From NCBI GenBank assembly GCA_036389795.1, contig DASVWD010000072.1, forward strand, positions 1-64,000: DNA of 64,000 nt, written 5' to 3'. Of this stretch, positions 1 to 64,000 are shown in pieces. Numbering within the stretch: position 1 is the stretch's first letter; each line of letters begins with the position of its first letter. The notes beneath the pieces were generated by a model, which was given only the letters and a program-made list of their open reading frames with translations, was not told the DNA's origin and made no database searches. Source of the DNA: Longimicrobium sp. Lineage in GTDB: Bacteria; Gemmatimonadota; Gemmatimonadetes; Longimicrobiales; Longimicrobiaceae. Position numbers and translations under genes: made by a program.

Positions 1-137
1 ACCATCCCCACCACCAGCCCCGCGAAGCCGGTGTTGAAGGCGCCGATCATGAGCAGGGTCAGCAGGCCGAGCATCCCCATCGCCGCGGCCGCGCCGAGGC
101 CCAGGATCCACCTGCGGGTGTTCGTGTTGGCGTGCAT
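1..137 (-). CDS. membrane protein, N-terminal part (cut by window edge)
   Basis: The 45 visible residues start at ATG 137, five bases after an AGGAGA ribosome site (143-148). They hold a short polar start (MHANTNTRRW) and then a long stretch of Gly, Ala, Leu, Met, Ile and Val that would form one or two membrane helices. No family can be named from so little. The gene lies 114 bp downstream of sufU on the same strand and may or may not belong to that operon. Confidence 0.55.
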   Translation of the reverse strand, partial: MHANTNTRRWILGLGAAAAMGMLGLLTLLMIGAFNTGFAGLVVGM

Positions 138-251
138 CGAAGTCTCCTGAACTGCGGAGCGGCTGCGGGGGTGGCGAGAGGTCGTGCGGAACCGCCGAAG
201 GGAGACGGAAGATAACCGCGCGGGCGCCGCTTCCGGAAGCGGCGGCCGGTC

Positions 252-701
252 CTACGGCTCCGGGGCGGGGGAGACCTGCTTCCGCGCCTCCTCCAGCGCG
301 TCCCAGGGGAGCATGGCGCACTTGACGCGGCGCGGGAGCTTGGCGACGCCGGAGAGGGCGCGCAGGTCGCCCAGCACCCTGTCGCGCGCGGCGTCGGCGT
401 CGCCGTGGATCATGTCGCGGAAGCGGGCCAGGAGCGGCTCCGCCTCGCCGAAGCTCTTCCCCACGATCATCTGCGTCATCATCGACGCCGAGGCCTGCGA
501 GATGGCGCACCCCTGGCCCTGGAAGCGCGCGTCCTCGATCACCCCGTCCTTCACCCGGAGCTGCAGGACGATGTCGTCGCCGCAGGTGGGGTTGCGCATG
601 GTGACCACCGCGTCGGGCGCGTCCAGGTCGCCCCGGCGCGGCGCGTGGCGGTAGTGCTTGAGGATCACTTCCTGGTACAGCGCTTCGAGCGGGAGGCTCA
701 T
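252..701 (-). CDS. sufU: SUF iron-sulfur scaffold / sulfur-transfer protein SufU
   Basis: SufU accepts sulfur from the cysteine desulfurase SufS in the cytoplasm. The 149-aa protein has the three conserved cysteines of the family: C40 (NPTCGDD), C65 (GQGCAIS) and C128 (KCAM), plus the zinc-ligand Asp of the first motif. The family insert between the second and third cysteine marks it as SufU rather than IscU. It is the last gene of a minus-strand SUF operon and follows sufS by 96 bp. The start is ATG 701. This SufS-SufU pairing is typical of Gram-positive-style SUF systems and is also found in other phyla. Confidence 0.93.
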   Translation of the reverse strand: MSLPLEALYQEVILKHYRHAPRRGDLDAPDAVVTMRNPTCGDDIVLQLRVKDGVIEDARFQGQGCAISQASASMMTQMIVGKSFGEAEPLLARFRDMIHGDADAARDRVLGDLRALSGVAKLPRRVKCAMLPWDALEEARKQVSPAPEP

Positions 702-797
702 GCGGTGCTCACGTCGCGGGCGAGGGTCGGCGCGGGACCTCCCTCAGAATGGCACCGCCCGGGAGTCCGGCGCCAGTCCCCGGACGCCGCGCCCGGG

Positions 798-2057
798 TCA
801 GTAGCCGAAGAGGGCGCGCGCCCGGTGCAGCCCCTCCACCAGGCGGTCGACGTCGTCGGCGCCGGTGTAGAGGTAGAACGAGGCGCGCGCGGTGGCCGGC
901 AGGCACATGCGGCGCATCAGCGGCTGGCAGCAGTGGTGGCCGGCGCGCACCGCCACCCCCTCCTGGTCCAGGATGGTGGCGATGTCGTGCGGGTGCACGT
1001 CGGCCAGCGAGAAGCTCACCACCCCGGAGCGCTCGGCGACGTCGCGCGGGCCGTGCACGGCCAGGTCCGGCACCTCGGCCAGGCGCTCCAGGGCGTACGC
1101 CATCAGGTGCCGCTCGTGCGCCATGACGGCGTCGCGGCCGACGGCGCCCAGGTAGTCGGCCGCCGCGCCCAGGCCCACGGCGCCCGCGATGTGCGGGGTG
1201 CCCGCCTCGAACTTCATCGGCAGGGGCGCGTAGGTGGAGCGCTCCAGCTCCACCACGTCGATCATGTCGCCGCCGCCGTGGAAGGGCGGCATCGCCTCCA
1301 GCAGCGCGCGCCGCCCCCACAGCCCGCCGATTCCCGTGGGCCCGCACATCTTGTGGCCGCTGAACGCGTAGAAGTCGGCTCCCAGGCTGGGCACGTCCAC
1401 CGGCAGGTGCGGCGCGGACTGGGCCCCGTCGACCACCATGAGCGCCCCCGCGGCGTGCGCCCGCGCGGCGATCTCGGAGACGGGGTTCACCGTCCCCAGC
1501 GCGTTGGAGACGTGGGAGACGGAGACCAGCTTCGTGCGCTCGGTCAGCAGGTCGTCCACCTGCGCCAGGTCCAGGCGCCCCTGCCCGTCGATGTCCAGGA
1601 AGCGCAGCCTGGCGCCCGTGCGCTGGGCCAGGATCTGCCAGGGGACCAGGTTTGAGTGGTGCTCCAGCACGGAGAGGAGGATCTCGTCGCCCGCGCGGAC
1701 GTTCTCCAGCCCCCAGGAGTAGGCGATGAGGTTCAGCGCCTCGGTGGTCCCCCGCGTCCACACCAGCTCGCCCTCGTCGGCGATGCCCATGAGGCGGGCC
1801 ACCTTGCCGCGCGCCTGTTCGTACGCCTCGGTGGCGCGGTGCGACAGCTCGTGCACGCCGCGGTGGACGTTGGCGTTGTCGCGCCGGTAGAAGCGGTCGA
1901 CGGCCTCGATCACCTGACGCGGCTTCTGCGTGGAGGCGGCGTTGTCGAGATAGACCAGCCGCTTCCCGTTCACCTCCTGGTCGAGGATCGGGAAGTCGGC
2001 GCGGATGCGCTCCACGTCGAGCGGGGTGGCGGCGGCGGGAAGGGTCGAGACGCTCAT
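798..2057 (-). CDS. sufS: cysteine desulfurase SufS (group II)
   Basis: This PLP enzyme removes sulfur from cysteine to feed Fe-S assembly. The 419-aa protein shows the class V aminotransferase fold throughout: the PLP lysine is K236 in SGHKMCGPTG, the cofactor His pair is in LEHHSN, and the persulfide cysteine is C376 in RAGHHCCQP, where the usual Ala after it is replaced by a second Cys (C377). The short active-site loop is that of SufS/CsdA rather than IscS. It lies between the Rieske gene and sufU, which is its expected partner. A 166-bp gap upstream carries a structured repeat (2103-2150). Confidence 0.95.
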   Translation of the reverse strand: MSVSTLPAAATPLDVERIRADFPILDQEVNGKRLVYLDNAASTQKPRQVIEAVDRFYRRDNANVHRGVHELSHRATEAYEQARGKVARLMGIADEGELVWTRGTTEALNLIAYSWGLENVRAGDEILLSVLEHHSNLVPWQILAQRTGARLRFLDIDGQGRLDLAQVDDLLTERTKLVSVSHVSNALGTVNPVSEIAARAHAAGALMVVDGAQSAPHLPVDVPSLGADFYAFSGHKMCGPTGIGGLWGRRALLEAMPPFHGGGDMIDVVELERSTYAPLPMKFEAGTPHIAGAVGLGAAADYLGAVGRDAVMAHERHLMAYALERLAEVPDLAVHGPRDVAERSGVVSFSLADVHPHDIATILDQEGVAVRAGHHCCQPLMRRMCLPATARASFYLYTGADDVDRLVEGLHRARALFGY

Positions 2058-2102
2058 GCAACCTCTTTCGCGAATCGCCCCGCCGTGGCGGGATTGGCCG
2101 GG

Positions 2103-2150
2103 GCGAATGAATTCGCTGCAACGACGACACGAAGTCCGCCTGCGCGGACT
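2103..2150 (-). repeat. structured repeat C, copy 1 (two hairpins)
   Basis: Hairpin 1 is GCGAATGAATTCGC (2103-2116) and hairpin 2 is AGTCCGCCTGCGCGGACT (2133-2150). They are joined by a linker read on this strand as TGCAACGACGACACGA. A second copy at 55998-56051 keeps the linker and has paired base changes in both stems. The repeat lies between the Rieske gene and sufS. Confidence 0.6.
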
Positions 2151-2223
2151 GCCGGCTTCGGCTCGGACGCGGGGGACGGTGCGCGCACCGGGCTCCCGGC
2201 GTGCACCCGGCCTTGCCGATCCT

Positions 2224-2538
2224 TCACGGCAGGTCCACCCACACGTCGGGGCCGATCACCCTGGCCGGGTAGACGGGGACCGAGCGCGTGGCCGGGGGGC
2301 AGAGGGGCTCGCCGGTGCGCAGGTCGAAGGCGGCGCCGTGCCACTCGCAGGTGACGGTGCACGAGGCGGCGTCCACCTCGCCGAGCGAGAGGGGGAAGTC
2401 GCGGTGGCTGCAGTTGTCGGCGAAGGCGTACACCTGGCCGTCCACGCGCGCCACCGCGATGCGCCGCCCCGCCGCCTCCACTCCCAGCGCCCCGCCCTCC
2501 GGAAGCTCCGCGAGCCGGGCCACGCGCACGAACGCCAC
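2224..2538 (-). CDS. Rieske [2Fe-2S] ferredoxin of the SUF operon
   Basis: This is a 104-aa single-domain Rieske protein. The cluster ligands are visible as C43/H45 (NCSH) and C64/H67 (CEWH), the two-Cys two-His pattern of the family; a Cys at 60 lies nearby. It resembles the small subunit type of nitrite reductase and dioxygenase ferredoxins. Stand-alone Rieske genes often sit inside SUF operons, where they may donate electrons or be a cluster acceptor; the exact role is not known. The start is GTG 2538, only 10 bp after the sufD stop, so it is probably translationally coupled to sufD. Confidence 0.9.
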   Translation of the reverse strand: MAFVRVARLAELPEGGALGVEAAGRRIAVARVDGQVYAFADNCSHRDFPLSLGEVDAASCTVTCEWHGAAFDLRTGEPLCPPATRSVPVYPARVIGPDVWVDLP

Positions 2539-2548
2539 CCGAGCGCCG

Positions 2549-3904
2549 CTAGCCCTGGCGCGCCAGCTTCCGCTCGACGGCGCTGAGCAGCTCCTGGCGC
2601 GCCCCCTCCAGCGGGAGCTGCTCCAGCACCTCGCCGAAGAAGCCGAACACCACCAGCCGCACCGCCTCGCCCTTGGGGATGCCGCGGCTGCGCAGGTAGA
2701 AGACCTCCTCCTCGTCCAGCTGCCCCACCGTGGCCGCGTGCGAGCAGCGCACGTCGTCGGCCTGGATCTCCAGATTGGGGAGCGAGTCGGCGCGCGCCTG
2801 CGCCGAGAGCACCAGGTTGCGGTTGGTCTGGTACGCGTCGGTGCGCTGCGCCTTCGGGTGCACGCGGATGAGCCCCCTGAACACCGAGCGCGCCTCGTCG
2901 TCCAGCGCGCCCTTGAAGAGCAGGTTGCTGGAGGCGTGCGGGGCCACGTGGTCCTGCAGCGTCTCGTGGTCGAAGTGCTGGTCGCCGTGGGCGATGTAGA
3001 GCCCCAGCATGTCCACGTGCGAGCCCGGCTGCCGGAGCGCGCAGCGCACGTCGGCGCGCGAGAAGTCGCCGCCCAGCGTGGTGTACAGCGTGGTGATCCG
3101 GGCGTCGCGCCCCGCCTGGAGCCGGTCGGTCTGCAGGTGCACCACGCCGCGGCCGAAGCGCTGCACGGCCACGTAGGTCACCTGCGCGCCCTCGTCGGCG
3201 AAGATCTCGGCGCCGGAGACGTGCAGCGCCCCGCGCCCGAAGTCGTCCGAGGCCAGCTCGTCGACGAAGGAGACCTGCGCGCCGCTCTCGGCCACCACCA
3301 GCGTGCGCCCGAACACGGCGCTGCCCCCCTCGCCGATCCAGCGCCAGGCGCGGAGCGGCAGCTCCACGCGCACGTCCCTGGGCACGTACACGAAGACGCC
3401 GCCCGTCCAGTACGCCTCGGCCATGGCGGCGAACTTCCCGGCGTCGGGGGTGAGCGCCGTCCCCAGGAAGCGCCGCACCAGCTCGGGGCGCTCGCGCGCC
3501 GCGCTCTCCAGCGAGGTGAAGACGACGCCCTGCGCCGCCAGCTCCTCCGGCACCTCGCGCCAGACCACCGACGCGTCCACCTGCGCCAGCCGCGCCGAGG
3601 CCTCGCCCGCGTCCCGGATCAGCGCGGCGAGCCCGGCGGGGAGCGCGTCGCCGGAGTCGACCGGCGCCCGCTCCTCGGCGAACGAATAGGCATCGAAGCG
3701 CAGCGCCTTCCCCAGCTTCTGCCAGGAGTAGCGCCAGTCCTCGTCGCTCCTCGCGGGCATCGGCGCGGCGGCGAAGGCGTCGTGCGCGGCCAGGCGCGCC
3801 TCGCGCAGCCAGTCCGCCTCCACCTTGCGCGTGGCCAGGATCTCCACCTGGTCGCGGGTGAAGACCCCCGTCGCCGGCGCGGCCGCAGTCGTCGTATCGC
3901 TCAC
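2549..3904 (-). CDS. sufD: Fe-S cluster assembly protein SufD
   Basis: SufD is part of the SufBC2D scaffold complex. The 451-aa protein has the beta-helix core and the C-terminal family region (QADDVRCSHAATVGQLDEE, followed by FYLRSRGIPKGEA) typical of SufB/SufD. The N-terminal 60 residues are SufD-like (DEDWRYSWQKLGKALRF). It lies between sufB and the Rieske gene. The start is GTG 3904, with only a weak GGAA upstream. The 104-bp gap to sufB is filled by a family A hairpin. Confidence 0.94.
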   Translation of the reverse strand: MSDTTTAAAPATGVFTRDQVEILATRKVEADWLREARLAAHDAFAAAPMPARSDEDWRYSWQKLGKALRFDAYSFAEERAPVDSGDALPAGLAALIRDAGEASARLAQVDASVVWREVPEELAAQGVVFTSLESAARERPELVRRFLGTALTPDAGKFAAMAEAYWTGGVFVYVPRDVRVELPLRAWRWIGEGGSAVFGRTLVVAESGAQVSFVDELASDDFGRGALHVSGAEIFADEGAQVTYVAVQRFGRGVVHLQTDRLQAGRDARITTLYTTLGGDFSRADVRCALRQPGSHVDMLGLYIAHGDQHFDHETLQDHVAPHASSNLLFKGALDDEARSVFRGLIRVHPKAQRTDAYQTNRNLVLSAQARADSLPNLEIQADDVRCSHAATVGQLDEEEVFYLRSRGIPKGEAVRLVVFGFFGEVLEQLPLEGARQELLSAVERKLARQG

Positions 3905-3927
3905 GGTCTTTCGTTCCGAATCGAGAA

Positions 3928-4005
3928 AGTGCCCAGTGCCTAGTGCCCAGTGCCCAGGAACCGCGATGTGTTACTGGGCACTTGGGACTGGGCACCGGGC
4001 ACTGC
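3928..4005. repeat. family A hairpin element, empty form (sufB-sufD gap)
   Basis: The left arm (3928-3958) is a tandem run of the heptamer GTGCCCA and the right arm (3973-4005) is the same heptamer inverted (ACTGGGC). A 14-base loop separates them. Read in the direction of transcription, the element begins four bases after the sufB stop codon. Its arms match those around the four-helix-bundle gene at 17573-18004, including the same TTCCTGGGCACTGGGC edge, so it looks like an emptied copy. Confidence 0.8.
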
Positions 4006-4008
4006 CGT

Positions 4009-5418
4009 TCACCCTACGCTGCCTTCCATCTCCAGCTCGATCAGGCGGTTCAGCTCCACCGCGTACTCCAGCGGCAGCTCCTTGGCGATCGGCTCGATGA
4101 AGCCGCGCACCACCATGGTGGCCGCCTCGTCCTCGGAGAGGCCGCGGCTCATCAGGTAGAAGAGCTGCTCGTCTCCGATCTTGCTGACCGTGGCCTCGTG
4201 GCCGATCTGCGCGTGCTCGTCCTGGATCTCGATGTACGGGTAGGTGTCGGTGCGCGCCTCCTCGTCCAGCAGCAGCGCGTCGCACTCCACGTTGCTCTTG
4301 GCGAACTTGGCCCCCGGGTTCACCTGCAGCAGCCCCCGGTACGAGCTGCGCCCCGAGCCCCGCGAGATCGACTTGCTGACGATGCGCGACGAGGTGTGCG
4401 GCGCGTTGTGGATCACCTTCCCGCCCGCGTCCTGGTGCTGCCCCGGGCCGGCGTACGCGATCGAGAGCACCTCGCCGCGCGCGCCCTCGCCGTTCAGGTA
4501 GCACGAGGGGTACTTCATGGTCAACTTCGACCCCAGGTTGCCGTCCACCCACTCCATGGTGGCGTCCTTCCCGACCACCGCGCGCTGGGTGACCAGGTTG
4601 TAGACGTTGTGCGACCAGTTCTGGATGGTGGTGTAGCGCATCCGGCCGCCGTCCTTGACGATGATCTCGATGACGCCGGAGTGGAACGAGTCCTTGGAGT
4701 ACGAGGGAGCGGTGCACCCCTCGATGTACTGCACCTGGGCGCCCTCCTCCACGATGATCAGCGTGCGCTCGAACTGCCCCATGCTCTCCGCGTTGATGCG
4801 GAAGTACGCCTGCAGCGGCATGTCGAGCTTGACCCCCTTGGGCACGTAGACGAAGGAGCCGCCCGACCACACGGCCGTGTTCACCGCCGCGAACAGGTTG
4901 TCGCGGAAGGGGACCACCGTGCCGAAGTGCTGGCGGACCAGGTCCTCGTGCTCCTTGAGCCCGTCGTCCATCCCCTTGAAGATGACGCCCTGCTCCTCCC
5001 ACTCCTTGCGCAGCGAGTGGTAGACCACCTCGCTCTCGTACTGCGCCCCCGCGCCGGCCAGGATGCGCCGCTCCTGCTCGGGGATGCCCAGGCGCTCGAA
5101 GGTGTTCTTGATGGTCTCGGGGACCTCGTCCCAGGTGCGGCCCACCCGCTCCGAGGGGCGGATGTAGAAGTAGATCTCGTCGAAGTCGAGCCCCGAGATG
5201 TCGCCGCCCCAGGTGGGCCACGGGCGCTTCTGCGCGTGCTTGAGCGCCTTCAGCCGCAGGTCGAGCATCCACTGCGGCTCGCCCTTGTGCTCGGAGATCT
5301 GCCGCACGATCTCCTCGTCGAGCCCCTTGCGGCTCTTGAAGACGTAGTCTTCCTCGTCGCGGAAGCCGTACTTGTACTGGTCGAGGCCGAGCTCGGCGAC
5401 GTCCGGGTTGTAAGGCAT
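4009..5418 (-). CDS. sufB: Fe-S cluster assembly scaffold SufB
   Basis: SufB is the main scaffold subunit on which the nascent cluster forms in SufBC2D. The 469-aa length is normal. Visible family marks are the N-terminal [12 protein letters not shown], the central beta-helix ([20 protein letters not shown]) and the C-terminal [18 protein letters not shown] with the conserved cysteine at about 382. The start ATG 5418 has an AGGAG ribosome site eight bases upstream. It follows sufC; the gap between them is a family A hairpin, so the operon order sufC-sufB-sufD is interrupted twice by repeats. Confidence 0.96.
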
Positions 5419-5456
5419 GGTGCCTTCTCCTTTGAATCCTCGTAGGGCGGAGCCGG

Positions 5457-5533
5457 TAGTGCTTAGTCCTTAGTGGGTTAGTCCTTGGTGCTTGACTGAA
5501 GGTACTAAGACACTAAGGACTAAGCACTCAGGA

Positions 5534-5536
<3 letters not shown>
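5457..5536. repeat. family A hairpin element, empty form (sufC-sufB gap)
   Basis: The left arm (5457-5495) is built from TAGTCCTT-like heptamers and the right arm (5504-5536) from their inverse, AAGGACTA. The outermost CTA of the right arm is, on the minus strand, the TAG stop codon of sufC (5534-5536). The repeat therefore supplies the stop codon. The loop is only 8 bases and contains no gene. Confidence 0.8.
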
Positions 5537-6298
<762 letters not shown>

Positions 6299-6416
6299 CG
6301 ACTGTCTCTCCGTCTTCGTCTCGGGCCGGCTCCGGGCCGGCCGCGCTGGGTTCGTGCGTGGTGGAGCCCCGTTTCTACCCCGGCGGAGCGCTTCCGCTCC
6401 CCCGGAAGGGACTTTT

Positions 6417-6431
6417 CAAGAATGATTCTCC
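6417..6431 (-). promoter_or_regulatory. Fur/PerR-like palindrome upstream of the SUF operon
   Basis: The 15 bases CAAGAATGATTCTCC form a 7-1-7 style inverted repeat (AGAAT-G-ATTCT core) in an otherwise GC-rich region. They resemble the Fur consensus TGATAATNATTATCA at most of the core positions. The site lies about 120 bp upstream of sufC, a usual target of iron or oxidative-stress control. A possible -35 hexamer TTGATA lies next to it on the minus strand. The assignment to a regulator is inference. Confidence 0.35.
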
Positions 6432-6591
6432 ATATCAACCGGCAACCTACTGGCCGTGGGAGCGTACGTCAAGCACGGCCGGCGCGCGGCGGCGGGGTCG
6501 CAAGAAGCGTGCGGGGGAGAGCGCACGCAAGCTGGCTCGGTACATGCGTTTACACGGCACGTGGACGGCAGTCCGAACCGATGGGGGCGTA

Positions 6592-7449
6592 ATGGCGATG
6601 GACCGCATCCGGGCAGCCTCCGAGCCCCGCGGCACGGTGCTGGTGCTGGGGGGCGGGGGAATGAAGGGCGTGGCGCACATCGGCGTCTGGAAGGCGCTGG
6701 AGGAGGCCGGCGTGCGCGTGGACGCCGTGATGGGGTGCAGCATCGGCGCCCTGATCGGCGCGTCGCTGGCCGGCGGCTCGGGGTGGCGCGAGTTGGCCAA
6801 GGTGGCGCGCGCCCTCACCAAGGACGACATCGTCTCCATCAACCGGCGCGCGGTGTGGATGGGCGGGGTGCGCGAGGAGGCGGTCTTCGACGGCGACCAT
6901 TACCGCGAGTGGATCCGCCGGACCCTGCCGCTGAAGAGCTTCGCCGAGGCGCGCCTGCCGGTGCGGGTGAACGCGGTCTCGCTGGTCTCCGGCAAGGAGG
7001 TGTGGTTCGGCACCGGCGCCCGCGACGACGTGCCGCCGGTGGACGCGGTCTACGCGAGCTGCGCCATCCCCATCTACTTCCCCCCCGCGCGCCTGGGTGG
7101 CGACGTGCTGGTGGACGGCGGCGTGCTGGACGTGCTCCCGGTGCGGGCGGCCGCGGAATGGGGGGCGGAGCGGATCGTGGCCGTGGACGTGGGCTCGGAG
7201 ATGGTGCCGCCCGACGACGGGTACTTCGAGCGGGGGATGATCGCCATCCACGACCGGGTGCTCACGCTGAACCTGAACGAGCAGCGCAACCGCTGCCTGG
7301 AGCGCCTGGACGAGGGCCCGCCGGTGGTCTACATCCGCCCCCGCATCGGCCACCTGGGCGGGTGGGACTTCGACCGCACACAGTTCTTCCTGGAGGAGGG
7401 CTACCGCGCCGCCCGCGAGGCGCTCCGGAGCGCGGCGGAGGCAGCCTGA
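6592..7449 (+). CDS. patatin-like phospholipase
   Basis: This is a 285-aa serine lipid hydrolase of the RssA/patatin type. The oxyanion hole is GGGGMKG (20-26), the nucleophile motif is GCSIG with Ser50, and the partner Asp is in VDGGVLD (about 174). The reading frame is open back to 6358, but that extension is of low quality and includes part of the suf promoter region; ATG 6592 (or 6598) fits the family start. It stands alone, divergent from sufC. Family A heptamers begin directly after its TGA stop. Confidence 0.88.
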   Translation: MAMDRIRAASEPRGTVLVLGGGGMKGVAHIGVWKALEEAGVRVDAVMGCSIGALIGASLAGGSGWRELAKVARALTKDDIVSINRRAVWMGGVREEAVFDGDHYREWIRRTLPLKSFAEARLPVRVNAVSLVSGKEVWFGTGARDDVPPVDAVYASCAIPIYFPPARLGGDVLVDGGVLDVLPVRAAAEWGAERIVAVDVGSEMVPPDDGYFERGMIAIHDRVLTLNLNEQRNRCLERLDEGPPVVYIRPRIGHLGGWDFDRTQFFLEEGYRAAREALRSAAEAA

Positions 7450-7481
7450 AAGTGCGAAGTGCGAAGTGCGAAGTGCGAAGC
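7450..7481 (+). repeat. family A heptamer array (GTGCGAA)n
   Basis: Four perfect copies of the 7-base unit GTGCGAA follow the TGA of the patatin gene with no gap. No inverted arm is seen. A short GC hairpin (GCCGCCCGGCGG...) comes next and may act as the gene's terminator. Confidence 0.75.
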
Positions 7482-7553
7482 GCCGCCCGGCGGGAGTCTC
7501 GTCGGGCGGCGTCTCGTATTCGCCCTTCGATGGGCCGTCGTTTCCCACGATGA

Positions 7554-7592
7554 TGTCATCCCGAGGGGCGCGGTAGCGACCCGAGGGATCTA
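7554..7592 (+). repeat. family D repeat (TGTCATCCCGAGG...GGATCTAC), copy 1
   Basis: The sequence runs TGTCATCCCGAGG, a variable GCG-rich middle, then CGAGGGATCTAC. It is the same pattern, in opposite orientation, as 61376-61442. The pattern TGTCATYCYGAGG...CGAAGRATCT is, from general experience with bacterial genomes, seen as a dispersed repeat in several phyla. No coding function is seen here. Confidence 0.5.
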
Positions 7593-7662
7593 CCCGGCCG
7601 GTGCTGGTGGCTGGCGATTCGCGCAGACGCCTGCCGCCACGCCGTGTTCAACTCCGGAATGT

Positions 7663-7727
7663 CTCACGCAGAGCAGAGTCGGCAGAGGAAAGCGTTGTTC
7701 TCTGCTGGCTCTGCTGCTCTGCGTGAT
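7663..7727. repeat. family B hairpin (CTCACGCAGAG...CTCTGCGTGA)
   Basis: The left arm CTCACGCAGAGCAGAG and the right arm CTCTGCTGCTCTGCGTGA are inverted copies with GCAGAG tandem units. It lies between two convergent genes (patatin and the 166-aa membrane protein). It may also serve as a bidirectional terminator. Related hairpins are at 10283, 34464 and 54906. Confidence 0.65.
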
Positions 7728-7763
7728 CCAGTTCTTTTACCGCTGGATCGGCCGGGCCGGGGC

Positions 7764-8264
7764 CTAGCGCTTCCCCGGCGGGTTCTTGGCGGGCGGCGCC
7801 GGGGCGGGGGCCGGCGTGGGCGCGGGCGGCGGGGCCGGCGGGGTGATCGCCGGGCGGTCGGCCGGGTTCATCGCCGCGTGGTAGGCCGTGTAGAGGAGCA
7901 TCAGGCGCTGGGTGCTCTCGGGCTGGGCGCGGGAGAGCAGGGTGATGATCTCGTCGCGCTGCGCGAGGACGCCCTGGAGCGCCTGGCGCCGACTCGCGTC
8001 CTCCACCTCGCCCACGCTCCCCTGCAGCTCGCCGAAGAAGTCGGCCATGAGTTGGCGGGAGCGCTCGTAGTTGCTGCGCAGGCTCTCGGTGAGCGCGGCG
8101 CCCAGGCGCCCCTCCAACCGCGCCATGCGCAGCTCGTGCCGTGTGTCGCGCAGCTCCTCGCCCCGCCGGTTGGCGCGCGACCACTGCGGGAGGAAGCCGA
8201 GGAGGAAGACCACGAGCGCCGCCAGCACGGCGAGGCCGATGAGCTTGGGACGGTCGATGTCCAT
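7764..8264 (-). CDS. membrane-anchored coiled-coil protein, proline-rich tail (unknown)
   Basis: The 166-aa protein is not recognised. It has an N-terminal anchor helix (KLIGLAVLAALVVFLLGFL, about residues 6-24), a long charged region rich in Arg, Glu, Leu and Gln that should form a coiled coil (about 28-115), and a C-terminal tail of Pro-Ala repeats (about 135-166). The likely topology is a single-span inner-membrane protein with a periplasmic coiled coil. The start ATG 8264 (MDIDRPK) is chosen because the upstream extension to 8396 is low-complexity, but no good ribosome site is seen. Confidence 0.6.
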   Translation of the reverse strand: MDIDRPKLIGLAVLAALVVFLLGFLPQWSRANRRGEELRDTRHELRMARLEGRLGAALTESLRSNYERSRQLMADFFGELQGSVGEVEDASRRQALQGVLAQRDEIITLLSRAQPESTQRLMLLYTAYHAAMNPADRPAITPPAPPPAPTPAPAPAPPAKNPPGKR

Positions 8265-8443
8265 GGAGGATCGGGGTGGCGGGAGCGCAAGAAACTTCGG
8301 TCGGCGCTGGATGATGGCGCGCGGCGGAGTGGGGCCGCAAGCCCGGCGTTCGGGCCGCCCCGGCGCACCCGGAAGGGACGGGCCCGACGGCGCCAATTCC
8401 CCGCTTCGGCCGCTCTACGGCTAAGTCCGTGGCGCGTCGCGGC

Positions 8444-8472
8444 TTGACACTGCCGAAAACTACGTTTACCAT
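8444..8472 (+). promoter_or_regulatory. sigma-70-type promoter for the RDD gene
   Basis: TTGACA (8444-8449) and TACCAT (8467-8472) are spaced by 17 bases, close to the housekeeping consensus. The next plus-strand gene starts at 8799, so the predicted leader is about 320 nt. That leader is GC-rich and shows no ORF with a ribosome site; I see no named riboswitch in it. Confidence 0.55.
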
Positions 8473-8798
8473 CCAGTATCCCCGCGTGAACGGGGCCGGC
8501 GGCGCCGTCCGGCTTCCGCCGCCCCAGCACCGCAGAGGCGCGCCCTTGGAAGCGCTGCGGACGTCCCCCTCTCCCGAGGACAACGGTCTCCGCCCCGCGC
8601 CGGGTCTCGACCCGGGCGCTCCCGCCTGGCCGCGCGCCGCCGCCGGTGCTCTCGCGCACCGCACTCCCCCGTGGGCCCGGCTCGCCTCCGCGCGCGGCCC
8701 CGCGATCCCCAGCGTTCCCGTGGCGGGCCGGCCCTCCGGCGTCCGCCGGACGCGGCGGGTGGCTCCCGCCACTTCTCCCTACCCGCAGGAGGTACCTC

Positions 8799-9377
8799 AT
8801 GGACCAGGAGACCCCTCGCACGCAGGCTAACCCCGGCGCGCAGCAGCCCGGCGGACCTTCCCCCGTACAGTACGTGCCCGCTCCCGTCACCGGCCAGCCC
8901 GACCTGGTGAAGCGCGGGATCGCGCTGTTCATCGACTGCGTGATCGCAGGCGTGGCATACGGCGCCTTCGTCTTCGTCGGGATCATCGCGGCGTTCGCCT
9001 CGGGATTCGTGAGCAGCCTGATCGTCTCGGTGGGTGCAGCGGCCGCCGCCGCCGTCATCCTCCTGCGCGACGTCGCGCTGCAGGGCCGCTCGCCGGGCAA
9101 GAAGGTGCTGGGGCTGGCCGTGGTGACCAGCAGCGGCGGCCCGATCACGGCCACCGAGTCGATCAAGCGCAACCTGCCCCTCGCCGTCGGCTTTGCGGGC
9201 GGCGCGCTGGGCTTCGTCCCGATCCTGGGGGCGTTCGTCGGGTTCGCGGCCAGCCTGGCGCAGCTCGGGCTCTTCGTGTACGAGATCTACCTGATCGCGA
9301 ACAACCAGCAGCGCCTGGGCGACCAGCTCGCCGGCACGCAGGTGGTCTTCCAGGGCCAGCCGGCCATCGCCCTCTGA
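8799..9377 (+). CDS. RDD family membrane protein
   Basis: The 192-aa protein carries an RDD domain: it opens VKRGIALFIDCVIAG (about 37-51), where the usual Arg-x-x-Ala-x-x-x-Asp is present, and has the RSPGKKVLGLAVV motif typical of the family. Three to four hydrophobic helices follow. The N-terminal 30 residues are Pro/Gln-rich and cytoplasmic. The family is linked to transport of small solutes or ions, but the substrate cannot be told. ATG 8799 has a clear AGGAGG (8788-8793). Confidence 0.85.
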   Translation: MDQETPRTQANPGAQQPGGPSPVQYVPAPVTGQPDLVKRGIALFIDCVIAGVAYGAFVFVGIIAAFASGFVSSLIVSVGAAAAAAVILLRDVALQGRSPGKKVLGLAVVTSSGGPITATESIKRNLPLAVGFAGGALGFVPILGAFVGFAASLAQLGLFVYEIYLIANNQQRLGDQLAGTQVVFQGQPAIAL

Positions 9378-9407
9378 TCGCTCTCCGAAGACGGTCTGCG
9401 GAAGCGC

Positions 9408-9450
9408 AGCGGGGCCGCGCCCACGCCGGGAGCGGCCCCGCTCTTCTTTC
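9408..9450 (+). terminator. rho-independent terminator after the RDD gene
   Basis: An 11-bp GC stem (AGCGGGGCCGC / GCGGCCCCGCT) is followed by CTTCTTTCC. It lies 31 bp after the RDD stop and just before the end of the convergent gene at 9466. Confidence 0.7.
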
Positions 9451-9465
9451 CGCATCGCCCCTGTC

Positions 9466-10152
9466 CTACCCGACCTCCTCCCCGCCCAGCGCGCGCTGGC
9501 GGGCGCGGGCCTCGCGGTAGGCGCGGCGGAACACCCGCCAGAGCGGCTCGCGCGGCGGCGCCGGCTCGTCGCCCTCGGGGAGCACCTCCACCAGCGGCAT
9601 GTCGTCGCTGCCGGGGACGATGCGGTACTCGGCGTCGACCACGGGCCCGTCGATCTCCCGCGCCCCGCAGTCCGCCCCGCCCCGCTCCAGCGAGCGGCGC
9701 AGCTCGTCCACCAGCGTGCCGGCGAAGGTGCCGCCCGCGCCCAGCACCACCCAGAGCGGCACGCCCACCGCCCCGCCGAGCGCCGCGATCCCCGCCCCCT
9801 GCCCGCCGACCGCCGCCGCCGCGAGCCCCGCGGCGCCGATCCCCAGCCGCGCGGCCCAGGTGCGGTCCCGCCAGGCCAGGTCGTACAGCAGCCGCCCGGT
9901 GACGCGGACCATCGGCGCCAGGACGCGCCCCGTCTCCTCCAGCCGCACGGCCAGGATCGCCTTGCGCAGCGCGGACGCCTCCGTCCGGCGGATGCTGATC
10001 AGCGCCTCGGCCCATGCGGCAAGCGCCCGGCGGTCGGCCTCGGGGAGCCGGCAGGCGGCGCGGACGAGCGTCTGCTCGGCCTCGGACGGCGCGGGGGTCG
10101 CCCGCGGCGCCGTCTCGCCGCCCGGCGGCGGGGTGGGGTGGGGCGCGTCCAT
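9466..10152 (-). CDS. hypothetical protein with glycine-rich hydrophobic segment
   Basis: The 228-aa protein is not recognised. It has a Pro-rich start, an alpha-helical region (about 25-95) and a Gly/Ala-rich hydrophobic stretch (about 105-145) that could be two membrane helices or a glycine-zipper segment. A charged C-terminal domain follows. ATG 10152 has a GGAGG site seven bases upstream. It is a single-gene unit between the RDD gene and the STAND ATPase. Confidence 0.6.
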   Translation of the reverse strand: MDAPHPTPPPGGETAPRATPAPSEAEQTLVRAACRLPEADRRALAAWAEALISIRRTEASALRKAILAVRLEETGRVLAPMVRVTGRLLYDLAWRDRTWAARLGIGAAGLAAAAVGGQGAGIAALGGAVGVPLWVVLGAGGTFAGTLVDELRRSLERGGADCGAREIDGPVVDAEYRIVPGSDDMPLVEVLPEGDEPAPPREPLWRVFRRAYREARARQRALGGEEVG

Positions 10153-10282
10153 GGCTCGCCTCCGGAAAAGGGATCGCCGTCACCGACGTACGAGAGATGG
10201 TAATCGGAAGATCCGGTGTCCGGGAAGCCTCTTCTACCAACTCGCTTAGGGTCGTTCGGGATCAAGATCCATAACTGAACGT

Positions 10283-10381
10283 CTCACACGGAGGAAACGG
10301 AGTTAACGGAGAACTACGGGGGTTCTCTGCTGACTCCGTTGACTCCGTTGACTCCGTTGACTCCGTTGACTCCGTGTGAGG
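10283..10381. repeat. family B-type hairpin with TTGACTCCG nonamers
   Basis: The right arm has five near-perfect copies of the 9-base unit TTGACTCCG (10331-10375) ending GTGTGAGGC. The left arm (10283-10312) is the degenerate inverse, beginning CTCACACGGAGG. The ends CTCACAC/GTGTGAG match the CTCAC...GTGAG ends of family B, but the internal unit differs. Confidence 0.65.
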
Positions 10382-10412
10382 CTTTTCGTCGGAAGTGCGT
10401 CGGGAGGGAAGA

Positions 10413-12509
10413 TCAGGCGCCGCCGACCTCGCGGCGCCAGAGGGCGTCGGCGACGTGGTCCACGCCCTCCTTCAGGTGGCGGCGGAAGGAGCTGAAGGAG
10501 ATGTACAGGCGCTGGGCGGCGCGCTCCTGGCTGGGGGCGGGCTCGAAGCAGGCGTGGTGCAGCGCGTCGTAGAACTTCCGGAGCTTCGGCGCCTCGCGCA
10601 GCGGCTCGGCGGCCTCGCGCAGGAGCGCCTGCAGCGCGCCCACCCGCTCGGCCTCGGACGACTCCGCGCCCGCGCGCTCCACCACGATCCGCGAGCGCAG
10701 CAGCGGGCTGGAGCGCAGCTCGCGCGGCTTCGCGTAGCACTTGAGCGCCTCGTGCACCGCGTCGGCGAACTCGCGCTCGCCCAGCACCGCCACGCGCTCC
10801 CGGGGCGAGGGCGCGGCCGGCGCGGCCTCGCCCTCGGGCGGCGCCAGGCCGGTCTCGCGCTTCGCCAGGATGTCCAGCCAGATCATCGGCGGCACGGCGC
10901 GCCAGTCGTGGCAGAAGACGGTGTAGCGGCGCCCGCCCACCTCGAAGTCGCCGCCGGGGACGGTGAAGAGGTCCACGTAGGCGAAGAACGGCGTCCAGAA
11001 CTCCGCGTCGGCCAGGGGGAAGAAGGAATAGGCCAGCCCCGGCGTGGTCAGGTAGTGCTGCGCGGCCTTCAGGAACACCAGGCTCTGGATGGCGGAGACC
11101 GACTGGTACCCGTCGGCCGCCATCCAGAAGCGGAAGTAGGTGGCCCGCTCGCCGCGGCGCAGCGGCGCCGCCCGGCGCAGGTGGCCGAGCGCCGCGCGGA
11201 CGGCGGGGTCGGGCGCCGCGTCCTCGTCCGTCACCTCCTCCAGCCGCAGCATGCTCATGAAGCCCGCCGCCTCCTGGTGCGTGCCGCGGAACACCAGCAC
11301 CCCCTCGGGCTGGCGGGCGAACCAGTGCTCCGCCAGCCGCGCCGACTCCTCGCCCTCGTGGCGCGCCACCATCTCGCCGAGCGCCGCCCAGTCCTCGCGC
11401 CGCGGGGGGTACGGCACCGTGGTGCCCGTCTCGGCCCAGTCGATGAACGGCTTGACGACGGGGTTGTCGCGGTGGAGGTACATGTAGTCGGCCAGCACCC
11501 GCTGCTGCTCGCCGCCGCGCGTCTCGGCCAGGCGGCGGGCGTAGTAGGCGCGCGCCCGGGCGTGCAGCTCGGCGAAGCGCTCGGGGTTGCGCCAGCGCAG
11601 GTCGGCCGAGAGGGCGTCGCGCGCCAGGTCGTGCGGGAAGAGCCCCAGCGGCCCCGAGTCCACGAACGAGAGCGAGCGCAGCCACTCGAAGTGCTCGTGC
11701 GCGTCGTCCACGCCCAGCACCTCGGCCAGGAGCGGCTCGGCCACCGCCTTGAGCAGCGCGCACGCCTCCAGCGCGGTGCGGTGCTCGGGGCTCGGCACCT
11801 TCTGCACGAAGCGCTCGAGGAGGACGCGGATCACGTCGGGCGCCTCGCCGGGCTGGAACGCCTGCCCGGGGCGCTGCTCCAGCACGTCGGCCACCAGGGT
11901 CAGCGCCAGCGGGTGCCCGTGGGTGAAGTCGAGCACCGCCTGGTGCTGCTCGGGCGGCACCTCGCGCCGCTCCAGGTACGCGCGCACCTCGCCCGGGCCC
12001 AGGTTGCGCAGGTTCACCGTGCGCACCAGCGACTGCCACTCGGTGCGCCACGCCGGCGCCGGGGCCTCGCGCCCGGCGAAGACGGTGATCACCTGCTCGG
12101 GGAGCTGCGGGAGGAGCTCCTCGCGCAGCCACTGGTCCAGCGGGCGCAGCAGCTCGTAGGTGTCGACCAGGATCACCTGCTTCCCCGGCCGCGCGGCCAC
12201 GGCGTCCACGGGCGGCACCTCGGCGGGGGCGCCCATCGCCTGCCCCAGCGCGCCCAGGAAGGCGTCGGGGGCGGGCTCCACGTTGCGCGCGTCCAGGTAC
12301 CAGGCGGGGATGCGCTCCTGCTCGCACGCGGCCAGGAACTCGCGCAGCAGCGTGGTCTTCCCCACGCCGCCGGGGCCGCACACGTGCAGCACGTTGAAGG
12401 GGGGCTGGGGGGCCGAGAGGGCGGCGCGGAAGAGGGTCCGCTCGTCTTCCCGCCCCACGAACCGCCGGCGCCGCAGCGCGCTCAGCCGGTCCGCCAGTCG
12501 CGAGGACAT
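10413..12509 (-). CDS. STAND-type AAA ATPase with C-terminal winged-helix-like region
   Basis: The 698-aa protein starts with FVGREDE (17-23) and has Walker A GPGGVGKTT (45-53) and a Walker B-like QVILVDTYE (about 131). A helical arm (about 190-300) and a long C-terminal region follow; its last 40 residues (AAQRLYISFSSFRRHLKEG) resemble a helix-turn-helix end. Such ATPases switch on binding of a ligand or partner; this one may be a transcription regulator. The reading frame runs on to 12842, but that part is translated from a dispersed repeat (12701-12846), so ATG 12509 with AGGAG upstream is preferred. Confidence 0.75.
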   Translation of the reverse strand: MSSRLADRLSALRRRRFVGREDERTLFRAALSAPQPPFNVLHVCGPGGVGKTTLLREFLAACEQERIPAWYLDARNVEPAPDAFLGALGQAMGAPAEVPPVDAVAARPGKQVILVDTYELLRPLDQWLREELLPQLPEQVITVFAGREAPAPAWRTEWQSLVRTVNLRNLGPGEVRAYLERREVPPEQHQAVLDFTHGHPLALTLVADVLEQRPGQAFQPGEAPDVIRVLLERFVQKVPSPEHRTALEACALLKAVAEPLLAEVLGVDDAHEHFEWLRSLSFVDSGPLGLFPHDLARDALSADLRWRNPERFAELHARARAYYARRLAETRGGEQQRVLADYMYLHRDNPVVKPFIDWAETGTTVPYPPRREDWAALGEMVARHEGEESARLAEHWFARQPEGVLVFRGTHQEAAGFMSMLRLEEVTDEDAAPDPAVRAALGHLRRAAPLRRGERATYFRFWMAADGYQSVSAIQSLVFLKAAQHYLTTPGLAYSFFPLADAEFWTPFFAYVDLFTVPGGDFEVGGRRYTVFCHDWRAVPPMIWLDILAKRETGLAPPEGEAAPAAPSPRERVAVLGEREFADAVHEALKCYAKPRELRSSPLLRSRIVVERAGAESSEAERVGALQALLREAAEPLREAPKLRKFYDALHHACFEPAPSQERAAQRLYISFSSFRRHLKEGVDHVADALWRREVGGA

Positions 12510-12700
12510 CTGGGGGGTTGCTCCTGCGGGAGGCATGGAGGAGCCTGCCGACCACGGATGATGCTGTCCGCCCGCGCGAAGCGCAACTGAGACGTGCGAG
12601 CGTAGCAGGGCGGAGCCCCGGCGCTCCGGACGTACAGGTACGCCTCGTGACGGCGGGTGGATTTGCGCGACGAGGAACTGCGAATTCAATTTCACTGCGT

Positions 12701-12846
12701 GTTTGGGCGTGTCCCCCTGAAGGGGGCCGGGCTGCGCGCGCGGTAGGGCACGATACGACTGTGCCCAACCGCGCCGGGCCACCGCCGCCACGATACCCCC
12801 TGTGGCGGCGGCGTCCCGGCCCTCCGGGCGCGCATCCCTCACGCGG
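12701..12846 (-). repeat. 150-bp structured repeat R, copy 1
   Basis: The unit begins (plus strand) GTTTGGGCGTGTCC and ends CATCCCTCACGC. It contains stem-loops GGGCACG/CGTGCCC-type and a longer CCGCCGCCAC/GTGGCGGCGG stem. Copies are at 21347, 26774, 40548 and 52585. This copy lies upstream of the STAND ATPase. The rest of 12510-12999 holds no gene; it contains only the 5' end of this repeat's antisense reading frame and the likely promoter of the 13000 gene. Confidence 0.8.
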
Positions 12847-12999
12847 GCGATCCGTGCACCACCCTATCGGCCCGCGGAGAACGCCACACCCGCCTGTCAA
12901 AATGCGTGGGGCGGAGACGTTCATCCATCGCGGCCTTCCACGCGTCCGCCGGGGCAGCGGACCGGCGCCACGCCCATCACCCCGCCCACGGAGAAGCCG

Positions 13000-14046
13000 A
13001 TGAACACCCGCCACGCGGCCATGCTCGCGCCGATGCTGACAATCCTCGCGACATTCCCGCTCGGCGCGCAGGAGGGCTGCTCCGTCGCGCCGGCGGACAC
13101 GGTGCCGATGCGGATCGCGCTCACCCTGCCGGGGCCGCCCGAGCGCGCGGCCGAGCTGGTCGCGCGGGCGCTGCGCGACCAGGAGTACCGCGTGCCCGAG
13201 CCCCCGCGCGGTGCCGGGACGTGGGCGGCCGCGCCGCGGCACACCTGGCCCCGGGGGATGGAGACCGCGCCGTGGCACCGCGAGCAGCACCCGGGCGTGC
13301 AGGTCTCGGGCGAGATCCGGCCCCGGGGCGACTCCAGCGAGGTGACGCTCGCCGCACGCACGCTCTGCGATCTGAGGCCCGAAGACGCGCGCCTCCCCAC
13401 CAGCGCCGAGAGCATGACCGAGCGGATGTCGGCGCTGGAGCTGCTGACGGCGCTCGTGCGGCGCGCCGGCCCGGACCGGCGGCTGGTGCGGCTGCGCCTG
13501 GACATGCCGCCGCAGCTGGGCGCCCTGGCGCTGGCGGGGGCGCACGAGTACCCGGACCCGTCGCTCGGCACGCAGCTCCGCTACCGCGGCCCCGACCGCG
13601 TGGACGCCGACGTCTACGTCTACCCCGGCCCGCCCGCCTTCGCGCGCTGCACCCCGTCGTGCGGCGAAGCGCAGGTGCTGAAGGAGCTCGCCGACTTCAT
13701 GCTGGCGCTCCCCGCGCTCACGCGGGCGCGGCACGGGGAGCAGAGCATCCTGAACCTGCGCGAGACCGAGGTCCTCCGCCCCGACTCCGCCGACCGCTGG
13801 GTGGCCGGCCGGCACCAGACCTGGGCCGTCCGCAGCCAAGTGCTGAACAATCAGGTGCTCGACTCGCACATCTACCTCGCCGCCTATCCCGGCTACATGC
13901 TGAAGGTGCGCAGCACCTTCCCCGGCACCCCCGAGCGCACCGCGGCGCTCCGCGCCTTCATGGACGAGCTGCTCGACGCCGTCGGCCGTGCGGTTCCCGC
14001 CCCGCCGCCCGCGCCGCCCCCTCCGGCCCGGGCGTCGCTGCGCTGA
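13000..14046 (+). CDS. secreted hypothetical protein
   Basis: The 348-aa protein has a clear signal peptide (MNTRHAAMLAPMLTILAT..., cleavage near LGA-QEG, about residue 25). The mature part has two repeated-looking alpha/beta regions and a Pro/Ala-rich tail (APPPAPPPPARASLR). Cysteines at about 28, 126, 213 and 217 could form disulfides outside the cytoplasm. I do not recognise the family. ATG 13000 has GGAGAAG upstream. It is a single gene on the plus strand. Confidence 0.7.
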   Translation: MNTRHAAMLAPMLTILATFPLGAQEGCSVAPADTVPMRIALTLPGPPERAAELVARALRDQEYRVPEPPRGAGTWAAAPRHTWPRGMETAPWHREQHPGVQVSGEIRPRGDSSEVTLAARTLCDLRPEDARLPTSAESMTERMSALELLTALVRRAGPDRRLVRLRLDMPPQLGALALAGAHEYPDPSLGTQLRYRGPDRVDADVYVYPGPPAFARCTPSCGEAQVLKELADFMLALPALTRARHGEQSILNLRETEVLRPDSADRWVAGRHQTWAVRSQVLNNQVLDSHIYLAAYPGYMLKVRSTFPGTPERTAALRAFMDELLDAVGRAVPAPPPAPPPPARASLR

Positions 14047-14124
14047 CCGGAACGACGAAGCGCCCTGGGCGACCGCGGCCCGGGGCGCTTGGCGTCGACG
14101 CTTCGAGAGGCCGCCCGCGGGTCG

Positions 14125-14290
14125 GGCGATCCTCGGCATCGGCCCTTCCCGGCAGCCCTCGAGCGTCTGGAGGAACTGCGCGCCCGTGGCCCCGTCGATC
14201 ACCCGGTGGTCGCAGCTCGTGGTGACGCGCATCCGCGGGCGGACGGCCATGTTCCCTCCTCGTCCACCCACCACCTTCGGCCGACGGCAC
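14125..14290 (-). pseudogene. duplicated 3' fragment of pdhC
   Basis: About 165 bp repeat the last 50 codons of pdhC (14977-15130) with scattered changes. Translated in frame it still reads RMRVTTSCDHRVIDGATG, followed by a damaged end. There is no start or N-terminal domain, and frameshifts appear near 14275. The 180-aa gene at 14306-14848 sits between the two copies, so this fragment is probably the displaced original or a duplicated end. Confidence 0.8.
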
Positions 14291-14305
14291 CCACCATCCG
14301 GATCG

Positions 14306-14848
14306 TCAGGCGCCCCGGACCTCGAAGCTCTCGTACGGCGCCTGCGCGATGTCGTCCCAGGGCGCCACCCGCGGCTCCACGATCGTCTCCACCACCGTCC
14401 ACTCGTCGCGCTCGAAGTCCGGCTCGCCGCCGAAGAGCCCGGGCGGCTCGCCGTGGAGCGGATCGCCCCCGTTCTCCTCCACCTCGCCCTCCACCTCCCA
14501 CCAGCTCCGCACGCACCGGCCGTCCGCGAACACCATGAAGCCGCAGGCGCCGGTGGTCCCCTCAGCGAACCAGAAGACCGCCTCGCCGCCCTGCGATGCG
14601 CGCTCCACCCCCTGGCGCAGCGCGTCGAAGTCCGGCCACTCCAGCGTGATCCACCCCCACAGCACGCGCCAGCCGTTGGCGAGCGAGAGCACGGCTACCG
14701 TGCCCTCGCTTCCCTTGCGCATGAACGGCTGCACGGAGGAGGGCGCGAGCTCCGCCGAGGCGGGAACGCCCCCCACCTGGTGGAGGAGCGCGCGGGAGTC
14801 GAGCTCGCGGGGCGTGCGGACGGCGACGGCGCCGTAGCGGTCGGACAC
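14306..14848 (-). CDS. hypothetical protein inserted between two pdhC ends
   Basis: The 180-aa acidic protein starts at GTG 14848 (VSDRYGAVAV) with a GGAG site about eight bases upstream. It is Trp-rich (at least seven Trp, for example LWGWITLEW and RSWWEVEGE) and lacks signal peptide or membrane helices. This look is shared with immunity and SMI1/SUKH-like cytoplasmic proteins, but I cannot assign it. It follows pdhC by 128 bp on the same strand and is flanked by direct copies of the pdhC 3' end, which suggests it arrived by a duplication or insertion. Confidence 0.65.
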   Translation of the reverse strand: MSDRYGAVAVRTPRELDSRALLHQVGGVPASAELAPSSVQPFMRKGSEGTVAVLSLANGWRVLWGWITLEWPDFDALRQGVERASQGGEAVFWFAEGTTGACGFMVFADGRCVRSWWEVEGEVEENGGDPLHGEPPGLFGGEPDFERDEWTVVETIVEPRVAPWDDIAQAPYESFEVRGA

Positions 14849-14976
14849 GGGGGAGCTCCGGAGGAGATGGGTGGACGGGCTGGATTTCGGGAGTGGTGCG
14901 CGGTGGGGACCGGCGGTGCGGGCGGCGGAAGCGGGGCGGGCGCGGTCCGCACCAGGACCGCGCCCGCCTCGGCGCG

Positions 14977-16443
14977 TCAGGCGATCATCAGCATCGGCTC
15001 TTCCAGGTAGCCCTTGAGCGTCTGGAGGAACTGCGCGCCCGTGGCCCCGTCGATCACCCGGTGGTCGCAGCTCATGGTCACGCGCATCCGCTGGCGGACG
15101 GCCATGTTCCCCTCCTCGTCCACCACCACCTTGGGGCCGATGGCGCCCACCGCCAGGATCGCCGCCTCGGGCGGGTTGATCACGCCGGTGAACTCCTCGA
15201 TCCCGTACATCCCCAGGTTCGAGATGGAGAAGGTGGAGCCCGTGTACTGCTCGGGCTTGAGCTTCTTCTCCCGCGCCAGGCCCGCCAGCTCCTTCACCTC
15301 GCGGGCGATCTCGGTGACGCCCTTGCGGTCGGCGTCGCGCACCACGGGGGTGATCAGCCCCTCCTCCACCGCCACCGCCACGCCCACGTGCACCGCGTCG
15401 TACATGCGCACCTGGCTCTCCTGCCACGACGCGTTCACCCAGGGGTGCCTCCGGAGCGCCGCGGCCGCCGCCTTGATGATCAGGTCGTTGGGCGAGACCT
15501 TCACCCCCTGGTCGGCGAAGCGCTCGTTGATCCGGCCGCGCAGCCGCATCGCCTCGCCCATGTCGACCTCGATGGTGAGGAAGAAGTGCGGCACGGGACC
15601 GAGCGACTGCACCAGCCGCTTCGCGATGGTCTTGCGCATCGGCGAGAGCGGCTGGTCGTGGTACTGGGCCCCCGCCGCGGGCGGGGCCGCCGGCGCCGCG
15701 GCCGCGGGGGGAGCACCCGCCTCGGCCGCCGGAGCGGACGGCTGCACCGGCGCGCCGCCCGCCTTCACCGCCGCCTCGATGTCGCGCTTGATGATGCGCC
15801 CGCCGGGGCCGGAGCCCTGCACGTCGCCGATCTGCATCCCCGCCTCGGCCGCCAGCCGCCGCGCCAGGGGCGAGGCCTTCACCCGCCCGTTGCCGCCGCC
15901 CGCGCCCGCCTCGGCGCCCTGTCCGGCCTGGACGACCGACGGCTGGCCCTCCTTCGTCCCCGCCTGCGTCTTCGCGTCGGGGGTGGGTGTCGGCGCCGCG
16001 CCGGCGGGCGTGGCCTCGGCCGGGGTGCCGCGCTCGGCCTGGTCCTGCTCCGTCTGCCCGGCGGCGGCCACCGCGGCGGCCCCCTTCCCCACCTCGCCGC
16101 CCGACGCCACGGCCTCGGCCTTCTGCTGCTGCGGCGCCTCGGCGGTGGAAGGCGCCTGCGACGCGACGGCCTCGCCCCCGCCCGCCACGTCGGAGACGTC
16201 CTCGTCGGCCCCGGCGATCACGGCGATCACGGTGCCCACGTTCGCCGTGTCGCCCTCGCCCAGCAGGCGCTTGCGCAGCACGCCCGAGCCGCGCGCCACC
16301 AGCTCCATGGTGGCCTTGTCGGTCTCCACCTCGGCCAGGACGTCGCCCTCCTTGACCTCGTCGCCCTCGTTCTTGAGCCACGACGCCAGGCGCCCCTCCT
16401 CCATCGTGGGCGAGAGCGCTTCCATGTAGACTTTGGTCGCCAT
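14977..16443 (-). CDS. pdhC: pyruvate dehydrogenase E2, dihydrolipoamide acetyltransferase
   Basis: E2 forms the core of the pyruvate dehydrogenase complex and transfers the acetyl group to CoA. The 488-aa protein has one lipoyl domain (1-80, lipoyl lysine in ETDKATMEL), an Ala/Pro-rich linker (about 85-185), a peripheral subunit-binding domain (about 187-222, SPLARRLAAEAGM) and the catalytic domain ending SCDHRVIDGATG, which carries the His and Asp of the acetyltransferase motif. It follows pdhB with a family A hairpin between. The last 150 bp are duplicated at 14125-14290. No E3 (lpd) gene is in the window. Confidence 0.95.
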   Translation of the reverse strand: MATKVYMEALSPTMEEGRLASWLKNEGDEVKEGDVLAEVETDKATMELVARGSGVLRKRLLGEGDTANVGTVIAVIAGADEDVSDVAGGGEAVASQAPSTAEAPQQQKAEAVASGGEVGKGAAAVAAAGQTEQDQAERGTPAEATPAGAAPTPTPDAKTQAGTKEGQPSVVQAGQGAEAGAGGGNGRVKASPLARRLAAEAGMQIGDVQGSGPGGRIIKRDIEAAVKAGGAPVQPSAPAAEAGAPPAAAAPAAPPAAGAQYHDQPLSPMRKTIAKRLVQSLGPVPHFFLTIEVDMGEAMRLRGRINERFADQGVKVSPNDLIIKAAAAALRRHPWVNASWQESQVRMYDAVHVGVAVAVEEGLITPVVRDADRKGVTEIAREVKELAGLAREKKLKPEQYTGSTFSISNLGMYGIEEFTGVINPPEAAILAVGAIGPKVVVDEEGNMAVRQRMRVTMSCDHRVIDGATGAQFLQTLKGYLEEPMLMIA

Positions 16444-16466
16444 TTCCCGTTCCGCTGCGGGAGTCG

Positions 16467-16573
16467 TTTAGTCCTTAGTGCTTTAGTCCTTAAGTCCTTA
16501 GTCCTGAGCGCCAGGCGCCGAGTGCGAGTGAGCCCTAACGCACTAAGGACTCAGGACTTAGGACTTAGGACTA
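16467..16573. repeat. family A hairpin element, empty form (pdhB-pdhC gap)
   Basis: The left arm (16467-16506) has TTAGTCC heptamers and the right arm (16540-16573) the inverse GGACTTA. The loop of about 33 bases has no gene but includes GAGTGCGAGTGAG, a trace of the GTGCGAA unit. The last CTA of the right arm is the TAG stop codon of pdhB, as in sufC. Confidence 0.8.
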
Positions 16574-17551
16574 TCTGTACAGCACCCGGTTCACCTTCTC
16601 CACCACCAGCTCCGCGCTGGGCTTGGCCGCCCGCTCCAGCCCCTTGGCGTAGGGCATGGGGACGTCGGCCTGGGTGACGCGGAGCACGGGGGCGTCCAGG
16701 TGGTCGAAGGCCTCCTCCTGGATCAGCGCGGCCACCGTGGCGGTCACCCCGGCGAAGGGCCACCCCTCCTCCAGCAGCACCACGCGGTTGGTCTTCGCCA
16801 CCGTGGCCAGGATCGCGTCCACGTCCAGCGGGCGTAAGCTGCGCAGGTCCAGCACCTCGGCGTCCACGCCGTCCTTCTCCAGCTTCGCCGCGGCCTGCAG
16901 CGCCACGTGGATCATCTTCCCGTGGGTGATGATGGAGACGTCGCTTCCCTGGCGCTTCACCTCGGCCACGCCCAGCGGGATCACGAAGTCGTCGCCGTCG
17001 GGGACCTCGCCCTTGAGGTTGTAGAGCATCTCGCCCTCGAAGACGCACACCGGGTCGTCGTCGCGGATGGCGGCCTTGAGCAGCCCCTTGGCGTCGGCCG
17101 GGGTGCCGGGGACCACCACCTTGAGCCCGGGGAAGTGCGCGTTGCTGGCCTCCAGCGCCTGCGAGTGCTGCGCGGCCAGCTGGAGCGCCGCGCCCGTGGG
17201 GCCGCGGAAGGTGATCGGGATCTTGAACTGCCCGCCGCTCATGGAGAGCATCTTGGCGGCCGAGTTGAAGATCTGGTCGTACGCCAGGATGGCGAAGTTC
17301 CAGGTCATGAACTCGATCACCGGCCTGAGGCCCGTCATCGCCGCGCCCACCCCGAGCCCCGCGAACCCCAGCTCGGTGATCGGCGTGTCGACCACCCGCA
17401 TCTCCCCGAAGCGGTCCAGCAGCCCCTTCGACACCTTGTAGGCGCCGTTGTAGACGCCGACCTCCTCGCCCATCAGGAAGACGTCGGGGTCGCGCTCCAT
17501 CTCCTCCGCCAGCGCCGCGTTCAGCGCCTCGCGATACGTGATTACGGCCAT
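16571..17551 (-). CDS. pdhB: pyruvate dehydrogenase E1 beta subunit
   Basis: The 326-aa protein has the transketolase pyrimidine-binding domain (ITYREALNAALAEEMERD, MGEEVG at about 27-32) and the C-terminal transketolase domain. Family marks include EAFFDHL-like IQEEAFDHLDAPVLRVTQADVPMPYAKGLE. It pairs with pdhA to form the E1 decarboxylase. The start is ATG 17551, with no clear ribosome site. The gap to pdhA is filled by the four-helix-bundle element. Confidence 0.95.
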   Translation of the reverse strand: MAVITYREALNAALAEEMERDPDVFLMGEEVGVYNGAYKVSKGLLDRFGEMRVVDTPITELGFAGLGVGAAMTGLRPVIEFMTWNFAILAYDQIFNSAAKMLSMSGGQFKIPITFRGPTGAALQLAAQHSQALEASNAHFPGLKVVVPGTPADAKGLLKAAIRDDDPVCVFEGEMLYNLKGEVPDGDDFVIPLGVAEVKRQGSDVSIITHGKMIHVALQAAAKLEKDGVDAEVLDLRSLRPLDVDAILATVAKTNRVVLLEEGWPFAGVTATVAALIQEEAFDHLDAPVLRVTQADVPMPYAKGLERAAKPSAELVVEKVNRVLYR

Positions 17552-17572
17552 AGTGCGTCGGTGCGCAGGTTC

Positions 17573-18004
17573 AAGTGCCCAGTGCCCAGTGCCCAGTGCC
17601 CAGGAACTTCAACCGCCCAGCGATTTCCGCAGCGCGATGAGCATCCGGGTGATCTCGGTGCAGGACTCCAGCAAGGCAATGCAATCTCTCTCGTTGACGT
17701 ATCCCAGCTCCCGTGCCAGGTGCACCTGGCTCCGGACTTCGCCTGCCGAGCCTCGCGCGATGCTCACGAACCGCGCGAACTCCGCCCGGCTGTTCCGCTC
17801 GAACCCTTCGGCGATGTTCGACATCACGGAGACAGCGGCTCGCTGGATCTGATCGCGCAGGCCGAAGTCTCTCGCGAACGGTCCCGACCCTGTCACCCGG
17901 TAGATCTCCACGCATAACCGCTTGGCCTTTTGCCAGGCCAGAAGCTCCTCAAACCGAGCAACCGCCACCAAGCCTCCTGGGCACTGGGCACTGGGCACTG
18001 CCGC
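17573..18004 (-). mobile_element. family A hairpin element carrying a four-helix-bundle gene
   Basis: The element has arms of GTGCCCA heptamers in opposite orientation at 17573-17604 and 17975-18004, and the gene 17609-17968 fills the loop. It sits between pdhA and pdhB and begins directly next to the pdhA stop codon (18005-18007). Similar arms without a gene are found at 3928-4005, and related ones at 5457-5536 and 16467-16573. The filled and empty forms in the same window suggest a mobile or formerly mobile unit. No transposase is present. Confidence 0.65.
17609..17968 (-). CDS. four-helix-bundle protein (23S rRNA intervening-sequence protein family)
   Basis: The 119-aa protein matches the family closely: RFEELLAWQKAKRL near the start, GLRDQIQRAAVSVMSNIAEG in the middle and EFARFVSIARGSAGEVRSQ after it. 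Known members are encoded in intervening sequences of 23S rRNA genes, and the related Avd protein serves diversity-generating retroelements by binding nucleic acid and reverse transcriptase. The start is probably GTG 17968; the AGGAGG before it lies at the inner edge of the heptamer repeat, so the repeat supplies the ribosome site. A GTG at 17998 would start within the repeat. The neighbouring genes are unrelated pdh genes. Confidence 0.9.
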   Translation of the reverse strand: MAVARFEELLAWQKAKRLCVEIYRVTGSGPFARDFGLRDQIQRAAVSVMSNIAEGFERNSRAEFARFVSIARGSAGEVRSQVHLARELGYVNERDCIALLESCTEITRMLIALRKSLGG

Positions 18005-19237
18005 TCAGCGCCTCCCGTCGAAGTACAGGCGGCCGTTGACGTTCTCGTTGGCGTAGATCTCCGTGTAGAGCTCGGCGACGTCGGGCTCGGGGCTCTTCTC
18101 GGCGAACTCGGCGGCCTCCTCGGAGATCTTCTTCACCTCCTCGTCCATCTTCTCCAGCTCGTCCTGCTGCAGGATACCGGCGCGGGCGAGCAGGTCGGCG
18201 TAGATGCGGATCGGGTCCTTCGCCTTCTCGGCCTCCACGTCCTCCTTGGTGCGGTAGACGCCCGAGACGGGGTCCGACATCGAGTGGCCCACGAAGCGGT
18301 AGGTGCGCGCCTCGATCAGCGTGGGACCCTCGCCGCGGCGGGCGCGGTCGTGCGCCTCCTTCGCCACGCGGTACATGTCGAGCACGTCCATCCCGTCGGC
18401 CACCGCGCTCGGCATGGCGTAGGCGCTGGCCTTCTGCCAGATGTCGTAGAGGCTGGCCGCGCGCTCCCAGGCGGTGCCCATCCCGAAGCGGTTGTTCTCC
18501 ACGATCAGCACCAGCGGCAGCTTCCAGAGCGCCGCCATGTTCAGCGACTCGTGGAAGGCGCCCTGGTTCACCGCGGCCTCGCCGCAGTACACCTGCATCA
18601 CGCGGTCTTCCTGGCGGTACTTGATCTTCCACGCCACGCCCAGCGCCAGCGGGATCTGGCCGCCCACGATGCCGTGCCCGCCCAGGTAGTTGTGCTCGGC
18701 GCTGAACATGTGCATCGAGCCGCCCTTCCCCTTGCTGCACCCGTCGGCGCGGCCGTACAGCTCGGCCATCACCGCGCCGGGGCTGATGCCCACCTGCAGC
18801 GCGTGCGCGTGCTCGCGGTAGGCGGTCATCACGTAGTCGTCCTTGCGCAGCGCGTGGATGGCGCCGGTGGCCACCGCCTCCTGCCCGATGTACAGGTGGC
18901 AGAACCCGCCGATCTTCCCCAGCGCGTAGCTCTCGGCCGCCTTCTCCTCGAAACGCCGCGCCAGCAGCATGTCCCACATCATCTGCCGGAGCTGCTCCCT
19001 GGGCAGCCCCTGCAGGCGCTCCTCGTCGGAGAGCTCCGGCTTCTCCTCCTGCTGCCAGGCGCGGTCGGGCGCGGGGGACTCGCCCTTGCTCTCGTCCTCG
19101 CGCGGCCCGTGCGCTTCGGCGCGCGCCTCGGCCTGGGCCTGGTCTTCGGGCGCCTCGGTCCCGGCGGTCTGCGCCCCCGCCTGAGCCTGGTCCTCGGGCG
19201 CTTCGGTCTCGACGGTATGGGTCCGCTCTTCAGCCAT
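18005..19237 (-). CDS. pdhA: pyruvate dehydrogenase E1 alpha subunit
   Basis: The 410-aa protein binds thiamine diphosphate and decarboxylates pyruvate with PdhB. Family marks are LYIGQEAVATGAI (about 105), YREHAHAL, GGSMHMF and ENNRFGMGT. The magnesium/TPP motif, normally GDG...N, reads CGEAAVNQGAFHES, so the usual Asp-Gly is Glu-Ala. The first 75 residues are an acidic extension with a tandem TEAPEDQAQA repeat and are absent from most homologues. The start overlaps the end of the Uma2 gene by eight bases. Confidence 0.93.
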   Translation of the reverse strand: MAEERTHTVETEAPEDQAQAGAQTAGTEAPEDQAQAEARAEAHGPREDESKGESPAPDRAWQQEEKPELSDEERLQGLPREQLRQMMWDMLLARRFEEKAAESYALGKIGGFCHLYIGQEAVATGAIHALRKDDYVMTAYREHAHALQVGISPGAVMAELYGRADGCSKGKGGSMHMFSAEHNYLGGHGIVGGQIPLALGVAWKIKYRQEDRVMQVYCGEAAVNQGAFHESLNMAALWKLPLVLIVENNRFGMGTAWERAASLYDIWQKASAYAMPSAVADGMDVLDMYRVAKEAHDRARRGEGPTLIEARTYRFVGHSMSDPVSGVYRTKEDVEAEKAKDPIRIYADLLARAGILQQDELEKMDEEVKKISEEAAEFAEKSPEPDVAELYTEIYANENVNGRLYFDGRR

Positions 19238-19910
19238 GTTCTCTATCTCTCGAACCGGGGACTGCTCGGGTTCGGGGGGACGGCCGGGCGCGGGTTCCGG
19301 CCGGCTTCGGTTCCTGCAGAACGCCCGCGTAGATGTCGGCGAGCGGGACGGCGCATCCGATGGAATCCAGCCGCAGGACCGCCTCCGTGCCCTGCAGCGG
19401 GAGCAAGGAATGCCACTCGCCGTCCGGACCGCGGCGGTGCACCTCGACGACGGGGGAAGACTGCGACACGAACACGATTTCCTGCAGCGACTCCACGCGG
19501 CGGTACGCCGCGAACTTCCAGCCGCGGTCCTTCTTCTCCGTCGTGCGGGAGAGCACCTCGACGACTGCGGTCGGGTTCACCAGGACGTCGACTTCCGCGT
19601 CCTGATAGATCGCCCTGCCGCATACGACCACCACGTCGGGATACACGTACCTGCGCCCCGCGTCGAGCTGCACCCGCATGTCGTGCGCGTGCAGCTCGCA
19701 TCCGCGCCCGGCGAGCTGGTTCCCGAGCAGCCGCATCAGGGCGGTGCAGATCAGGCTGTGGGGACGCGAAGCGCCGCCCATCGCCTCGATCTCGCCGTCG
19801 TTGTACTCGCGCTTGTACTCGGCCGCGCGCTCGCGCACGAGGTACGCCTGCGGCGAGAGGCGGTACGGCTTCGGCTCAGGGGTCGTCGGCTCGTCGGTCG
19901 TGGTCGACAC
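19230..19910 (-). CDS. Uma2 family (DUF820) endonuclease-like protein
   Basis: The 226-aa protein has the Uma2/DUF820 PD-(D/E)XK-like core: YVYPDVVVVCG (about 104-114), then PTAVVEVLS and KDRGWKFAAYRRVES with the expected Asp, Glu and Lys. The family is abundant in environmental bacteria and of unknown function. GTG 19910 has GGAGG about ten bases upstream. It lies between lipA and pdhA and its TGA overlaps the pdhA start, so it is co-translated with pyruvate dehydrogenase genes although it has no known role there. Confidence 0.88.
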   Translation of the reverse strand: MSTTTDEPTTPEPKPYRLSPQAYLVRERAAEYKREYNDGEIEAMGGASRPHSLICTALMRLLGNQLAGRGCELHAHDMRVQLDAGRRYVYPDVVVVCGRAIYQDAEVDVLVNPTAVVEVLSRTTEKKDRGWKFAAYRRVESLQEIVFVSQSSPVVEVHRRGPDGEWHSLLPLQGTEAVLRLDSIGCAVPLADIYAGVLQEPKPAGTRARPSPRTRAVPGSRDREHG

Positions 19911-19933
19911 GGGCGGTTCGCCTCCGGACGGGG

Positions 19934-21064
19934 TCACAGGCTCCCGATCTGCACCAGCTTCGGCCGCGCGGGCGGCGCGCCGGCGAAGGCGGCGCGGGCG
20001 GCGGCCTCGGCGTCGTCGATCACCACGGGCGAGTCCGGGTCGGCCTCCAGGATCTCGGTGATGCGGCCGGGGCCGTCGGGGTCCACCGTGCGCGCCTGCT
20101 CCCGGGCGTGGTACGACGAGCGCACCAGCGGCCCGCTCTCCACGTGCCCGAAGCCCAGCTCCCGCTCGCCGATCTCCTTCCAGCGGCGGAACTCGTCGGG
20201 CGTCACCCAGCGATCCAGCGGCACGTGGTGCTCCGAGGGGCGCAGGTACTGGCCGAGCGTGAGGATGTCCACCGACGCCTCGCGCAGGTCGCGCATCGAC
20301 TGGAAGATCTCGTCCTCGGTCTCGCCCATCCCCAGGATGATGGCGCTCTTGGTGAGCTGCGCCGGGTTCAGCCGCTTGACCGCCCCCAGCAGCGAGATGC
20401 TGCGCCAGTAGCGCCCGCCCGGGCGGATCCACCTCGAGAGCCGCTCCACGGTGTCGATGTTGTGCGCCAGGATCTCGGGGCGCGACTCCACCACCCTGGC
20501 CAGCGCCGCCTCGTCCCCCTTGAAGTCGGGGATCAGCACCTCCACGGTGCACCCCGGCACGCGCTCGTGCACCTGGCGGATCGTCTCGGCGTAGATCGCC
20601 GCGCCGCCGTCGGCGAGCTCGTCGCGGTTCACCGAGGTGATCACCGCGTGCTCCAGCCCCATGGCGGCCACCGAGTCGGCCACGCGGCGGGGCTCGTCCC
20701 GGTCCAGCTCCGTGGGCATCCCGTGCGCCACCGCGCAGTACTTGCACGCGCGGGTGCACACGTCGCCCAGGATCATGAAGGTGGCCGTGCCGCTCTCCCA
20801 GCACTCGCCGATGTTGGGGCAGTGGGCCTCCTCGCACACGGTGTGGAGGCCCTGCGAGCGCATGAGCTGCTGCAGCCGCAGGTAGTTGGGTCCGCCGGGG
20901 GCGCGCACCTTCAGCCACTCGGGCTTGCGCGCGCGGTGCGACACCCCCTCCCAGCCCTCGGGCCGGGGGAGGTTCACCGTCCCCTTGCTCTTCACGATCC
21001 CCGTGTCCTTCCCCTGCGGCGCGTAGCCGGCGGGGGAGGGAGCCTCGGGTGCCTGCGTGCTCAT
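19934..21064 (-). CDS. lipA: lipoyl synthase
   Basis: LipA is a radical-SAM enzyme that inserts two sulfurs into the octanoyl group on E2. The 376-aa protein has both cluster motifs: CEEAHCPNIGEC (auxiliary cluster) and CTRACKYC (radical-SAM cluster), and the C-terminal RSSYHA that contributes a Ser ligand. It is about 50 residues longer than usual, with the extension at the N-terminus. It leads the lipA-Uma2-pdhA operon, which makes sense since PdhC needs lipoate. No lipB or lplA is in the window. The start ATG 21064 has a poor ribosome site. Confidence 0.96.
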   Translation of the reverse strand: MSTQAPEAPSPAGYAPQGKDTGIVKSKGTVNLPRPEGWEGVSHRARKPEWLKVRAPGGPNYLRLQQLMRSQGLHTVCEEAHCPNIGECWESGTATFMILGDVCTRACKYCAVAHGMPTELDRDEPRRVADSVAAMGLEHAVITSVNRDELADGGAAIYAETIRQVHERVPGCTVEVLIPDFKGDEAALARVVESRPEILAHNIDTVERLSRWIRPGGRYWRSISLLGAVKRLNPAQLTKSAIILGMGETEDEIFQSMRDLREASVDILTLGQYLRPSEHHVPLDRWVTPDEFRRWKEIGERELGFGHVESGPLVRSSYHAREQARTVDPDGPGRITEILEADPDSPVVIDDAEAAARAAFAGAPPARPKLVQIGSL

Positions 21065-21323
21065 ATCTGCCGTCTCCCCGTCCGGGCGGCTCGTCCCGCC
21101 CGCGGATGGTCCCTCGTCCGTTTCGGCCGCGGACGCGGGAGCGCAAGTCGAATCCGGACCCGCACATCGCGTTCCGCGCCCGTGTCTGCCGAGCGCGGGA
21201 AGTTACCCCCCGTTCACCCGTGAAGCAACTTCGCGGCGGTGCGAGGGAGGCGCGTGGCGCTCCGGTCCGGCTTGATACCGAGCCCGAGCGAACCCGTTCG
21301 CGCACCTCGTCCCCCCGGCGCTC
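21065..21323. other. lipA upstream region, no gene seen
   Basis: This stretch must contain the lipA promoter. It is GC-rich and I see no convincing -35/-10 pair. The reading frames that cross it are antisense shadows or are translated from the neighbouring repeat. Confidence 0.4.
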
Positions 21324-21497
21324 CGCACTTCGCACTTCGCACCGCGGTTTGGGCGTGTCCCTCCGCTACGCTCCGGGCCGGGCTGCGCGCGCCGTAGGGC
21401 ACGATACCACTGTGCCCAACGGCGCCGGGCCCGCGTCGGCCGAAACTGCCCGGCCGCCACGGTCCCGGCCCTGTCGGGCGCGCATCCCTCACGCGGG
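21324..21497 (-). repeat. composite repeat: family A heptamers plus 150-bp repeat R, copy 2
   Basis: Heptamers CGCACTT (21324-21343) run directly into the R unit, which begins GTTTGGGCGTGTCC at 21347 and ends CATCCCTCACGCGGG near 21497. The same junction is seen at 26774 and, in the other orientation, at 40700. It lies just beyond the terminator of the HD-GYP gene at 21583. Confidence 0.8.
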
Positions 21498-21513
21498 TCC
21501 TCTCCAGCGAAAA

Positions 21514-21551
21514 GACGACGGGGCCGCGGAAGGTTCCGCGGCCCCGTCGTC
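21514..21551 (-). terminator. terminator after HD-GYP gene A
   Basis: An 18-bp stem (GACGACGGGGCCGCGGAA and its complement) with a two-base loop is followed on the minus strand by TTTTCG. The core GGGCCGCGGAAGGTTCCGCGGCCC occurs again at 26862 and 28472. Confidence 0.85.
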
Positions 21552-21582
21552 TGGTCGGAGCGGATCGTTCGCCCCGCGGACC

Positions 21583-23205
21583 TCACGCCGCCGCCGGCAG
21601 CTCCTCGTCGTCGCAGCCGAAGTCGAGCGAGCGGAAGACGGCGAACAGCTCCGGGTCGATGGTGCGCCCCGCCTCCGACGCCATGACCTCCAGCGTGTGC
21701 CGGTGCGAGAAGCCGCGCCGGTACGGCCGGTCCGTCGAGAGCGCGTCGTAGATGTCGGCCACGCACAGGATGCGCGCCGAAAGCGGGATCTCCTCGCCCG
21801 CGAGCCCCGCCGGGTAGCCGCCGCCGTCCCACGCCTCGTGGTGGTGGCGCACCATAGGCCGGATGTCCCAGGGAAACTCGATCTCCTCGATCAGCGCCAC
21901 GCCCGCCTCGGGGTGGCGCTGCATCACCTCGCGCTCCTCGTCGGTGAGCGGGCCCGCCTTGTTCAGGATCTCGGGCGGCACCACGATCTTCCCCACGTCG
22001 TGCAGCAGCGCGCCCATGCGGAACCAGAAGAGCGTCTTCTCGTCCATCCCCACCGCCCGCGCCAGGGCGCAGGCGCGGTCGGCCACCCGCTCGCAGTGGC
22101 CCTGCGTGTAGCGGTCGGCCGACTCGATCGACTGGCCCCAGAGGGTGACGATGTGCAGGAAGGTCTCCTCCAGCTCCGCCAGGCGGGCGTCCACGTCGGC
22201 CAGGTCGCGCCGCGCCTGCAGGCGCGAGAAGAGGCGGTGCGAGCGGTTGAGCTCCTGCAGCGTCTCGCGGTGCTCGTGCCGGCACCAGTGCAGCGCGGCC
22301 AGCTCGCGCGCCGCCTCGGCACCCAGCAGCAGGTCGCCGCGCTCGTCCGCGATCTGCGCCGCCGAGCGCAGGTGGCGCTCGGCCGCCGCCCAGTCGCCCG
22401 TCTCGCGCGCCACCATGCCGAAGTGCTTGTGCGTCTCGCCCAGCGCCGACGGGTCGCCCACCGCGCGGGCCAGCGCGTACGCCGCCTCGCACGCGTGCCG
22501 CGCCTCGTCCCAGCGCCGCTGCGCGATCAGCAGCTCGGTGCGGTTGCCCTCCACCCGGGCCTGCGTGGCCGCGTCGCCCAGCGCCACGCACAGCCCCACC
22601 GCATCGCGGTAGGCGCGCTCCGCCGCCCGCCAGCGGCGCAGATCGGTGTAGAGCATCCCCAGGTTGTTGAGCACGTGGGCGGCGTAGAGGTCCTGCCCCA
22701 GCGCCCGGTGCCCGGCCAGGGAGGCCCGGTAGCGCTTGAGCGCCGCCCGGTAGTCGCCCCGGATGTTGGCCACGATGCCGATGTTCTGCTCCAGCATCGC
22801 CAGGAGCCGCGCCTCGCCGGCGGCCGCGGCGGGCCCGAGCGCGCGCAGGTAGAGCGCCTCGGCCGCCTCCAGCTCGCCCTTCTCGCGCGCGATGTTGCCC
22901 TGCAGGTTCAGCGCGTGCGCCACGCCGGCCTGGTCGCCGCACGCCTCGGCCATCGCCAGCGCGGCGGCCGCGGAGTCGGCGGCCGCGCCCGCGTCGCCGT
23001 CGTCCAGGTGGCAGCGGGCGATCCAGCGCAGCAGCCCGCAGGCGAGCGCGCGGTCGCCCCCGGGCCCCAGCGCGTGCAGCGCGCGCTCGTACAGCTCGCA
23101 CGCCTCGGCGCGGCGGCCGTCGCGCTCGGCGGCCTGGCCGTCGGCGACCAGCACGGTGACCGCGGCGGCGGTAGTCGGGCGGGATGCGGGGTGGGTCTTT
23201 CGCAT
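21583..23205 (-). CDS. TPR-HD-GYP protein A (putative c-di-GMP phosphodiesterase)
   Basis: HD-GYP domains hydrolyse cyclic di-GMP. The 540-aa cytoplasmic protein has about eight TPR-like helical repeats (30-340) and a C-terminal HD-GYP domain (about 355-525). The motifs are intact: GALLHDVGKI (HD pair), HHHEAWDGGGYPAGL (GYP) and ILCVADIYDALSTDRPYR. There is no signal peptide or receiver domain, so TPR-mediated protein contact is the likely input. A near-copy is at 28537-30147. It is the last gene of the series starting with the lipoprotein at 25867. No ribosome site is seen before ATG 23205. Confidence 0.92.
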   Translation of the reverse strand: MRKTHPASRPTTAAAVTVLVADGQAAERDGRRAEACELYERALHALGPGGDRALACGLLRWIARCHLDDGDAGAAADSAAAALAMAEACGDQAGVAHALNLQGNIAREKGELEAAEALYLRALGPAAAAGEARLLAMLEQNIGIVANIRGDYRAALKRYRASLAGHRALGQDLYAAHVLNNLGMLYTDLRRWRAAERAYRDAVGLCVALGDAATQARVEGNRTELLIAQRRWDEARHACEAAYALARAVGDPSALGETHKHFGMVARETGDWAAAERHLRSAAQIADERGDLLLGAEAARELAALHWCRHEHRETLQELNRSHRLFSRLQARRDLADVDARLAELEETFLHIVTLWGQSIESADRYTQGHCERVADRACALARAVGMDEKTLFWFRMGALLHDVGKIVVPPEILNKAGPLTDEEREVMQRHPEAGVALIEEIEFPWDIRPMVRHHHEAWDGGGYPAGLAGEEIPLSARILCVADIYDALSTDRPYRRGFSHRHTLEVMASEAGRTIDPELFAVFRSLDFGCDDEELPAAA

Positions 23206-23356
23206 GGTGTGTCGGTCTTGCGTTGGGTCAGACGAGTGCGTCCTCGGCGTTGTTCGTCGCGCCGTCGGACCGCGGGCGGCCGGCGCGCGCGGAGCCCTCG
23301 TTCCGGCCGGCGCGGCGTGCCGCCGCGTCTCCGGGAGAGGGCCCCGCGCTCGAAGC

Positions 23357-24376
23357 CTACGCCGCCAGGGCGGCCAGGCGCGTCTCCACGTCGGCGGCGT
23401 CGGCGCGGGCCCCCAGCTGGCGGAAGCGGCTGAGCGCTCCGTCCCACGCCTCGCGGGCGCGGTGGGCCTCGCCGTAGCGGCGCCACACCTCCCCCGTCTC
23501 GCGCAGCACCTCGGCCAGGAGCAGCGGGTCGCCCACCGGCTCGGCCAGCTCGCGCGCCCGGTCCAGCGCCGAGAGCGCGTCTCCCAGCCTCCCCCGCCGC
23601 TCGTCGACCACGGCGCGGATGCGCAGCGCCTCGGCCATGCGCACGGGGTCGCCGCGGCGCTGCGCCAGGGCGTACGCCCACACGCACCCCACCTCGGCGT
23701 CTTCCAGCCGCCCCGCCCCGATGCGCGCCTGGGCCCGGTTGGCCTCCAGGATCCCCTCCACGGCGCTCGCCTTGCGCGAGCGCGCCAGGGCGATCCCCCG
23801 GGCGTAGACCTCCTCGGCGCGGTCGTGCTCGCCCAGCCGGCCGTGCAGGATGCCCATGCTGTTGAGCACCTCGCAGCAGCCGCACTCGTCCTCCGCGGCC
23901 TCGAACGCCTTCAGGCTCTCCCGCCAGCAGCGGAGCGCATCCTCGTGGTCGCCGCGGATGTCGGCCACGATCCCGCGGTTGTGCTGCACCATCGCCAGCA
24001 GCCGGTTCTCGCCCTCCTGCGCGGCCAGCCGCGCCGCCTCTCGGAAGAACTCCTCGGCCCCGTCCAGGCTCCCGCGCCGCTGGGCAAGAATCGCCAGGCA
24101 GTTGTATCCGTGCGCCCGCGCGGTCACGTGCCCCGCGCGCTCGGCCGCGTCCATGCTCCGCTGGTACCACCGCTCCGCCTCGCCCAGGCTGCCCCGCTCG
24201 CGGTGGACGGTGCCCGTCCAGCGCAGCACGTCGGCCAGCAGGGGCGGGGGCGGCTCGCCCGCCAGGAGGCCCCGGGCCTCCTCGTAGAGCCGGAGGGCGT
24301 CGTCCGGCTCACCCCGCTGCTCGGCCGCCCGGCCCTCCTCCGCCAGGCGCCTCGCTTCGGTGATCGGCTCGCTCAT
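23357..24376 (-). CDS. TPR repeat protein A
   Basis: The 339-aa protein consists almost wholly of tandem TPR units, for example ALRLYEEARGLLAGE, AERWYQRSMDAAERAGHV and RAEEVYARGIALARSR. It has no signal peptide, membrane helix or catalytic domain and should be a protein-protein adaptor. It is closely similar to the C-terminal 330 residues of the protein at 26973-28265, which has an extra zinc ribbon and membrane helix. Its neighbours are HD-GYP gene A (151 bp downstream) and the lipoprotein gene at 24444. Confidence 0.85.
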   Translation of the reverse strand: MSEPITEARRLAEEGRAAEQRGEPDDALRLYEEARGLLAGEPPPPLLADVLRWTGTVHRERGSLGEAERWYQRSMDAAERAGHVTARAHGYNCLAILAQRRGSLDGAEEFFREAARLAAQEGENRLLAMVQHNRGIVADIRGDHEDALRCWRESLKAFEAAEDECGCCEVLNSMGILHGRLGEHDRAEEVYARGIALARSRKASAVEGILEANRAQARIGAGRLEDAEVGCVWAYALAQRRGDPVRMAEALRIRAVVDERRGRLGDALSALDRARELAEPVGDPLLLAEVLRETGEVWRRYGEAHRAREAWDGALSRFRQLGARADAADVETRLAALAA

Positions 24377-24443
24377 CGTTCGTCGCGTTCCAAGGTTTCC
24401 GTTTCCCGGCGCGCACCCCGCGCGCCGGCCCCATGCCCCGGCT

Positions 24444-25097
24444 CTAGCGGCCGGGCGGGGGCGGTTCGATGGGAACGCGGTTCCCGGACGAGCTGATGTA
24501 GCCTCCCCGGAACCCGGTGGTGACCAGGTATCCCGAGAAGTGCTGCACCGACCACTTCATCTTCCGTGCGTTGACGTCCACCGCGCTGGGCATCGTCTCC
24601 TCGATGCGCGCGGTGCCGTTGAAGTTCAGGTACGTCCAGTCCGGGTAGTAGGCGCCCTGCATCGACTGCATGAGCCCCGGGTTCCGGTACGCCTCGGTCC
24701 AGAAGAGGTCCTGCTGCATCTCCACCGAGTCCTGGAACACCAGCCCGTGCGGGTAGAACAGGTACGCCACGTCGGGCCCCGGCAGCGCCACCACCCAGAT
24801 CTGCGTGGGCTGCGCCAGCGCGCCCGGCCAGAACTTGATCTTGAAGCCCACCTTGTGGTCGGCGAACTTCAGCTCGCCGCCCGCGGGGCCGATCACCCCG
24901 CTGAGCACCTGATAGCCGTCCAGCGGGTTGCGGCGCTGCAGGACGTTCACCTCGGCCGGCGGGTCGTAGGTCTCGAGCCGCGGCCCCGCGGGCCCGTCGA
25001 GCGCCGCGCCGGTCGGCGCCGCGAGGTCGCCGCAGCCGAACGCGCCCGCCACCATGAACGCCAGCGCCGAACCGGTGCAGATCAATCCCCTTCTCAT
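24444..25097 (-). CDS. ZU5-like lipoprotein 1
   Basis: The 217-aa protein has a lipoprotein signal (MRRGLICTGSALAFMVAGAFGC, lipidated Cys22). The mature part has a ZU5-like beta-domain (GVIGPAGGELKFADHKV ... FWPGAL ... YPHGLVFQDSVEMQQDL) and a shared C-terminal motif HFSGYLVTTGFRGGYISSSG. It is one of four paralogues in this island (also 25140, 25867, 30260) and is the most diverged of the first three. ATG 25097 has GGAGG five bases upstream. It probably faces the periplasm or cell surface; a binding or sensing role is inference. Confidence 0.8.
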   Translation of the reverse strand: MRRGLICTGSALAFMVAGAFGCGDLAAPTGAALDGPAGPRLETYDPPAEVNVLQRRNPLDGYQVLSGVIGPAGGELKFADHKVGFKIKFWPGALAQPTQIWVVALPGPDVAYLFYPHGLVFQDSVEMQQDLFWTEAYRNPGLMQSMQGAYYPDWTYLNFNGTARIEETMPSAVDVNARKMKWSVQHFSGYLVTTGFRGGYISSSGNRVPIEPPPPGR

Positions 25098-25139
25098 GCC
25101 GTCCTCCGTGCTGTGAGTCGGTTGCCGCGTTGAGCCGGT

Positions 25140-25775
25140 TCAGCGGTCGAACGTGGGGACGCGGTTGCCGGAGGAGCTGATGTAGCCGCCGCGGAACCCG
25201 GTGGAGGACAGGTAGCCCGAGAAGTGGTGGATGTTGAACTTCATCCTCCACCCGTTCACGTCCACCACGGTGGGGCGGGTCTCCTTGATCCGCGCGGTGC
25301 CGTTGCCCAGGTAGGTGACGTCGGGGAAGTAGGCGCCCTCCAGCGCGTCGCGCAGCGCCGGGTTCTGGAAGACCTCGGTGCCCTTCAGGTCCTGCGTGAT
25401 CATCGGGTTGTTGTGGAACACCAGCCCCTCGGGCCCGAACACGTACGCCACGTTGCTCCCCGCCAGGGCGGTGACGGTGATCAGCGTCTTCCTTCCGCCC
25501 GCGATGGAGTTGGCCGGGAAGTCGATGCTGAAGCCCGCCTCGGGGATGGAAATGGTCCCGCCCCCGCGGTCGATGGTGGCCGAGGCGGTGTAGTCGCGCG
25601 CCAGCGGGGTGAGGCGCTGGAGCACGTTGACCTCGACGGGCGGGTCGAAGACCTCCAGGTTCGGGCCGCCGGTGGGGACGAGCTGGCCGCCGCCGGTGGG
25701 GCCGTCGGTGCAGCCCAGCATCCCTGCCGCCGCCACGATCAGCGCCGAGCCGGTGAAGAGCAGTCCGCGTCGCAT
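25140..25775 (-). CDS. ZU5-like lipoprotein 2
   Basis: The 211-aa paralogue has a lipobox (AAAGMLGC, Cys22) and a ZU5-like core: RGGGTISIPEAGFSIDFP (about 73-90) and ITVTALAGSNVAYVFGPEG. The C-terminus repeats HFSGYLSSTGFRGGYISSSG. It is about 75% identical by eye to lipoprotein 3 and lies 42 bp upstream of lipoprotein 1, so the three are likely one transcript. ATG 25775 has GAGGA five bases upstream; the frame extends further but with no ribosome site. Confidence 0.82.
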   Translation of the reverse strand: MRRGLLFTGSALIVAAAGMLGCTDGPTGGGQLVPTGGPNLEVFDPPVEVNVLQRLTPLARDYTASATIDRGGGTISIPEAGFSIDFPANSIAGGRKTLITVTALAGSNVAYVFGPEGLVFHNNPMITQDLKGTEVFQNPALRDALEGAYFPDVTYLGNGTARIKETRPTVVDVNGWRMKFNIHHFSGYLSSTGFRGGYISSSGNRVPTFDR

Positions 25776-25866
25776 TAGGTCCTCGCTGAAAGGGTTGCCG
25801 TGCACTTGTTGCCGGACGAACGACCGTTCCCGCGCGGGTGGGCGCGCGGCTTTCACTGCCCGGGCG

Positions 25867-26496
25867 TTACGGACCGAGGGGCGCCCGCGTCCCCGACGAG
25901 CTGATGTAGCCGCCCTGCCTGCCGGTCGAGGCCAGGTAGCCCGAGAAGTGGTGGATGCCGAACCTCATCTTCCACCCGTTCACGTCCACCGTCGTGGGCC
26001 GCGTCTCCTTGACGCCGGCGGTGCCGTTGCCCAGGTAGGTGGGGTCGGGGAAGTAGGCGCCCTCCAGCGAGTCGCGCAGCGCATGATTCCTGAAGACCTG
26101 CGTGTTCTTCAGGTCCTGCGTGATCCTGGCGTCGCCCTGGAACACCAGCCCCTCGGGCCCGAACACGTACGCCACGTTGCTCCCGGCCAGGGCGGTGACG
26201 GTGATCCGCGCTTCCTCGCCCGGGATCGAGCCGGCGGGGAAGTCGATGGTGAAGCCCGCCTCGGGGATGGCGATGGTCCCGCCGCGCCGGTCGATCACGG
26301 CCGACGCCGTGTAGTCGCGCGCCAGCGGAGCGAGGCGCTGGAGCACGCTCACCGCGACCGCCGAGTCGAAGACCTCCGGGTTCGGACCGCCCGTGGGGGT
26401 GAACTCGCTGCCGTCGGTGGGACCGCCGCCCGTGCAGCCGGCAAGCGCGGCGAGCGCGCAGAGCAGGACGAGCGGGCGCATCTTCCTGGCGGACAT
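25867..26496 (-). CDS. ZU5-like lipoprotein 3
   Basis: The 209-aa paralogue has the signal VLLCALAALAGC (lipidated Cys at about 20) and the same ZU5-like domain and C-terminal HHFSGYLASTGRQGGYISSSG. The start is ATG 26496 (MSARKMRP) or ATG 26481. It is the first gene of the lipoprotein3-2-1-TPR-HD-GYP series. Its upstream region (26560-26670) is unusually AT-rich and has a 59-bp symmetric palindrome that may control the whole series. Confidence 0.8.
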   Translation of the reverse strand: MSARKMRPLVLLCALAALAGCTGGGPTDGSEFTPTGGPNPEVFDSAVAVSVLQRLAPLARDYTASAVIDRRGGTIAIPEAGFTIDFPAGSIPGEEARITVTALAGSNVAYVFGPEGLVFQGDARITQDLKNTQVFRNHALRDSLEGAYFPDPTYLGNGTAGVKETRPTTVDVNGWKMRFGIHHFSGYLASTGRQGGYISSSGTRAPLGP

Positions 26497-26606
26497 TGGG
26501 TCCCTTGTCTCGTTTGGGCGGGAAATCCGAACGAAACCGGCCTGGCGGAGGGGGTGGGAAGGCAATGCCTATGCCGTCGAAAATCCAGTAAAATCGCGGA
26601 TTACCA

Positions 26607-26665
26607 CTGTAAAATGATGATCGCAGGTGGAAAATTGTTTTCCAGCGGAATTCTGAATTTTACAG
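26607..26665 (-). promoter_or_regulatory. nested symmetric operator upstream of the lipoprotein series
   Basis: CTGTAAAAT (26607-26615) and ATTTTACAG (26657-26665) are perfect inverted copies. Exactly between them lies the palindrome GGAAAATTGTTTTCC (26629-26643), with 13 bases on each side, so all parts share one centre at 26636. A further CAGTAAAAT box is at 26586. The area is AT-rich in a 70% GC genome. A related CTTTTACAG box lies at 31075-31083, upstream of the fourth lipoprotein. The regulator is unknown. Confidence 0.55.
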
Positions 26666-26743
26666 CGGGGCCGCAAACAGACCGTTACACCCGCCCGTGC
26701 ATCCGCGCATCGCCGCGTTACACGTCCTCCACGCCATGGCACC

Positions 26744-26843
26744 CGCGCTTCGCACCTCGCACATCGCACTGAGGTTTTGGGCGTGTCCCTCCGCTGCGCT
26801 CCGGGCCGGGCTGCGCTGTCGGGCGCGCATCCCTCACGCGGGT
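26744..26843 (-). repeat. composite repeat: family A heptamers plus shortened repeat R, copy 3
   Basis: Heptamers CGCACCT/CGCACAT (26750-26770) lead into GTTTTGGGCGTGTCC at 26774. The middle of the R unit, with its two stem-loops, is missing: GGCTGCGC jumps to TGTCGGGCGCGCATCC. It lies just past the terminator at 26862. Confidence 0.75.
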
Positions 26844-26861
26844 CTCTGCCAAAGAGAAACA

Positions 26862-26885
26862 GGGCCGCGGAAGGTTCCGCGGCCC
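26862..26885 (-). terminator. terminator after TPR protein B gene
   Basis: An 11-bp stem GGGCCGCGGAA/TTCCGCGGCCC is followed on the minus strand by TGTTTCTCTTT. The core is identical to 21521-21544 and 28472-28495. Confidence 0.8.
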
Positions 26886-26972
26886 CGCCGGTCGAATCCG
26901 ATCGGTCGGTGTGGAGCGCGTCGTCGATGCGGCAGCCGCAGCGTCAGCCGGGAGAGGGCTCGCGCATGCGAC

Positions 26973-28265
26973 CTATGCCGCCAGGGCGGCCAAGCGGGTC
27001 TCCACGTCGGCGGCGTCGGCGCGGGCCCCCAGTTCGCGGAAGCGGCTGAGCGCCCCATGCCACGCCTCGCGGGCGAGGTGGGCCTCGCCGTAGCGGCGCC
27101 ACACCTCCCCCGTCTCGCGCAGCACCTCGGCCAGGAGCAGCGGGTCGCCCACCGGCTCGGCCAGCTCGCGAGCCCGGTCCAGCGCCGCGAGCGCGTCGCC
27201 CAGCCTGCCCTGCCGCTCGTCCATCAGCGCGCGGATCCGCAGCGCCTCGGCCATGCGCACGGGGTCGCCGCGCCGCTGCGCCAGCGTGTACGCCCACGCG
27301 CACCCCGCCTCGGCGTCTTCCAGCCGACCCGCGCCGATCCGCGCCTCCGCCCGGTTGGCCTCGAGGATCCCCTCTACCGCGCTCGCCTGCCGCGCCCGCG
27401 CCAGGGCGATTCCCCGGGCGTAGACCTCCTCGGCGCGATCGTGCTCGCCCAGCCGGCAGTGCAAGATGCCCATGTTGTTGAGCGCCTCGCAGACGCAGTA
27501 CTCGTCCCCCGCCGCCTCGAACGCCTCCAGGCTCTCCCGCCAGCAACACAGGGCATCCTCGTGCTCGCCGCGGATGTCGGCCACGATCCCGCGGTTGAGC
27601 TGCACCATCGCCAGCAGCCGCGTCTCGCCCGTCTCTTCGGCCAGCCGCGCGGCCTCGCGAAAGAGATCCTCGGCCTCCTCCAGCTTCCCCCGCCGCTGGG
27701 CCACGATCCCGAGACAGTTGCATCCGTGCGCCCGCGCGACTACGTGCCCCGCGCGCTCGGCCGCTTCCATGCTCCGCTGGTACCACCGTTCCGCTTCATC
27801 CAGGCACCCCCGCTCGCAGTGGACGGTGCCCGTCCGGCGCAGCACGTCGGCCAGCAGGGGCGGGGGCGGCTCGCCCGTCAGCAGGGCCCGGGCCCCTTCG
27901 TAGAGCCGGAGGGCGTCGTCCGGCTCGCCCCGCTGCTGGGCCGCCCGGCCCTCCTCCGCCAGGCGCCTCGCTTCGCCGACCGCCTCGCCCGTCGCCGTCC
28001 CGCCGGGACGAACGGGCGCTGTGGCCGGGCGCCGGCCGGGACGGCGAGGCTCCGCGTGATGGCCGGCCCCGGGGCGGAGACGCGCGCGGACGACGAAGGC
28101 GGCCCCGGCCGCGATGCTCCACAGGAGGAGGCCCGAGGCCACGCCGAGGGCGATCTGGACGGCATCCGGAGCCCGGCGCGCGCGCAGCGGGTGCCCGCAT
28201 AACGGGCACTCGAAGGCCGCGGGACTGAGGTCGCCCGCGCACACGGGGCACTGGGTCAGCATCAT
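26973..28265 (-). CDS. zinc-ribbon, membrane-anchored TPR protein B
   Basis: The 430-aa protein has an N-terminal zinc ribbon (CPVC at 6-9 and CPLC at 21-24), a membrane helix (about 38-61, ALGVASGLLLWSIAAGAAFVV) and a TPR domain (about 95-430). The TPR part is nearly the same as TPR protein A at 23357. A likely start is ATG 28265 (MMLTQCPVC); the frame runs on to 28424 but without family-like sequence. It has its own terminator, and another one upstream separates it from HD-GYP gene B, so it is a separate unit. Confidence 0.85.
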   Translation of the reverse strand: MMLTQCPVCAGDLSPAAFECPLCGHPLRARRAPDAVQIALGVASGLLLWSIAAGAAFVVRARLRPGAGHHAEPRRPGRRPATAPVRPGGTATGEAVGEARRLAEEGRAAQQRGEPDDALRLYEGARALLTGEPPPPLLADVLRRTGTVHCERGCLDEAERWYQRSMEAAERAGHVVARAHGCNCLGIVAQRRGKLEEAEDLFREAARLAEETGETRLLAMVQLNRGIVADIRGEHEDALCCWRESLEAFEAAGDEYCVCEALNNMGILHCRLGEHDRAEEVYARGIALARARQASAVEGILEANRAEARIGAGRLEDAEAGCAWAYTLAQRRGDPVRMAEALRIRALMDERQGRLGDALAALDRARELAEPVGDPLLLAEVLRETGEVWRRYGEAHLAREAWHGALSRFRELGARADAADVETRLAALAA

Positions 28266-28471
28266 CGGGGGGAACGCTCCGTTGACCTGCCGGAGGGGCC
28301 GACGTGTCCCTGCGGGAACCACGCTCCCCGAACGTTGCGGCGCCGACGGCGCCGCGTCAACATCCCTGATTCCAGGTAAGGCGAGAACTGATCGTAAGGC
28401 GACGCGCAGTTCGGACGGTGTCACGCGGCGCCCTTCCGGTCCTCCGCTGCGCGACCCCTGTGAAAGAAACA

Positions 28472-28495
28472 GGGCCGCGGAAGGTTCCGCGGCCC
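28472..28495 (-). terminator. terminator after HD-GYP gene B
   Basis: The stem GGGCCGCGGAA/TTCCGCGGCCC is followed on the minus strand by TGTTTCTTTC. It is the third copy of the same terminator core in this island. Confidence 0.8.
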
Positions 28496-28536
28496 GTTAT
28501 CTCGACTGGAAGTGAGCCGTTCGCTCCGCGGCCCCC

Positions 28537-30147
28537 TCACGCCGCCGCCGGCAGCTCCTCGTCGTCGCGGCCGAAGTCCAGCGTGCAGAAGACGGCGAAC
28601 AGCTCCGGGTCCACGGTGCGCCCCGCCTCGGCGGCCATGATCTCCAGCGTGCGCCGGTGCGAGAAGCCGCGCCGGTACGGCCGGTCCGTCGAGAGCGCGT
28701 CGTAGATGTCGGCCACGCACAGGATGCGCGCCGAGAGCGGGATCTCCTCGCCCGCGAGCCCCGCGGGGTAGCCGCCGCCGTCCCACGCCTCGTGGTGGTG
28801 GCGCACCATCGGCCGGATGTCCCAGGGGAACTCGATCCCGGCGATCAGCTCCACGCCGGCGTCGGGGTGGCGCTGCATGACCGCGCGCTCCTCGGGGGTG
28901 AGCGGGCCGGGCTTGTTCAGGACCTCCGGCGGCACCGCGATCTTCCCCACGTCGTGCAGCAGCGCGCCCATGCGGAACCAGAAGAGCGTCTTTTCGTCCA
29001 TCCCCACCGCCCGCGCCAGGGCGCAGGCACGATCGGCCACCCGCTCGCAGTGGCCCTGCGTGTAGCGGTCGGCCGACTCGATCGACTGCCCCCACTGGGT
29101 GACGATGTGGAGGAACGTCTCCTCCAGCTCCGCCACGCGCGCGTCCACGTCGGCCAGGTCGGGGAGCGCCTGCAGCCGCGAGAAGAGCGTGTGGGCGCGG
29201 TTGAGCTGCTGCAGCGTCTCGCGGTGCTCGTGCCGGCGCCAGTGCAGCGTGGCCAGCTCGCGCGACGTCTCGGCCCCGAGCAGCAGGCTGCCACGCTCCT
29301 CCGCGATCTGCGCGGCGGCGCGCAGGTGGCGCTCGGCCGCGGTCCAGTCGCCCGTCTCGCGCGTGACGATGCCCGAGTACTTGTGCGCCTCGCCCAGCGC
29401 GAACAGGTCGCCCACCGCGCGGGCCAGCGCGTACGCCGCCTCACAGGCCAGGCGCGCCTCGTCCCAGCGCCGCTGCGCGATGAGGAGCTCGATGCGGTTC
29501 CCCTCCACCCGCGCCTGCGTGGTGGCGTCGCCCAGCGCCACGCACACCCCCACCGCCTCCCGGTAGGCGCGCTCGGCCGCCCGCCAGCGCCTGAGGTCGG
29601 TGTAGAGCATCCCCAGGTTGTTGAGCACGTAAGCGGCGAAGAGGTCCTGGCCCAGCGCCCGGTAGCCGGCCAGGCTGGCCCGGTAGCGCTTGAGCGCCGC
29701 CCGGTAGTCGCCGCGGATGTTGGCCAGGATCCCCAGGTTCTGCTCCAGCATGGCCAGCAGCCGGGTCTCGCCCGCGGCCTCGGCCCGCGCGTACGCACGC
29801 AGGTAGAGCGCCTCCGCCCGCTCCGGCTCGCCCCGGTCGCGCGCGACGTTGCCCTGCACGTTCAGCGCGTGCGCCACCCCGCGCGCGTCGCCGCACGCCT
29901 CGCCCACGGCGAGCGCGGCCTCCGCCGCGTCCTGGGCGGCGTCGGCGTCGCCCTCCTCCAGGTGGCAGCGGGCGATCCAGCGCAGGAGCGTGCAGGCGAG
30001 CGGCCCCTCGCCCGGGGGGAGGGCGTGGAGCGCGCGCTCGTACAGCGCGCGCGCCTCCGCGCGCCGGCCGTCGCGCTCGGCGGCCTGGGCGTCGGCGATC
30101 TGAACCGCGACGGCGGCGGTAGGTGCGGGCGGAGAAGAAGCGGTCAT
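28537..30147 (-). CDS. TPR-HD-GYP protein B (putative c-di-GMP phosphodiesterase)
   Basis: The 536-aa protein is a paralogue of the one at 21583, with roughly 80-85% identity by eye. TPR-like repeats cover about 25-335 and the HD-GYP domain about 350-520, with GALLHDVGKIAVPP, HHHEAWDGGGYPAGL and ADIYDALSTDRPYR all intact. Differences cluster in the first 100 residues and the TPR surface. It follows the fourth lipoprotein by 112 bp and ends at a strong terminator. Start ATG 30147 has no clear ribosome site, like its paralogue. Confidence 0.92.
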   Translation of the reverse strand: MTASSPPAPTAAVAVQIADAQAAERDGRRAEARALYERALHALPPGEGPLACTLLRWIARCHLEEGDADAAQDAAEAALAVGEACGDARGVAHALNVQGNVARDRGEPERAEALYLRAYARAEAAGETRLLAMLEQNLGILANIRGDYRAALKRYRASLAGYRALGQDLFAAYVLNNLGMLYTDLRRWRAAERAYREAVGVCVALGDATTQARVEGNRIELLIAQRRWDEARLACEAAYALARAVGDLFALGEAHKYSGIVTRETGDWTAAERHLRAAAQIAEERGSLLLGAETSRELATLHWRRHEHRETLQQLNRAHTLFSRLQALPDLADVDARVAELEETFLHIVTQWGQSIESADRYTQGHCERVADRACALARAVGMDEKTLFWFRMGALLHDVGKIAVPPEVLNKPGPLTPEERAVMQRHPDAGVELIAGIEFPWDIRPMVRHHHEAWDGGGYPAGLAGEEIPLSARILCVADIYDALSTDRPYRRGFSHRRTLEIMAAEAGRTVDPELFAVFCTLDFGRDDEELPAAA

Positions 30148-30259
30148 GGTGCGAAGGTGCGGTCCCGTGCGTCGCCGGATCCGGCGCGGTGCCCGTGAGC
30201 GGGGCGGCCGTCCCGCGAGGGGACGGCTGCCCGTGCGATTGCCCCGCGGCCGGTCCGGG

Positions 30260-30937
30260 TCACCGCTGGACGGAGCCCAGGTCGGTGGGAAGGCGGGTGT
30301 CGGAGGCGGTCAGGTAGCCGCGGCGGCCGCTCGACACCGCGTAGCCGGAGAAGTGCTCGGCGGTCCAGGTCGTCGTCTGCTTCCTGGCGTCGTAGGCGGT
30401 GGGCCGCGTCTCGGAGACCAGGGCGAGCACGTCGGAGAGCAGCGAAGAGAGGGTGGGGAAGTAGGCGCCCTCCAGCCGCAGCGGGTCGATGCCGCCCCCC
30501 ACGGCCGCAGTGTTCGCCAGCTCCTGCGTCATCACGGCCGGGGTGCGGAAGCGGATCCCGTGCGGCGCGAAGTCGTACGCCACGCCCCTGCCCTTCAGGG
30601 CCGTCACGGTGATGGTGATCTTCTGCGTCCCGCTCACCGGCAGCGCGTACTGCGGGAAGCGCACGGAGAGGCCCGCCTGCGGGATGGAGAGGGTGCCGCC
30701 CCGGTAGTCGAACGACTTCGAGACGGTGATGTCGGACGCCAGCGGCGTTGTGCGCTGGAGCACGTCCACCATCAGGAGCTGGTCCAGGAGCGGGTCCAGA
30801 ATCAGCAGGTTCTGCGGGTCGCCGGTGGAGATCGGGGCAGACTCCGTGGGTGCCGGCCGCTCCGAGCAGCTGGTGGCGACGACCATCGTCGACAGCGCGC
30901 AGAGCAGGGCCAGCGCGCGAGTGGTCCGCGACGGCAT
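30260..30937 (-). CDS. ZU5-like lipoprotein 4
   Basis: The 225-aa paralogue has a lipoprotein signal (LALLCALSTMVVATSC, Cys24) and the same domain pattern: YRGGTLSIPQAGLSVRFP, ITVTALKGRGVAYDFAPHG and HFSGYAVSSGRRGYLTASD at the end. It is the most distant of the four lipoproteins. It lies directly upstream of HD-GYP gene B, whereas its paralogues precede TPR protein A, so the module order has been shuffled. Upstream (31040-31090) there is an AT-rich stretch with a CTTTTACAG box like the one before lipoprotein 3. Confidence 0.78.
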   Translation of the reverse strand: MPSRTTRALALLCALSTMVVATSCSERPAPTESAPISTGDPQNLLILDPLLDQLLMVDVLQRTTPLASDITVSKSFDYRGGTLSIPQAGLSVRFPQYALPVSGTQKITITVTALKGRGVAYDFAPHGIRFRTPAVMTQELANTAAVGGGIDPLRLEGAYFPTLSSLLSDVLALVSETRPTAYDARKQTTTWTAEHFSGYAVSSGRRGYLTASDTRLPTDLGSVQR

Positions 30938-31153
30938 GGTGGTCTCGTCTTGTCCAGGGGGAGGTGCAGCGATCCCGCATGGGATGCGGGGCGTGTCGGC
31001 CGGATGGAAAGCAACGCGGATGCCAGCGCTCGGAGGGGGCGTTGTTGAAAACTTCTGTGGCGAAGTGGAACGATCTTTTACAGGGTGGCGCGGCTTTCCG
31101 GAGTTGTGACGGAAAACGGCGTTACGACGGAGAGTGCAGGGAGCATCGCCGCG

Positions 31154-32200
31154 TTACACGTCGCCGGCGTCGGCAGAAGCGGAGTCGGCGTGGCCCTGGC
31201 GCTGGAGGATGCGGGCCAGGGTGGGGCGGGAGATGCCCAGGAGACGGGCGGCGGCGCTGCGGTTGCCGCCGGTGAGCTGGAGGGTGAGCGCCACCGCCTC
31301 GCCCTCGATGGCGTCCAGCGTCTTCCCCCCACGCGGGATGCGGATCTCGGCCGCGGCGGGGAGCTCCTGCGACGCGCCCGAGCGGGCGGTGCGGTGCTGC
31401 ACCACCAGGTGCTCGGCGCGGACCACCGGGTCGTCGGAGAGCATCACGGCGCGCTCCACCACGTGGCGCAGCTCGCGCACGTTGCCGGGCCAGGTGTGCG
31501 CGGCGAGCGCCTCCACCGCCCCCGCGTCCAGCCGGCGGGGAGCCGTTCCCTGCTCGCGCGCCATGAGCTGCGCGAAGTACCCGGCCAGCAGCTCCAGGTC
31601 GGCGCCCCGCTGGCGCAGCGGCGGCAGGTCCACGCGCGCGGCCGCCAGCCGGGCGTAGAGCGCCGGGTGGATCTCCCCGCGGGCGAGCGCGGCCGCCAGC
31701 GACGCCGTGGTCGCCACCACCACGCGGGTGGCGATGCGCACCGGGGCCCCCCCGCCCGTGCGCACGATGCTGCGCTCCTCCACCGCGCGCAGCACTCCTT
31801 CCTGCAGGGCGGGGGAGAGGCGGGTGATCTCGTCGATGAAGACGGTGCCGCCGCCGGCCAGCTCGAAGAGCCCGCGGCGCGGCGGCGGGTCGCCCGCGCT
31901 GAAGCTGGGGTGGGTGCCGAACAGCTCGCTGGCCAGCAGCCGCTCGGGGATGGCGCCGCACCCCACGTTCAGGAACGGCTCGTGGGCGGCCGGGCCGGCG
32001 TAGTGGAGGCCGCGCGCCAGCAGCTCCTTCCCCGTCCCCGGCTCGCCCACCAGGAACACGCCGGGCGGGCCCGCCTCGGCCAGGTGGCGCGCCATGGCGA
32101 CCGCCTCCAGGAGCGCCGGGCTGGTCCCGACGATGACCTGGCTGCCCAGCACGGAGGCGCCCGCCGGGACGGCAGGTCCCGCGGAATCGACAGGGCACAT
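31154..32200 (-). CDS. NtrC-type AAA+ regulator without GAFTGA loop
   Basis: The 348-aa protein has the AAA+ domain of sigma-54 activators: Walker A GEPGTGKE (about 49-56), Walker B GGTVFIDEI (about 112-120), and the WPGNVRELRHVVERAV motif (about 218-233). A Fis-type helix-turn-helix is at the C-terminus (NRSAAARLLGISRPTLARIL). Where GAFTGA is expected after ELFG, it reads THPSFSAGDPPPRRG, so the sigma-54 contact loop is lost. No receiver domain is present. Like TyrR, it could act on sigma-70 promoters or repress. It lies upstream of lipoprotein 4 on the same strand. Confidence 0.88.
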   Translation of the reverse strand: MCPVDSAGPAVPAGASVLGSQVIVGTSPALLEAVAMARHLAEAGPPGVFLVGEPGTGKELLARGLHYAGPAAHEPFLNVGCGAIPERLLASELFGTHPSFSAGDPPPRRGLFELAGGGTVFIDEITRLSPALQEGVLRAVEERSIVRTGGGAPVRIATRVVVATTASLAAALARGEIHPALYARLAAARVDLPPLRQRGADLELLAGYFAQLMAREQGTAPRRLDAGAVEALAAHTWPGNVRELRHVVERAVMLSDDPVVRAEHLVVQHRTARSGASQELPAAAEIRIPRGGKTLDAIEGEAVALTLQLTGGNRSAAARLLGISRPTLARILQRQGHADSASADAGDV

Positions 32201-32566
32201 CGTTTCTCTTGTGGTTCTTCGGCGCGGCGGATCGGCGCACGAACCGGGCGCCGCCGCGCAAGAAGCACGCCCTGATTCCGTTTTTCGTAGCAGCGACCCC
32301 GGAAGGCGCGCGGTGCCTGCGTTTTCGCCTCGCGCGCGGGTGGGCGCCGCCAGCTGTTTGTGCGTTTCGCCAGGGACTTCCCTCCCCCGGCTTCACGATG
32401 CATGGGATCATGGGCTCGCGGTGGTATTGCGCATCCCGTTCGGCTCCTCTCCGCCTGCCGTCGTCCAGGGAGCCCTGCCGACCCAGCCTGGCTTACCGGG
32501 TGGTGCTCGGCACCCCGCTTGAGCGGAACGACCGACTCCGCCGGGCGGATCGACGAAAGACGCGCG
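32201..32566. other. gene-free stretch between NtrC-like and acyl-CoA dehydrogenase genes
   Basis: No ORF with coding character is seen on either strand. It must hold the promoter of the regulator gene at 32200, but I see no convincing hexamers and no TGGCAC-N5-TTGC sigma-54 site. Confidence 0.4.
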
Positions 32567-32597
32567 AAGGGCCGCGGCTGGGAGAGCCGCGGCCCTT
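32567..32597 (-). terminator. terminator after the acyl-CoA dehydrogenase gene
   Basis: A 13-bp perfect stem, AAGGGCCGCGGCT and its complement, with a GGGAG loop lies 19 bp beyond the stop codon of the gene ending at 32616. Confidence 0.75.
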
Positions 32598-32615
32598 TCG
32601 CCATCCTGTTCTGGT

Positions 32616-34355
32616 CTATGAAGCGAGGTGGGTGGATTCGACCTCCAGCGCTTCTCGCGGCTCCTCGGCGACTCCCGGCCGGGCGGACGCCGGCTGGGCG
32701 ACCAGGAGCCGCGAGTCTTCCGCGTCCACCGCGGCCATCACGTCCAGTCCGTTCGCCGCCAGCCGGCGCGCCGCCGCGGCGGGGCGGGGGTCGCCGCGCT
32801 CCAGCGCCCACTGCGCGTGATGCGAGAGCAGGGCCGCCTCCAGCGCGCGCCCCAGCGTGAGCGCGAAGCGGCGGGCGCCGGCTTCCAGCGCCGGGCGCCC
32901 CTCGCGGCGCGCGGCCCGCAGCCACTCCGCGGCGCGCTCGGTGGCCCGGATCGCCGCCTGCACCGGGCGGGCGAGCGCCGGGTCGCGCACCTCCGCCGCG
33001 CAGCGCGCCACCTCCGCGACCACCGGGTCGACTCCGCCCGCCGCCTCCAGCGCGCGCAGCGTGTCGAGCGAGAGCACGTTGGTGGTCCCCTCCCAGATGG
33101 TGAGCACCTGCGAGTCGCGCAGGAGCACGGGGAGCCCGGTGTCTTCCACGTATCCCGCGCCGCCGAACGCCTCCAGCGCCTCGCTGGCCACGGCGACGGA
33201 CTGGCGCCCCGTCGTCAGCTTGGCGATCGGGGTGAGGACGCGCAGGAGCGCGCGGCCGGCATCGTCCAGCTCGCCGCACTCGTCCTGTCCCAGCAGCTCC
33301 ACCACCCGGAAGGTGAGGTGCAGCGCGCCCTCGAATTCCGCCTGGAGCCCGGCGAGCGTGTCCACGTGCAGCGGCTGCTCGGCCAGCGGAGCGCCGAACG
33401 CCGTGCGCCGCCGTGCGTAGTCGCGCGCCAGGGCGATCCCCCGCCGCATCAGCGCCGACGCGCTCACCGCGTTCCAGGTGCGCGTAACGTTCAGCATCGG
33501 CGCGACGGCGCGCACGCCGTCGCTCAGGTCCCGCACCGGCTCGGCGGGGGCGCCGGCGAGCGTCAGTTCCGCGGTGGGCAGCTTGCGCGTCCCCAGCTTG
33601 TCCTTCAGCCGGTCGATGGTGATCCCCCTGAGCCGCCCGTCCTCGCCGCGCGTCTCCAGGTAGAAGAGCGCCAGCCCGCGCCCGCCCGGCGGGTTCCCCT
33701 CCGGCCGCGCCAGCGTGAGCGCCATCTGCGAGGTGGCCGCCGAGGTGAACCACTTGCGCCCGTACAGCCGCCACTGCCCGTCTTCGTCCCGCCGCGCCAC
33801 CGTCTCCGAGCGGCCGACGTCGGAGCCCCCCGTGGTCTCCGTCATCCACTGCCCGCTGGTCCAGAACCGGGCCGGGTCGCGCGCGGTGAGGTGCGGCACC
33901 GCCCGGCGGACGAGCGCGTCGTTGCCGGCCTCGAGCAGCGCGCGGGCGGCGCCGTCGGTCATCGCCAGCGGGCAGGAGTAGATGTCGGTGGACGGCGTGA
34001 AGAGGTACGCCAGCGCGAACTGGTGCACGCGCGAGAGCGCCCCGTGCGCGCGCTCGTACGCGGCGGCCACCACGCCGTGCTCCGCCGCGATCCGCTCCGC
34101 CTGGCGCCAGAGCGGCGTCAGCTCGATGCGGTCCACGCGGTTCCCCCACGCGTCCCACTGCACCAGCCGCGGCTCGCTCGGCCGGTCGGCGAGCTGCGCC
34201 GGGTACAGCTCCGCGGAGAGGCGGCCCATCTCCCGGAGCGACGGCTCCACCTCGGCCCGCATCTCCGGCGGCAGCAGCCGCGCGAGCAGCGAGCGCAGCG
34301 CGAGGTCTTCGTCGTACTGGTTGCCGAGCCGGGGCGGCGTCTGCGTGAAGGACAT
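32616..34355 (-). CDS. AidB-like acyl-CoA dehydrogenase
   Basis: The 579-aa flavoprotein is of the large AidB-like class. FAD-contact motifs are visible: QWMTETTGGSDVG (about 169-181), LYGRKWFTSAATS and EAFGGAGYVEDTGLPVLLRDSQV followed by IWEGTTNVLSLD. The C-terminal 130 residues are an extra helical domain as in AidB. Family members either oxidise branched acyl-CoAs or protect DNA from alkylation; the sequence alone does not decide. It is a single gene between the regulator and metK. The start ATG 34355 has no strong ribosome site. Confidence 0.88.
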   Translation of the reverse strand: MSFTQTPPRLGNQYDEDLALRSLLARLLPPEMRAEVEPSLREMGRLSAELYPAQLADRPSEPRLVQWDAWGNRVDRIELTPLWRQAERIAAEHGVVAAAYERAHGALSRVHQFALAYLFTPSTDIYSCPLAMTDGAARALLEAGNDALVRRAVPHLTARDPARFWTSGQWMTETTGGSDVGRSETVARRDEDGQWRLYGRKWFTSAATSQMALTLARPEGNPPGGRGLALFYLETRGEDGRLRGITIDRLKDKLGTRKLPTAELTLAGAPAEPVRDLSDGVRAVAPMLNVTRTWNAVSASALMRRGIALARDYARRRTAFGAPLAEQPLHVDTLAGLQAEFEGALHLTFRVVELLGQDECGELDDAGRALLRVLTPIAKLTTGRQSVAVASEALEAFGGAGYVEDTGLPVLLRDSQVLTIWEGTTNVLSLDTLRALEAAGGVDPVVAEVARCAAEVRDPALARPVQAAIRATERAAEWLRAARREGRPALEAGARRFALTLGRALEAALLSHHAQWALERGDPRPAAAARRLAANGLDVMAAVDAEDSRLLVAQPASARPGVAEEPREALEVESTHLAS

Positions 34356-34463
34356 CGGGGCGGCGGTTGAAGGACATCCGGGTCTGCCGGTGCCCGTAAC
34401 CTCGTGGTTGAGCGCTGTTCAGGCCAGAGCAGCATCCGTAGCGCTCATAATGAACAGCCTGGC

Positions 34464-34556
34464 CTCACGCAGAGGAAGCAGAGGAAGCAGAGGTAGCAGA
34501 GTAGCAGAGGAAAACAGCGCGATGAGCTCTCTGCTTCCTCTGCTGACTCTGCGTGA
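34464..34556. repeat. family B hairpin with CAGAGGAAG nonamers
   Basis: The left arm begins CTCACGCAGAGG and runs through four nonamer-like units (CAGAGGAAG, CAGAGGTAG); the right arm ends CTCTGCTGACTCTGCGTGA. It lies between the acyl-CoA dehydrogenase start and the metK end. No gene is enclosed. Confidence 0.7.
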
Positions 34557-34587
34557 AAATAGCAGTTGATTCTTGAATCCAGACAAA

Positions 34588-34619
34588 ATCCCGGCCCTCT
34601 CGTCGGAGAAGGCCGGGAC
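34588..34619 (-). terminator. terminator after metK
   Basis: The stem TCCCGGCC/GGCCGGGA, extended by weaker pairs, is followed on the minus strand by ATTTTGTC. It lies 28 bp after the metK stop. Confidence 0.75.
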
Positions 34620-34646
34620 GTGCATCGAGCAGAAGCCGGTTGCGGC

Positions 34647-35789
34647 TCACGCCTCCCAGGGGAGGTCCGCCTTGCCGAAGTGGCCGTAGTTGGTGGTGCG
34701 GCGGTAGATCGGGCGCAGCAGGTCGAGCTGGCGGATGATGGCGCCCGGGCGGAAGTCGAAGCCCCGCACGAACTCGGCGGCCGCGTGCGGGTCGCCCGTG
34801 CCGAACGTCTCCACCTTCACCGACACCGGCTGCGCCACGCCGATGGCGTACGCCACCTGCACCTCGGCGCGCCGGGCGAGGCCCGCCTTCACCACCTGCC
34901 GGGCCACGTAGCGGCAGAAGTAGGCGCCGCTCCTGTCCACCTTCGAGGGGTCCTTGCCGCTGAAGGCGCCGCCGCCGTGGCGCCCCATCCCGCCGTAGGT
35001 GTCGACGATGATCTTGCGCCCGGTGACCCCCGCGTCGGCCGAGGGGCCGCCCTGCACGAAGCTCCCCGTGGGGTTCACCAGCACGCGGATGTCGTCGTGG
35101 AACCACCCCTCCAGCACCTCGGGGACGAGCGTGAGCGCCACGAAATGGCGGATCGTCTCGCGGTCGGCGCTCGCCGCGTGCTGCGTGGAGACCAGCACGT
35201 CGGTGACGGCCGCCGGGCGGCCGTCCTCGTAGCGCACCGAGACCTGCGTCTTGGCGTCGGGGCGCAGCCACTCCACCGTGCCCTGGCGGCGGTGGCGGGC
35301 CAGCGCCTCGGCCAGGCGGTGCGCCAGCAGGATCGGCAGCGGCATCAGCTCCGGCGTCTCGTCGGTGGCGTAGCCGAACATGATCCCCTGGTCGCCCGCG
35401 CCCTGCTCGCCCGACAGGCTGGTGTCGGCGTCCACTCCCAACGCGATCTCGGCCGCCTGCCGGGAGAGGAACGAGTAGATCTCCAGGTTCTCGGGGCGGA
35501 AGGGCTGCCCGGGGTCGGTGTAGCCGATCTCGCCCACCACCCGGCGCACCACCGCCTCGTGGTCCACCGCCGCGCCGGAGGTGATCTCGCCCGCCAGCAC
35601 CACGCGGTTCTCCTTGCAGAGGACCTCGCACGCCACGCGGCTCCCGGGGTCGCCGGCCAGGTGCGCGTCCAGGATGGCGTCGGCGATGGTGTCGCAGACC
35701 TTGTCCGGGTGCCCCTCCGACACCGACTCCGAGGTGAAGGTGTAGGCCACCGTGGCCGGGGCGCGCGTGGGATCGAGAACCGTGCTCAT
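34647..35789 (-). CDS. metK: S-adenosylmethionine synthetase
   Basis: MetK makes SAM from methionine and ATP in the cytoplasm. The 380-aa protein shows the family motifs: FTSESVSEGHPDKVCD (about 17-32), GEQGAGDQGIMFGYATDETPE (ATP site, about 128-148) and the glycine-rich GGGAFSGKDPSKVDRSGAY. ATG 35789 has GGAG seven bases upstream. The 5' region (35790-35975) has several strong hairpins and may be a regulatory leader. Confidence 0.97.
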   Translation of the reverse strand: MSTVLDPTRAPATVAYTFTSESVSEGHPDKVCDTIADAILDAHLAGDPGSRVACEVLCKENRVVLAGEITSGAAVDHEAVVRRVVGEIGYTDPGQPFRPENLEIYSFLSRQAAEIALGVDADTSLSGEQGAGDQGIMFGYATDETPELMPLPILLAHRLAEALARHRRQGTVEWLRPDAKTQVSVRYEDGRPAAVTDVLVSTQHAASADRETIRHFVALTLVPEVLEGWFHDDIRVLVNPTGSFVQGGPSADAGVTGRKIIVDTYGGMGRHGGGAFSGKDPSKVDRSGAYFCRYVARQVVKAGLARRAEVQVAYAIGVAQPVSVKVETFGTGDPHAAAEFVRGFDFRPGAIIRQLDLLRPIYRRTTNYGHFGKADLPWEA

Positions 35790-35975
35790 CTTCGTCTCCA
35801 GGGGGTGATTCGGATCTCCCGGCGATCACCGGGAATGAAAGCGGGCCCGCCGTCGGTCGCGGACGGCGGGCCCGGACGACGCTTTAGGCGTGGATCTCGT
35901 TCGGGGGCGAGCCCGCCAAGCTGTCGCTTCAAAGCGCTCGCCCCGCCCGCCGCTCGGCGGGCCGGATCCCGGAAA
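35790..35975 (-). promoter_or_regulatory. structured metK leader, possible SAM-responsive RNA
   Basis: Read toward metK the leader has a hairpin CCCGCCGAGCGGCGGG (about 35945-35962), a nine-pair stem GGGGCGAGC/GCTCGCCCC (35914-35944) enclosing GCTTTGAAGC and GACAGCTTGGCGG, an ACGCCTAAAGCGT hairpin near 35880, and a 12-bp attenuator-like stem (35843-35873) followed by GCTTTC. I cannot match it to SAM-I, SAM-II, SAM-IV or SAH consensus elements. The second stem could also be a plain terminator. Confidence 0.4.
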
Positions 35976-35983
35976 TGTCGAAG

Positions 35984-36018
35984 GGGTCCCGCGCGATTTC
36001 CGCGCGGGACCCCTCCCG
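35984..36018 (-). terminator. terminator after the RES toxin gene
   Basis: A long stem AGGGGTCCCGCGCG/CGCGCGGGACCCCT with a short TTTC-type loop lies 120 bp after the toxin stop and before the metK leader. Confidence 0.7.
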
Positions 36019-36140
36019 AGCGGTTTAGCACATTTGTAACGCGGAGCAATCGCTAGAAATCGCCGCGGCGCCGTGAAGCGCAGGGGGATGATAACGGGGC
36101 GCCCGCCCCCTCGCAAGTGGACCCATTCGATCGGCGCGCC

Positions 36141-36734
36141 TCAGCGCCTGGGCCGCGGCATCCGGAGCACGTCCACGGCCGCGCGCACGGCCGGGTGGGA
36201 GACCGTGAGCGCTTCCGGGGCGCCGTAGCGCAGCTCCGACGCTCCGAGCCGGTCGACGAACAGCAGCAGCGCGTGCCAGTCGCCGTGCAGCGCCGACCAC
36301 CAGCGGAAGCCCGCGAGCCCGGCCGCGTGGAGCCGGCGGGAGATGGCCTGCGTCACACCCCGCTCGCGCGAGGCGAGCGCGTCCGGACGGATGCCGCGCT
36401 CGAGCAGCACCGCGGGGTCGGTCAGGTCCGCGATCCGCTCCACCAGCGCCGTGGCCAGCTCGACGCGGACGAGTGCGAGCGGACGGCGGAGCGCGATCAG
36501 CTGCGAGGGCGAGAGCCGGCGGCCGGCGAAAGGGCGGAGCAGCTCGGCCGCCGCGTGCTCGGGCGACTCGGCGAGGTAGAGGACCGCTGTGGTCCCCAGG
36601 TCGAAGCGGCCCTTCCCCTGCCGCGCGGCGGGGACCACGTACTGGGGCGAGAACGGCTCGCCGGGGGGAGCCGTCCGGTCCCAGGGGAAGACGCGCCAGC
36701 CCGTCGCCGCGCCGGCGAGGCCGGCCGCCGTCAA
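36141..36734 (-). CDS. RES domain toxin
   Basis: RES toxins cleave NAD+. The 197-aa protein has the family pattern: WRVFP near the start, GKGRFDLGTTAVLYLAESPEHAAAEL (about 45-70), with the Arg and Glu of the active site, and a C-terminal RWWSALHGDWHALLLFVDR. The start is probably TTG 36734, which overlaps the stop of the upstream antitoxin gene in TTGA, so the two are translationally coupled. The frame is open further upstream but inside the antitoxin gene. It ends near a strong terminator. Confidence 0.88.
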   Translation of the reverse strand: MTAAGLAGAATGWRVFPWDRTAPPGEPFSPQYVVPAARQGKGRFDLGTTAVLYLAESPEHAAAELLRPFAGRRLSPSQLIALRRPLALVRVELATALVERIADLTDPAVLLERGIRPDALASRERGVTQAISRRLHAAGLAGFRWWSALHGDWHALLLFVDRLGASELRYGAPEALTVSHPAVRAAVDVLRMPRPRR

Positions 36735-37396
36735 GCGAAGGCGCCGCTCGCCTGGGCCTCGATCACGGCCAGCACGTCGGCCAGCCCGTCCTCGCGCAGC
36801 ACGTCGATCGGGCGGCGGCCGCCCAGGTCGGGGCTCCTTCCTTGGAGCCAGTCGGGGACGGCCTCGGGCTCGTAGTGGTCGAGCAGGCGGCGCACCACCG
36901 GGGCCAGGTTGCCCAGGAGCCGGGCCGTGGCCGCGTCGGCGCGCGCGCCCAGCTTCAGCTGCCGGAGCCCGCGCGGGTCGATGCCGCACGCGGCCGCGAG
37001 CGCCTCGTCGGACGGGAAGCCGCGGCGTGCCTGGAAGTAGTCGCCCATGAGGATCGCTCGCTCGGGCGCGGCCGCGCCGGCCTGCGCCCCGGGGTCGAGG
37101 GGTTCGGCGGCGCCGTACGCCGGCCCGGTCTCGCGCACCATGCCGACCCGCGCCGGCGGGACGTGCCGCGCCGCCAGCTCGTGCAGCCAGTCAGCGAACT
37201 TGCTGGGGTCGGCTTCGCCCAGGTGCCGCGACGCGTACGCGAACACCTGCGCCGCGGCCTCCGCCGCCTGGCCGGCCTCCATGCGCCGCGCCAGGAGCGT
37301 GTGCACGAAGCGGTAGTGCCGCCGCACCAGCTCCGCGAAGGCGGTGTCGTCACCCTGTTGCGCCCGCGCCACCAGCCGCTCTTCGGCAAAGCTCAT
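36731..37396 (-). CDS. antitoxin: sigma-region-2-like domain fused to Xre/MbcA/ParS domain
   Basis: The 221-aa protein is the upstream partner of the RES toxin. Residues about 130-215 carry an Xre/MbcA/ParS antitoxin region, with an HTH (SDEALAAACGIDPRGLRQL) and the toxin-binding end WLQGRSPDLGGRRPIDVL. Residues 5-90 look like ECF sigma region 2: LVARAQQGDDTAFAELVRRH, then AQVFAYASRHLGEAD and FADWLHELAA. The acidic core-binding motif (D..QE) is degenerate. Usual antitoxins of this kind are 130-170 aa and lack such a domain. ATG 37396 has GGGAGG eight bases upstream. Confidence 0.8.
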   Translation of the reverse strand: MSFAEERLVARAQQGDDTAFAELVRRHYRFVHTLLARRMEAGQAAEAAAQVFAYASRHLGEADPSKFADWLHELAARHVPPARVGMVRETGPAYGAAEPLDPGAQAGAAAPERAILMGDYFQARRGFPSDEALAAACGIDPRGLRQLKLGARADAATARLLGNLAPVVRRLLDHYEPEAVPDWLQGRSPDLGGRRPIDVLREDGLADVLAVIEAQASGAFA

Positions 37397-37572
37397 TCGC
37401 ATGCCCTCCCCGGGTGACCTACCCCCCCGAACGACTCCCGAAATAGTAATCACGCTCCGCACGGCCCGAAAGGGTTTTGTTCACTTCGTCGCCATTCCGC
37501 CAGGAGCGAACCAGTCCGCGCATGACGTGGCCCAAGAGGCACGGCAAACTCTTCGGCGCGCCTCCGCCGCCG

Positions 37573-37845
37573 TCACAGGTGCGGCGCGACCACGTCCACC
37601 GTCTCCGGCGAGGCGACGACGGGGACGATCTCGAACTCCATCAGGTCTCGCCAGCTCAGCACCCACTGCTGCAGCAGGCGCGCGTCGGCGCACTCGACCA
37701 CCTGGAAGCAGCGCTCGAAGCTGGCCTCGATCCAGCTCCCCACGTACTCCAGCCCCTCGGGCATCATCCGGCCCTGTTCGCGCGAGCGCCGGTACACCGC
37801 CGCGGCGTCGCGGTCCTTGAAGCGCTCGATCACCATGAACAGCAT
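37573..37845 (-). CDS. DUF3303 family protein
   Basis: The 90-aa protein matches the DUF3303 pattern: MLFMVIERFKDRDAAAVYRRSREQG at the start, YVGSWIEASFERCFQVVE in the middle and WRDLMEFEIVPV near the end. It is a small ferredoxin-fold-like cytoplasmic protein of unknown function. The full length and start (ATG 37845) fit the family. It lies 22 bp downstream of the SDR gene start side and follows it on the same strand? The SDR ends at 37867, so this gene is 21 bp downstream of it and probably cotranscribed. Confidence 0.82.
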   Translation of the reverse strand: MLFMVIERFKDRDAAAVYRRSREQGRMMPEGLEYVGSWIEASFERCFQVVECADARLLQQWVLSWRDLMEFEIVPVVASPETVDVVAPHL

Positions 37846-37866
37846 CTCGCCTCCCTGGCAGGAATC

Positions 37867-38706
37867 TCATCGCAGCTTCGTCATCACCGCCTTCGCCGTG
37901 CGCACCACCAGGCCGCGGGGAGAAACACGGGCGGCGTAGGCGGAGAGCCGGTTCGCCAGCCCGGGGGTGACGGTCCGCTTCCCCGCCTCCAGCCCGCGCA
38001 GCGCGTCGGCCACCACCTCCCCCGGCGTCCTGATCCCCACGGTCTTCCCGCTCACCTGCGTGCCGGCGACCTGCTGGAACTCGGTGGCGACGGGGCCGGG
38101 GTTGAGGGTGACCACCCGCACGCCGGCCTCGCGCGCCTCCTCGGCCAGCGCCTCGGAGAGGGAGAGGACGAACGCCTTGGTGGCGGCGTACGCGGCGAGA
38201 AAGGGGATCGGCTGGTAGCCGGCCACGGAGGCCACGTTGACGATGGCGCCCGCGCCCCGCGCGCGCATCTCGCTGAGCGCCAGGTGCGCCAGCTCCATCG
38301 GCGCGATGCAGTTCACCCGCACCATCTCCGACAGCCGCTCCAGCGGCAGCTCGTCGAAGCGGCCCTTGAGCCCGAAGCCGGCGTTGTTGACCAGCAGGTG
38401 GACCTGGCGGCCCTCCCCCGCCTCCCGCCACAGGGCCAGGGCGGCGCCCGGCTCCCCCAGGTCCACGGGGAGCACGGCGGTGCGGACGCGGTGCGCGGCC
38501 TCCAGCTCGCCCGCCAGCGCGCGCAGGCGGTCTGCGCGGCGGGCGGCGAGCGCCACGTGCATCCCCCGCCGCGCGAGCTCGCGCGCGAACGCCTCCCCGA
38601 TCCCCGCCGAGGCGCCCGTCACCAGCGCCCAGCGCCCGCGGTAGCTCCAGCGCTCGCCCGCCGCCACGGCCGTGGCGTCCCGCTGCGCCTGCAGTCCCTC
38701 GCTCAT
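37867..38706 (-). CDS. short-chain dehydrogenase/reductase
   Basis: The 279-aa classical SDR has the cofactor motif GASAGIG (about 32-38), NNAGFG (about 106), catalytic Ser in NVASVAG and YAATK (Tyr-x3-Lys, about 174-178). The Arg-rich segment after the second strand (ARRADRL) suggests NADP. The substrate is unknown; members near lipid genes often act on ketoacyl groups. ATG 38706 has GGAGGAGAG upstream. The reading frame is open for several kilobases upstream on this strand but that is an antisense effect of high GC. Confidence 0.9.
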   Translation of the reverse strand: MSEGLQAQRDATAVAAGERWSYRGRWALVTGASAGIGEAFARELARRGMHVALAARRADRLRALAGELEAAHRVRTAVLPVDLGEPGAALALWREAGEGRQVHLLVNNAGFGLKGRFDELPLERLSEMVRVNCIAPMELAHLALSEMRARGAGAIVNVASVAGYQPIPFLAAYAATKAFVLSLSEALAEEAREAGVRVVTLNPGPVATEFQQVAGTQVSGKTVGIRTPGEVVADALRGLEAGKRTVTPGLANRLSAYAARVSPRGLVVRTAKAVMTKLR

Positions 38707-38994
38707 CTCTCTCCTCCGGCGGCGTGCCGGACCGGAAGCTATGCCGCGCGGCGGGGACCGCAACGCCGATTCGCGCCTGTCACGCGGAGATTCCCAGCGC
38801 GAGGCCTGCTTGCGGTGATTCAAAAGAAGCGGTAAAGGTGTTAGATTCGCCGCTTCCCGCGCCGGACGGGCGAGACGGCGGCCGCGGAGGCGGATCGGCT
38901 CCTCCGGCCGCCGCCGATCCGGGGGCGCGGTGCCCCGACCGGGCGAAGACGAGCGTGCCCGCCCCGCCCGGGGCCGGGCTTTCTCCGGAGAGTG

Positions 38995-40392
38995 ATGGAG
39001 GAGGCGGCCGAGAAGGCGTCGCTGCGCGGCGCCGTGCGCGAGATGCGCGCGTTCCTGGTGATCTGGGTGGGCCAGCTCGTCTCGGAGCTGGGCTCCGGCC
39101 TCACCGGGTTCGCCATTCCCGTGTGGGTCTACCAGCAGACGGGCTCGGCCGAGCAGTTCGGGCTGCTGATGTTCGCCCAGATCGTCCCGGCGCTGCTGGT
39201 GTCGCCCTTCGCCGGGGCGCTGGTGGACCGCTGGGACCGCAGGAAGGTGCTGATCGCCAGCGACACCGCCTCGGCGCTCGTCACCCTGGCCGTCGCGGCG
39301 CTGGTGTTCACGGGGAGGTTCGAGGTCTGGCACCTGTTCGTGATCGGGGTGTTCGGCTCCTTGATCGGGCCGTTCCAGGACCCGGCGTTCGCCGCCTCCA
39401 TTTCCGTGCTGGTTCCCCGGCGCCACTACGGGCGGGCGGTGGGGATGATGCAGACCGCCGGCTCGCTGAGCGCGATCCTCACCCCGGTGCTGGCCGGGGT
39501 GCTGGTGGTGACGGTGGGGCTCGGCTGGGTGGTGCTGATCGACCTGGCCACCTACCTGGTGGCGATCGGCACGCTGGCCTTCGCGCGCATCCCCAGCCCG
39601 CCGCAGGGCCCGGAGCATCGGCACGACCCGCTCGCGGCCCAGGCGGCGTACGGGTGGCGCTTCGTGCGCGAGCGGCGCGGGCTGCTGGGGCTCCTGCTCT
39701 TCTTCGCCTTCACCAACTTCCTGGGCGGGTTCCTGGGCCCGCTCATGCAGCCGATGGTGCTCGCCATCACCACCCCCGCCGTGCTGGGGACGCTGGTCTC
39801 GATGATGGGCGTGGGCGGGCTGCTGGGCGCGATGGCGATGAGCGTGTGGGGCGGCCCGAAGCGGCGCGTGCGCGGAGTGCTGGCGTTCTGCGCGCTGGGC
39901 GGCCTCTGCACGGTGGTGGTGGGGCTCAAGCCGTGGCTGCCGCTGATCGCGGCGGGGCTGTTCGCGTCGGCGCTGGCGTGGCCGCTGCTGCAGGGCACCC
40001 ACTCCGCGCTCTGGTTCGCGAAGACGCCGGCCGAGGCGGTGGGCCGCGTGATCGCCATCCGGCGGATGGTGGTGATCTCCAGCGCGCCGCTCTCGGTGCT
40101 CCTGGCCGGGCCGCTCGCCGAGCGCGTCTTCGAGCCGCTGCTGATGCCGGGCGGCGCGCTCGCGCCGACGGTGGGCGCGGTGCTGGGGGTGGGGAAGGGG
40201 CGCGGGATCGCGCTGATGTTCGTGCTGGTCGGGCTGCTGACGGTGCTCGCGGCGGCCGTGGTGTACGCGGTGCCGGCCATCCGCCACGTGGAGCGCGACG
40301 TCCCCGACGCGCCGCCGGTGCACCCCGAGCCTGCGCCGCCCCCCGCCCCCGCGGACGAGGCCGAGCGCGGCGAGGCCGTCGCCGCCGTCTGA
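38995..40392 (+). CDS. MFS transporter (MFS_3/enterobactin-exporter type)
   Basis: The 465-aa protein has 12 predicted membrane helices. Loop motifs typical of this subfamily are visible: LVDRWDRRKVLIASD (about 76-90) between helices 2 and 3 and FQDPAFAASISVLVPRRHYGRAVGM (about 123-147) in the middle loop. Such proteins export siderophores, drugs or metabolites. The C-terminal 40 residues are Pro/Ala/Glu-rich. GTG 38992 or ATG 38995 may start it; GGAG precedes both. It is divergent from the SDR gene and upstream of the FkbK-like operon. Confidence 0.88.
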   Translation: MEEAAEKASLRGAVREMRAFLVIWVGQLVSELGSGLTGFAIPVWVYQQTGSAEQFGLLMFAQIVPALLVSPFAGALVDRWDRRKVLIASDTASALVTLAVAALVFTGRFEVWHLFVIGVFGSLIGPFQDPAFAASISVLVPRRHYGRAVGMMQTAGSLSAILTPVLAGVLVVTVGLGWVVLIDLATYLVAIGTLAFARIPSPPQGPEHRHDPLAAQAAYGWRFVRERRGLLGLLLFFAFTNFLGGFLGPLMQPMVLAITTPAVLGTLVSMMGVGGLLGAMAMSVWGGPKRRVRGVLAFCALGGLCTVVVGLKPWLPLIAAGLFASALAWPLLQGTHSALWFAKTPAEAVGRVIAIRRMVVISSAPLSVLLAGPLAERVFEPLLMPGGALAPTVGAVLGVGKGRGIALMFVLVGLLTVLAAAVVYAVPAIRHVERDVPDAPPVHPEPAPPPAPADEAERGEAVAAV

Positions 40393-40547
40393 TATGACCC
40401 GACGAGCGGCGCGCCTCGGACGGCGCGGCCCGCCCCTCTCGCACGTGGACGGGAAGACGCGTAAGTTCGGGGGCCGGTGCCGGGACCCGCGCCAGGACCG
40501 CCGCCCGCGTCCGCGCTCATGGCCGAAGTGGCGCCGCCACGGGCGGT

Positions 40548-40737
40548 TGCGTGAGGGATGCGCGCCCGGAGGGCCGGGACGCCGCCGCGACACGGGGTAT
40601 CGTCGCGGCGGTGGCCCGGCGCAGTTGGGCAGCGTCGTTTGCTGCCCTACTGCGCGCGCAGCCCGGCCCGGAGCGCAGCGGAGGGACACGCCCGAACCGC
40701 AGTGCGAAGTGCGAAGTCCCGAGTGCGAAGTGCGTGG
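40548..40737 (+). repeat. composite repeat: 150-bp repeat R, copy 4, plus family A heptamers
   Basis: Here the R unit is on the opposite strand: it begins GCGTGAGGGATGCGCGCC at 40549 and ends GGACACGCCCGAAC near 40698, followed at once by CGCAGTGCGAAGTGCGAAG heptamers (to 40737). It fills most of the space between the MFS and FkbK-like genes; the remaining 40393-40547 shows no gene. Confidence 0.8.
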
Positions 40738-40764
40738 ACGAACCTGGACCCGGCGATAGGCGAG

Positions 40765-41649
40765 ATGGCGACCAACGAGGCGGCCGCGCGGGTGGTGGGG
40801 GTGGTCGGCGCGGGGGTGATGGGCGTGGGCGTGGCGCAGAACCTGGCGCAGACCGGCCACCGCGTGCTGCTGCTGGACGTCTCCGACCAGGTGCTGGCGC
40901 GCGCGCGGGCCGGGATCGAGAAGGGCGTCCGCTTCCACGGGATGTTCACGAAGACGAAGGGCGGCCCTTCCGCGGCCGAAGTGCTGGAGAAGATCACCTT
41001 CACCACCGACTACGCGCCGTTCGCCGGGGCCGACTTCGTGATCGAGAACGTGACCGAGAAGTGGGAGGTCAAGCAGCCGATCTACCCCGTGCTGGACGAG
41101 GTCTGCCCGCCGCACGCCTGCTTCGCGGCCAACACCTCGGCGTACTCCATCACCCGCATCGGCTCGCTGACCCGGCGGCCCGAAAAGGTGCTGGGGATGC
41201 ACTTCATGAACCCGGTGCCGCTCAAGCCCACGGTGGAGGTGGTCCGCGCCTTCCACACCACACAGGAGACGATCGACACCGCGCAGGCGCTGCTGGCGGC
41301 GATGGGGAAGGAGGGGATCGTGGTCGACGACATGCCCGGCTTCGTCTCCAACCGCGTGCTGATGCTCACCATCAACGAGGCCGCCTGGCTGATCCAGGAC
41401 CGGGTGGCGCCGGTCGAGGACGTGGACCGCATCTTCAAGACGTGCTTCGGGCACCCGATGGGGCCGCTGGAGACGGCCGACCTGATCGGCGTCGACACCA
41501 TCCTCTACTCCATCGAGGTGCTGTACGAGAGCTACAACGACAGCAAGTACCGCCCCTGCCCGCTGCTGAAGAAGATGGTGGACGCGGGGCTGCACGGGCG
41601 GAAGAGCGGCCGCGGGTTCTACGACTACGCCGTCCCCGCGCTCACCTGA
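40765..41649 (+). CDS. 3-hydroxyacyl-CoA/ACP dehydrogenase, FkbK/ZmaG-like
   Basis: The 294-aa protein is of the 3-hydroxybutyryl-CoA dehydrogenase family: Rossmann GVVGAGVMGVGVA (about 13-25), catalytic region GMHFMNPVPLKPTVEVV (about 148-164) with the His-x9-Glu relation, and FVSNRVLMLTINEA. Next to an ACP with a GYVNSMFAMQL motif and an acyl-CoA dehydrogenase, it matches FkbK/ZmaG, which oxidise a glyceryl- or seryl-derived ACP thioester. ATG 40765 is chosen because the upstream frame is repeat DNA. It leads a six-gene operon. Confidence 0.85.
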   Translation: MATNEAAARVVGVVGAGVMGVGVAQNLAQTGHRVLLLDVSDQVLARARAGIEKGVRFHGMFTKTKGGPSAAEVLEKITFTTDYAPFAGADFVIENVTEKWEVKQPIYPVLDEVCPPHACFAANTSAYSITRIGSLTRRPEKVLGMHFMNPVPLKPTVEVVRAFHTTQETIDTAQALLAAMGKEGIVVDDMPGFVSNRVLMLTINEAAWLIQDRVAPVEDVDRIFKTCFGHPMGPLETADLIGVDTILYSIEVLYESYNDSKYRPCPLLKKMVDAGLHGRKSGRGFYDYAVPALT

Positions 41650-41689
41650 GCGATCGGATTCGAATCAACCGGCCCACGCGGAGTGAGTG

Positions 41690-41941
41690 ATGAGCGAGCA
41701 GGAGATCCGCGCGAAGGTGCGCGAGTTCGTCGGGCGCTTCGTGCGCGGCCACGAGCTGGCCGACGGGGAAGACATCTTCGCCACCGGCTACGTGAACTCG
41801 ATGTTCGCCATGCAGCTGGTGCAGTTCGTCGAGACGACGTTCGGCATCACCTGCGAGAGCGAGGACCTGGAGCTCGACAACTTCCGCAGCATCGACGCGC
41901 TCACCGCGTTCGTGCGGCGCAAGCAGGCCGTCCCCGCCTGA
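41690..41941 (+). CDS. acyl carrier protein, FkbJ/ZmaD-like
   Basis: The 83-aa protein is a carrier with the phosphopantetheine serine in FATGYVNSMFAMQLV (Ser about 36). Most carriers have Asp-Ser here; Asn-Ser is a mark of the FkbJ/ZmaD carriers for methoxymalonyl-, hydroxymalonyl- or aminomalonyl-ACP. ATG 41690 has GGAG six bases upstream; GTG 41687 is an alternative. It is followed four bases later by the acyl-CoA dehydrogenase gene. Confidence 0.88.
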   Translation: MSEQEIRAKVREFVGRFVRGHELADGEDIFATGYVNSMFAMQLVQFVETTFGITCESEDLELDNFRSIDALTAFVRRKQAVPA

Positions 41942-41945
41942 GCCG

Positions 41946-43163
41946 ATGAGCGGGCCCGGCGCCGTCGAGTCCCCCGAGTCGCCGGCCGACGCGACGTCCG
42001 CGCCGGAGCCCGTGCTGCGCCTGGAGTTGGGCCCCGCCCAGGAGCGCGCCCGCGCCGCCTTCGCCGCGTTCGCCGGCCGCGAGGTGGCGCCGCACGCCGG
42101 CGCCTGGGACCGCGCGGCCGCCACCCCGCGCGAGGTGATCGACCGCTTGGCCGCCGAGGGGTACCTGGGCGCCGTGGTCCCGCAGGGGCACGGCGGCAGC
42201 GGGATGGACTGGGTCGCCTTCGGCCTGCTGAACGAGGAGCTGGGCCGCGCCTGCTCGTCGGTCCGCTCGCTGGTGACGGTGCACAGCATGGCGTGCTGGG
42301 CCGTGCTGCGCTGGGGGAGCCGCGCGCAGAAGGAGCACTGGCTCCCGCGCCTGGCCTCGGGCTCCGCGCTCGGCGCCTTCGCGCTCAGCGAGCCGAACGT
42401 CGGCAGCGACGCGGGCGCGGTGGAGACGGTGGCGATGGCGGACGGGGACTCCTACGTCCTCGCCGGGCGGAAGAAGTGGACCACGTACGGCCAGCTCGCC
42501 GACGTCTTCCTGGTGTTCGCGAAGGCGGAGGGGAAGCCGGTCGCCTTCCTGGTGGAGCGCGGCGCGCCGGGGCTCGACGTCCGGCCCCTGCACGGGATCA
42601 CCGGCACCCGCGCCTCGATGCTGGCGGAGCTGGTCTTCGACGGCTGCCGGGTGCCGAGGGAGAGCCGCGTGGCGGGCCCGGGCTTCGGGCTGGCGGTGGC
42701 GATGTCGGTGCTGGAGGTCGGCCGCTACAGCGTGGCCTGCGGCTGTGTGGGGCTCGTCCGCGCTTGCCTGGACGCCTCGCTGGCGTATGCTTCCGAGCGC
42801 GTGCAGTACGGCGCGCCGATCGGCGAGCACCAGCTGGTGCAGCGGATGCTGGCGAACATGGCGGCCGACTGGCGCGCGGCCCGCTGGCTGTGCCTGCGCG
42901 CCGGCTGGCTGCGCGACGCGGGCGACCCGGCCGCCGGCCCGGAGACCTTCGTGGCGAAGTACTTCGCCTCCACCGCCGCCACCCGCGCCGCGCTCGACGC
43001 CGTGCAGATCCACGGCGCCAACGGCTGCAGCGAGGAGTACCCCGTCGAGCGCTTCTTACGCGACTCGCGGGTGATGGAGATCATCGAGGGCAGCACGCAG
43101 ATCCAGCAGGTCACCATCGCCCGCGACGAGCTGCAGGCGTTCGCGCGCGGGCGGGGGGAGTAG
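41946..43163 (+). CDS. acyl-CoA/acyl-ACP dehydrogenase, FkbI/ZmaE-like
   Basis: The 405-aa flavoprotein has the acyl-CoA dehydrogenase motifs: [17 protein letters not shown] (about 142-158), [10 protein letters not shown], and the C-terminal [32 protein letters not shown]. The pair with the VNS-type carrier suggests that it oxidises a carrier-bound C3 unit, as FkbI does in extender-unit pathways. ATG 41946 follows the ACP stop closely, so the genes are coupled. Heptamer repeats begin right after its TAG. Confidence 0.85.
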
Positions 43164-43243
43164 CACGAAAGCCACGAGGTACGAGGTACGAAGTGCGCGC
43201 GGGGACGGCCGTCCTTGCGCACTCACGCACTCACGCACTTTCC
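43164..43243. repeat. family A array with GTACGAG heptamers and CACGCACT octamers
   Basis: Directly after the TAG of the previous gene come ACGAGGTACGAGGTACGAAG units, then 20 GC-rich bases, then inverted CGCACTCA octamers ending at 43243. The MbtH ribosome site GGAGG follows at 43251. A similar pair of units precedes the AAA gene at 58655. Confidence 0.7.
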
Positions 43244-43261
43244 ATCACACGGAGGCCGCCG

Positions 43262-43501
43262 ATGAGCACCAGCGACCGCGAAGACAACACCATCTACAAG
43301 GTGGTCGTCAACCACGAGGAGCAGTACTCCATCTGGCCCGCCGACCGCGAGAACGCGCTGGGGTGGAGCGACGCGGGGAAGCAGGGGACCAAGGCCGAGT
43401 GCCTGGCCTACATCGAAGAGGTGTGGACCGACATGCGGCCGCTGTCGCTGCGCAAGAAGATGGAGGAAGACGCCGCGCGCGCCGCGGGGCAGGGCTCCTG
43501 A
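43262..43501 (+). CDS. MbtH family protein
   Basis: MbtH proteins bind and activate NRPS adenylation domains. The 79-aa protein has the full signature: [20 protein letters not shown] (about 10-29), [20 protein letters not shown] (about 49-66). ATG 43262 has GGAGG six bases upstream. No NRPS gene is in the window, so its partner is elsewhere or has been lost. It is between the FkbI-like and thioesterase genes. Confidence 0.95.
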
Positions 43502-43517
43502 CGCCGGCGGTGGCACG

Positions 43518-44309
43518 GTGACCGGCAGACCGGGCGGCCTGGGCTCCTGGGTGATGGTCCCGCGGCCCGCGCCCTCGGCGCGGCTGCGGCTCTTCTGCTT
43601 CCCGTACGCGGGGGGCGGCGCCTCGATCTTCTACCCCTGGGCGCGCCTCCTCCCGCCCGAGGTGGAGCTCTGCGCCGTGCAGCTCCCCGGGCGCGAGGCG
43701 CGCCTCTCCGAGCGGCCGATCGGCGACCTGGCGGAGCTCACCGACCGGCTCTACGATGCGCTCCTGCCGTACTTCGACCGGCCGTTCGCCTTCTTCGGGC
43801 ACAGCAACGGCGGGCTGATGGCGTTCGAGCTGGCGCGCAAGCTCCGGCGCGAGGGGCGGCGCGGCCCCGTGCACCTCTTCGTCTCGGGCCGCCCCGCCCC
43901 CCAGCTCGCCCTCGACGAGCCGCCGATCCACTCGCTCCCCGAGCCGGAGTTCCTCGACGCGCTGCGCCGCTTCCAGGGCACGCCCGAGGAGGTGCTGCAG
44001 AACGCGGAGATCATGCAGCTCATCTCCCCGATGCTGCGCGCCGACTTCGCCCTGGGCGAGACGTACGCCTACCGCGAGGAGCGCCCGCTGGCCATCCCCA
44101 TCTCGTCGTACGGCGGGCGGACGGACGACGAGGTGTCGGAGGAGCAGGCGGCGGCCTGGCGCGAGCAGACCAGCGCCGAGTTCCACCTGAAGATGTTCCC
44201 CGGCGGCCACTTCTTCCTGAACACCGACCGCGCGCTGGTGCTCGAGGAGCTCTCGCGGGAGCTGCGCGGTGCGCTGGCGCGGCTGTCCGGCAGCGCCGCG
44301 CATGCCTGA
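43518..44309 (+). CDS. type II thioesterase of an NRPS/PKS system
   Basis: Type II thioesterases remove wrongly loaded groups from carrier domains. The 263-aa alpha/beta hydrolase has the family opening RLFCFPYAGGGASIFYPWARLL (about 23-44), the nucleophile GHSNGG (Ser about 96) and the late GGHFFL with the catalytic His (about 233). The start is GTG 43518; ATG 43554 is possible. It overlaps the PPTase gene by eight bases. Confidence 0.92.
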   Translation: MTGRPGGLGSWVMVPRPAPSARLRLFCFPYAGGGASIFYPWARLLPPEVELCAVQLPGREARLSERPIGDLAELTDRLYDALLPYFDRPFAFFGHSNGGLMAFELARKLRREGRRGPVHLFVSGRPAPQLALDEPPIHSLPEPEFLDALRRFQGTPEEVLQNAEIMQLISPMLRADFALGETYAYREERPLAIPISSYGGRTDDEVSEEQAAAWREQTSAEFHLKMFPGGHFFLNTDRALVLEELSRELRGALARLSGSAAHA

Positions 44310-45072
44310 CGCCTGGGGGCCGCCCCCGCCGGAGCTGGTCCTGCCCGACGACGAGGTGCACGTCTGGCGCGCCTCGCTCGCCCCGCCGCCCGGCGAGCTG
44401 GAGCGGCTGCTCGCGCTGCTGGACGACGAAGAGCGCGCGCGGGCCGGGCGCTTCCGCTTTCCCGTGCACCGAGACCGCTTCGTGGCCGGCCGCGGCATCC
44501 AGCGCGAGTTGCTGGCCCGCTACCTGGGCGTCCGCCCGGCCGCCCTGCGCTACCGCCACGCCCCGCACGGCAAGCCCGAGCTGGACGGCCCCGAGGCCGC
44601 GAGCGGGCTCCGCTTCAACGTCTCCAACGCGGAAGACCGGCTGCTGGTGGCCGTCGCCCGCGGACGCGAGGTGGGCGTGGACCTGGAGCCGCTGCGCCCC
44701 ATGCCCGACGGCGAGGCCATCGCCCTCCGCTTCTTCTCCGTGCCCGAGAACGAAGTCTTCGGCGCCATCCCCCCCGCAGGGCGCGACCTGGCCTTCTTCA
44801 CCTGCTGGACGCGCAAGGAGGCGTTCATCAAGGCGGTGGGGGAGGGGCTGTCGATGCCGCTGGACTGCTTCGACGTGACGCTCACCCCCGGCGAGCCCGC
44901 CCGCCTCCTCCGCACCCGCGGCAACCCCGCCGAGGTGGAGCGCTGGACGCTCCGCGAGCTGGACCCCGGCCCCGGGTGGGTGGCCGCCCTCGCCGCCGAG
45001 GGCCGTGGGTGGAGCGTCCGCCTGTTCGACCGGGACGCCGCTTTCCCCGGCCCACCCGCCCACACCGGGTGA
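44302..45072 (+). CDS. Sfp-type 4'-phosphopantetheinyl transferase
   Basis: This enzyme activates carrier proteins by adding the CoA-derived arm. The 256-aa protein has the two-lobed Sfp length and the motifs FNVSNAEDRLLVAV (about 114), EVGVDLEPLRP (magnesium ligands Asp and Glu, about 131-141) and FFTCWTRKEAFIKAVGEGL (about 170-188). ATG 44302 overlaps the thioesterase stop. It closes the operon and could serve the FkbJ-like ACP as well as missing NRPS/PKS proteins. Confidence 0.94.
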   Translation: MPDAWGPPPPELVLPDDEVHVWRASLAPPPGELERLLALLDDEERARAGRFRFPVHRDRFVAGRGIQRELLARYLGVRPAALRYRHAPHGKPELDGPEAASGLRFNVSNAEDRLLVAVARGREVGVDLEPLRPMPDGEAIALRFFSVPENEVFGAIPPAGRDLAFFTCWTRKEAFIKAVGEGLSMPLDCFDVTLTPGEPARLLRTRGNPAEVERWTLRELDPGPGWVAALAAEGRGWSVRLFDRDAAFPGPPAHTG

Positions 45073-45151
45073 TCGGGCGCGAAAGAAGATCTGCCGCACC
45101 CGCCCAGGATCGTCCCGACGGCGCGAAAGAGAGCGAGGCCGAGCTTTCCGC

Positions 45152-46024
45152 TCAGCCTCGCGTCCGGGCCTTCCGCCTGCTTTCGCGCCGCTCTCCTCCT
45201 GGCCGCGGGCGGTCCTTCCCCTCCGCCCGCACCCGTGCCAGCTCCTCCAGGAACACGTGCGCCGCCCGCGCGAACGCCCCCTCGCGCCGCAGGGTGGTGG
45301 GGATGGTGCCGAGGAAGTCCTGCATCGCCCTCCGCAGGCTGCTGTCCGACGAGTAGCCGCAGGCGTAGGCCACGCTCAGCACCGTGCGCCCGGGGTCGTC
45401 CAGGAGCGACGCCGCCAGCAGGATGCGCATCCAGGCCATCAGCCGGCGGGGAGGCGGGAGCCCAGCGCGCTCCGACCAGCGGAGCACGGTGCGCTCCGAC
45501 AGGTGCAGCGCGCGGGCCAGGTCGCGCCCCCGCCCGCCCATCGAGACGATCTCCGCCGCGGTCATCAGCAGCGTCCGCGCGCGCCCGGAGATGGTGGTGG
45601 GCAGGCAGCGCTGCAGCAGGTTCTGCAGCGGACGCCCCTGCGCCGCGCGCAGCCGCCGCGTGATCGCCTCCTGCGTGGACTCGTCGTCCAGCGAGATGAC
45701 GTCGGTGACCCCCCACTCGCCCAGCGTGCGCAGGTCGTGCGAGCGGCCCGGCCGCACCTCCATCGCCGCGACCACCGTGGCCGAGGGAAACTCCCAGAGC
45801 AGCGCCCGCAGCTCCGGCGCGAGCTGCAGGCCGTCGCGCGAGATGGTGGCGTACGGGTCGACGATCAGCAGGGCCGCGGGCGGCGCTTCCGAGACCGCCG
45901 CCCGCAGCGCGTCCCAGTCCGGGAGGAAGCTGCACCGGAAGCTCTTCCCGCCCACGCGGCGCACCCGCTCCCGGAACGCACTGTTCGGGTGCATCACCAG
46001 CACAGGACGGGGCAGGGGAGGCAT
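45152..46024 (-). CDS. AraC-type transcription regulator
   Basis: The 290-aa protein has an N-terminal receiver-like domain without a clear phosphorylation motif (VLVMHPNSAFRERVRRVG, LLIVDPYATI) and a C-terminal AraC HTH region: GRDLARALHLSERTVLRWSERAGLPPP and VAYACGYSSDSSLRRAMQDFLGTIPTTLRR. The basic tail is Arg/Lys-rich. A good -10 (TATAGT, 46042-46037) lies only 13 bases before ATG 46024 and there is no ribosome site, so its mRNA may be nearly leaderless. It is divergent from the small lipoprotein gene and convergent with the PPTase. Confidence 0.82.
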   Translation of the reverse strand: MPPLPRPVLVMHPNSAFRERVRRVGGKSFRCSFLPDWDALRAAVSEAPPAALLIVDPYATISRDGLQLAPELRALLWEFPSATVVAAMEVRPGRSHDLRTLGEWGVTDVISLDDESTQEAITRRLRAAQGRPLQNLLQRCLPTTISGRARTLLMTAAEIVSMGGRGRDLARALHLSERTVLRWSERAGLPPPRRLMAWMRILLAASLLDDPGRTVLSVAYACGYSSDSSLRRAMQDFLGTIPTTLRREGAFARAAHVFLEELARVRAEGKDRPRPGGERRESRRKARTRG

Positions 46025-46036
46025 GACGTGTCGTGT

Positions 46037-46042
46037 ACTATA
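46037..46042 (-). promoter_or_regulatory. -10 hexamer TATAGT close to the AraC-type start
   Basis: The hexamer gives a start of transcription about six bases before ATG 46024. The -35 region is weak. The surrounding TATAGTACAC resembles TATAGTATACA before the gene at 47775. Confidence 0.4.
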
Positions 46043-46159
46043 TGGTCCCAGGACGGCAGAGAATGGGCGCGAAGTGCACCGTGGACGCAAATTCACGTCG
46101 CACCGGACAACGGCTGCGTTGTCTTCAGCTGCCCAGCATCCCCCTAAACAACCAGACCT

Positions 46160-46420
46160 ATGAGATCCGCCCGGCTCCTCCTGGCCTGCGCCGCCGTTTC
46201 CGTGCTCGCGGCCTGCGGCACCGACCCGATCACCGCTCCCGTCGCCCCTCAGGGCCCGCGCTTCGACACGGGAACGACGGCCCCGAGCGACACCTCACAC
46301 ACCAGCGGCCTCCCCGGCTCGAGCGAGTGCTCCGGCAGCCTGATGCTGGTCACCCAGTCCGACGGCTCCGTCACGCTGGAGTGCGTGCAGGCTGAAAAGC
46401 AAAATGGTACTGGCTCCTGA
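46160..46420 (+). CDS. small lipoprotein
   Basis: The 86-aa product has a lipoprotein signal (MRSARLLLACAAVSVLAAC, Cys19) and a short mature part of about 67 residues, rich in Thr, Ser and Pro with cysteines at about 55 and 76 that could form a disulfide. No family is recognised. It lies between the AraC-type regulator (divergent) and a TPR protein (convergent). It could be a surface peptide or a substrate of signalling; both are inference. Confidence 0.65.
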   Translation: MRSARLLLACAAVSVLAACGTDPITAPVAPQGPRFDTGTTAPSDTSHTSGLPGSSECSGSLMLVTQSDGSVTLECVQAEKQNGTGS

Positions 46421-46430
46421 GAAGATCCCG

Positions 46431-46500
46431 CCGGCGCAGTCTGCGGACCGCGCCGGCGTTCAAAGCTTCGCCCGCGGCCGCCTGGGTTCTAGGCGGCCGC
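46431..46500. terminator. two hairpins between convergent genes
   Basis: CGCCGGCGC/GCGCCGGCG (46431-46459) and GCGGCCGCCT/AGGCGGCCGC (46476-46500) lie between the small lipoprotein and the TPR gene. The second overlaps the last codons of the TPR gene. Confidence 0.6.
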
Positions 46501-47775
46501 AGCCGTAAGTACTTCGACCAACTGGTCGGCGAACGATGCGGTCGAGCGCGCGGGGGACGTACGCTCCGCGACCGTCTTTTCTGCCCGACGTCCATGCCGA
46601 ACCGCATCAAGGACAGCTTCAGCTTCGAAAGCGACCTTCGCGTGTCCATTTTCCCGCGCGATCTCCACTGCGCGTTCCGCAGCTTGCTCTGCCCGATCCC
46701 ATTCACCAAGACTGGAGGCACCGAGCGCAAGCTCCAGATACGCGTCGGCTGCACGGGCCTCGTAACTCGGCTCCTTCGTCAACCGCACGGTCTCGGTGAA
46801 GTACCGGCGGAAGAGATTCCGGTCACCCACACCTCCTGCGGCGCGCGCGATGTGAGCCCGCAGCAACAGCGGCAGGAACTGCGGATTCGGAAGCCGCTCA
46901 AGAGACTGGAGAACGGGAAGCACCTGCGCGAAGTAGCCCTGGTTCATCCAGTAGTAGGCGATGTCGTGCGCCAGGATCGGCAGGAACGAGTGCTCGGGGC
47001 CGTAGCAGCGCAGGGCCATCCGGGCGTACTCCTCGGCTTGGGCGTTGCGGCCCGTTTCCGTGGCAATCACGAACAAGTCGTGAGCAGCCAAGCCCTGAAT
47101 CTCCACCATACCCTTCCGGCGCGCGGCGCGCAGGGCCTTGATGTGCATCCGATGCGCGGCCGGCAGGTTGCCGCGCATCAGCAGCATGTTGCCTAGCGCC
47201 ATGTAGGCGCGCGCGTACGAGTCCCAATCGCCCGCCTGTCGGGCGATCATGATGGTGTGGCGGAACCACGTCTCGGCGCGGGCCTGCTCGCCGCGGCTGC
47301 GCGCCATCCTCCCCACCTCCAACGAGAGCACGGCGTTGCGCGGCGCCGAGAGCGCGGCCGCCTGGGTTAAGGCGAGCGCCGTGGCGCCATGCCCGGTGCG
47401 CTCGGCCCACTGCGCGATGGCGCGGCAGGCGTCGGCCACCGCCTCGCCGGTGGTGGACTCGGGGGCGCCCAGCATGCGGCCGATCGCCACCAGCGAGTCG
47501 ACCAGGTCGGCGGGGACGCTGGCGTCGAGCAGGTCGGCCAGGCGCTTGCGGCTCGCCTCGGGCGCGAACAGGCCGCCGCGCTCGCCCGGCTCGGCCGTGG
47601 CCCAGAACATCACGTTCCGGTACGACTGCCAGAGCAGGAGCCCGGCTTCTCCGGCCACCTCGCGGAGGATCTCCATCCCTTCCAGCGTCTCGGCGGACCC
47701 CCGCGTCAACGGCGGCGGGGTGCGCCAGCGGCGGGGCGGGCGCGCCTGCGCGGTCTTGGCCCGGGTGGACTTCAT
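46489..47775 (-). CDS. TPR repeat protein (unknown role)
   Basis: The 428-aa protein has a basic, Pro-rich N-terminus (1-25), a helical region (30-115) and TPR-like repeats (about 120-390), for example AETWFRHTIMIARQAGDWD and AAHRMHIKALRAARRKGM. No HTH or enzymatic domain is clear. ATG 47775 has AGGAGAG eight bases upstream. It has a well-formed AT-rich promoter. Codon use toward its 3' end (46489-46800) is less GC-rich than its neighbours. Confidence 0.75.
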   Translation of the reverse strand: MKSTRAKTAQARPPRRWRTPPPLTRGSAETLEGMEILREVAGEAGLLLWQSYRNVMFWATAEPGERGGLFAPEASRKRLADLLDASVPADLVDSLVAIGRMLGAPESTTGEAVADACRAIAQWAERTGHGATALALTQAAALSAPRNAVLSLEVGRMARSRGEQARAETWFRHTIMIARQAGDWDSYARAYMALGNMLLMRGNLPAAHRMHIKALRAARRKGMVEIQGLAAHDLFVIATETGRNAQAEEYARMALRCYGPEHSFLPILAHDIAYYWMNQGYFAQVLPVLQSLERLPNPQFLPLLLRAHIARAAGGVGDRNLFRRYFTETVRLTKEPSYEARAADAYLELALGASSLGEWDRAEQAAERAVEIARENGHAKVAFEAEAVLDAVRHGRRAEKTVAERTSPARSTASFADQLVEVLTAAAA

Positions 47776-47823
47776 CTATACTCTCCTTGCGGATCACTTG
47801 GGCACGATTCTGATACCAATTCT

Positions 47824-47857
47824 GTATACTATACGCTGTGCACGGGCAAAACGCCAA
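47824..47857 (-). promoter_or_regulatory. promoter of the 46489-47775 TPR gene
   Basis: Minus-strand TTGGCG (47857-47852) and TATAGT (47833-47828) are 18 bases apart. The -10 lies in the 11-bp palindrome GTATACTATAC (47824-47834), which could also be an operator. Confidence 0.5.
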
Positions 47858-47951
47858 CATTTTCTCACGCGCTGCTCCCGTCATCTGTAGCAGGATCGGT
47901 GCCTATTCCGCCACAACCATGCCGACGACCCACCATTTGCACCGTTTTGGT

Positions 47952-50345
47952 TCAAGGTTGGCCGCCGGTACTCACCGGCCTTTCCATACCCGCTTCCTCT
48001 CCTGCGGGTTTCGTGCCGCTTTGTCCACCTTCTTCCGCGAGGGAGCGCGCCGCTGTTTCAGCCGGCTGGTCCGAATAGGTGAAGGCGAGGCGTCCGTCCT
48101 CGGCTCCGACCCTCACCCGGCCACCGTGCTCCAGGCGGCCGAAGAGGAGCTCGTCGCCGAGCGGGCGCAGGATCTCCTCCTGGATCAGGCGGCCGAGCGG
48201 GCGGGCGCCGTTCAGCGGGTCGAGGCCGCGCTCGGCGAGCCAGGCGCGCGCCGCGGGATCGAGCTCCAGCGCCACGCCGCGGGCGGCCAGCCGGGCGCCG
48301 GCCTCGCCGACCATGCGGTCCACGATGCGCTCCATCACCGCGAGCGAGAGGGGGGTGAAGGAGATGCGCGCGTCCAGGCGGTTGCGGAACTCGGGGGGGA
48401 AGGTGCGCTCGAAGGCGCGCTCGTCCTCGCCGGAGGCGTCGCCGGGGGCGAAGCCGGCGCGGCGGCGCGACAGCTCTTCGGCACCCACGTTGCTGGTCAT
48501 GATCAGCACGACATTGCGAAAGTCGGCCTTCTTCCCGTTGTTGTCGGTGAGCCGACCGTAATCCATCACCTGCAGCAGCAGGTTGAATACGTCGGGGTGC
48601 GCCTTCTCGATCTCGTCCAGGAGGAGCACGGCGTGGGGGGTGCGGGTCACGGCGTCGGTGAGCAGCCCCGCCTGGTCGAAGCCCACGTAGCCGGGGGGCG
48701 CGCCGATCAGGCGGGAGACGGTGTGCCGCTCCATGTACTCGCTCATGTCGAAGCGGATCAGCTCGATCCCCAGCACCTCGGCCAGGCTGCGGGCGACCTC
48801 GGTCTTCCCCACGCCGGTGGGCCCGGTGAACAGGTAGCTGCCGACCGGCTTCTGCGGGTCGCGCAGGCCCGCGCGCGAGAGCCTGATGGCAGAGGCGAGC
48901 TGCTCGATGGCGCGGTCCTGCCCGTAGACGCGCCGCTTGAGCTCGGACTCGAGGGTGCGCAGCCGCTCGCGGTCGGAAGCCGCGACGGTGCGGGGCGGCA
49001 CCTGCGCCATGGAGGCCAGGATGCGCTCGACCACTTCGGTGTCGACCGCCGGCCACTCGCCGTCTTCGCCCGCATCGCCCGCGGAGAGGCGCACGTCGGC
49101 GCCGGCCTCGTCGAGGACGTCGATGGCCTTGTCGGGGAGGCGCCGGTCGTGGAGGTAGCGCGCGGAGAGCTCGGCGGCGGCGCGCACGGCGTCGCCCGTG
49201 TAGCGGACGCGGTGGAACTCCTCGTAGCGCGGACGCAGCCCCTCCAGGATCCGCACCGTCTCCTCGGCGCTGGGCTCGGCGACGTCGATCTTCTGGAAGC
49301 GGCGGGCGAGGGCGCGGTCCTTTTCGAAATGCGTGCGCAGCTCCTCCCAGGTGGTGGAGCCGATGCAGCGCAGCCCCGCCTGCAGGGCGGGCTTGAGCAG
49401 GTTGGAGGCGTCCATGCTCCCGCCGGAGGTGCTCCCGGCGCCCACCAGGGTGTGGATCTCGTCGATGAAGAGGATGGCGCCGGGGCGGGCCTCCAGCTCC
49501 TTCAGCACTCCCTTGAGCCGCTCTTCGAAGTCGCCGCGGTAGCGGGTGCCGGCCAGCAGCGCGCCCATGTCGAGGGCGAAGATCTCGGCGCCCTTGAGCG
49601 CCGCCGGCACCTCGCCGCGGTGGACCTTGAGCGCCAGCCCCTCGGCGAGCGCGGTCTTCCCCACGCCGGGGTCGCCCACGAAGAGCGGGTTGTTCTTGCG
49701 CCGCCGGGCCAGCACGTGGACGGCGCGGGTGATCTCGCGGTCGCGCCCGATCAGCGGGTCCACGCGCCCCTCGGCGGCCAGGCGGTTGAGGCTCACCGTG
49801 AAGCGCCGGAGCGCCTCGCCCGGCTCGGCCGCTTCTTCGTCCTCGTCCGTCGCCTCGGCGTCGGCGCCCACCTCCTCGACGCGGCGGGCGACGCCGGTGG
49901 AGGGCTTCTCCGGCGGATCGCTGGCGGCGCGCATCAGCGCCAGGCGGCTCACCCTCTCTTCCTCCAGGAAGTGCACGGCGAAGGAGTCCTGCTCGCCCCA
50001 GAGCGCCACCAGCACGTGCGCGCCGGTGACCTCCTCGCGGCCCGAGCGCAGCACCTGCAGGGCGGCCTCCTGCACCACGCGCCGGAAGGCGAGCGTGGGC
50101 GTCGCCTGCTCGAGCGGCGCGGTGGAGGCGGCCTTGACCTCGTCGGAGAGGAAGCGGTCCAGGCGGCGCTTGAGCCGCTCCACGCCGCCCCCGGCCGCCG
50201 CCACGGCCGCGGCGGTGGCCTCGTCGTGCAGGAGCGCGAACAGCAGGTGCTCCAGCCCGGCGTAGGCGTGGCCGCGGCGGGCGGCCTCCAGGACGGCCAG
50301 GTGCAGGGTGATCTCCAGCTCGGGGCGCAGCGCGGGGCTCGACAT
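47952..50345 (-). CDS. clpA: ATP-dependent Clp protease ATPase subunit ClpA
   Basis: ClpA unfolds substrates and feeds them to ClpP. The 797-aa protein has the N-terminal double Clp repeat (1-140), D1 with GDPGVGKT (Walker A, about 224-231) and [12 protein letters not shown], and D2 with GPTGVGKT (about 510-517) and [11 protein letters not shown] ClpP-contact loop, RRRAGFAPG, is present. There is no ClpB-type middle coiled coil. It follows clpS, its adaptor. An octamer array lies directly before ATG 50345 and there is no ribosome site. No clpP is in the window. Confidence 0.95.
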
Positions 50346-50353
50346 CGAACGGC

Positions 50354-50395
50354 AAGTGCGAAAGTGCGTGAGTGCGTGAGTGCGAAAGTACGGGG
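50354..50395. repeat. family A array (AGTGCGTG octamers) between clpS and clpA
   Basis: Units AAGTGCGA, AAGTGCGTG, AGTGCGTG and AGTGCGAA run in tandem from eight bases before the clpA start to ten bases after the clpS stop. The array fills the whole gap. Confidence 0.7.
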
Positions 50396-50404
50396 TTCTT
50401 CCCG

Positions 50405-50764
50405 CTACTCCGGCTCCATCGTCAGCATCAGCGGGTAGCCTTCGGACTGGGCGGCGGTGGTGACGCGCTCGATGCGGGTCTCGGCTTCGTCACGGGTGTA
50501 GGTGCCCGCCACGCCCACGCCCAGGTGGTGCACCTGCAGCATGATGCGCGTGGCCTCGGTGGCCGTCTTCTCGAAGTAGCGCACCAGCGTGTCCACCACG
50601 AACTCCATGGTGGTGTAGTCGTCGTTGTGCAGCAGCACCCGGTACAGCGACGGACGGCGCGTCTTCGGGCGCTCGCGGACGGCGACCCCCTCTTCGCGGT
50701 CGGGATCGGCGTCGCGGTCGTCGCGCGCGCGGGGAGGGGCCCGGTGGCTCGTGGGGACGAGCAT
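50405..50764 (-). CDS. clpS: Clp adaptor protein ClpS
   Basis: ClpS brings N-degron substrates to ClpA. The 119-aa protein has the family core: YRVLLHNDDYTTMEFVVDTL (about 41-60, with the Asp-Asp pair of the N-end pocket), ATRIMLQVHHLGVGVAGTYTRDEAE (about 70-94). The first 35 residues are a charged Arg/Asp extension. The start ATG 50764 overlaps the TGA of the HxlR gene, so the two are co-translated. Confidence 0.95.
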   Translation of the reverse strand: MLVPTSHRAPPRARDDRDADPDREEGVAVRERPKTRRPSLYRVLLHNDDYTTMEFVVDTLVRYFEKTATEATRIMLQVHHLGVGVAGTYTRDEAETRIERVTTAAQSEGYPLMLTMEPE

Positions 50765-51132
50765 CACACCGCCGAGGCCGCCGCGAACCCCTCGCGGGCG
50801 CGCTCGACCTCCCAGAAGTGGTCCTCGGCCCAGCGGCAGAGCGCGGAGAGCGGCTCCACCAGCGTCTCGCCCAGCGGCGAGAGCGAGTACTCCACCCGCG
50901 GGGGGACCACGGGGTAGACCTTGCGCTCCACCAGCCCGTCGCGCTCCAGCCCGCGCAGCGTCTGCGTGAGCATCTTCTGCGACACGCCGCCCACCGCGCG
51001 CTGCAGCTCGCCGAAGCGGCGCGTGCCCCGGGCCAGCACGTAGATCACGATCACCGCCCACTTGTCGGCCACCAGGTCCAGCACCTGGCGCGAGCCGCAG
51101 CGCTCGCTGCAGACGTCTCCCCGCTCCGTCAT
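50764..51132 (-). CDS. HxlR-type winged-helix regulator
   Basis: The 122-aa protein matches the HxlR family: CGSRQVLDLVADKWAVIVIYVLARGTRRFGELQRAV, QKMLTQTLRGLERDGLVERKVYPVVPPRVEYSLSPLG. Cysteines near the start (CSERCGS) are placed where redox-sensing members have theirs. ATG 51132 or GTG 51138 starts it. It is upstream of clpS in an overlapping pair, an unusual partnership. It is probably autoregulated from the 51139-51230 region. Confidence 0.9.
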   Translation of the reverse strand: MTERGDVCSERCGSRQVLDLVADKWAVIVIYVLARGTRRFGELQRAVGGVSQKMLTQTLRGLERDGLVERKVYPVVPPRVEYSLSPLGETLVEPLSALCRWAEDHFWEVERAREGFAAASAV

Positions 51133-51234
51133 GGTCACCGAAAGGTGGGTATGGACGATCCGGGCGCTTACCCGCCGGCTTCGTCAGTATAAGCTCCGGC
51201 GGCACGGGGAGGAAAGGGTCCTCTCGCGCCCACG

Positions 51235-51273
51235 CGAAGCGGCCCCGTCCGGTACCCGGGCGGGGCCGCTTCC
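51235..51273 (-). terminator. terminator after the SPFH gene
   Basis: The stem AAGCGGCCCCG...CGGGGCCGCTT with a CCGGTACCCGG loop region lies 17 bp after the SPFH stop codon. Confidence 0.7.
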
Positions 51274-51289
51274 ATCGTCTTCGCCGAAG

Positions 51290-52393
51290 CTACTGGGGCG
51301 GGAGCGGGGGCGGGACGGCGGCGAAGACGGAGGCCAGCTCGCTCACCTCGCCGGCGGGCGTCCACTGGGCCATCCCCTGCCGCCACACCAGCGTCTCGCG
51401 GGTGAGGGTGCCGCCAGCGGCCTGCTGGCGCAGCGCGTCGATCCCGTGGGGGCCCGTCTGCTGGCCGTCCACCGCGACGAAGAACGGGGCCTGTCCCGGC
51501 AGCGGGGGCGGCGCCGCGCCGCCGCCCTGCGGCTGCTGGCCGCCCAGCGCGCCCGCCATCTGCTGCGCCAGCCCGAAGCCCAGCCCCGCGCCCATCCCGG
51601 CGCCGGCCAGGCCGCCCGGGTTCTGCGCGGCGTCGCGGATGGCCTCGGCGGTCTGGTAGCGCGTGTACGCCCCCAGGTCGCCGATCACCCCCATGCTGCT
51701 GCGCTTGTCGAGCGCCTTCACCACCTCGTCCGGCAGCGAGATGTTCTCGATGACGAAGCGGGTGAGCTCCAGCCCGTACTCGGCCAAGTCGGCGGCCATG
51801 CGGGCGCGCACCACGTCGCCCATCTCGTCGTAGTTGGCCGCCAGGTCCAGCGCGGCGATCTTGCTCTCGCCCAGCGCGTCGGTGAAGCGTGAGGCCACCA
51901 GCGAGCGCACCTGCTCACTGATCCCCTCGGTGGTGAAGCGGGCGTTGGTCCCCACGATCTGCGCGATGAACTTCGCCGGCTCGGAGACGCGGATCACGTA
52001 CGAGCCGAACGCCTTCAGCCGCACGGGGCCGAACTCGGGGTCGCGCAGCATGATGGGGTTCTTGGTCCCCCACTTCTGGTCGGTGAACTGGCGGGTGGAG
52101 ACGAAGTAGACCTCGGCCTTGAACGGCGAGTCGAAGCCGTACTTCCAGCCGCGCAGCGTGGAGAGGATCGGCAGGTTCTCGGTCCTGAGCTCGTAGCGGC
52201 CGGGGCTGAACACGTCGGCGATCTGCCCCTGGTCCACGAAGACGGCGGCCTGCCCGGGGCGCACGATGAGCTGCGCGCCGTTCTTGATCTCGTTCTCGTG
52301 CCGCTCGAACCGGTGCACCATCGTGTTGCCGGTGTCGTCCAGCCACTCGACGATGTCGATCAGCTCGGTCTTGATGAAGTCCCAGAGGCCCAT
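51290..52393 (-). CDS. SPFH-domain protein with C-terminal GYF_2 domain
   Basis: The 367-aa protein has an SPFH/virion-core (YdjI-like) domain (about 1-240; NGAQLIVRPGQAAVFVDQGQIADVFSPGRYEL), a Gly/Gln-rich linker (about 255-295) and a GYF_2-type domain (about 298-355; FFVAVDGQQTGPHGIDALRQQ). The architecture is common in cytoplasmic proteins of unknown role that assemble into membrane-linked scaffolds. ATG 52393 is the best start, with a weak site. It is a single-gene unit ending in a strong terminator. Confidence 0.85.
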   Translation of the reverse strand: MGLWDFIKTELIDIVEWLDDTGNTMVHRFERHENEIKNGAQLIVRPGQAAVFVDQGQIADVFSPGRYELRTENLPILSTLRGWKYGFDSPFKAEVYFVSTRQFTDQKWGTKNPIMLRDPEFGPVRLKAFGSYVIRVSEPAKFIAQIVGTNARFTTEGISEQVRSLVASRFTDALGESKIAALDLAANYDEMGDVVRARMAADLAEYGLELTRFVIENISLPDEVVKALDKRSSMGVIGDLGAYTRYQTAEAIRDAAQNPGGLAGAGMGAGLGFGLAQQMAGALGGQQPQGGGAAPPPLPGQAPFFVAVDGQQTGPHGIDALRQQAAGGTLTRETLVWRQGMAQWTPAGEVSELASVFAAVPPPLPPQ

Positions 52394-52584
52394 CGCAGCT
52401 TCTCGTTCAGGGGGAGACGGGTGTGCGGCGCCCTTTATGTACGCACCGCGGCGGCGGGACCGCAAGCCTCCGGCGGGCTTTCCGGTTCCGGCGCGGGCGA
52501 GGAGTACGCGGCGGAGGTCGTTGCGGTTTCGAAAGATGCGTTCGGGGGGGAGGATCGAACTGGACCGAGAAACGGCAACTGCGG

Positions 52585-52735
52585 GTTTGGGCGTGTCCCT
52601 CCGCTGCGCTCCGGGCCGGGCTGCGCGCGCGGTAGGGCACGATACGACCGTGCCCAACCGCGCCGGGCCACCGCCACGACGATCCCCCGTGTCGCGGCGG
52701 CGTCCCGGCCCTCCGGGCGCGCATCCCTCACGCGA
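52585..52735 (-). repeat. 150-bp structured repeat R, copy 5
   Basis: The copy begins GTTTGGGCGTGTCC and ends CATCCCTCACGCG. Its longest stem is CGCGAC-containing and differs from copy 1 by paired changes (CCGCCACGAC...GTCGCGGCGG versus CCGCCGCCAC...GTGGCGGCGG). It lies between the SPFH gene and the cytochrome gene. The rest of 52394-52816 has no gene. Confidence 0.8.
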
Positions 52736-52816
52736 GTGAGAACGCCACGACCCGATATTTTTGCAGGCAAACGAAACCCTCTCCCGCGGTTCGGAAGAGG
52801 GTCGCACCGTCCGTCC

Positions 52817-52850
52817 GCGAGGTGTTCCGCGGACGGACGGCGCGCGGGAC
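52817..52850 (-). terminator. terminator after the cytochrome c gene
   Basis: The stem CCGTCCGTCCGCG/CGCGGACGGACGG lies seven bases beyond the cytochrome stop. A second hairpin ACCCTCTCC...GGAAGAGGGT follows at 52777-52803. Confidence 0.75.
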
Positions 52851-52856
52851 GCGGAC

Positions 52857-53645
52857 CTACGGGCGCGGCGCGGGCGCGGGTGCCGGCGCGGCGCCGGTCA
52901 GCTCGTCGAGGCGGCGGCGGGCCTGCTGGTTGTTCGGCTGCTTCTCCAGCGCCATGCGGTAGCGCGCGATCGCCCTGTCGCGCTGGCCGAGCGCGCGGTA
53001 CGCCTCGGCGAGCTGCACGTCGATGGAGGCCGAGTTGGGGTAGAACTCGGAGTTCATCTCCAGCAGCGCCGCCGCCTCGGCCGCCTTCCCCGTGGCCGCC
53101 AGCCGCCGCGCCAGCTCGTTCACCGTCCACTCGCCGAAGTCGTAGCGCCCGCTGAGCGCCTGCTCCTGGCGGAGCTGGCGGTAGCGGGCGACCGCCGCCG
53201 GCGCGCCGCCGCTGTCCAGGGCCGTCATCAGCACGCGGTCCAGCGTGGTGGGCACCGGCAGCCCGCGGTGGCAGGTCACGCACCCCACGGGCACGGGCGG
53301 GTTGCGGCGGTCGGGGAGCTGCGCCAGCGTCTGCGTGTTCAGGTCGCGCGTCATCCGCATCATGAAGCGCGCCTTCTCCTTCTCGGGCTTGTCGTCCGAC
53401 GCGAAGTCGAAGCTCTCCCGCCCGTCGGGGCCCGGCTGGCGCTGCACGTGGCAGTACTGGCAGCGCACCCCCAGCGACATCGAGATCCCGCGCATGATCT
53501 GGATCAGCGAGTCGCGCGGGATGTCCCTGGGCAGCACCTTCAGGTTCTGGGGACGCTGCTCGGGAACCTGGGCACGGAGCGGGGCCGCGCCGGCGGCCAG
53601 GGCGGCGGGGAGCGCCGCCAGGAGAAGGGCTCGGATCGGGCGCAT
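52857..53645 (-). CDS. reaction-centre-type c-type cytochrome with TPR tail
   Basis: The 262-aa exported protein has a signal peptide (about 1-25, ending LRAQ), then the pattern VLPRDIPRDSLIQIMRG...LGVRCQYCH of the photosynthetic reaction-centre cytochrome c family, with two haem sites: CQYCH (about 62-66) and CVTCH (about 122-126). A C-terminal TPR-like part (about 185-250) and a Pro/Ala tail follow. Such cytochromes are common in non-phototrophic Gemmatimonadota and Acidobacteria and probably work in periplasmic electron transfer. ATG 53645 is preferred because it begins the signal peptide. Confidence 0.9.
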   Translation of the reverse strand: MRPIRALLLAALPAALAAGAAPLRAQVPEQRPQNLKVLPRDIPRDSLIQIMRGISMSLGVRCQYCHVQRQPGPDGRESFDFASDDKPEKEKARFMMRMTRDLNTQTLAQLPDRRNPPVPVGCVTCHRGLPVPTTLDRVLMTALDSGGAPAAVARYRQLRQEQALSGRYDFGEWTVNELARRLAATGKAAEAAALLEMNSEFYPNSASIDVQLAEAYRALGQRDRAIARYRMALEKQPNNQQARRRLDELTGAAPAPAPAPRP

Positions 53646-53817
53646 CGGTCCGGGGGGCGAAGGTTGTTGGAACGGGGACTCCGCACAAGGATGCGGTCCC
53701 ACCCCGCCGCCGCGCCAGTGCCTTCGACGCGAACGGCGGCGGGGAGGGACGGATCGAGGTGCCGGGGGACGATCTTCCAGGGTCCGCCCCGGACGAGCGA
53801 TCCGATAAACCTGCCGG

Positions 53818-54405
53818 TTGCAAAAACTTCCGGAATTCGACACCTTCTACTCCGCTCCACGCCCTTCCCCGGGCCGCCGCGCTTCCGGCGGCCCGCTCGC
53901 ATACGACAAAGCCGTGCTCGTCCCCAAGCTGTTCACCGTCCTCCGGGAGTATGACCGGAGGCGGCTCGTCCCCGACCTCAAGGCGGGAGCTGGGCGGTGG
54001 GGCGGTGCCGAAGGGGTGGAGGTCTACGAGATCGACGGCCCGTTCTTCTTCGGGGCGGCCGAGAAGTTCCGCGAGACGATCGTGTCGGTGGAGGGGAAGC
54101 AGCGGATGCTGGTGATCGTGATGGAGCGCGTCCCGGCGATCGACTCCACCGGAATCCGCGCGCTGCGCTCCGTCGTACGGCGTGCGAAGAAGGAAGGGAC
54201 GCTGGTGATCCTGGCCGGCGTGCACGCGCAGCCGATGGTGGCGCTGGGGAAGGCCGAGCTGCTGGACGAGGTGGGCGACGAGAACCTCTGCGGCCGCCTC
54301 CCGGACGCGCTGGACCGCGCGCGGCGGCACCTGGGCCTGCTCCCTCCCGCCGCCCCGAACGTCGAATCTCCTGACCGGGAGCCCTGCCGGTGTCTGACGC
54401 CATGA
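53818..54405 (+). CDS. STAS-domain protein, probable remnant of a SulP-type transporter
   Basis: The frame encodes a STAS domain: VEVYEIDGPFFFGAAEKFRETI, then LVIVMERVPAIDSTGIRALRSVV with the Ser-Thr of the family site. This opening is that of SulP anion transporters, where 10-12 membrane helices precede it. Here no helices are present: the frame starts around TTG 53818 and has only low-quality sequence (about 60 residues) before the STAS part. It is either a stand-alone STAS protein or the tail of a deleted transporter. The start is uncertain. It overlaps the next gene by 16 bases. Confidence 0.6.
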   Translation: MQKLPEFDTFYSAPRPSPGRRASGGPLAYDKAVLVPKLFTVLREYDRRRLVPDLKAGAGRWGGAEGVEVYEIDGPFFFGAAEKFRETIVSVEGKQRMLVIVMERVPAIDSTGIRALRSVVRRAKKEGTLVILAGVHAQPMVALGKAELLDEVGDENLCGRLPDALDRARRHLGLLPPAAPNVESPDREPCRCLTP

Positions 54406-54764
54406 AGACGAGCGCCGCCCGCATCTGCCCGAACTGCGGGACGTCGAACGCCCCCGACGCCGCGCGCTGCGAGCGGTGCGGCGAGGGACTGGCCGTTGCC
54501 GCTCCCCCGCCGGCAGCCGAGCCCGTCGCGGAAGGAGAGGACCGGCCGCGGCGCCGGGGCCCGCGCTGCCCCAACTGCGGCGCGCACATGGAGCGCGGCA
54601 CGGTGGAGCTGAACCAGAAGATGATCGACTTCATCTTCACCGGCCTCAGCTCGCACTCGCTCTTCTTCCACCCGGTCGACGGCAGGCGCCGCGAGGTGCT
54701 GAAGCCCGGCCAGCAGAAGCGCGCGCTGATGTGTCCGATCTGCGCGGGGGTGTGGATCAGGTAG
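54390..54764 (+). CDS. zinc-ribbon protein (unknown role)
   Basis: The 124-aa protein has one zinc ribbon at about 13-30 (CPNC, CERC) and a second split one (CPNC about 61-64 and CPIC about 116-119) around a core NQKMIDFIFTGLSSHSLFF. The second part resembles small C-terminal zinc modules of unknown function. GTG 54390 has GGAG about nine bases upstream; ATG 54402 is an alternative. It overlaps the STAS gene and is followed directly by family A heptamers. Confidence 0.75.
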   Translation: MSDAMKTSAARICPNCGTSNAPDAARCERCGEGLAVAAPPPAAEPVAEGEDRPRRRGPRCPNCGAHMERGTVELNQKMIDFIFTGLSSHSLFFHPVDGRRREVLKPGQQKRALMCPICAGVWIR

Positions 54765-54798
54765 AAAAGTGCGAGGTGCGAGGTGCGAAGTGCGAAAA
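54765..54798 (+). repeat. family A heptamer array (GTGCGAG/GTGCGAA)
   Basis: Four units (GTGCGAG, GTGCGAG, GTGCGAA, GTGCGAA) begin four bases after the TAG stop of the zinc-ribbon gene. A GC hairpin (GGAGGCCGGCGGCGGCTTCC-like) follows and may terminate the transcript. Confidence 0.7.
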
Positions 54799-54905
54799 GA
54801 GCGGAGGCCGGCGGCGGCTTCCGCTCTTTACTTCTTCTTTGTAAGGGTAATTACGTGATTCATACCACCTTACAGAGCATCGTTCGGGAATAGGTCCTGA
54901 AAGGC

Positions 54906-54962
54906 CTCACACAGAGAAACAGAGAAACAGAGGACTTCGGTTTTCTCTGTTCCTCTGCGTGA
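54906..54962. repeat. family B hairpin (CTCACACAGAG...CTCTGCGTGA)
   Basis: The left arm CTCACACAGAGAAACAGAG and right arm TTCTCTGTTCCTCTGCGTGA are inverted copies around a CTTCGG loop. It lies between the convergent zinc-ribbon and anti-sigma genes. Confidence 0.7.
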
Positions 54963-55016
54963 TCCCAAGCTGTTGCTGTTCTGTTTGGAACCAGAACGAT
55001 GCTCCGAAACGTGGTA

Positions 55017-55294
55017 TCACGCGTCGGCGACGCTCTCCGGGGAAGAGCCGGGGTTCGCGTCCTCGCGCAGCAGGCTCTCGAACACGCGCTGGCGCACGGC
55101 GGAGGGGATCGGGGTCCTGGCGTGCAGGCGCAGGAAGCCCAGGAAGGCGCGCTGGAAGTCCCACTGGGGGAAGCAGTGCGCGCAGACGTCGAGGTGCGCG
55201 CGGATCAGCCGGGCGCGCTCCTCGGAGATCTCGCCGTCGATGTACTCCCAGAGCTGGGCGATCACGTGGTCGCAGGGGATCGTCTCCGCCGCGC

Positions 55295-55298
<4 letters not shown>
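55017..55298 (-). CDS. zinc-binding anti-sigma factor (RsrA/ZAS type)
   Basis: The 93-aa protein has the ZAS fold marks: CDH at 9-11 and HLDVCAHC at about 35-42, the His-x3-Cys-x2-Cys zinc site that releases sigma under oxidative stress in RsrA. It overlaps the sigma gene stop in ATGA, so the two are made together. No transmembrane helix is present, so it is a soluble anti-sigma. Confidence 0.88.
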
Positions 55299-55888
<590 letters not shown>

Positions 55889-55997
55889 CTCTCGGCCTCC
55901 ACTCCTCGATTCCCTGTGCGTGTGCTCCACAATCAGCGCTGCGCACGGCGATCCCGCAAGAGCGGAGGCGGTGCATCGCGACCGGCTTCGGTCCAGG

Positions 55998-56051
55998 GCG
56001 GATGAATCCGCGGCAACAACCACAGAAAGCCTCACAAACTGCGTGAGGCTT
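55998..56051 (-). repeat. structured repeat C, copy 2 (two hairpins)
   Basis: Hairpin 1 is GCGGATGAATCCGC (55998-56011) and hairpin 2 is AAGCCTCACAAACTGCGTGAGGCTT (56027-56051), joined by GGCAACAACCACAG. Compared with copy 1 (2103-2150) the first stem has an A-T to G-C paired change. Stem 2 carries the CTCAC/GTGAG ends of family B. Confidence 0.55.
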
Positions 56052-56139
56052 CAAATGCAACTTCAACTGCAGTGACGACACGGACGTCGCGGCGGGCCTG
56101 ATGCTTGCGCGCGCCCGTGGGTGCCAGAGCGAAGTCCAC

Positions 56140-56177
56140 TTCGCACTTCGCACCTCGCACTTCGCACTTCGCACTTT
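56140..56177 (+). repeat. family A heptamer array before the DUF72 gene
   Basis: Five units of TTCGCAC (with one CTCGCAC) end eight bases before the ATG of the DUF72 gene; the ribosome site GAGG follows at the edge of the array. Confidence 0.7.
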
Positions 56178-56185
56178 GAGGTTGG

Positions 56186-57130
56186 ATGATTCGCTTCGGG
56201 CCGGCGGGATTCCAGTACAAGGATTGGGAGGGGGTCGTCTACCCCGTCCCCAAGCCGAAGCGCTTCGATCCGCTGGGGTACATCGCGGAGTACTTCGACA
56301 CGGTGGAGATCAACTCCAGCTTCTACGGGCCCACGCGGCCGAACACGGCCGAGAGCTGGATCCGCCGCGTGGCGCACAACCCCGGCTTCCGCTTCACCGC
56401 CAAGCTGTACCAGCGCTTCACCCACCAGCGCAAGACGGCGTGGACCGGGGACGAGGTGTCGGAGGTGCGCGCGGGGTTCGACCCGATGATGCGCGAGGGG
56501 AAGCTGGGCGCGGTGCTGCTGCAGTTCCCGTGGTCGTTCCGCCGCACCGACGAGAACCGCGAGTGGCTGGCCGACGTGGTGAAGACCTTCCGCGACTACC
56601 CGCTGGTGCTCGAGGTGCGCCACTCGTCGTGGAACACGCCCGCGTTCTATGACGAGCTGGCGGAGCGGGGGATCGGGTTCGTCAACATCGACCAGCCGCT
56701 GTTCAAGAACTCCATCAAGCCCACCTCGATCGTGACGGCGCCGGTGGGCTACGTGCGGGTGCACGGGCGCAACTTCAAGGACTGGTTCCGCAAGGACGCC
56801 GGCCGCGACGCGCGCTACGACTACCTCTACACCCCCGCCGAGCTGGAGCCGTGGGCCGAGCGCACCAGGGAGATCGCCGCCGAGCCGCCGACGGAGGACG
56901 TGTTCGTGGTGACCAACAACCACTTCCGCGGCAAGGCGGCCGTCAACGCGCTGATGCTCCAGTCGATGGTGCAGGGGGAGAAGGTCCCCGCCCCGCCCCC
57001 GCTCTTCGACGAGTACGGCGCGGTGCTGGAGAGCTACGCCGAGCCGCGGGAGCCGGAGGGCGGGGCGGCGGAAGAGGAGTCGCCGCCGCCCGCGAAGCCG
57101 AAGCGGGCGAAGAAAGCGAAGAAGGAATGA
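56186..57130 (+). CDS. DUF72 family TIM-barrel protein
   Basis: The 314-aa protein matches DUF72: IRFGPAGFQYKDWEGVVYP at the start, YFDTVEINSSFYGP (about 32-45), KLYQRFTHQRK, GAVLLQFPWSF and EVRHSSW. The family has a TIM-barrel fold with a conserved acidic pocket; its reaction is not established. The C-terminal 30 residues are Lys/Pro/Glu-rich. ATG 56186 has GAGG four bases upstream. A single-gene unit with a bidirectional terminator after it. Confidence 0.9.
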   Translation: MIRFGPAGFQYKDWEGVVYPVPKPKRFDPLGYIAEYFDTVEINSSFYGPTRPNTAESWIRRVAHNPGFRFTAKLYQRFTHQRKTAWTGDEVSEVRAGFDPMMREGKLGAVLLQFPWSFRRTDENREWLADVVKTFRDYPLVLEVRHSSWNTPAFYDELAERGIGFVNIDQPLFKNSIKPTSIVTAPVGYVRVHGRNFKDWFRKDAGRDARYDYLYTPAELEPWAERTREIAAEPPTEDVFVVTNNHFRGKAAVNALMLQSMVQGEKVPAPPPLFDEYGAVLESYAEPREPEGGAAEEESPPPAKPKRAKKAKKE

Positions 57131-57163
57131 CGAAGGCGCCCGGCGGAGTCCCGCCGGGCGCCT
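57131..57163. terminator. bidirectional terminator between DUF72 and GH19 genes
   Basis: The stem AAGGCGCCCGGCGG/CCGCCGGGCGCCTT lies directly after the DUF72 stop and 27 bp before the end of the convergent GH19 gene. Confidence 0.75.
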
Positions 57164-57189
57164 TCACCTCCTGGGCCTACGACGGCGCG

Positions 57190-58281
57190 TCAGGCCGGCG
57201 CGGGGACGGCGGGCTGCAGGAACTTCGCGCTCACCCAGCCGGTGACGCCGGAGCCCTGCACGGCGATCCGCTTCCACCCGCCCTGGTCCTCGAACCCCTC
57301 GACCACCGTCCCCGCGGCGAGCGGGCTCCCGGCGACGATGGGGTTTGAGGTCCCGGGGCCGCCGCGGACGTTCAGGCTGCTGGCGGTGACGGTGAAGAGG
57401 CCGGTCGCCGGCTGCGCGGGCGCGGAGGCGGCGGGCTGCAGGAACGCCGCGCTCACCCAGCCGGTGACGCCGGAGACGCCGTTCACCGTCCCCTGCACGG
57501 CCACGCGCTTCCACCCGCCCTGCTCCTCCAGCGCCTCCACGACGGTGCCGCCCGGGACCGGGCTGCCGGCGACGGTGGGGTTCGAGGCGCCCGGGCCGCT
57601 ACGCACGTTCAGGCTGCTTACGGTGACGGTGAAGAGCCCCGTCGCGGACTGCGGCGCCGGCGGCGGGGCGGCCGGCTGCGGGATCGGGACGCCACGGACG
57701 GCGGCGACCACGCTGTCGTTCAGGATCGTCTCGAAGTGCTGGGCGTAGCCGGCGATGCGCTGCGCCTGGTCGAGCCCGTTGATGATCTTGCGCGCGTTGA
57801 CGTAGTCGCAGGTCGCGCCGTTGATGAAGCGCGAGAGCCTGGCGCCCGTGAACGACCCGTTGCGCATCCCGTACGACATGATCCGGTAGGCCACGTCCGC
57901 GTCCAGCGCCAGCTCGGGCTCGTACAGCAGCCGGTTCTTGAGCACGTTGCCCATGTTCCGGTAGTTGTAGTCCCAGGTGAGCTGCACGTAGCCGCGGCCG
58001 TAGTACACGTTGGTGAACGACTTGCCCGCGGGGTCGGTCACCGTCACCGGCTGGCCGTACTTGCGCCCCTTCCCCTTGCCGTACTCCTCGATCGGCTTCC
58101 AGGTGCCGGCGCACTCGTGCTTCACGGTGGCCAGCATGTAGGCCAGCCAGCGCAGGTCGGTGATCTGCGGGTCGCCCTCGGCGGCGGCGAGCAGCGCGTC
58201 GAGGCCGTCGGTCTGGCTCTGCTTGAGCGCGCCGAACGCGGCCGTGTAGCCGGCGAAGAACTTCGTGCGGTCGATCTGCAT
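57190..58281 (-). CDS. GH19-like endolysin/chitinase with two SH3b domains
   Basis: The 363-aa protein has an N-terminal glycoside hydrolase 19-like domain (about 1-200): ATVKHECAGTWKPIEEYGKGKGRKYG (catalytic Glu region) and NVYYGRGYVQLTWDYNYRNMG, the family signature. Two near-identical SH3b domains follow (about 215-285 and 292-360; LFTVTASSLNVRGGPGTSNP). It lacks a signal peptide, as in phage endolysins and GH19 cell-wall enzymes. The two SH3b copies look like a recent internal duplication. ATG 58281 has GGAG nine bases upstream. No phage genes are nearby. Confidence 0.88.
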   Translation of the reverse strand: MQIDRTKFFAGYTAAFGALKQSQTDGLDALLAAAEGDPQITDLRWLAYMLATVKHECAGTWKPIEEYGKGKGRKYGQPVTVTDPAGKSFTNVYYGRGYVQLTWDYNYRNMGNVLKNRLLYEPELALDADVAYRIMSYGMRNGSFTGARLSRFINGATCDYVNARKIINGLDQAQRIAGYAQHFETILNDSVVAAVRGVPIPQPAAPPPAPQSATGLFTVTVSSLNVRSGPGASNPTVAGSPVPGGTVVEALEEQGGWKRVAVQGTVNGVSGVTGWVSAAFLQPAASAPAQPATGLFTVTASSLNVRGGPGTSNPIVAGSPLAAGTVVEGFEDQGGWKRIAVQGSGVTGWVSAKFLQPAVPAPA

Positions 58282-58577
58282 GGGAACTGCTCCGGGAGGA
58301 CGAGGGAGGACCGGTGGTGGGGTGGGGAACGTGCGGGTGTGCCCCCCAAGCTAATGCCTTCGCTCGACTTCCGCCACCGCTCAAGCCATCTGCCCACGAT
58401 CTCGGTCCAGGGCACGGAGATACGCTGGCCGCCGTTCGCGCGTCCTGCGTCTCCCGATTCCCCTCCGCCTGCGGCGAAGCTCTTGCAGTCCCGGAGCATC
58501 CGCACCCGGTCGGCTGAAGCGCGGCGCCCGGATGTGAGGGATTTCGGCAGGGCACAGGTGCCCGGTGCGAGGAAACT
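58282..58577. other. gene-free divergent region between GH19 and AAA genes
   Basis: This region holds the promoters of two divergent genes. I see no clear hexamer pair and no coding frame with a ribosome site. The family A array that starts at 58578 occupies its right side. Confidence 0.4.
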
Positions 58578-58652
58578 CCGTACCTCGTACCCCGTACCTC
58601 GTACGAGCCGGCTGTACCCGTACTTTCGTACTCACGCACTCACGCACTCACG
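58578..58652 (+). repeat. family A array: GTACCTC heptamers and ACTCACGC octamers
   Basis: Units CGTACCT, CGTACCC, CGTACCT, CGTACGA are followed by 20 bases and then three ACTCACGC octamers ending three bases before the ATG at 58655. No ribosome site lies between array and start, so the array forms the whole start region. Confidence 0.7.
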
Positions 58653-58654
58653 AT

Positions 58655-59860
58655 ATGCCCAACCCGCTGCGCGACCTCTTCTTCCCGACCCGGGGGGAGG
58701 ACCTGGTCCAGGCCGTCACCCCGCGGCGCACCTTCGCGGACGTGATCCTGCCGCCGTCCACCCGCCGCGCGCTGGACCAGGCGCTGGTGCAGATCCGCAA
58801 GCACGACGTGCTCTTCGGGCAGTGGGGCCTCGGCGAGCGGCACGACACGGGGCTGGGGCTGGCGTTCAACTTCGCCGGGCCGCCGGGGACGGGGAAGACG
58901 ATCTGCGCCGAGGCGATCGCGCACGCGCTGGGGAAGCGGCTGCTGGTGGTGCGCTACGCCGAGCTGGAGAGCCAGTGGGCGGGGATGACGGCCAAGAACG
59001 TCCAGGCGGTGTTCGCGGCCGCCGCCGAGCAGGACGCGGTGCTCTTCTTCGACGAGGCCGACGCCATCGCCAGCCGCCGCTTCACCTCGATGGACCAGGG
59101 CTACCAGCGCGAGGCCAACTCGGTGGTGAACGTGCTGCTGCGCGAGGTGGAGGAGTTCAGCGGGGTGGTGATCTTCGCCACCAACCTGGCGGCCAACTTC
59201 GACCCGGCGTTCGAGCGGCGCATCCGCACGCACATCCTCTTCGAGATGCCGGGCCCCGACGAGCGCGAGCGGATCTGGAAGGCGCAGATCCACGCCCGCA
59301 AGACGCCCCTGGCGGAGGACGTGGACTTCCGCGCCCTGGCCGAGCGCTACCCCGGCAGCGGCGGCGACATCAAGAACGCCGTCCTCAAGGCCGCGCAGGG
59401 GGCCATCGTCGAGCCGGGCGCCGACGCGGAGAAGCGCATCGAGCAGCGCCACTTCGTCACCGCCATGGAGGACGTGCTGGCCGCCCGCCGGGTGATGGAC
59501 CAGTCGCTCTTCGGCGGCGCGGCGGGCGGGCCGCCGGTGCCCTGGGCCGCGGCGGCGCTCGGCGAAGCCGCGAGCCCCGTGGAGGACGAGCTGGCCGCCG
59601 TCTCCACGCGCCTGGTGGAGGTGGAGGACTCCGTCGTGGCCGTGGGCGAGCGGCTGCAGCGGCTGGACGCGGGGCAGGCGGACGTGCGCGCCCGCCTGGA
59701 GCAGCTCCAGGCCGCCCTCGGCGAGCAGCAGTCCGCCGCCCGCGACCTGCTGCGCGCGGGCGAGGCGGGGTGGGAGCGGCGGCTGCGCACCGTGGCGATC
59801 CTCGCGGGCGCGGCGCTGGCCGTGGCGGTGATCGCGGCGGGCGCGGCGCTGCTGAGTTGA
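58655..59860 (+). CDS. AAA ATPase with C-terminal coiled coil and membrane helix
   Basis: The 401-aa protein has a single FtsH/Cdc48-like AAA module: Walker A GPPGTGKT (about 75-82), pore loop near LESQWAGMT, Walker B VLFFDEADAIASRR (about 130-143) and the arginine finger region FERRIR. A helical coiled coil (about 305-375; VAVGERLQRLDAGQADVRARLEQL) and a C-terminal membrane helix (TVAILAGAALAVAVIAAGAALLS) follow. It would be a tail-anchored ATPase with the motor in the cytoplasm. No protease domain is present. The start has no ribosome site. Confidence 0.85.
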   Translation: MPNPLRDLFFPTRGEDLVQAVTPRRTFADVILPPSTRRALDQALVQIRKHDVLFGQWGLGERHDTGLGLAFNFAGPPGTGKTICAEAIAHALGKRLLVVRYAELESQWAGMTAKNVQAVFAAAAEQDAVLFFDEADAIASRRFTSMDQGYQREANSVVNVLLREVEEFSGVVIFATNLAANFDPAFERRIRTHILFEMPGPDERERIWKAQIHARKTPLAEDVDFRALAERYPGSGGDIKNAVLKAAQGAIVEPGADAEKRIEQRHFVTAMEDVLAARRVMDQSLFGGAAGGPPVPWAAAALGEAASPVEDELAAVSTRLVEVEDSVVAVGERLQRLDAGQADVRARLEQLQAALGEQQSAARDLLRAGEAGWERRLRTVAILAGAALAVAVIAAGAALLS

Positions 59861-59938
59861 ATCTGCCTGAACAAACCGTACATTGTAGACATCGGTCTAG
59901 CGATTTCGGCTACTTCGATAGCGTGGCTCAGGTGTGTG

Positions 59939-60361
59939 ATGACCAGTTTCCCAATCAGCGTTCAGTTTCCGGAGATTGAGTTTCGTGACGGAGTCTCCGG
60001 ACGGCGGGCTTCCGTTCGTGGCGGTCCCGACGTGTGGGAGATCATGATGGTCGCCCAGGCCTATGGCGATGATAGAGAAGGGCTTCAGGCACACTTCGAT
60101 TGGCTCACGCGCGAGGAGCTGGATCAGGCACTCGCGTATGCTGCGCGGTTCCCGGACGAGATTGAGGAACGGCTCCGGGCAAACGAGGAATGCGGAGAAC
60201 GGCTGAGGCGCGAGTTTGAACTGCGAGGAACGGTATCCCCAGCCGACCTTCAAGCGAGGGCGGGCCAGCATAGGCGCCTCTCTGATCAGGCCTACTCGAT
60301 CTTCCGCTCCTCCGGCAGCAGCGACTTCTGGATGCCGATGGCGGCGCGGGTGCCTTCGTAG
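59939..60361 (+). CDS. DUF433 family protein (VapB45-type antitoxin relative)
   Basis: The 140-aa protein matches DUF433: RDGVSGRRASVRGGPDVWEIMMVAQAYGDD (about 17-46), then HFDWLTREELDQALAYAARFPDEIEERL. These proteins are often the antitoxin of a PIN-like DUF5615 toxin. No such partner follows; the next gene is on the other strand, and the 3' end of this gene overlaps it by 70 bp. Base composition is lower in GC than its neighbours, and an AT-rich upstream region (59865-59935) precedes ATG 59939, which suggests recent arrival. Confidence 0.78.
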   Translation: MTSFPISVQFPEIEFRDGVSGRRASVRGGPDVWEIMMVAQAYGDDREGLQAHFDWLTREELDQALAYAARFPDEIEERLRANEECGERLRREFELRGTVSPADLQARAGQHRRLSDQAYSIFRSSGSSDFWMPMAARVPS

Positions 60362-61209
60362 GCGGCGCGGATCACCAGGCGCGTCCCCGGGGTGATGTCG
60401 CCCGCGGCGTAGACGCCGGGAACCGTGGTCTCGTAGTTGTCGCTCACCTCCAGGATCCCCTCGTCGTCGGCCCTGCACCCCATGTCTGCGGGGAGCGTGG
60501 AGCCGGGGCCCGATGCGACGTGGAAGAAGAGGGCGTCGAACGGCTCGCTGGTGCCGTCGTGGAAGACGACGCGCTGCAGGAGCCCCTCCTGCCCCTCCAG
60601 CCGGGTGATCGCCTCGGTGCGCAGGCGCACCCCCTGCTCGGCGAGCGTCACCAGCGCCTCGTCGTCCATGTCGGGCGGGTGGCTGTGGGTGAGCACGGTC
60701 ATCTCGTCCACCCAGGTCCGCAGCCACATGCAGTACTTCGCGATCCCCTTCCCCCACCCGATCACCCCCACCTTGCACCCCGTCACGCTCGGCCCGTCGC
60801 ACTCCGGACAGTGCCAGATGCTGGTGCCGTAGAAGTCGTCGAAGCCGGGGATCTCGGGCTTGATGTCCTTGAGACCCGTGGCGAAGAGGAGGCGCCGGGC
60901 GCGGTGCGTGGCCCCGTCGGCCAGCTCCACCCGGAAGTCGTCCTTCTCCCCCGTGACCGTCTTCACCACCGCGTCGGTGATCTCCGCGCCGGCCGCCTCG
61001 GCCTGCTCGCGCCCGACGGCGCGCAGGTCCCACGGGTTGGGGTCGGAGATGCCGAAGTAGCCGTGGACGGCCCAGGTCTCCTTGTTGCGCGGGTCCTGCG
61101 CGTCGAACAGGCGCACGCGCCGGCGGTAGCGGGCCAGCCAGAGCGCGGCCGCCAGCCCCGCGGGGCCGCCGCCGACCACGATCACGTCGTACAGGTCCGG
61201 GTCCGGCAT
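60292..61209 (-). CDS. thioredoxin-reductase-like FAD oxidoreductase
   Basis: The 305-aa protein has the FAD motif DVIVVGGGPAGLAAA (about 8-22), a redox pair in WHCPECDG (Cys-Pro-Glu-Cys, about 133-138), a second nucleotide motif GVIGWGKGIAKY (about 148) in place of the usual GGGDSA, and the FAD-end motif GVYAAGDITPG (about 268-278). The missing classical NADPH motif suggests another electron donor or partner. No thioredoxin gene is adjacent. ATG 61209 has GGAAGAG upstream. Confidence 0.85.
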   Translation of the reverse strand: MPDPDLYDVIVVGGGPAGLAAALWLARYRRRVRLFDAQDPRNKETWAVHGYFGISDPNPWDLRAVGREQAEAAGAEITDAVVKTVTGEKDDFRVELADGATHRARRLLFATGLKDIKPEIPGFDDFYGTSIWHCPECDGPSVTGCKVGVIGWGKGIAKYCMWLRTWVDEMTVLTHSHPPDMDDEALVTLAEQGVRLRTEAITRLEGQEGLLQRVVFHDGTSEPFDALFFHVASGPGSTLPADMGCRADDEGILEVSDNYETTVPGVYAAGDITPGTRLVIRAAYEGTRAAIGIQKSLLPEERKIE

Positions 61210-61375
61210 CTCTCTTCCGGGGAACGTCGGGAGCCGGCGAGGGAGCCCGGCCCGGGTGCAAGCGCCGGGCCGCCTACCGCATCACCCGGATCCGGTCGAA
61301 CGGCGGGCGAGCAAGAGATCGTGCCCGGCCGGCATCCGTGCCGCTGCCGCGCCCGATCCACCTGGCGAGGGGAGA

Positions 61376-61442
61376 AGATTCTTCGGCCCTGCGATCATCC
61401 GTTCGGAGGCTGGTCCCGTGTGATCGGGGCCTCAGAATGACA
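61376..61442 (-). repeat. family D repeat (TGTCATTCTGAGG...GAAGAATCT), copy 2
   Basis: Read on the minus strand the sequence runs TGTCATTCTGAGGCCC, a 40-base middle, then GGGCCGAAGAATCT. It is the inverse-oriented partner of 7554-7592. The surrounding 61210-61526 has no gene. Confidence 0.55.
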
Positions 61443-61526
61443 GCGAACACCCACGCACAACCGGATCGCCCGGGCCCGGGGCTGACGGCTGGCGGCGTCG
61501 CACGTAAGTTGCCGCGGCGCCGGACC

Positions 61527-61555
61527 CACTCTCGCACTCCCGCACTCACGCACTT
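61527..61555 (+). repeat. family A array (CGCACTC units) before the HAD gene
   Basis: Four CACTCNCG-type units end ten bases before the GTG start at 61565. Confidence 0.65.
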
Positions 61556-61564
61556 GGGGCTGCA

Positions 61565-62254
61565 GTGATCGACGCGGTGGTCTTCGACTTCGACGGGCTG
61601 ATCTTCGACAGCGAGACGCACGAGTTCGAGACCGTGCGCGAGCTGCTGGCCGAGCACGGCGGCGAGCTGACGCTGGAGGTGTGGTCGGACTGCGTCGGCC
61701 GCGCGCCGGGGTGGTTCGACCCGTACGCGCACCTGGAGGAGCAGATCGGCAGGGCCGTGGACCGCGAGGCTCTGGACGAGCTGCGCCGGCGGCGCTACTT
61801 CGAGCGCATCTCCGCCGAGGGGCCGATCCCGGGGGTGGAGGAGGCGCTCCGGGCGGCGCGCTCGCTGGGGCTCAGGGTGGGGCTCGCCTCCAGCTCGTCG
61901 CGCGAGTGGGTGGAGGGGCAGCTGCGGCGGCTGGGGCTGCTGCACTACTTCCACTGCATCCGCACCAGCGACGACGTGGAGCACGCCAAGCCCGAGCCCG
62001 ACCTGTACCTGAGCGTGCTGCGCTGCCTGGGCGTGGAGCCGCACCGCGCGGTGGCGTTCGAAGACTCGCCCAACGGGGCGCTGGCCGCCCGGCGCGCGGG
62101 CCTGTACTGTGTCGTGGTCCCGAACCGGATCACCGCCGCGCTGCAGTTCGGCGAGCACGACCTGCGGCTGGAGTCGCTGGTGCAGGCCGAGCTGGCCGAC
62201 CTGCTCGCCCGCCTCGCCGCCAGCCGCGGAGGAGATCCACCGCCGGAGCCCTGA
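61565..62254 (+). CDS. HAD-superfamily hydrolase (beta-phosphoglucomutase-like)
   Basis: The 229-aa protein has the HAD motifs: VVFDFDGLIFDSE (nucleophile Asp in DFDG, about 6-9), ASSSSREWV (motif II), KPEPDLYLSVL (motif III Lys, about 141) and AFEDSPNGALAA (motif IV). The helical cap is subclass I. Many members act on sugar phosphates; the substrate is unknown. The start is GTG 61565. The next gene begins 36 bp later on the same strand. Confidence 0.9.
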   Translation: MIDAVVFDFDGLIFDSETHEFETVRELLAEHGGELTLEVWSDCVGRAPGWFDPYAHLEEQIGRAVDREALDELRRRRYFERISAEGPIPGVEEALRAARSLGLRVGLASSSSREWVEGQLRRLGLLHYFHCIRTSDDVEHAKPEPDLYLSVLRCLGVEPHRAVAFEDSPNGALAARRAGLYCVVVPNRITAALQFGEHDLRLESLVQAELADLLARLAASRGGDPPPEP

Positions 62255-62290
62255 ATCCGTCACGCACGCCGTTTCCGGAGACCCGAAGTG

Positions 62291-63715
62291 ATGCAGATCC
62301 GCCCGCTCTTCGCCGCCGTCCCCCTCGCGCTCGCCGCCTTCGTCGCGCCGGCGGCCGCGCAGGACCGTCCCCAGCCCGCCGCGCCCGCCGTGCGGCCCGC
62401 GGCCCAGGCGCCCGCGCAGGGCGAGGCCGTCTCGGGCGAGGACCCGCGCATCCGCGAGATCGCCGGGGCGCCCTCGGCGGCGCGGGTGGAGGCCGACATC
62501 CGGCGGCTGGCGGGGTTCGGCACGCGGCACACGCTCTCCGACACCGTGAGCCGCACGCGCGGGATCGGGGCGGCGCGGCGGTGGCTCTTCGACGAGTTCC
62601 AGCGCATCTCGCGGGCGTGCGGCGACTGCCTGGAGGTGCGCTACGTCGACTCGATCATCCCGGGGCGGCCGAACACGCGCATCCCCACCGACACGCGGGT
62701 GGTGGACGTGGTGGCGATCCAGCGCGGCCGGACGGACCCCAACCGCTACGTGCTGATCACCGCGCACTACGACTCGCGGGTGACCGACGTGATGGACGCC
62801 ACCAGCGACGCGCCCGGCGCCAACGACGACGCCTCGGGGGTGGCGGCGGCGCTCGAGGCGGCGCGGGTGCTCTCGCGCTACCGCTTCGACGCGTCGATCG
62901 TCTACGCGCCGCTGGCGGGCGAGGAGCAGGGGCTGAACGGGGGCGAGATCCTGGCGCGCTTCGCGAAGGACAACGGGTGGAACATCGCGGGCGTGCTCAA
63001 CAACGACATCATCGGCAACACGCGCGGGCAGAACGGGGTGACCGACAACCGCACGGCGCGCGTCTTCGGCCCCGGCATCCCGCCGACGGCCACGCAGGCC
63101 GAGCTGCGGCGCATCCTGACCACCGGCGGCGAGCTCGACACGCCCTCTCGGCAGCTCATGCGCTACGTGGACCGCGTCGCCGACCGCTACGTCCCCAACT
63201 TCGACGTGCTGCCGATCTACCGGCTGGACCGCTTCGGCCGCGGGGGCGACCACACGCCGTTCTTCAACCTGGGCTTCCCGGCCGTGCGCCTCACCGAGAC
63301 GTGGGAGGACTACACGCGCCAGCACCAGAACCTGCGGGTCGAGAACGGGATCCGCTACGGCGACGTGCCCGACGAGGTGGACTTCGGCTACGTGGCCAGG
63401 ATGACGGCGCTGAACGCGGCGGCACTGGCCTCGCTGGCCTGGGCGCCGCCCGCGCCCGACAGCGTGACGGTGGCGGGGGGCGTCTCTCCCAGCACCACGC
63501 TGCGGTGGAAGCCGGTCTCCGCGCCGGACCTGGCCGGCTACCGCGTCTACTGGCGCGAGCCGACGTCGGCGCAGTGGCAGTGGTCGCGCTGGGTGGGGAA
63601 CGTGACGGAGGCGGTGCTGGAGAACATCGTCATCGACAACTACTTCTTCGGCGTGGCGGCGGTGGACCGCGAGGGGCACGAGAGCCTGCCGGTGTTCCCG
63701 CTCCCGGGGAGATAG
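62291..63715 (+). CDS. secreted M28 family metallopeptidase
   Basis: The 474-aa protein has a signal peptide (about 1-24, ending PAAAQ) and a Pro/Ala-rich spacer. The zinc peptidase core shows TAHYDSR (about 161-167, His and Asp ligands), GANDDASGVAAALE (Asp), GEEQGLNG (catalytic Glu) and a late DHTPFFNLGFPAVRLTE. A C-terminal fibronectin-III-like domain (about 390-474; LRWKPVSAPDLAGYRVYWRE) follows. It is exported and may trim peptides outside the cell. ATG 62291 is used; GTG 62288 is possible. Confidence 0.92.
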   Translation: MQIRPLFAAVPLALAAFVAPAAAQDRPQPAAPAVRPAAQAPAQGEAVSGEDPRIREIAGAPSAARVEADIRRLAGFGTRHTLSDTVSRTRGIGAARRWLFDEFQRISRACGDCLEVRYVDSIIPGRPNTRIPTDTRVVDVVAIQRGRTDPNRYVLITAHYDSRVTDVMDATSDAPGANDDASGVAAALEAARVLSRYRFDASIVYAPLAGEEQGLNGGEILARFAKDNGWNIAGVLNNDIIGNTRGQNGVTDNRTARVFGPGIPPTATQAELRRILTTGGELDTPSRQLMRYVDRVADRYVPNFDVLPIYRLDRFGRGGDHTPFFNLGFPAVRLTETWEDYTRQHQNLRVENGIRYGDVPDEVDFGYVARMTALNAAALASLAWAPPAPDSVTVAGGVSPSTTLRWKPVSAPDLAGYRVYWREPTSAQWQWSRWVGNVTEAVLENIVIDNYFFGVAAVDREGHESLPVFPLPGR

Positions 63716-63762
63716 GCCTCGCGCCGAACCCGGCGAGAGACCTCTCTGACGCCATAAGAAGG

Positions 63763-63796
63763 GCCCCCGCGGCGCACCGCGGGGGCCCTTCCTTCT
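63763..63796. terminator. terminator after the M28 peptidase
   Basis: The stem AAGGGCCCCCGCGG/CCGCGGGGGCCCTT is followed by CCTTCT on the plus strand. It sits between the peptidase and the convergent cysteine-rich gene. Confidence 0.75.
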
Positions 63797-63811
63797 GCCG
63801 TCGGTGGCGCG

Positions 63812-64000
63812 TCAGTCCCGGACGCAGCTGCACCTGCAGTTGTTCGGGTCGCGGCTGCAGTCGCAGCACGCGTGGTAGCCCGGAATGCAGAGGATCTGGC
63901 AGGTGGAGTTGCTGCAGTCGGTGCTCCCGCCGCCAGGGCACCCGGGCGGCGACCCGGCCGCCTTCGCCGCGCCGTCGCTGGCCGTGCGCGTCCCGCAGCT
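63812..64000 (-). CDS. cysteine-rich protein, C-terminal part (cut by window edge)
   Basis: The last 62 residues end at TGA 63812-63814 and include eleven cysteines, for example STDCSNSTCQILCIPG and CCDCSRDPNNCRCSC. A Gly/Pro/Ala-rich stretch (AAKAAGSPPGCPGGG) precedes them. The start lies outside the window. Such tails occur in Cys-rich RiPP precursors, metal-binding proteins and secreted disulfide proteins; the visible part does not choose between them. Confidence 0.55.
   Translation of the reverse strand, partial: SCGTRTASDGAAKAAGSPPGCPGGGSTDCSNSTCQILCIPGYHACCDCSRDPNNCRCSCVRD

Follow-up and report, generated by a model that had tools for sequence, protein, structure and literature searches.

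Introduction

Described systems close to the element reported here include the intervening sequences (IVSs) of 23S rRNA in Leptospira, Coxiella and Xanthomonas, which are 0.4-0.7 kb long, end in terminal inverted repeats and encode S23p, a protein of the same four-helix-bundle (FHB) family. The Coxiella IVS carries tandem heptamers of the unit GACAGAT upstream of S23p, has a 28-bp terminal stem and is processed by RNase III, and the paper that describes it cites older ideas of IVS mobility (PMC4990558). The fold is also that of Avd, the protein of diversity-generating retroelements, which belongs to a pentamer-forming family (4DWL, 8UB7). In the RAYT/REPIN system a conserved gene is flanked by its own palindromic repeats and gene-less hairpins are dispersed in the genome; gene and repeat co-vary, and inheritance is mostly vertical (PMC3116915).

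The FHB/S23 family is a widespread annotation to which no function is attached, and heptamer arrays have had no partner; a link between the two gives both a testable role. The STRRs of cyanobacteria are dispersed heptamer arrays. Arrays of GGGAATC in Xanthomonas and of GGGGATT in Nostoc (PMC4692102), and of TAACTGA in Beggiatoaceae and cyanobacteria (PMC4679880), have been described without an origin or a partner protein. Like the hairpins reported here, the arrays of Xanthomonas, Nostoc and Beggiatoa are tandem 7-mers, intergenic and dispersed, often as convergent pairs in Xanthomonas; unlike them, the arrays reported here are tied to FHB genes and have matching units in trans. A full-text search of the literature, covering few subscription journals, found no report that joins the FHB/S23 protein family to heptamer arrays.

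The FHB elements differ from IVSs in occupying protein-coding operons and intergenic gaps, in having matching tandem arrays as both arms, in their gene-less satellites and in showing no signature of RNA pairing. What appears new beyond the IVS is a system that is matched in trans, has no enzyme and changes its word. The contrast with Avd systems is that the genome studied here has no reverse transcriptase and that identity between the FHB and Avd proteins is only 12-13%. As in RAYT/REPIN, cognate hairpins both flank the FHB gene and seed the genome, but the protein is a four-helix bundle instead of a HUH/Y1 transposase, each end is a tandem array with a unit of 7-9 nt where RAYT/REPIN has just one REP palindrome, and lineages differ freely in the unit. 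The genomes studied here contain both systems, and their repeats are not alike.

Results

An FHB gene between inverted arrays in the pdh operon

The window analysed here is a 64,000-nucleotide stretch of the Longimicrobium sp. contig DASVWD010000072.1. Its FHB gene (17609-17968, minus strand; 119 aa, GTG start) lies in a host operon between pdhA (E1 alpha; 18005-19237, minus strand; located by tblastn) and pdhB (pyruvate dehydrogenase E1 beta; 16571-17551, minus strand; orthologues in 20 family genomes), and thus outside 23S rRNA, whose helices are the insertion site of IVSs. Tandem-repeat and inverted-repeat detection revealed an arm of 4.3 copies of AGTGCCC downstream of the gene (17574-17603, plus strand) and a second of 3.4 copies upstream of it (17977-18000, minus strand). 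Together they form a perfect 26-nt inverted repeat (17580-17605 / 17975-18000), which surrounds this S23p-family gene as terminal inverted repeats do in an IVS. The inverted-repeat score of 26 compares with a maximum of 16 among 184 mismatched flank pairs and of 13 among 167 pairs taken 450 nt farther out, and the 14-mer GTGCCCAGTGCCCA is found nine times in the window, allowing one mismatch, where 0.07 occurrences are expected. An earlier, sequence-only reading had described a 119-aa gene between inverted GTGCCCA tandem arrays, and the perfect repeat and the profile match given below bear this out. It had also placed the ribosome site in one arm, which is correct in part: the likely Shine-Dalgarno sequence AGGAGG (17973-17978, minus strand; read from the sequence) shares about 4 nt with the inner end of the upstream arm.

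The only domain found in the element is PF05635, 23S_rRNA_IVP (E 8.5e-39; 132.5 bits against a cut-off of 33.8), and no transposase lies between the arms. The protein also matches TIGR02436 (E 2.8e-37) and, by sequence, the structure 2GSC (E 2e-36). A predicted model (pLDDT 97) matches 2GSC (XCC0516) with a TM-score of 0.91 and also matches BT_0352 (2RLD), whereas Avd (4DWL) and the diversity-generating retroelement RNP (8UB7) are more distant, with TM-scores of 0.76-0.78. The profile and model matches place the protein in the FHB family and predict a four-helix-bundle fold for it. XCC0516, the solved relative, is a pentameric ring. Comparison with four orthologues from the same pdhA-pdhB gap gave dN/dS values of 0.09-0.15, and the overall range of 0.06-0.29 documents purifying selection. 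Relatives of the FHB protein were absent from a search of phage genomes (INPHARED). In one genome of the genus (G010) an FHB gene, L030, is degenerate with an internal TGA, and its arms remain recognisable.

Inverted arms accompany the FHB family across bacteria

Inverted tandem arrays enclose each of the three FHB genes of this genome, and the unit is a different one every time (AGTGCCC, TTAGTCC and the octamer AGTGCGAG/AAAGTGCG). The same arm pattern is seen at 30 loci from the taxonomic family, where the units include GGTTATC, GAATGGG, AATAGGG, AATTACG and GCTCGCG. For a wider sample we took 191 FHB loci, 111 from the phylum and 80 named loci from other phyla, of which 184 had enough flanking sequence, and called arms at an upstream/downstream inverted-repeat score of at least 14, the thresholds being set by hand. 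At this score an inverted repeat flanks the gene at 145 of the 184 loci, in about 15 phyla, compared with 1 of 184 for mismatched loci and 0 of 167 for the same loci 450 nt farther out. The arms of the pdh locus are thus no local peculiarity, and the sequence-only reading had underestimated their scale: such arms accompany FHB genes throughout the bacteria. The arm period is predominantly 7 (96 upstream and 98 downstream arms), with 8 (19 and 19) and 9 (3 and 4) less common. The unit varies from locus to locus and the two arms of one locus match; the median element is 515 bp long, with a median arm of 30 bp. The arms also have a polarity, the upstream arm on the gene strand being rich in G (G exceeds C in 119 arms and falls below it in 18) and containing AGT in 46% of cases and ACT in 8%. 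Variant units do not follow a significantly mirrored order in the two arms (p=0.09), so direct copying from arm to arm is undemonstrated. A search of 20 FHB loci with weak arms gave no Rfam match nearby, and none of them lies in 23S rRNA.

FHB copies on cyanobacterial plasmids had 7- or 8-mer arms in all six cases examined, one example being WP_011316862 on plasmid C of Trichormus variabilis ATCC 29413. An element with inverted 7/8-mer arms on T. variabilis plasmid C (L333) sits within a conjugation gene cluster, and an armed element on a plasmid of Picosynechococcus PCC 7003 (L335) interrupts a type III-B CRISPR module, with cas10 on one side and a cmr3-family gene on the other.

Gene and arms move together

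Six members of the genus have an FHB element in the pdhA-pdhB gap. The gap is empty and only 6-12 nt long in three others (G010, G015 and G017) and in five genomes of other genera, and in G006 it contains a gene-less hairpin. The short gaps of these eight relatives bear out the earlier statement that the element interrupts an operon in which adjacent genes usually abut. Two near-identical elements, L063 and L096, lie on different contigs of a single genome amid unrelated flanks, and their homology sets in and breaks off precisely at the outer boundaries of the arms. Homology likewise runs from arm to arm between L115 from Pseudomonadota and L117 from Methylomirabilota, which occupy unrelated sites. 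Since near-identical elements at unrelated sites begin and end at the outer arm ends, the gene with its arms is a mobile unit, and sequence comparison thus documents movement bounded by the arms. On a tree of 73 named FHB loci the phylum label changes 39 times, against 51.5 when labels are shuffled and a minimum of 13, and transfer is therefore common. Within the genus, FHB elements persist for long at orthologous sites.

Target-site duplications are not in general excess, a score of at least 7 being reached at 10 of 136 loci against 11.4 expected from mismatched loci. The sole clear case is the pdhA-pdhB element of G012 (L005), where a 13-bp direct repeat, GAGGAATCGCTGA, stands on both sides and duplicates the pdhA end and the pdhB ribosome site; this is not the rule at other loci. 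An IS element or MITE was rejected as an explanation on three counts, the missing transposase, the lack of excess target-site duplication and hairpin loops that are mostly unrelated.

The sequence-only reading had inferred a mobile element without a transposase, a view it would have dropped if all relatives had the gene in this gap and the arms recurred nowhere else. The gaps of several relatives lack the gene and the arm sequence recurs at other loci, and mobility thus withstands this check. Occupied and empty orthologous gaps, arm-bounded copies and a unit common to related proteins at non-orthologous sites support the view that gene and arms act as one mobile unit without a transposase.

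Gene-less hairpins match the FHB elements of their own genome

The window contains five gene-less hairpins, compared with none under a Markov null. One of them (3928-4004) has the unit AGTGCCC of the FHB element and the inner end CCCAGGAAC, another (5457-5536) has the unit TAGTCCT/TAGTGCT, and a third (16462-16572) occupies the pdhB-pdhC gap with the unit TTAGTCC; these were found by repeat detection, the third also by gap comparison. The TTAGTCC unit of the pdhB-pdhC hairpin differs from that of the FHB element next to it and corresponds to that of another, L002, on contig C141. A gene-less hairpin is present in this gap in every readable member of the genus, and its unit differs by species. 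In each genome with an FHB gene, this unit resembles that of a resident FHB element, often on another contig (21.8 against 12.5 permuted, p<1/20000), and without the neighbouring FHB element the match is 17.9 against 10.2 permuted (p=0.001). Across family genomes, 36 gene-less hairpins likewise resemble the FHB arms present in the genome where they occur (mean score 13.4 against 7.5 permuted, p<1/5000), which documents a match in trans between arms and hairpins.

Whole-genome counts point the same way. G002, which alone has an FHB gene flanked by AATTACG, contains 308 copies of the AATTACG dimer AATTACGAATTACGAA, and 20 relatives contain none. For AGTGCCC dimers the counts are 349 in G012 and 149 in the window's own genome, G000, which both have AGTGCCC-type FHB elements, against 0-44 in the rest of the genus and none in the other nine genera. 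The 149 in G000 are exact 16-mers, with 0 for the reversed control, and form tandem intergenic 7-mers in many copies, as described for dispersed arrays; in the genome census of AGTGCGTG the reversed pattern reads the same array and so provides no control. Pairs of AGTGCCC matches within 150 nt in G000 always face each other, plus then minus, among the matches listed. Of the 13 elements with the AGTGCCC unit in G000, 11 have the inner end CCCAG[GT]AAC in common, and the FHB element is one of them; apart from such recurring inner ends the loops of gene-less hairpins are mostly unrelated. FHB-bearing genomes of other families have few gene-less hairpins, with four in 200 kb against none in 200 kb from FHB-free genomes, counts too small for a comparison.

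Hairpins can outlive or precede their cognate gene, since G015 (98% complete, 910 contigs) has a hairpin and no FHB match, and G017 and G009 have 22 and 44 AGTGCCC dimers with no AGTGCCC-type FHB gene detected. In G012 (contig C26, L391) AGTGCCC arrays lie among tRNA genes, two of which they enclose. Nested hairpins are seen in G002 (L366-L383), where AATTACG arms enclose a second heptamer (AATTCAA/GAATTTT) or CAGAGG-type arrays.

Unit matches in trans, strong purifying selection and persistence at orthologous sites are also what one would see if the FHB protein were a DNA-binding regulator or nucleoid protein, with the arrays as operators or structural sites, the hairpins as its regulon, the flanking arrays as autoregulatory sites and no mobility. 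We regard this as unlikely, as it leaves unexplained why arms stand on both sides of the gene, why arm-bounded copies occur at unrelated sites and orthologous gaps are empty, and why the same unit of gene plus arms is found at different sites in different phyla.

Protein and repeat unit covary

At non-orthologous loci the unit is common to 36% of pairs whose proteins are 60-70% identical and to 0.7% of pairs at 30-40% identity, with 0 for the reverse-orientation control. Protein and unit distances are correlated (Mantel r 0.24, a value reached in none of 2000 permutations, p<1/2000), and this coupling persists when cross-phylum pairs alone are taken. The sequences share descent and come from draft genomes, and the p-values are optimistic because of that relatedness. 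At orthologous sites a change of unit tracks protein divergence. Six orthologous elements at the DHS-LOG site have differing units (TTAGTCC, AGTGCGTG, AAGTGCT and AAGTCCT among them), and the arms match within each locus.

Slippage and cruciform-templated repair readily affect tandem arrays and inverted pairs. Such host processes alone could in principle have produced the arrays, with FHB genes as chance passengers, and hairpins in genomes such as G015, where no FHB gene was detected, would fit. We find this account barely credible, given that the association is specific to FHB genes (145/184 against 0/167), that RAYT genes in these genomes are accompanied by REP palindromes rather than 7-mer arrays, and that protein identity predicts the unit.

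DNA or RNA

Selection for RNA pairing between the arms would be expected to leave more G-U than A-C mismatches. No excess was observed between the arms (G-U 176, A-C 191, p=0.46), nor in any subset of arms examined. In an RNA element of the IVS type, the two arms would form a stem within the host transcript, cleavage of this stem by RNase III would release the FHB mRNA, and the arrays would act as RNA. The shared protein family and the stem, RNase III processing and GACAGAT heptamers of the Coxiella IVS (PMC4990558) speak for it, as do low-GC loci and six cyanobacterial plasmid loci that lie sense within operons. The mismatch counts argue against it, as does the DHS-LOG site, where the FHB gene is antisense to its neighbours, and most gene-less hairpins enclose nothing that could be released; we consider it improbable. 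Orientation was counted in low-GC loci only, where the gene is sense to its neighbours at 13 loci (++) and 2 (--). This bias leaves some room for an RNA-linked step, although it is more simply explained by the gene being expressed from its host operon.

A retroelement in which FHB works like Avd, with a reverse transcriptase supplied in trans, would be in keeping with the structural likeness to 4DWL and 8UB7 (TM 0.76-0.78) and with the RVT_1 proteins encoded in several relatives. No RVT_1 reverse transcriptase was found in the window's genome (98% complete, with three FHB elements) or in the FHB-bearing G002, G010 and G018, which makes this reading very unlikely, and reverse transcriptase was rejected as the FHB partner. 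No template or variable repeat was noticed among the repeats listed near the FHB gene. The suggestion in the sequence-only reading of an RNA-level or reverse-transcription route is thus unsupported, there being neither a G-U bias nor an RVT_1 gene in this genome.

RAYT was likewise rejected as the mobiliser of FHB elements. RAYT (Y1_Tnp) genes of the genus (L242-L261) have long classical REPIN inverted repeats at 19 of 20 loci and no 7-mer arrays; L257 additionally has arms of the 8-mer ACACAGAG around its RAYT gene. RAYT is absent from four FHB-bearing genomes (G002, G010, G018 and G019). The Y1_Tnp genes of the window's genome lie elsewhere, with REP flanks, and none is between FHB arms.

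A proposed two-part element with a non-enzymatic protein

We are confident that the FHB gene with its inverted arrays and the cognate gene-less hairpins belong to one element system. The gene and its two arrays constitute an element of about 0.5 kb, with the arrays as its ends. The basic four-helix-bundle protein probably recognises its repeat unit directly, and recognition would most likely take place on a hairpin or cruciform extruded in DNA by the inverted arrays during replication. Copying of the element and its cognate hairpins to further intergenic sites, like the upkeep of their uniformity, would be the work of the host's replication and repair, through template switching or gene conversion, and not of a catalytic domain within the element. 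Template switching on DNA hairpins as the means of copying is a tentative proposal. Hairpin copying favoured by the FHB protein could spread the hairpins, adjust array length and let the word drift in step with the protein. A mostly vertically inherited, constrained gene would then serve dispersed hairpins in trans, as in RAYT/REPIN. We infer direct unit binding, a DNA rather than an RNA substrate and the copying mechanism from the comparisons above, and give this RAYT/REPIN-like two-part model with an unrelated protein, taken as a whole, a probability of roughly 0.6. Counting against it are the hairpins that lack a detected cognate FHB gene, the scarcity of hairpins in FHB-bearing genomes of other families, the mostly unrelated loops, which set the hairpins apart from ordinary MITE copies, the lack of significant mirroring between the arms, and the sense-strand bias, which an RNA-linked process could also produce.

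In the genomes examined, the gene-less hairpins use the word of their own genome's FHB element, which points to selfish or domesticated DNA elements of a family not described before. We see an even chance that they form a pan-bacterial class of mobile or domesticated element, in which a non-enzymatic FHB protein recognises a lineage-specific word of 7-9 nt, spreads or maintains inverted tandem arrays of it through the genome and converts existing hairpins to this word. If so, this would explain where the heptamer arrays of cyanobacteria, Xanthomonas and others, long without an explanation, come from, and what the IVS protein and Avd originally did. The link also offers a plausible ancestor for Avd and for 23S rRNA intervening sequences. 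It raises the question of how an element without an enzyme moves, and changes its word on both arms and genome-wide in step.

Further arrays and a second class of hairpins

Tandem 7/8-mer arrays without a detected inverted partner occur in the window at 7450-7480, 40701-40734, 50354-50389, 54769-54795, 56137-56176, 58579-58652 and 61527-61554, with the units AAGTGCG, AGTGCGA, CACTTCG, CGTACCT and CACTCACG. A second class of gene-less hairpins is built of 8-10-mers (for example ACGGAGTCA, GCAGAGGAA and ACACAGAG) that do not match FHB arms, and is found in the window at 10288-10375 and 34469-34552 and elsewhere at L288 and L282-L329. Genes for GxxExxY proteins (TIGR04256) are flanked by inverted 8-10-mer arrays at 10 of 16 loci of the family and 12 of 26 of the phylum at a score of at least 14, compared with 1 of 26 in the null. 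The GxxExxY genes and their 8-10-mer arrays look like a parallel system with a different protein.
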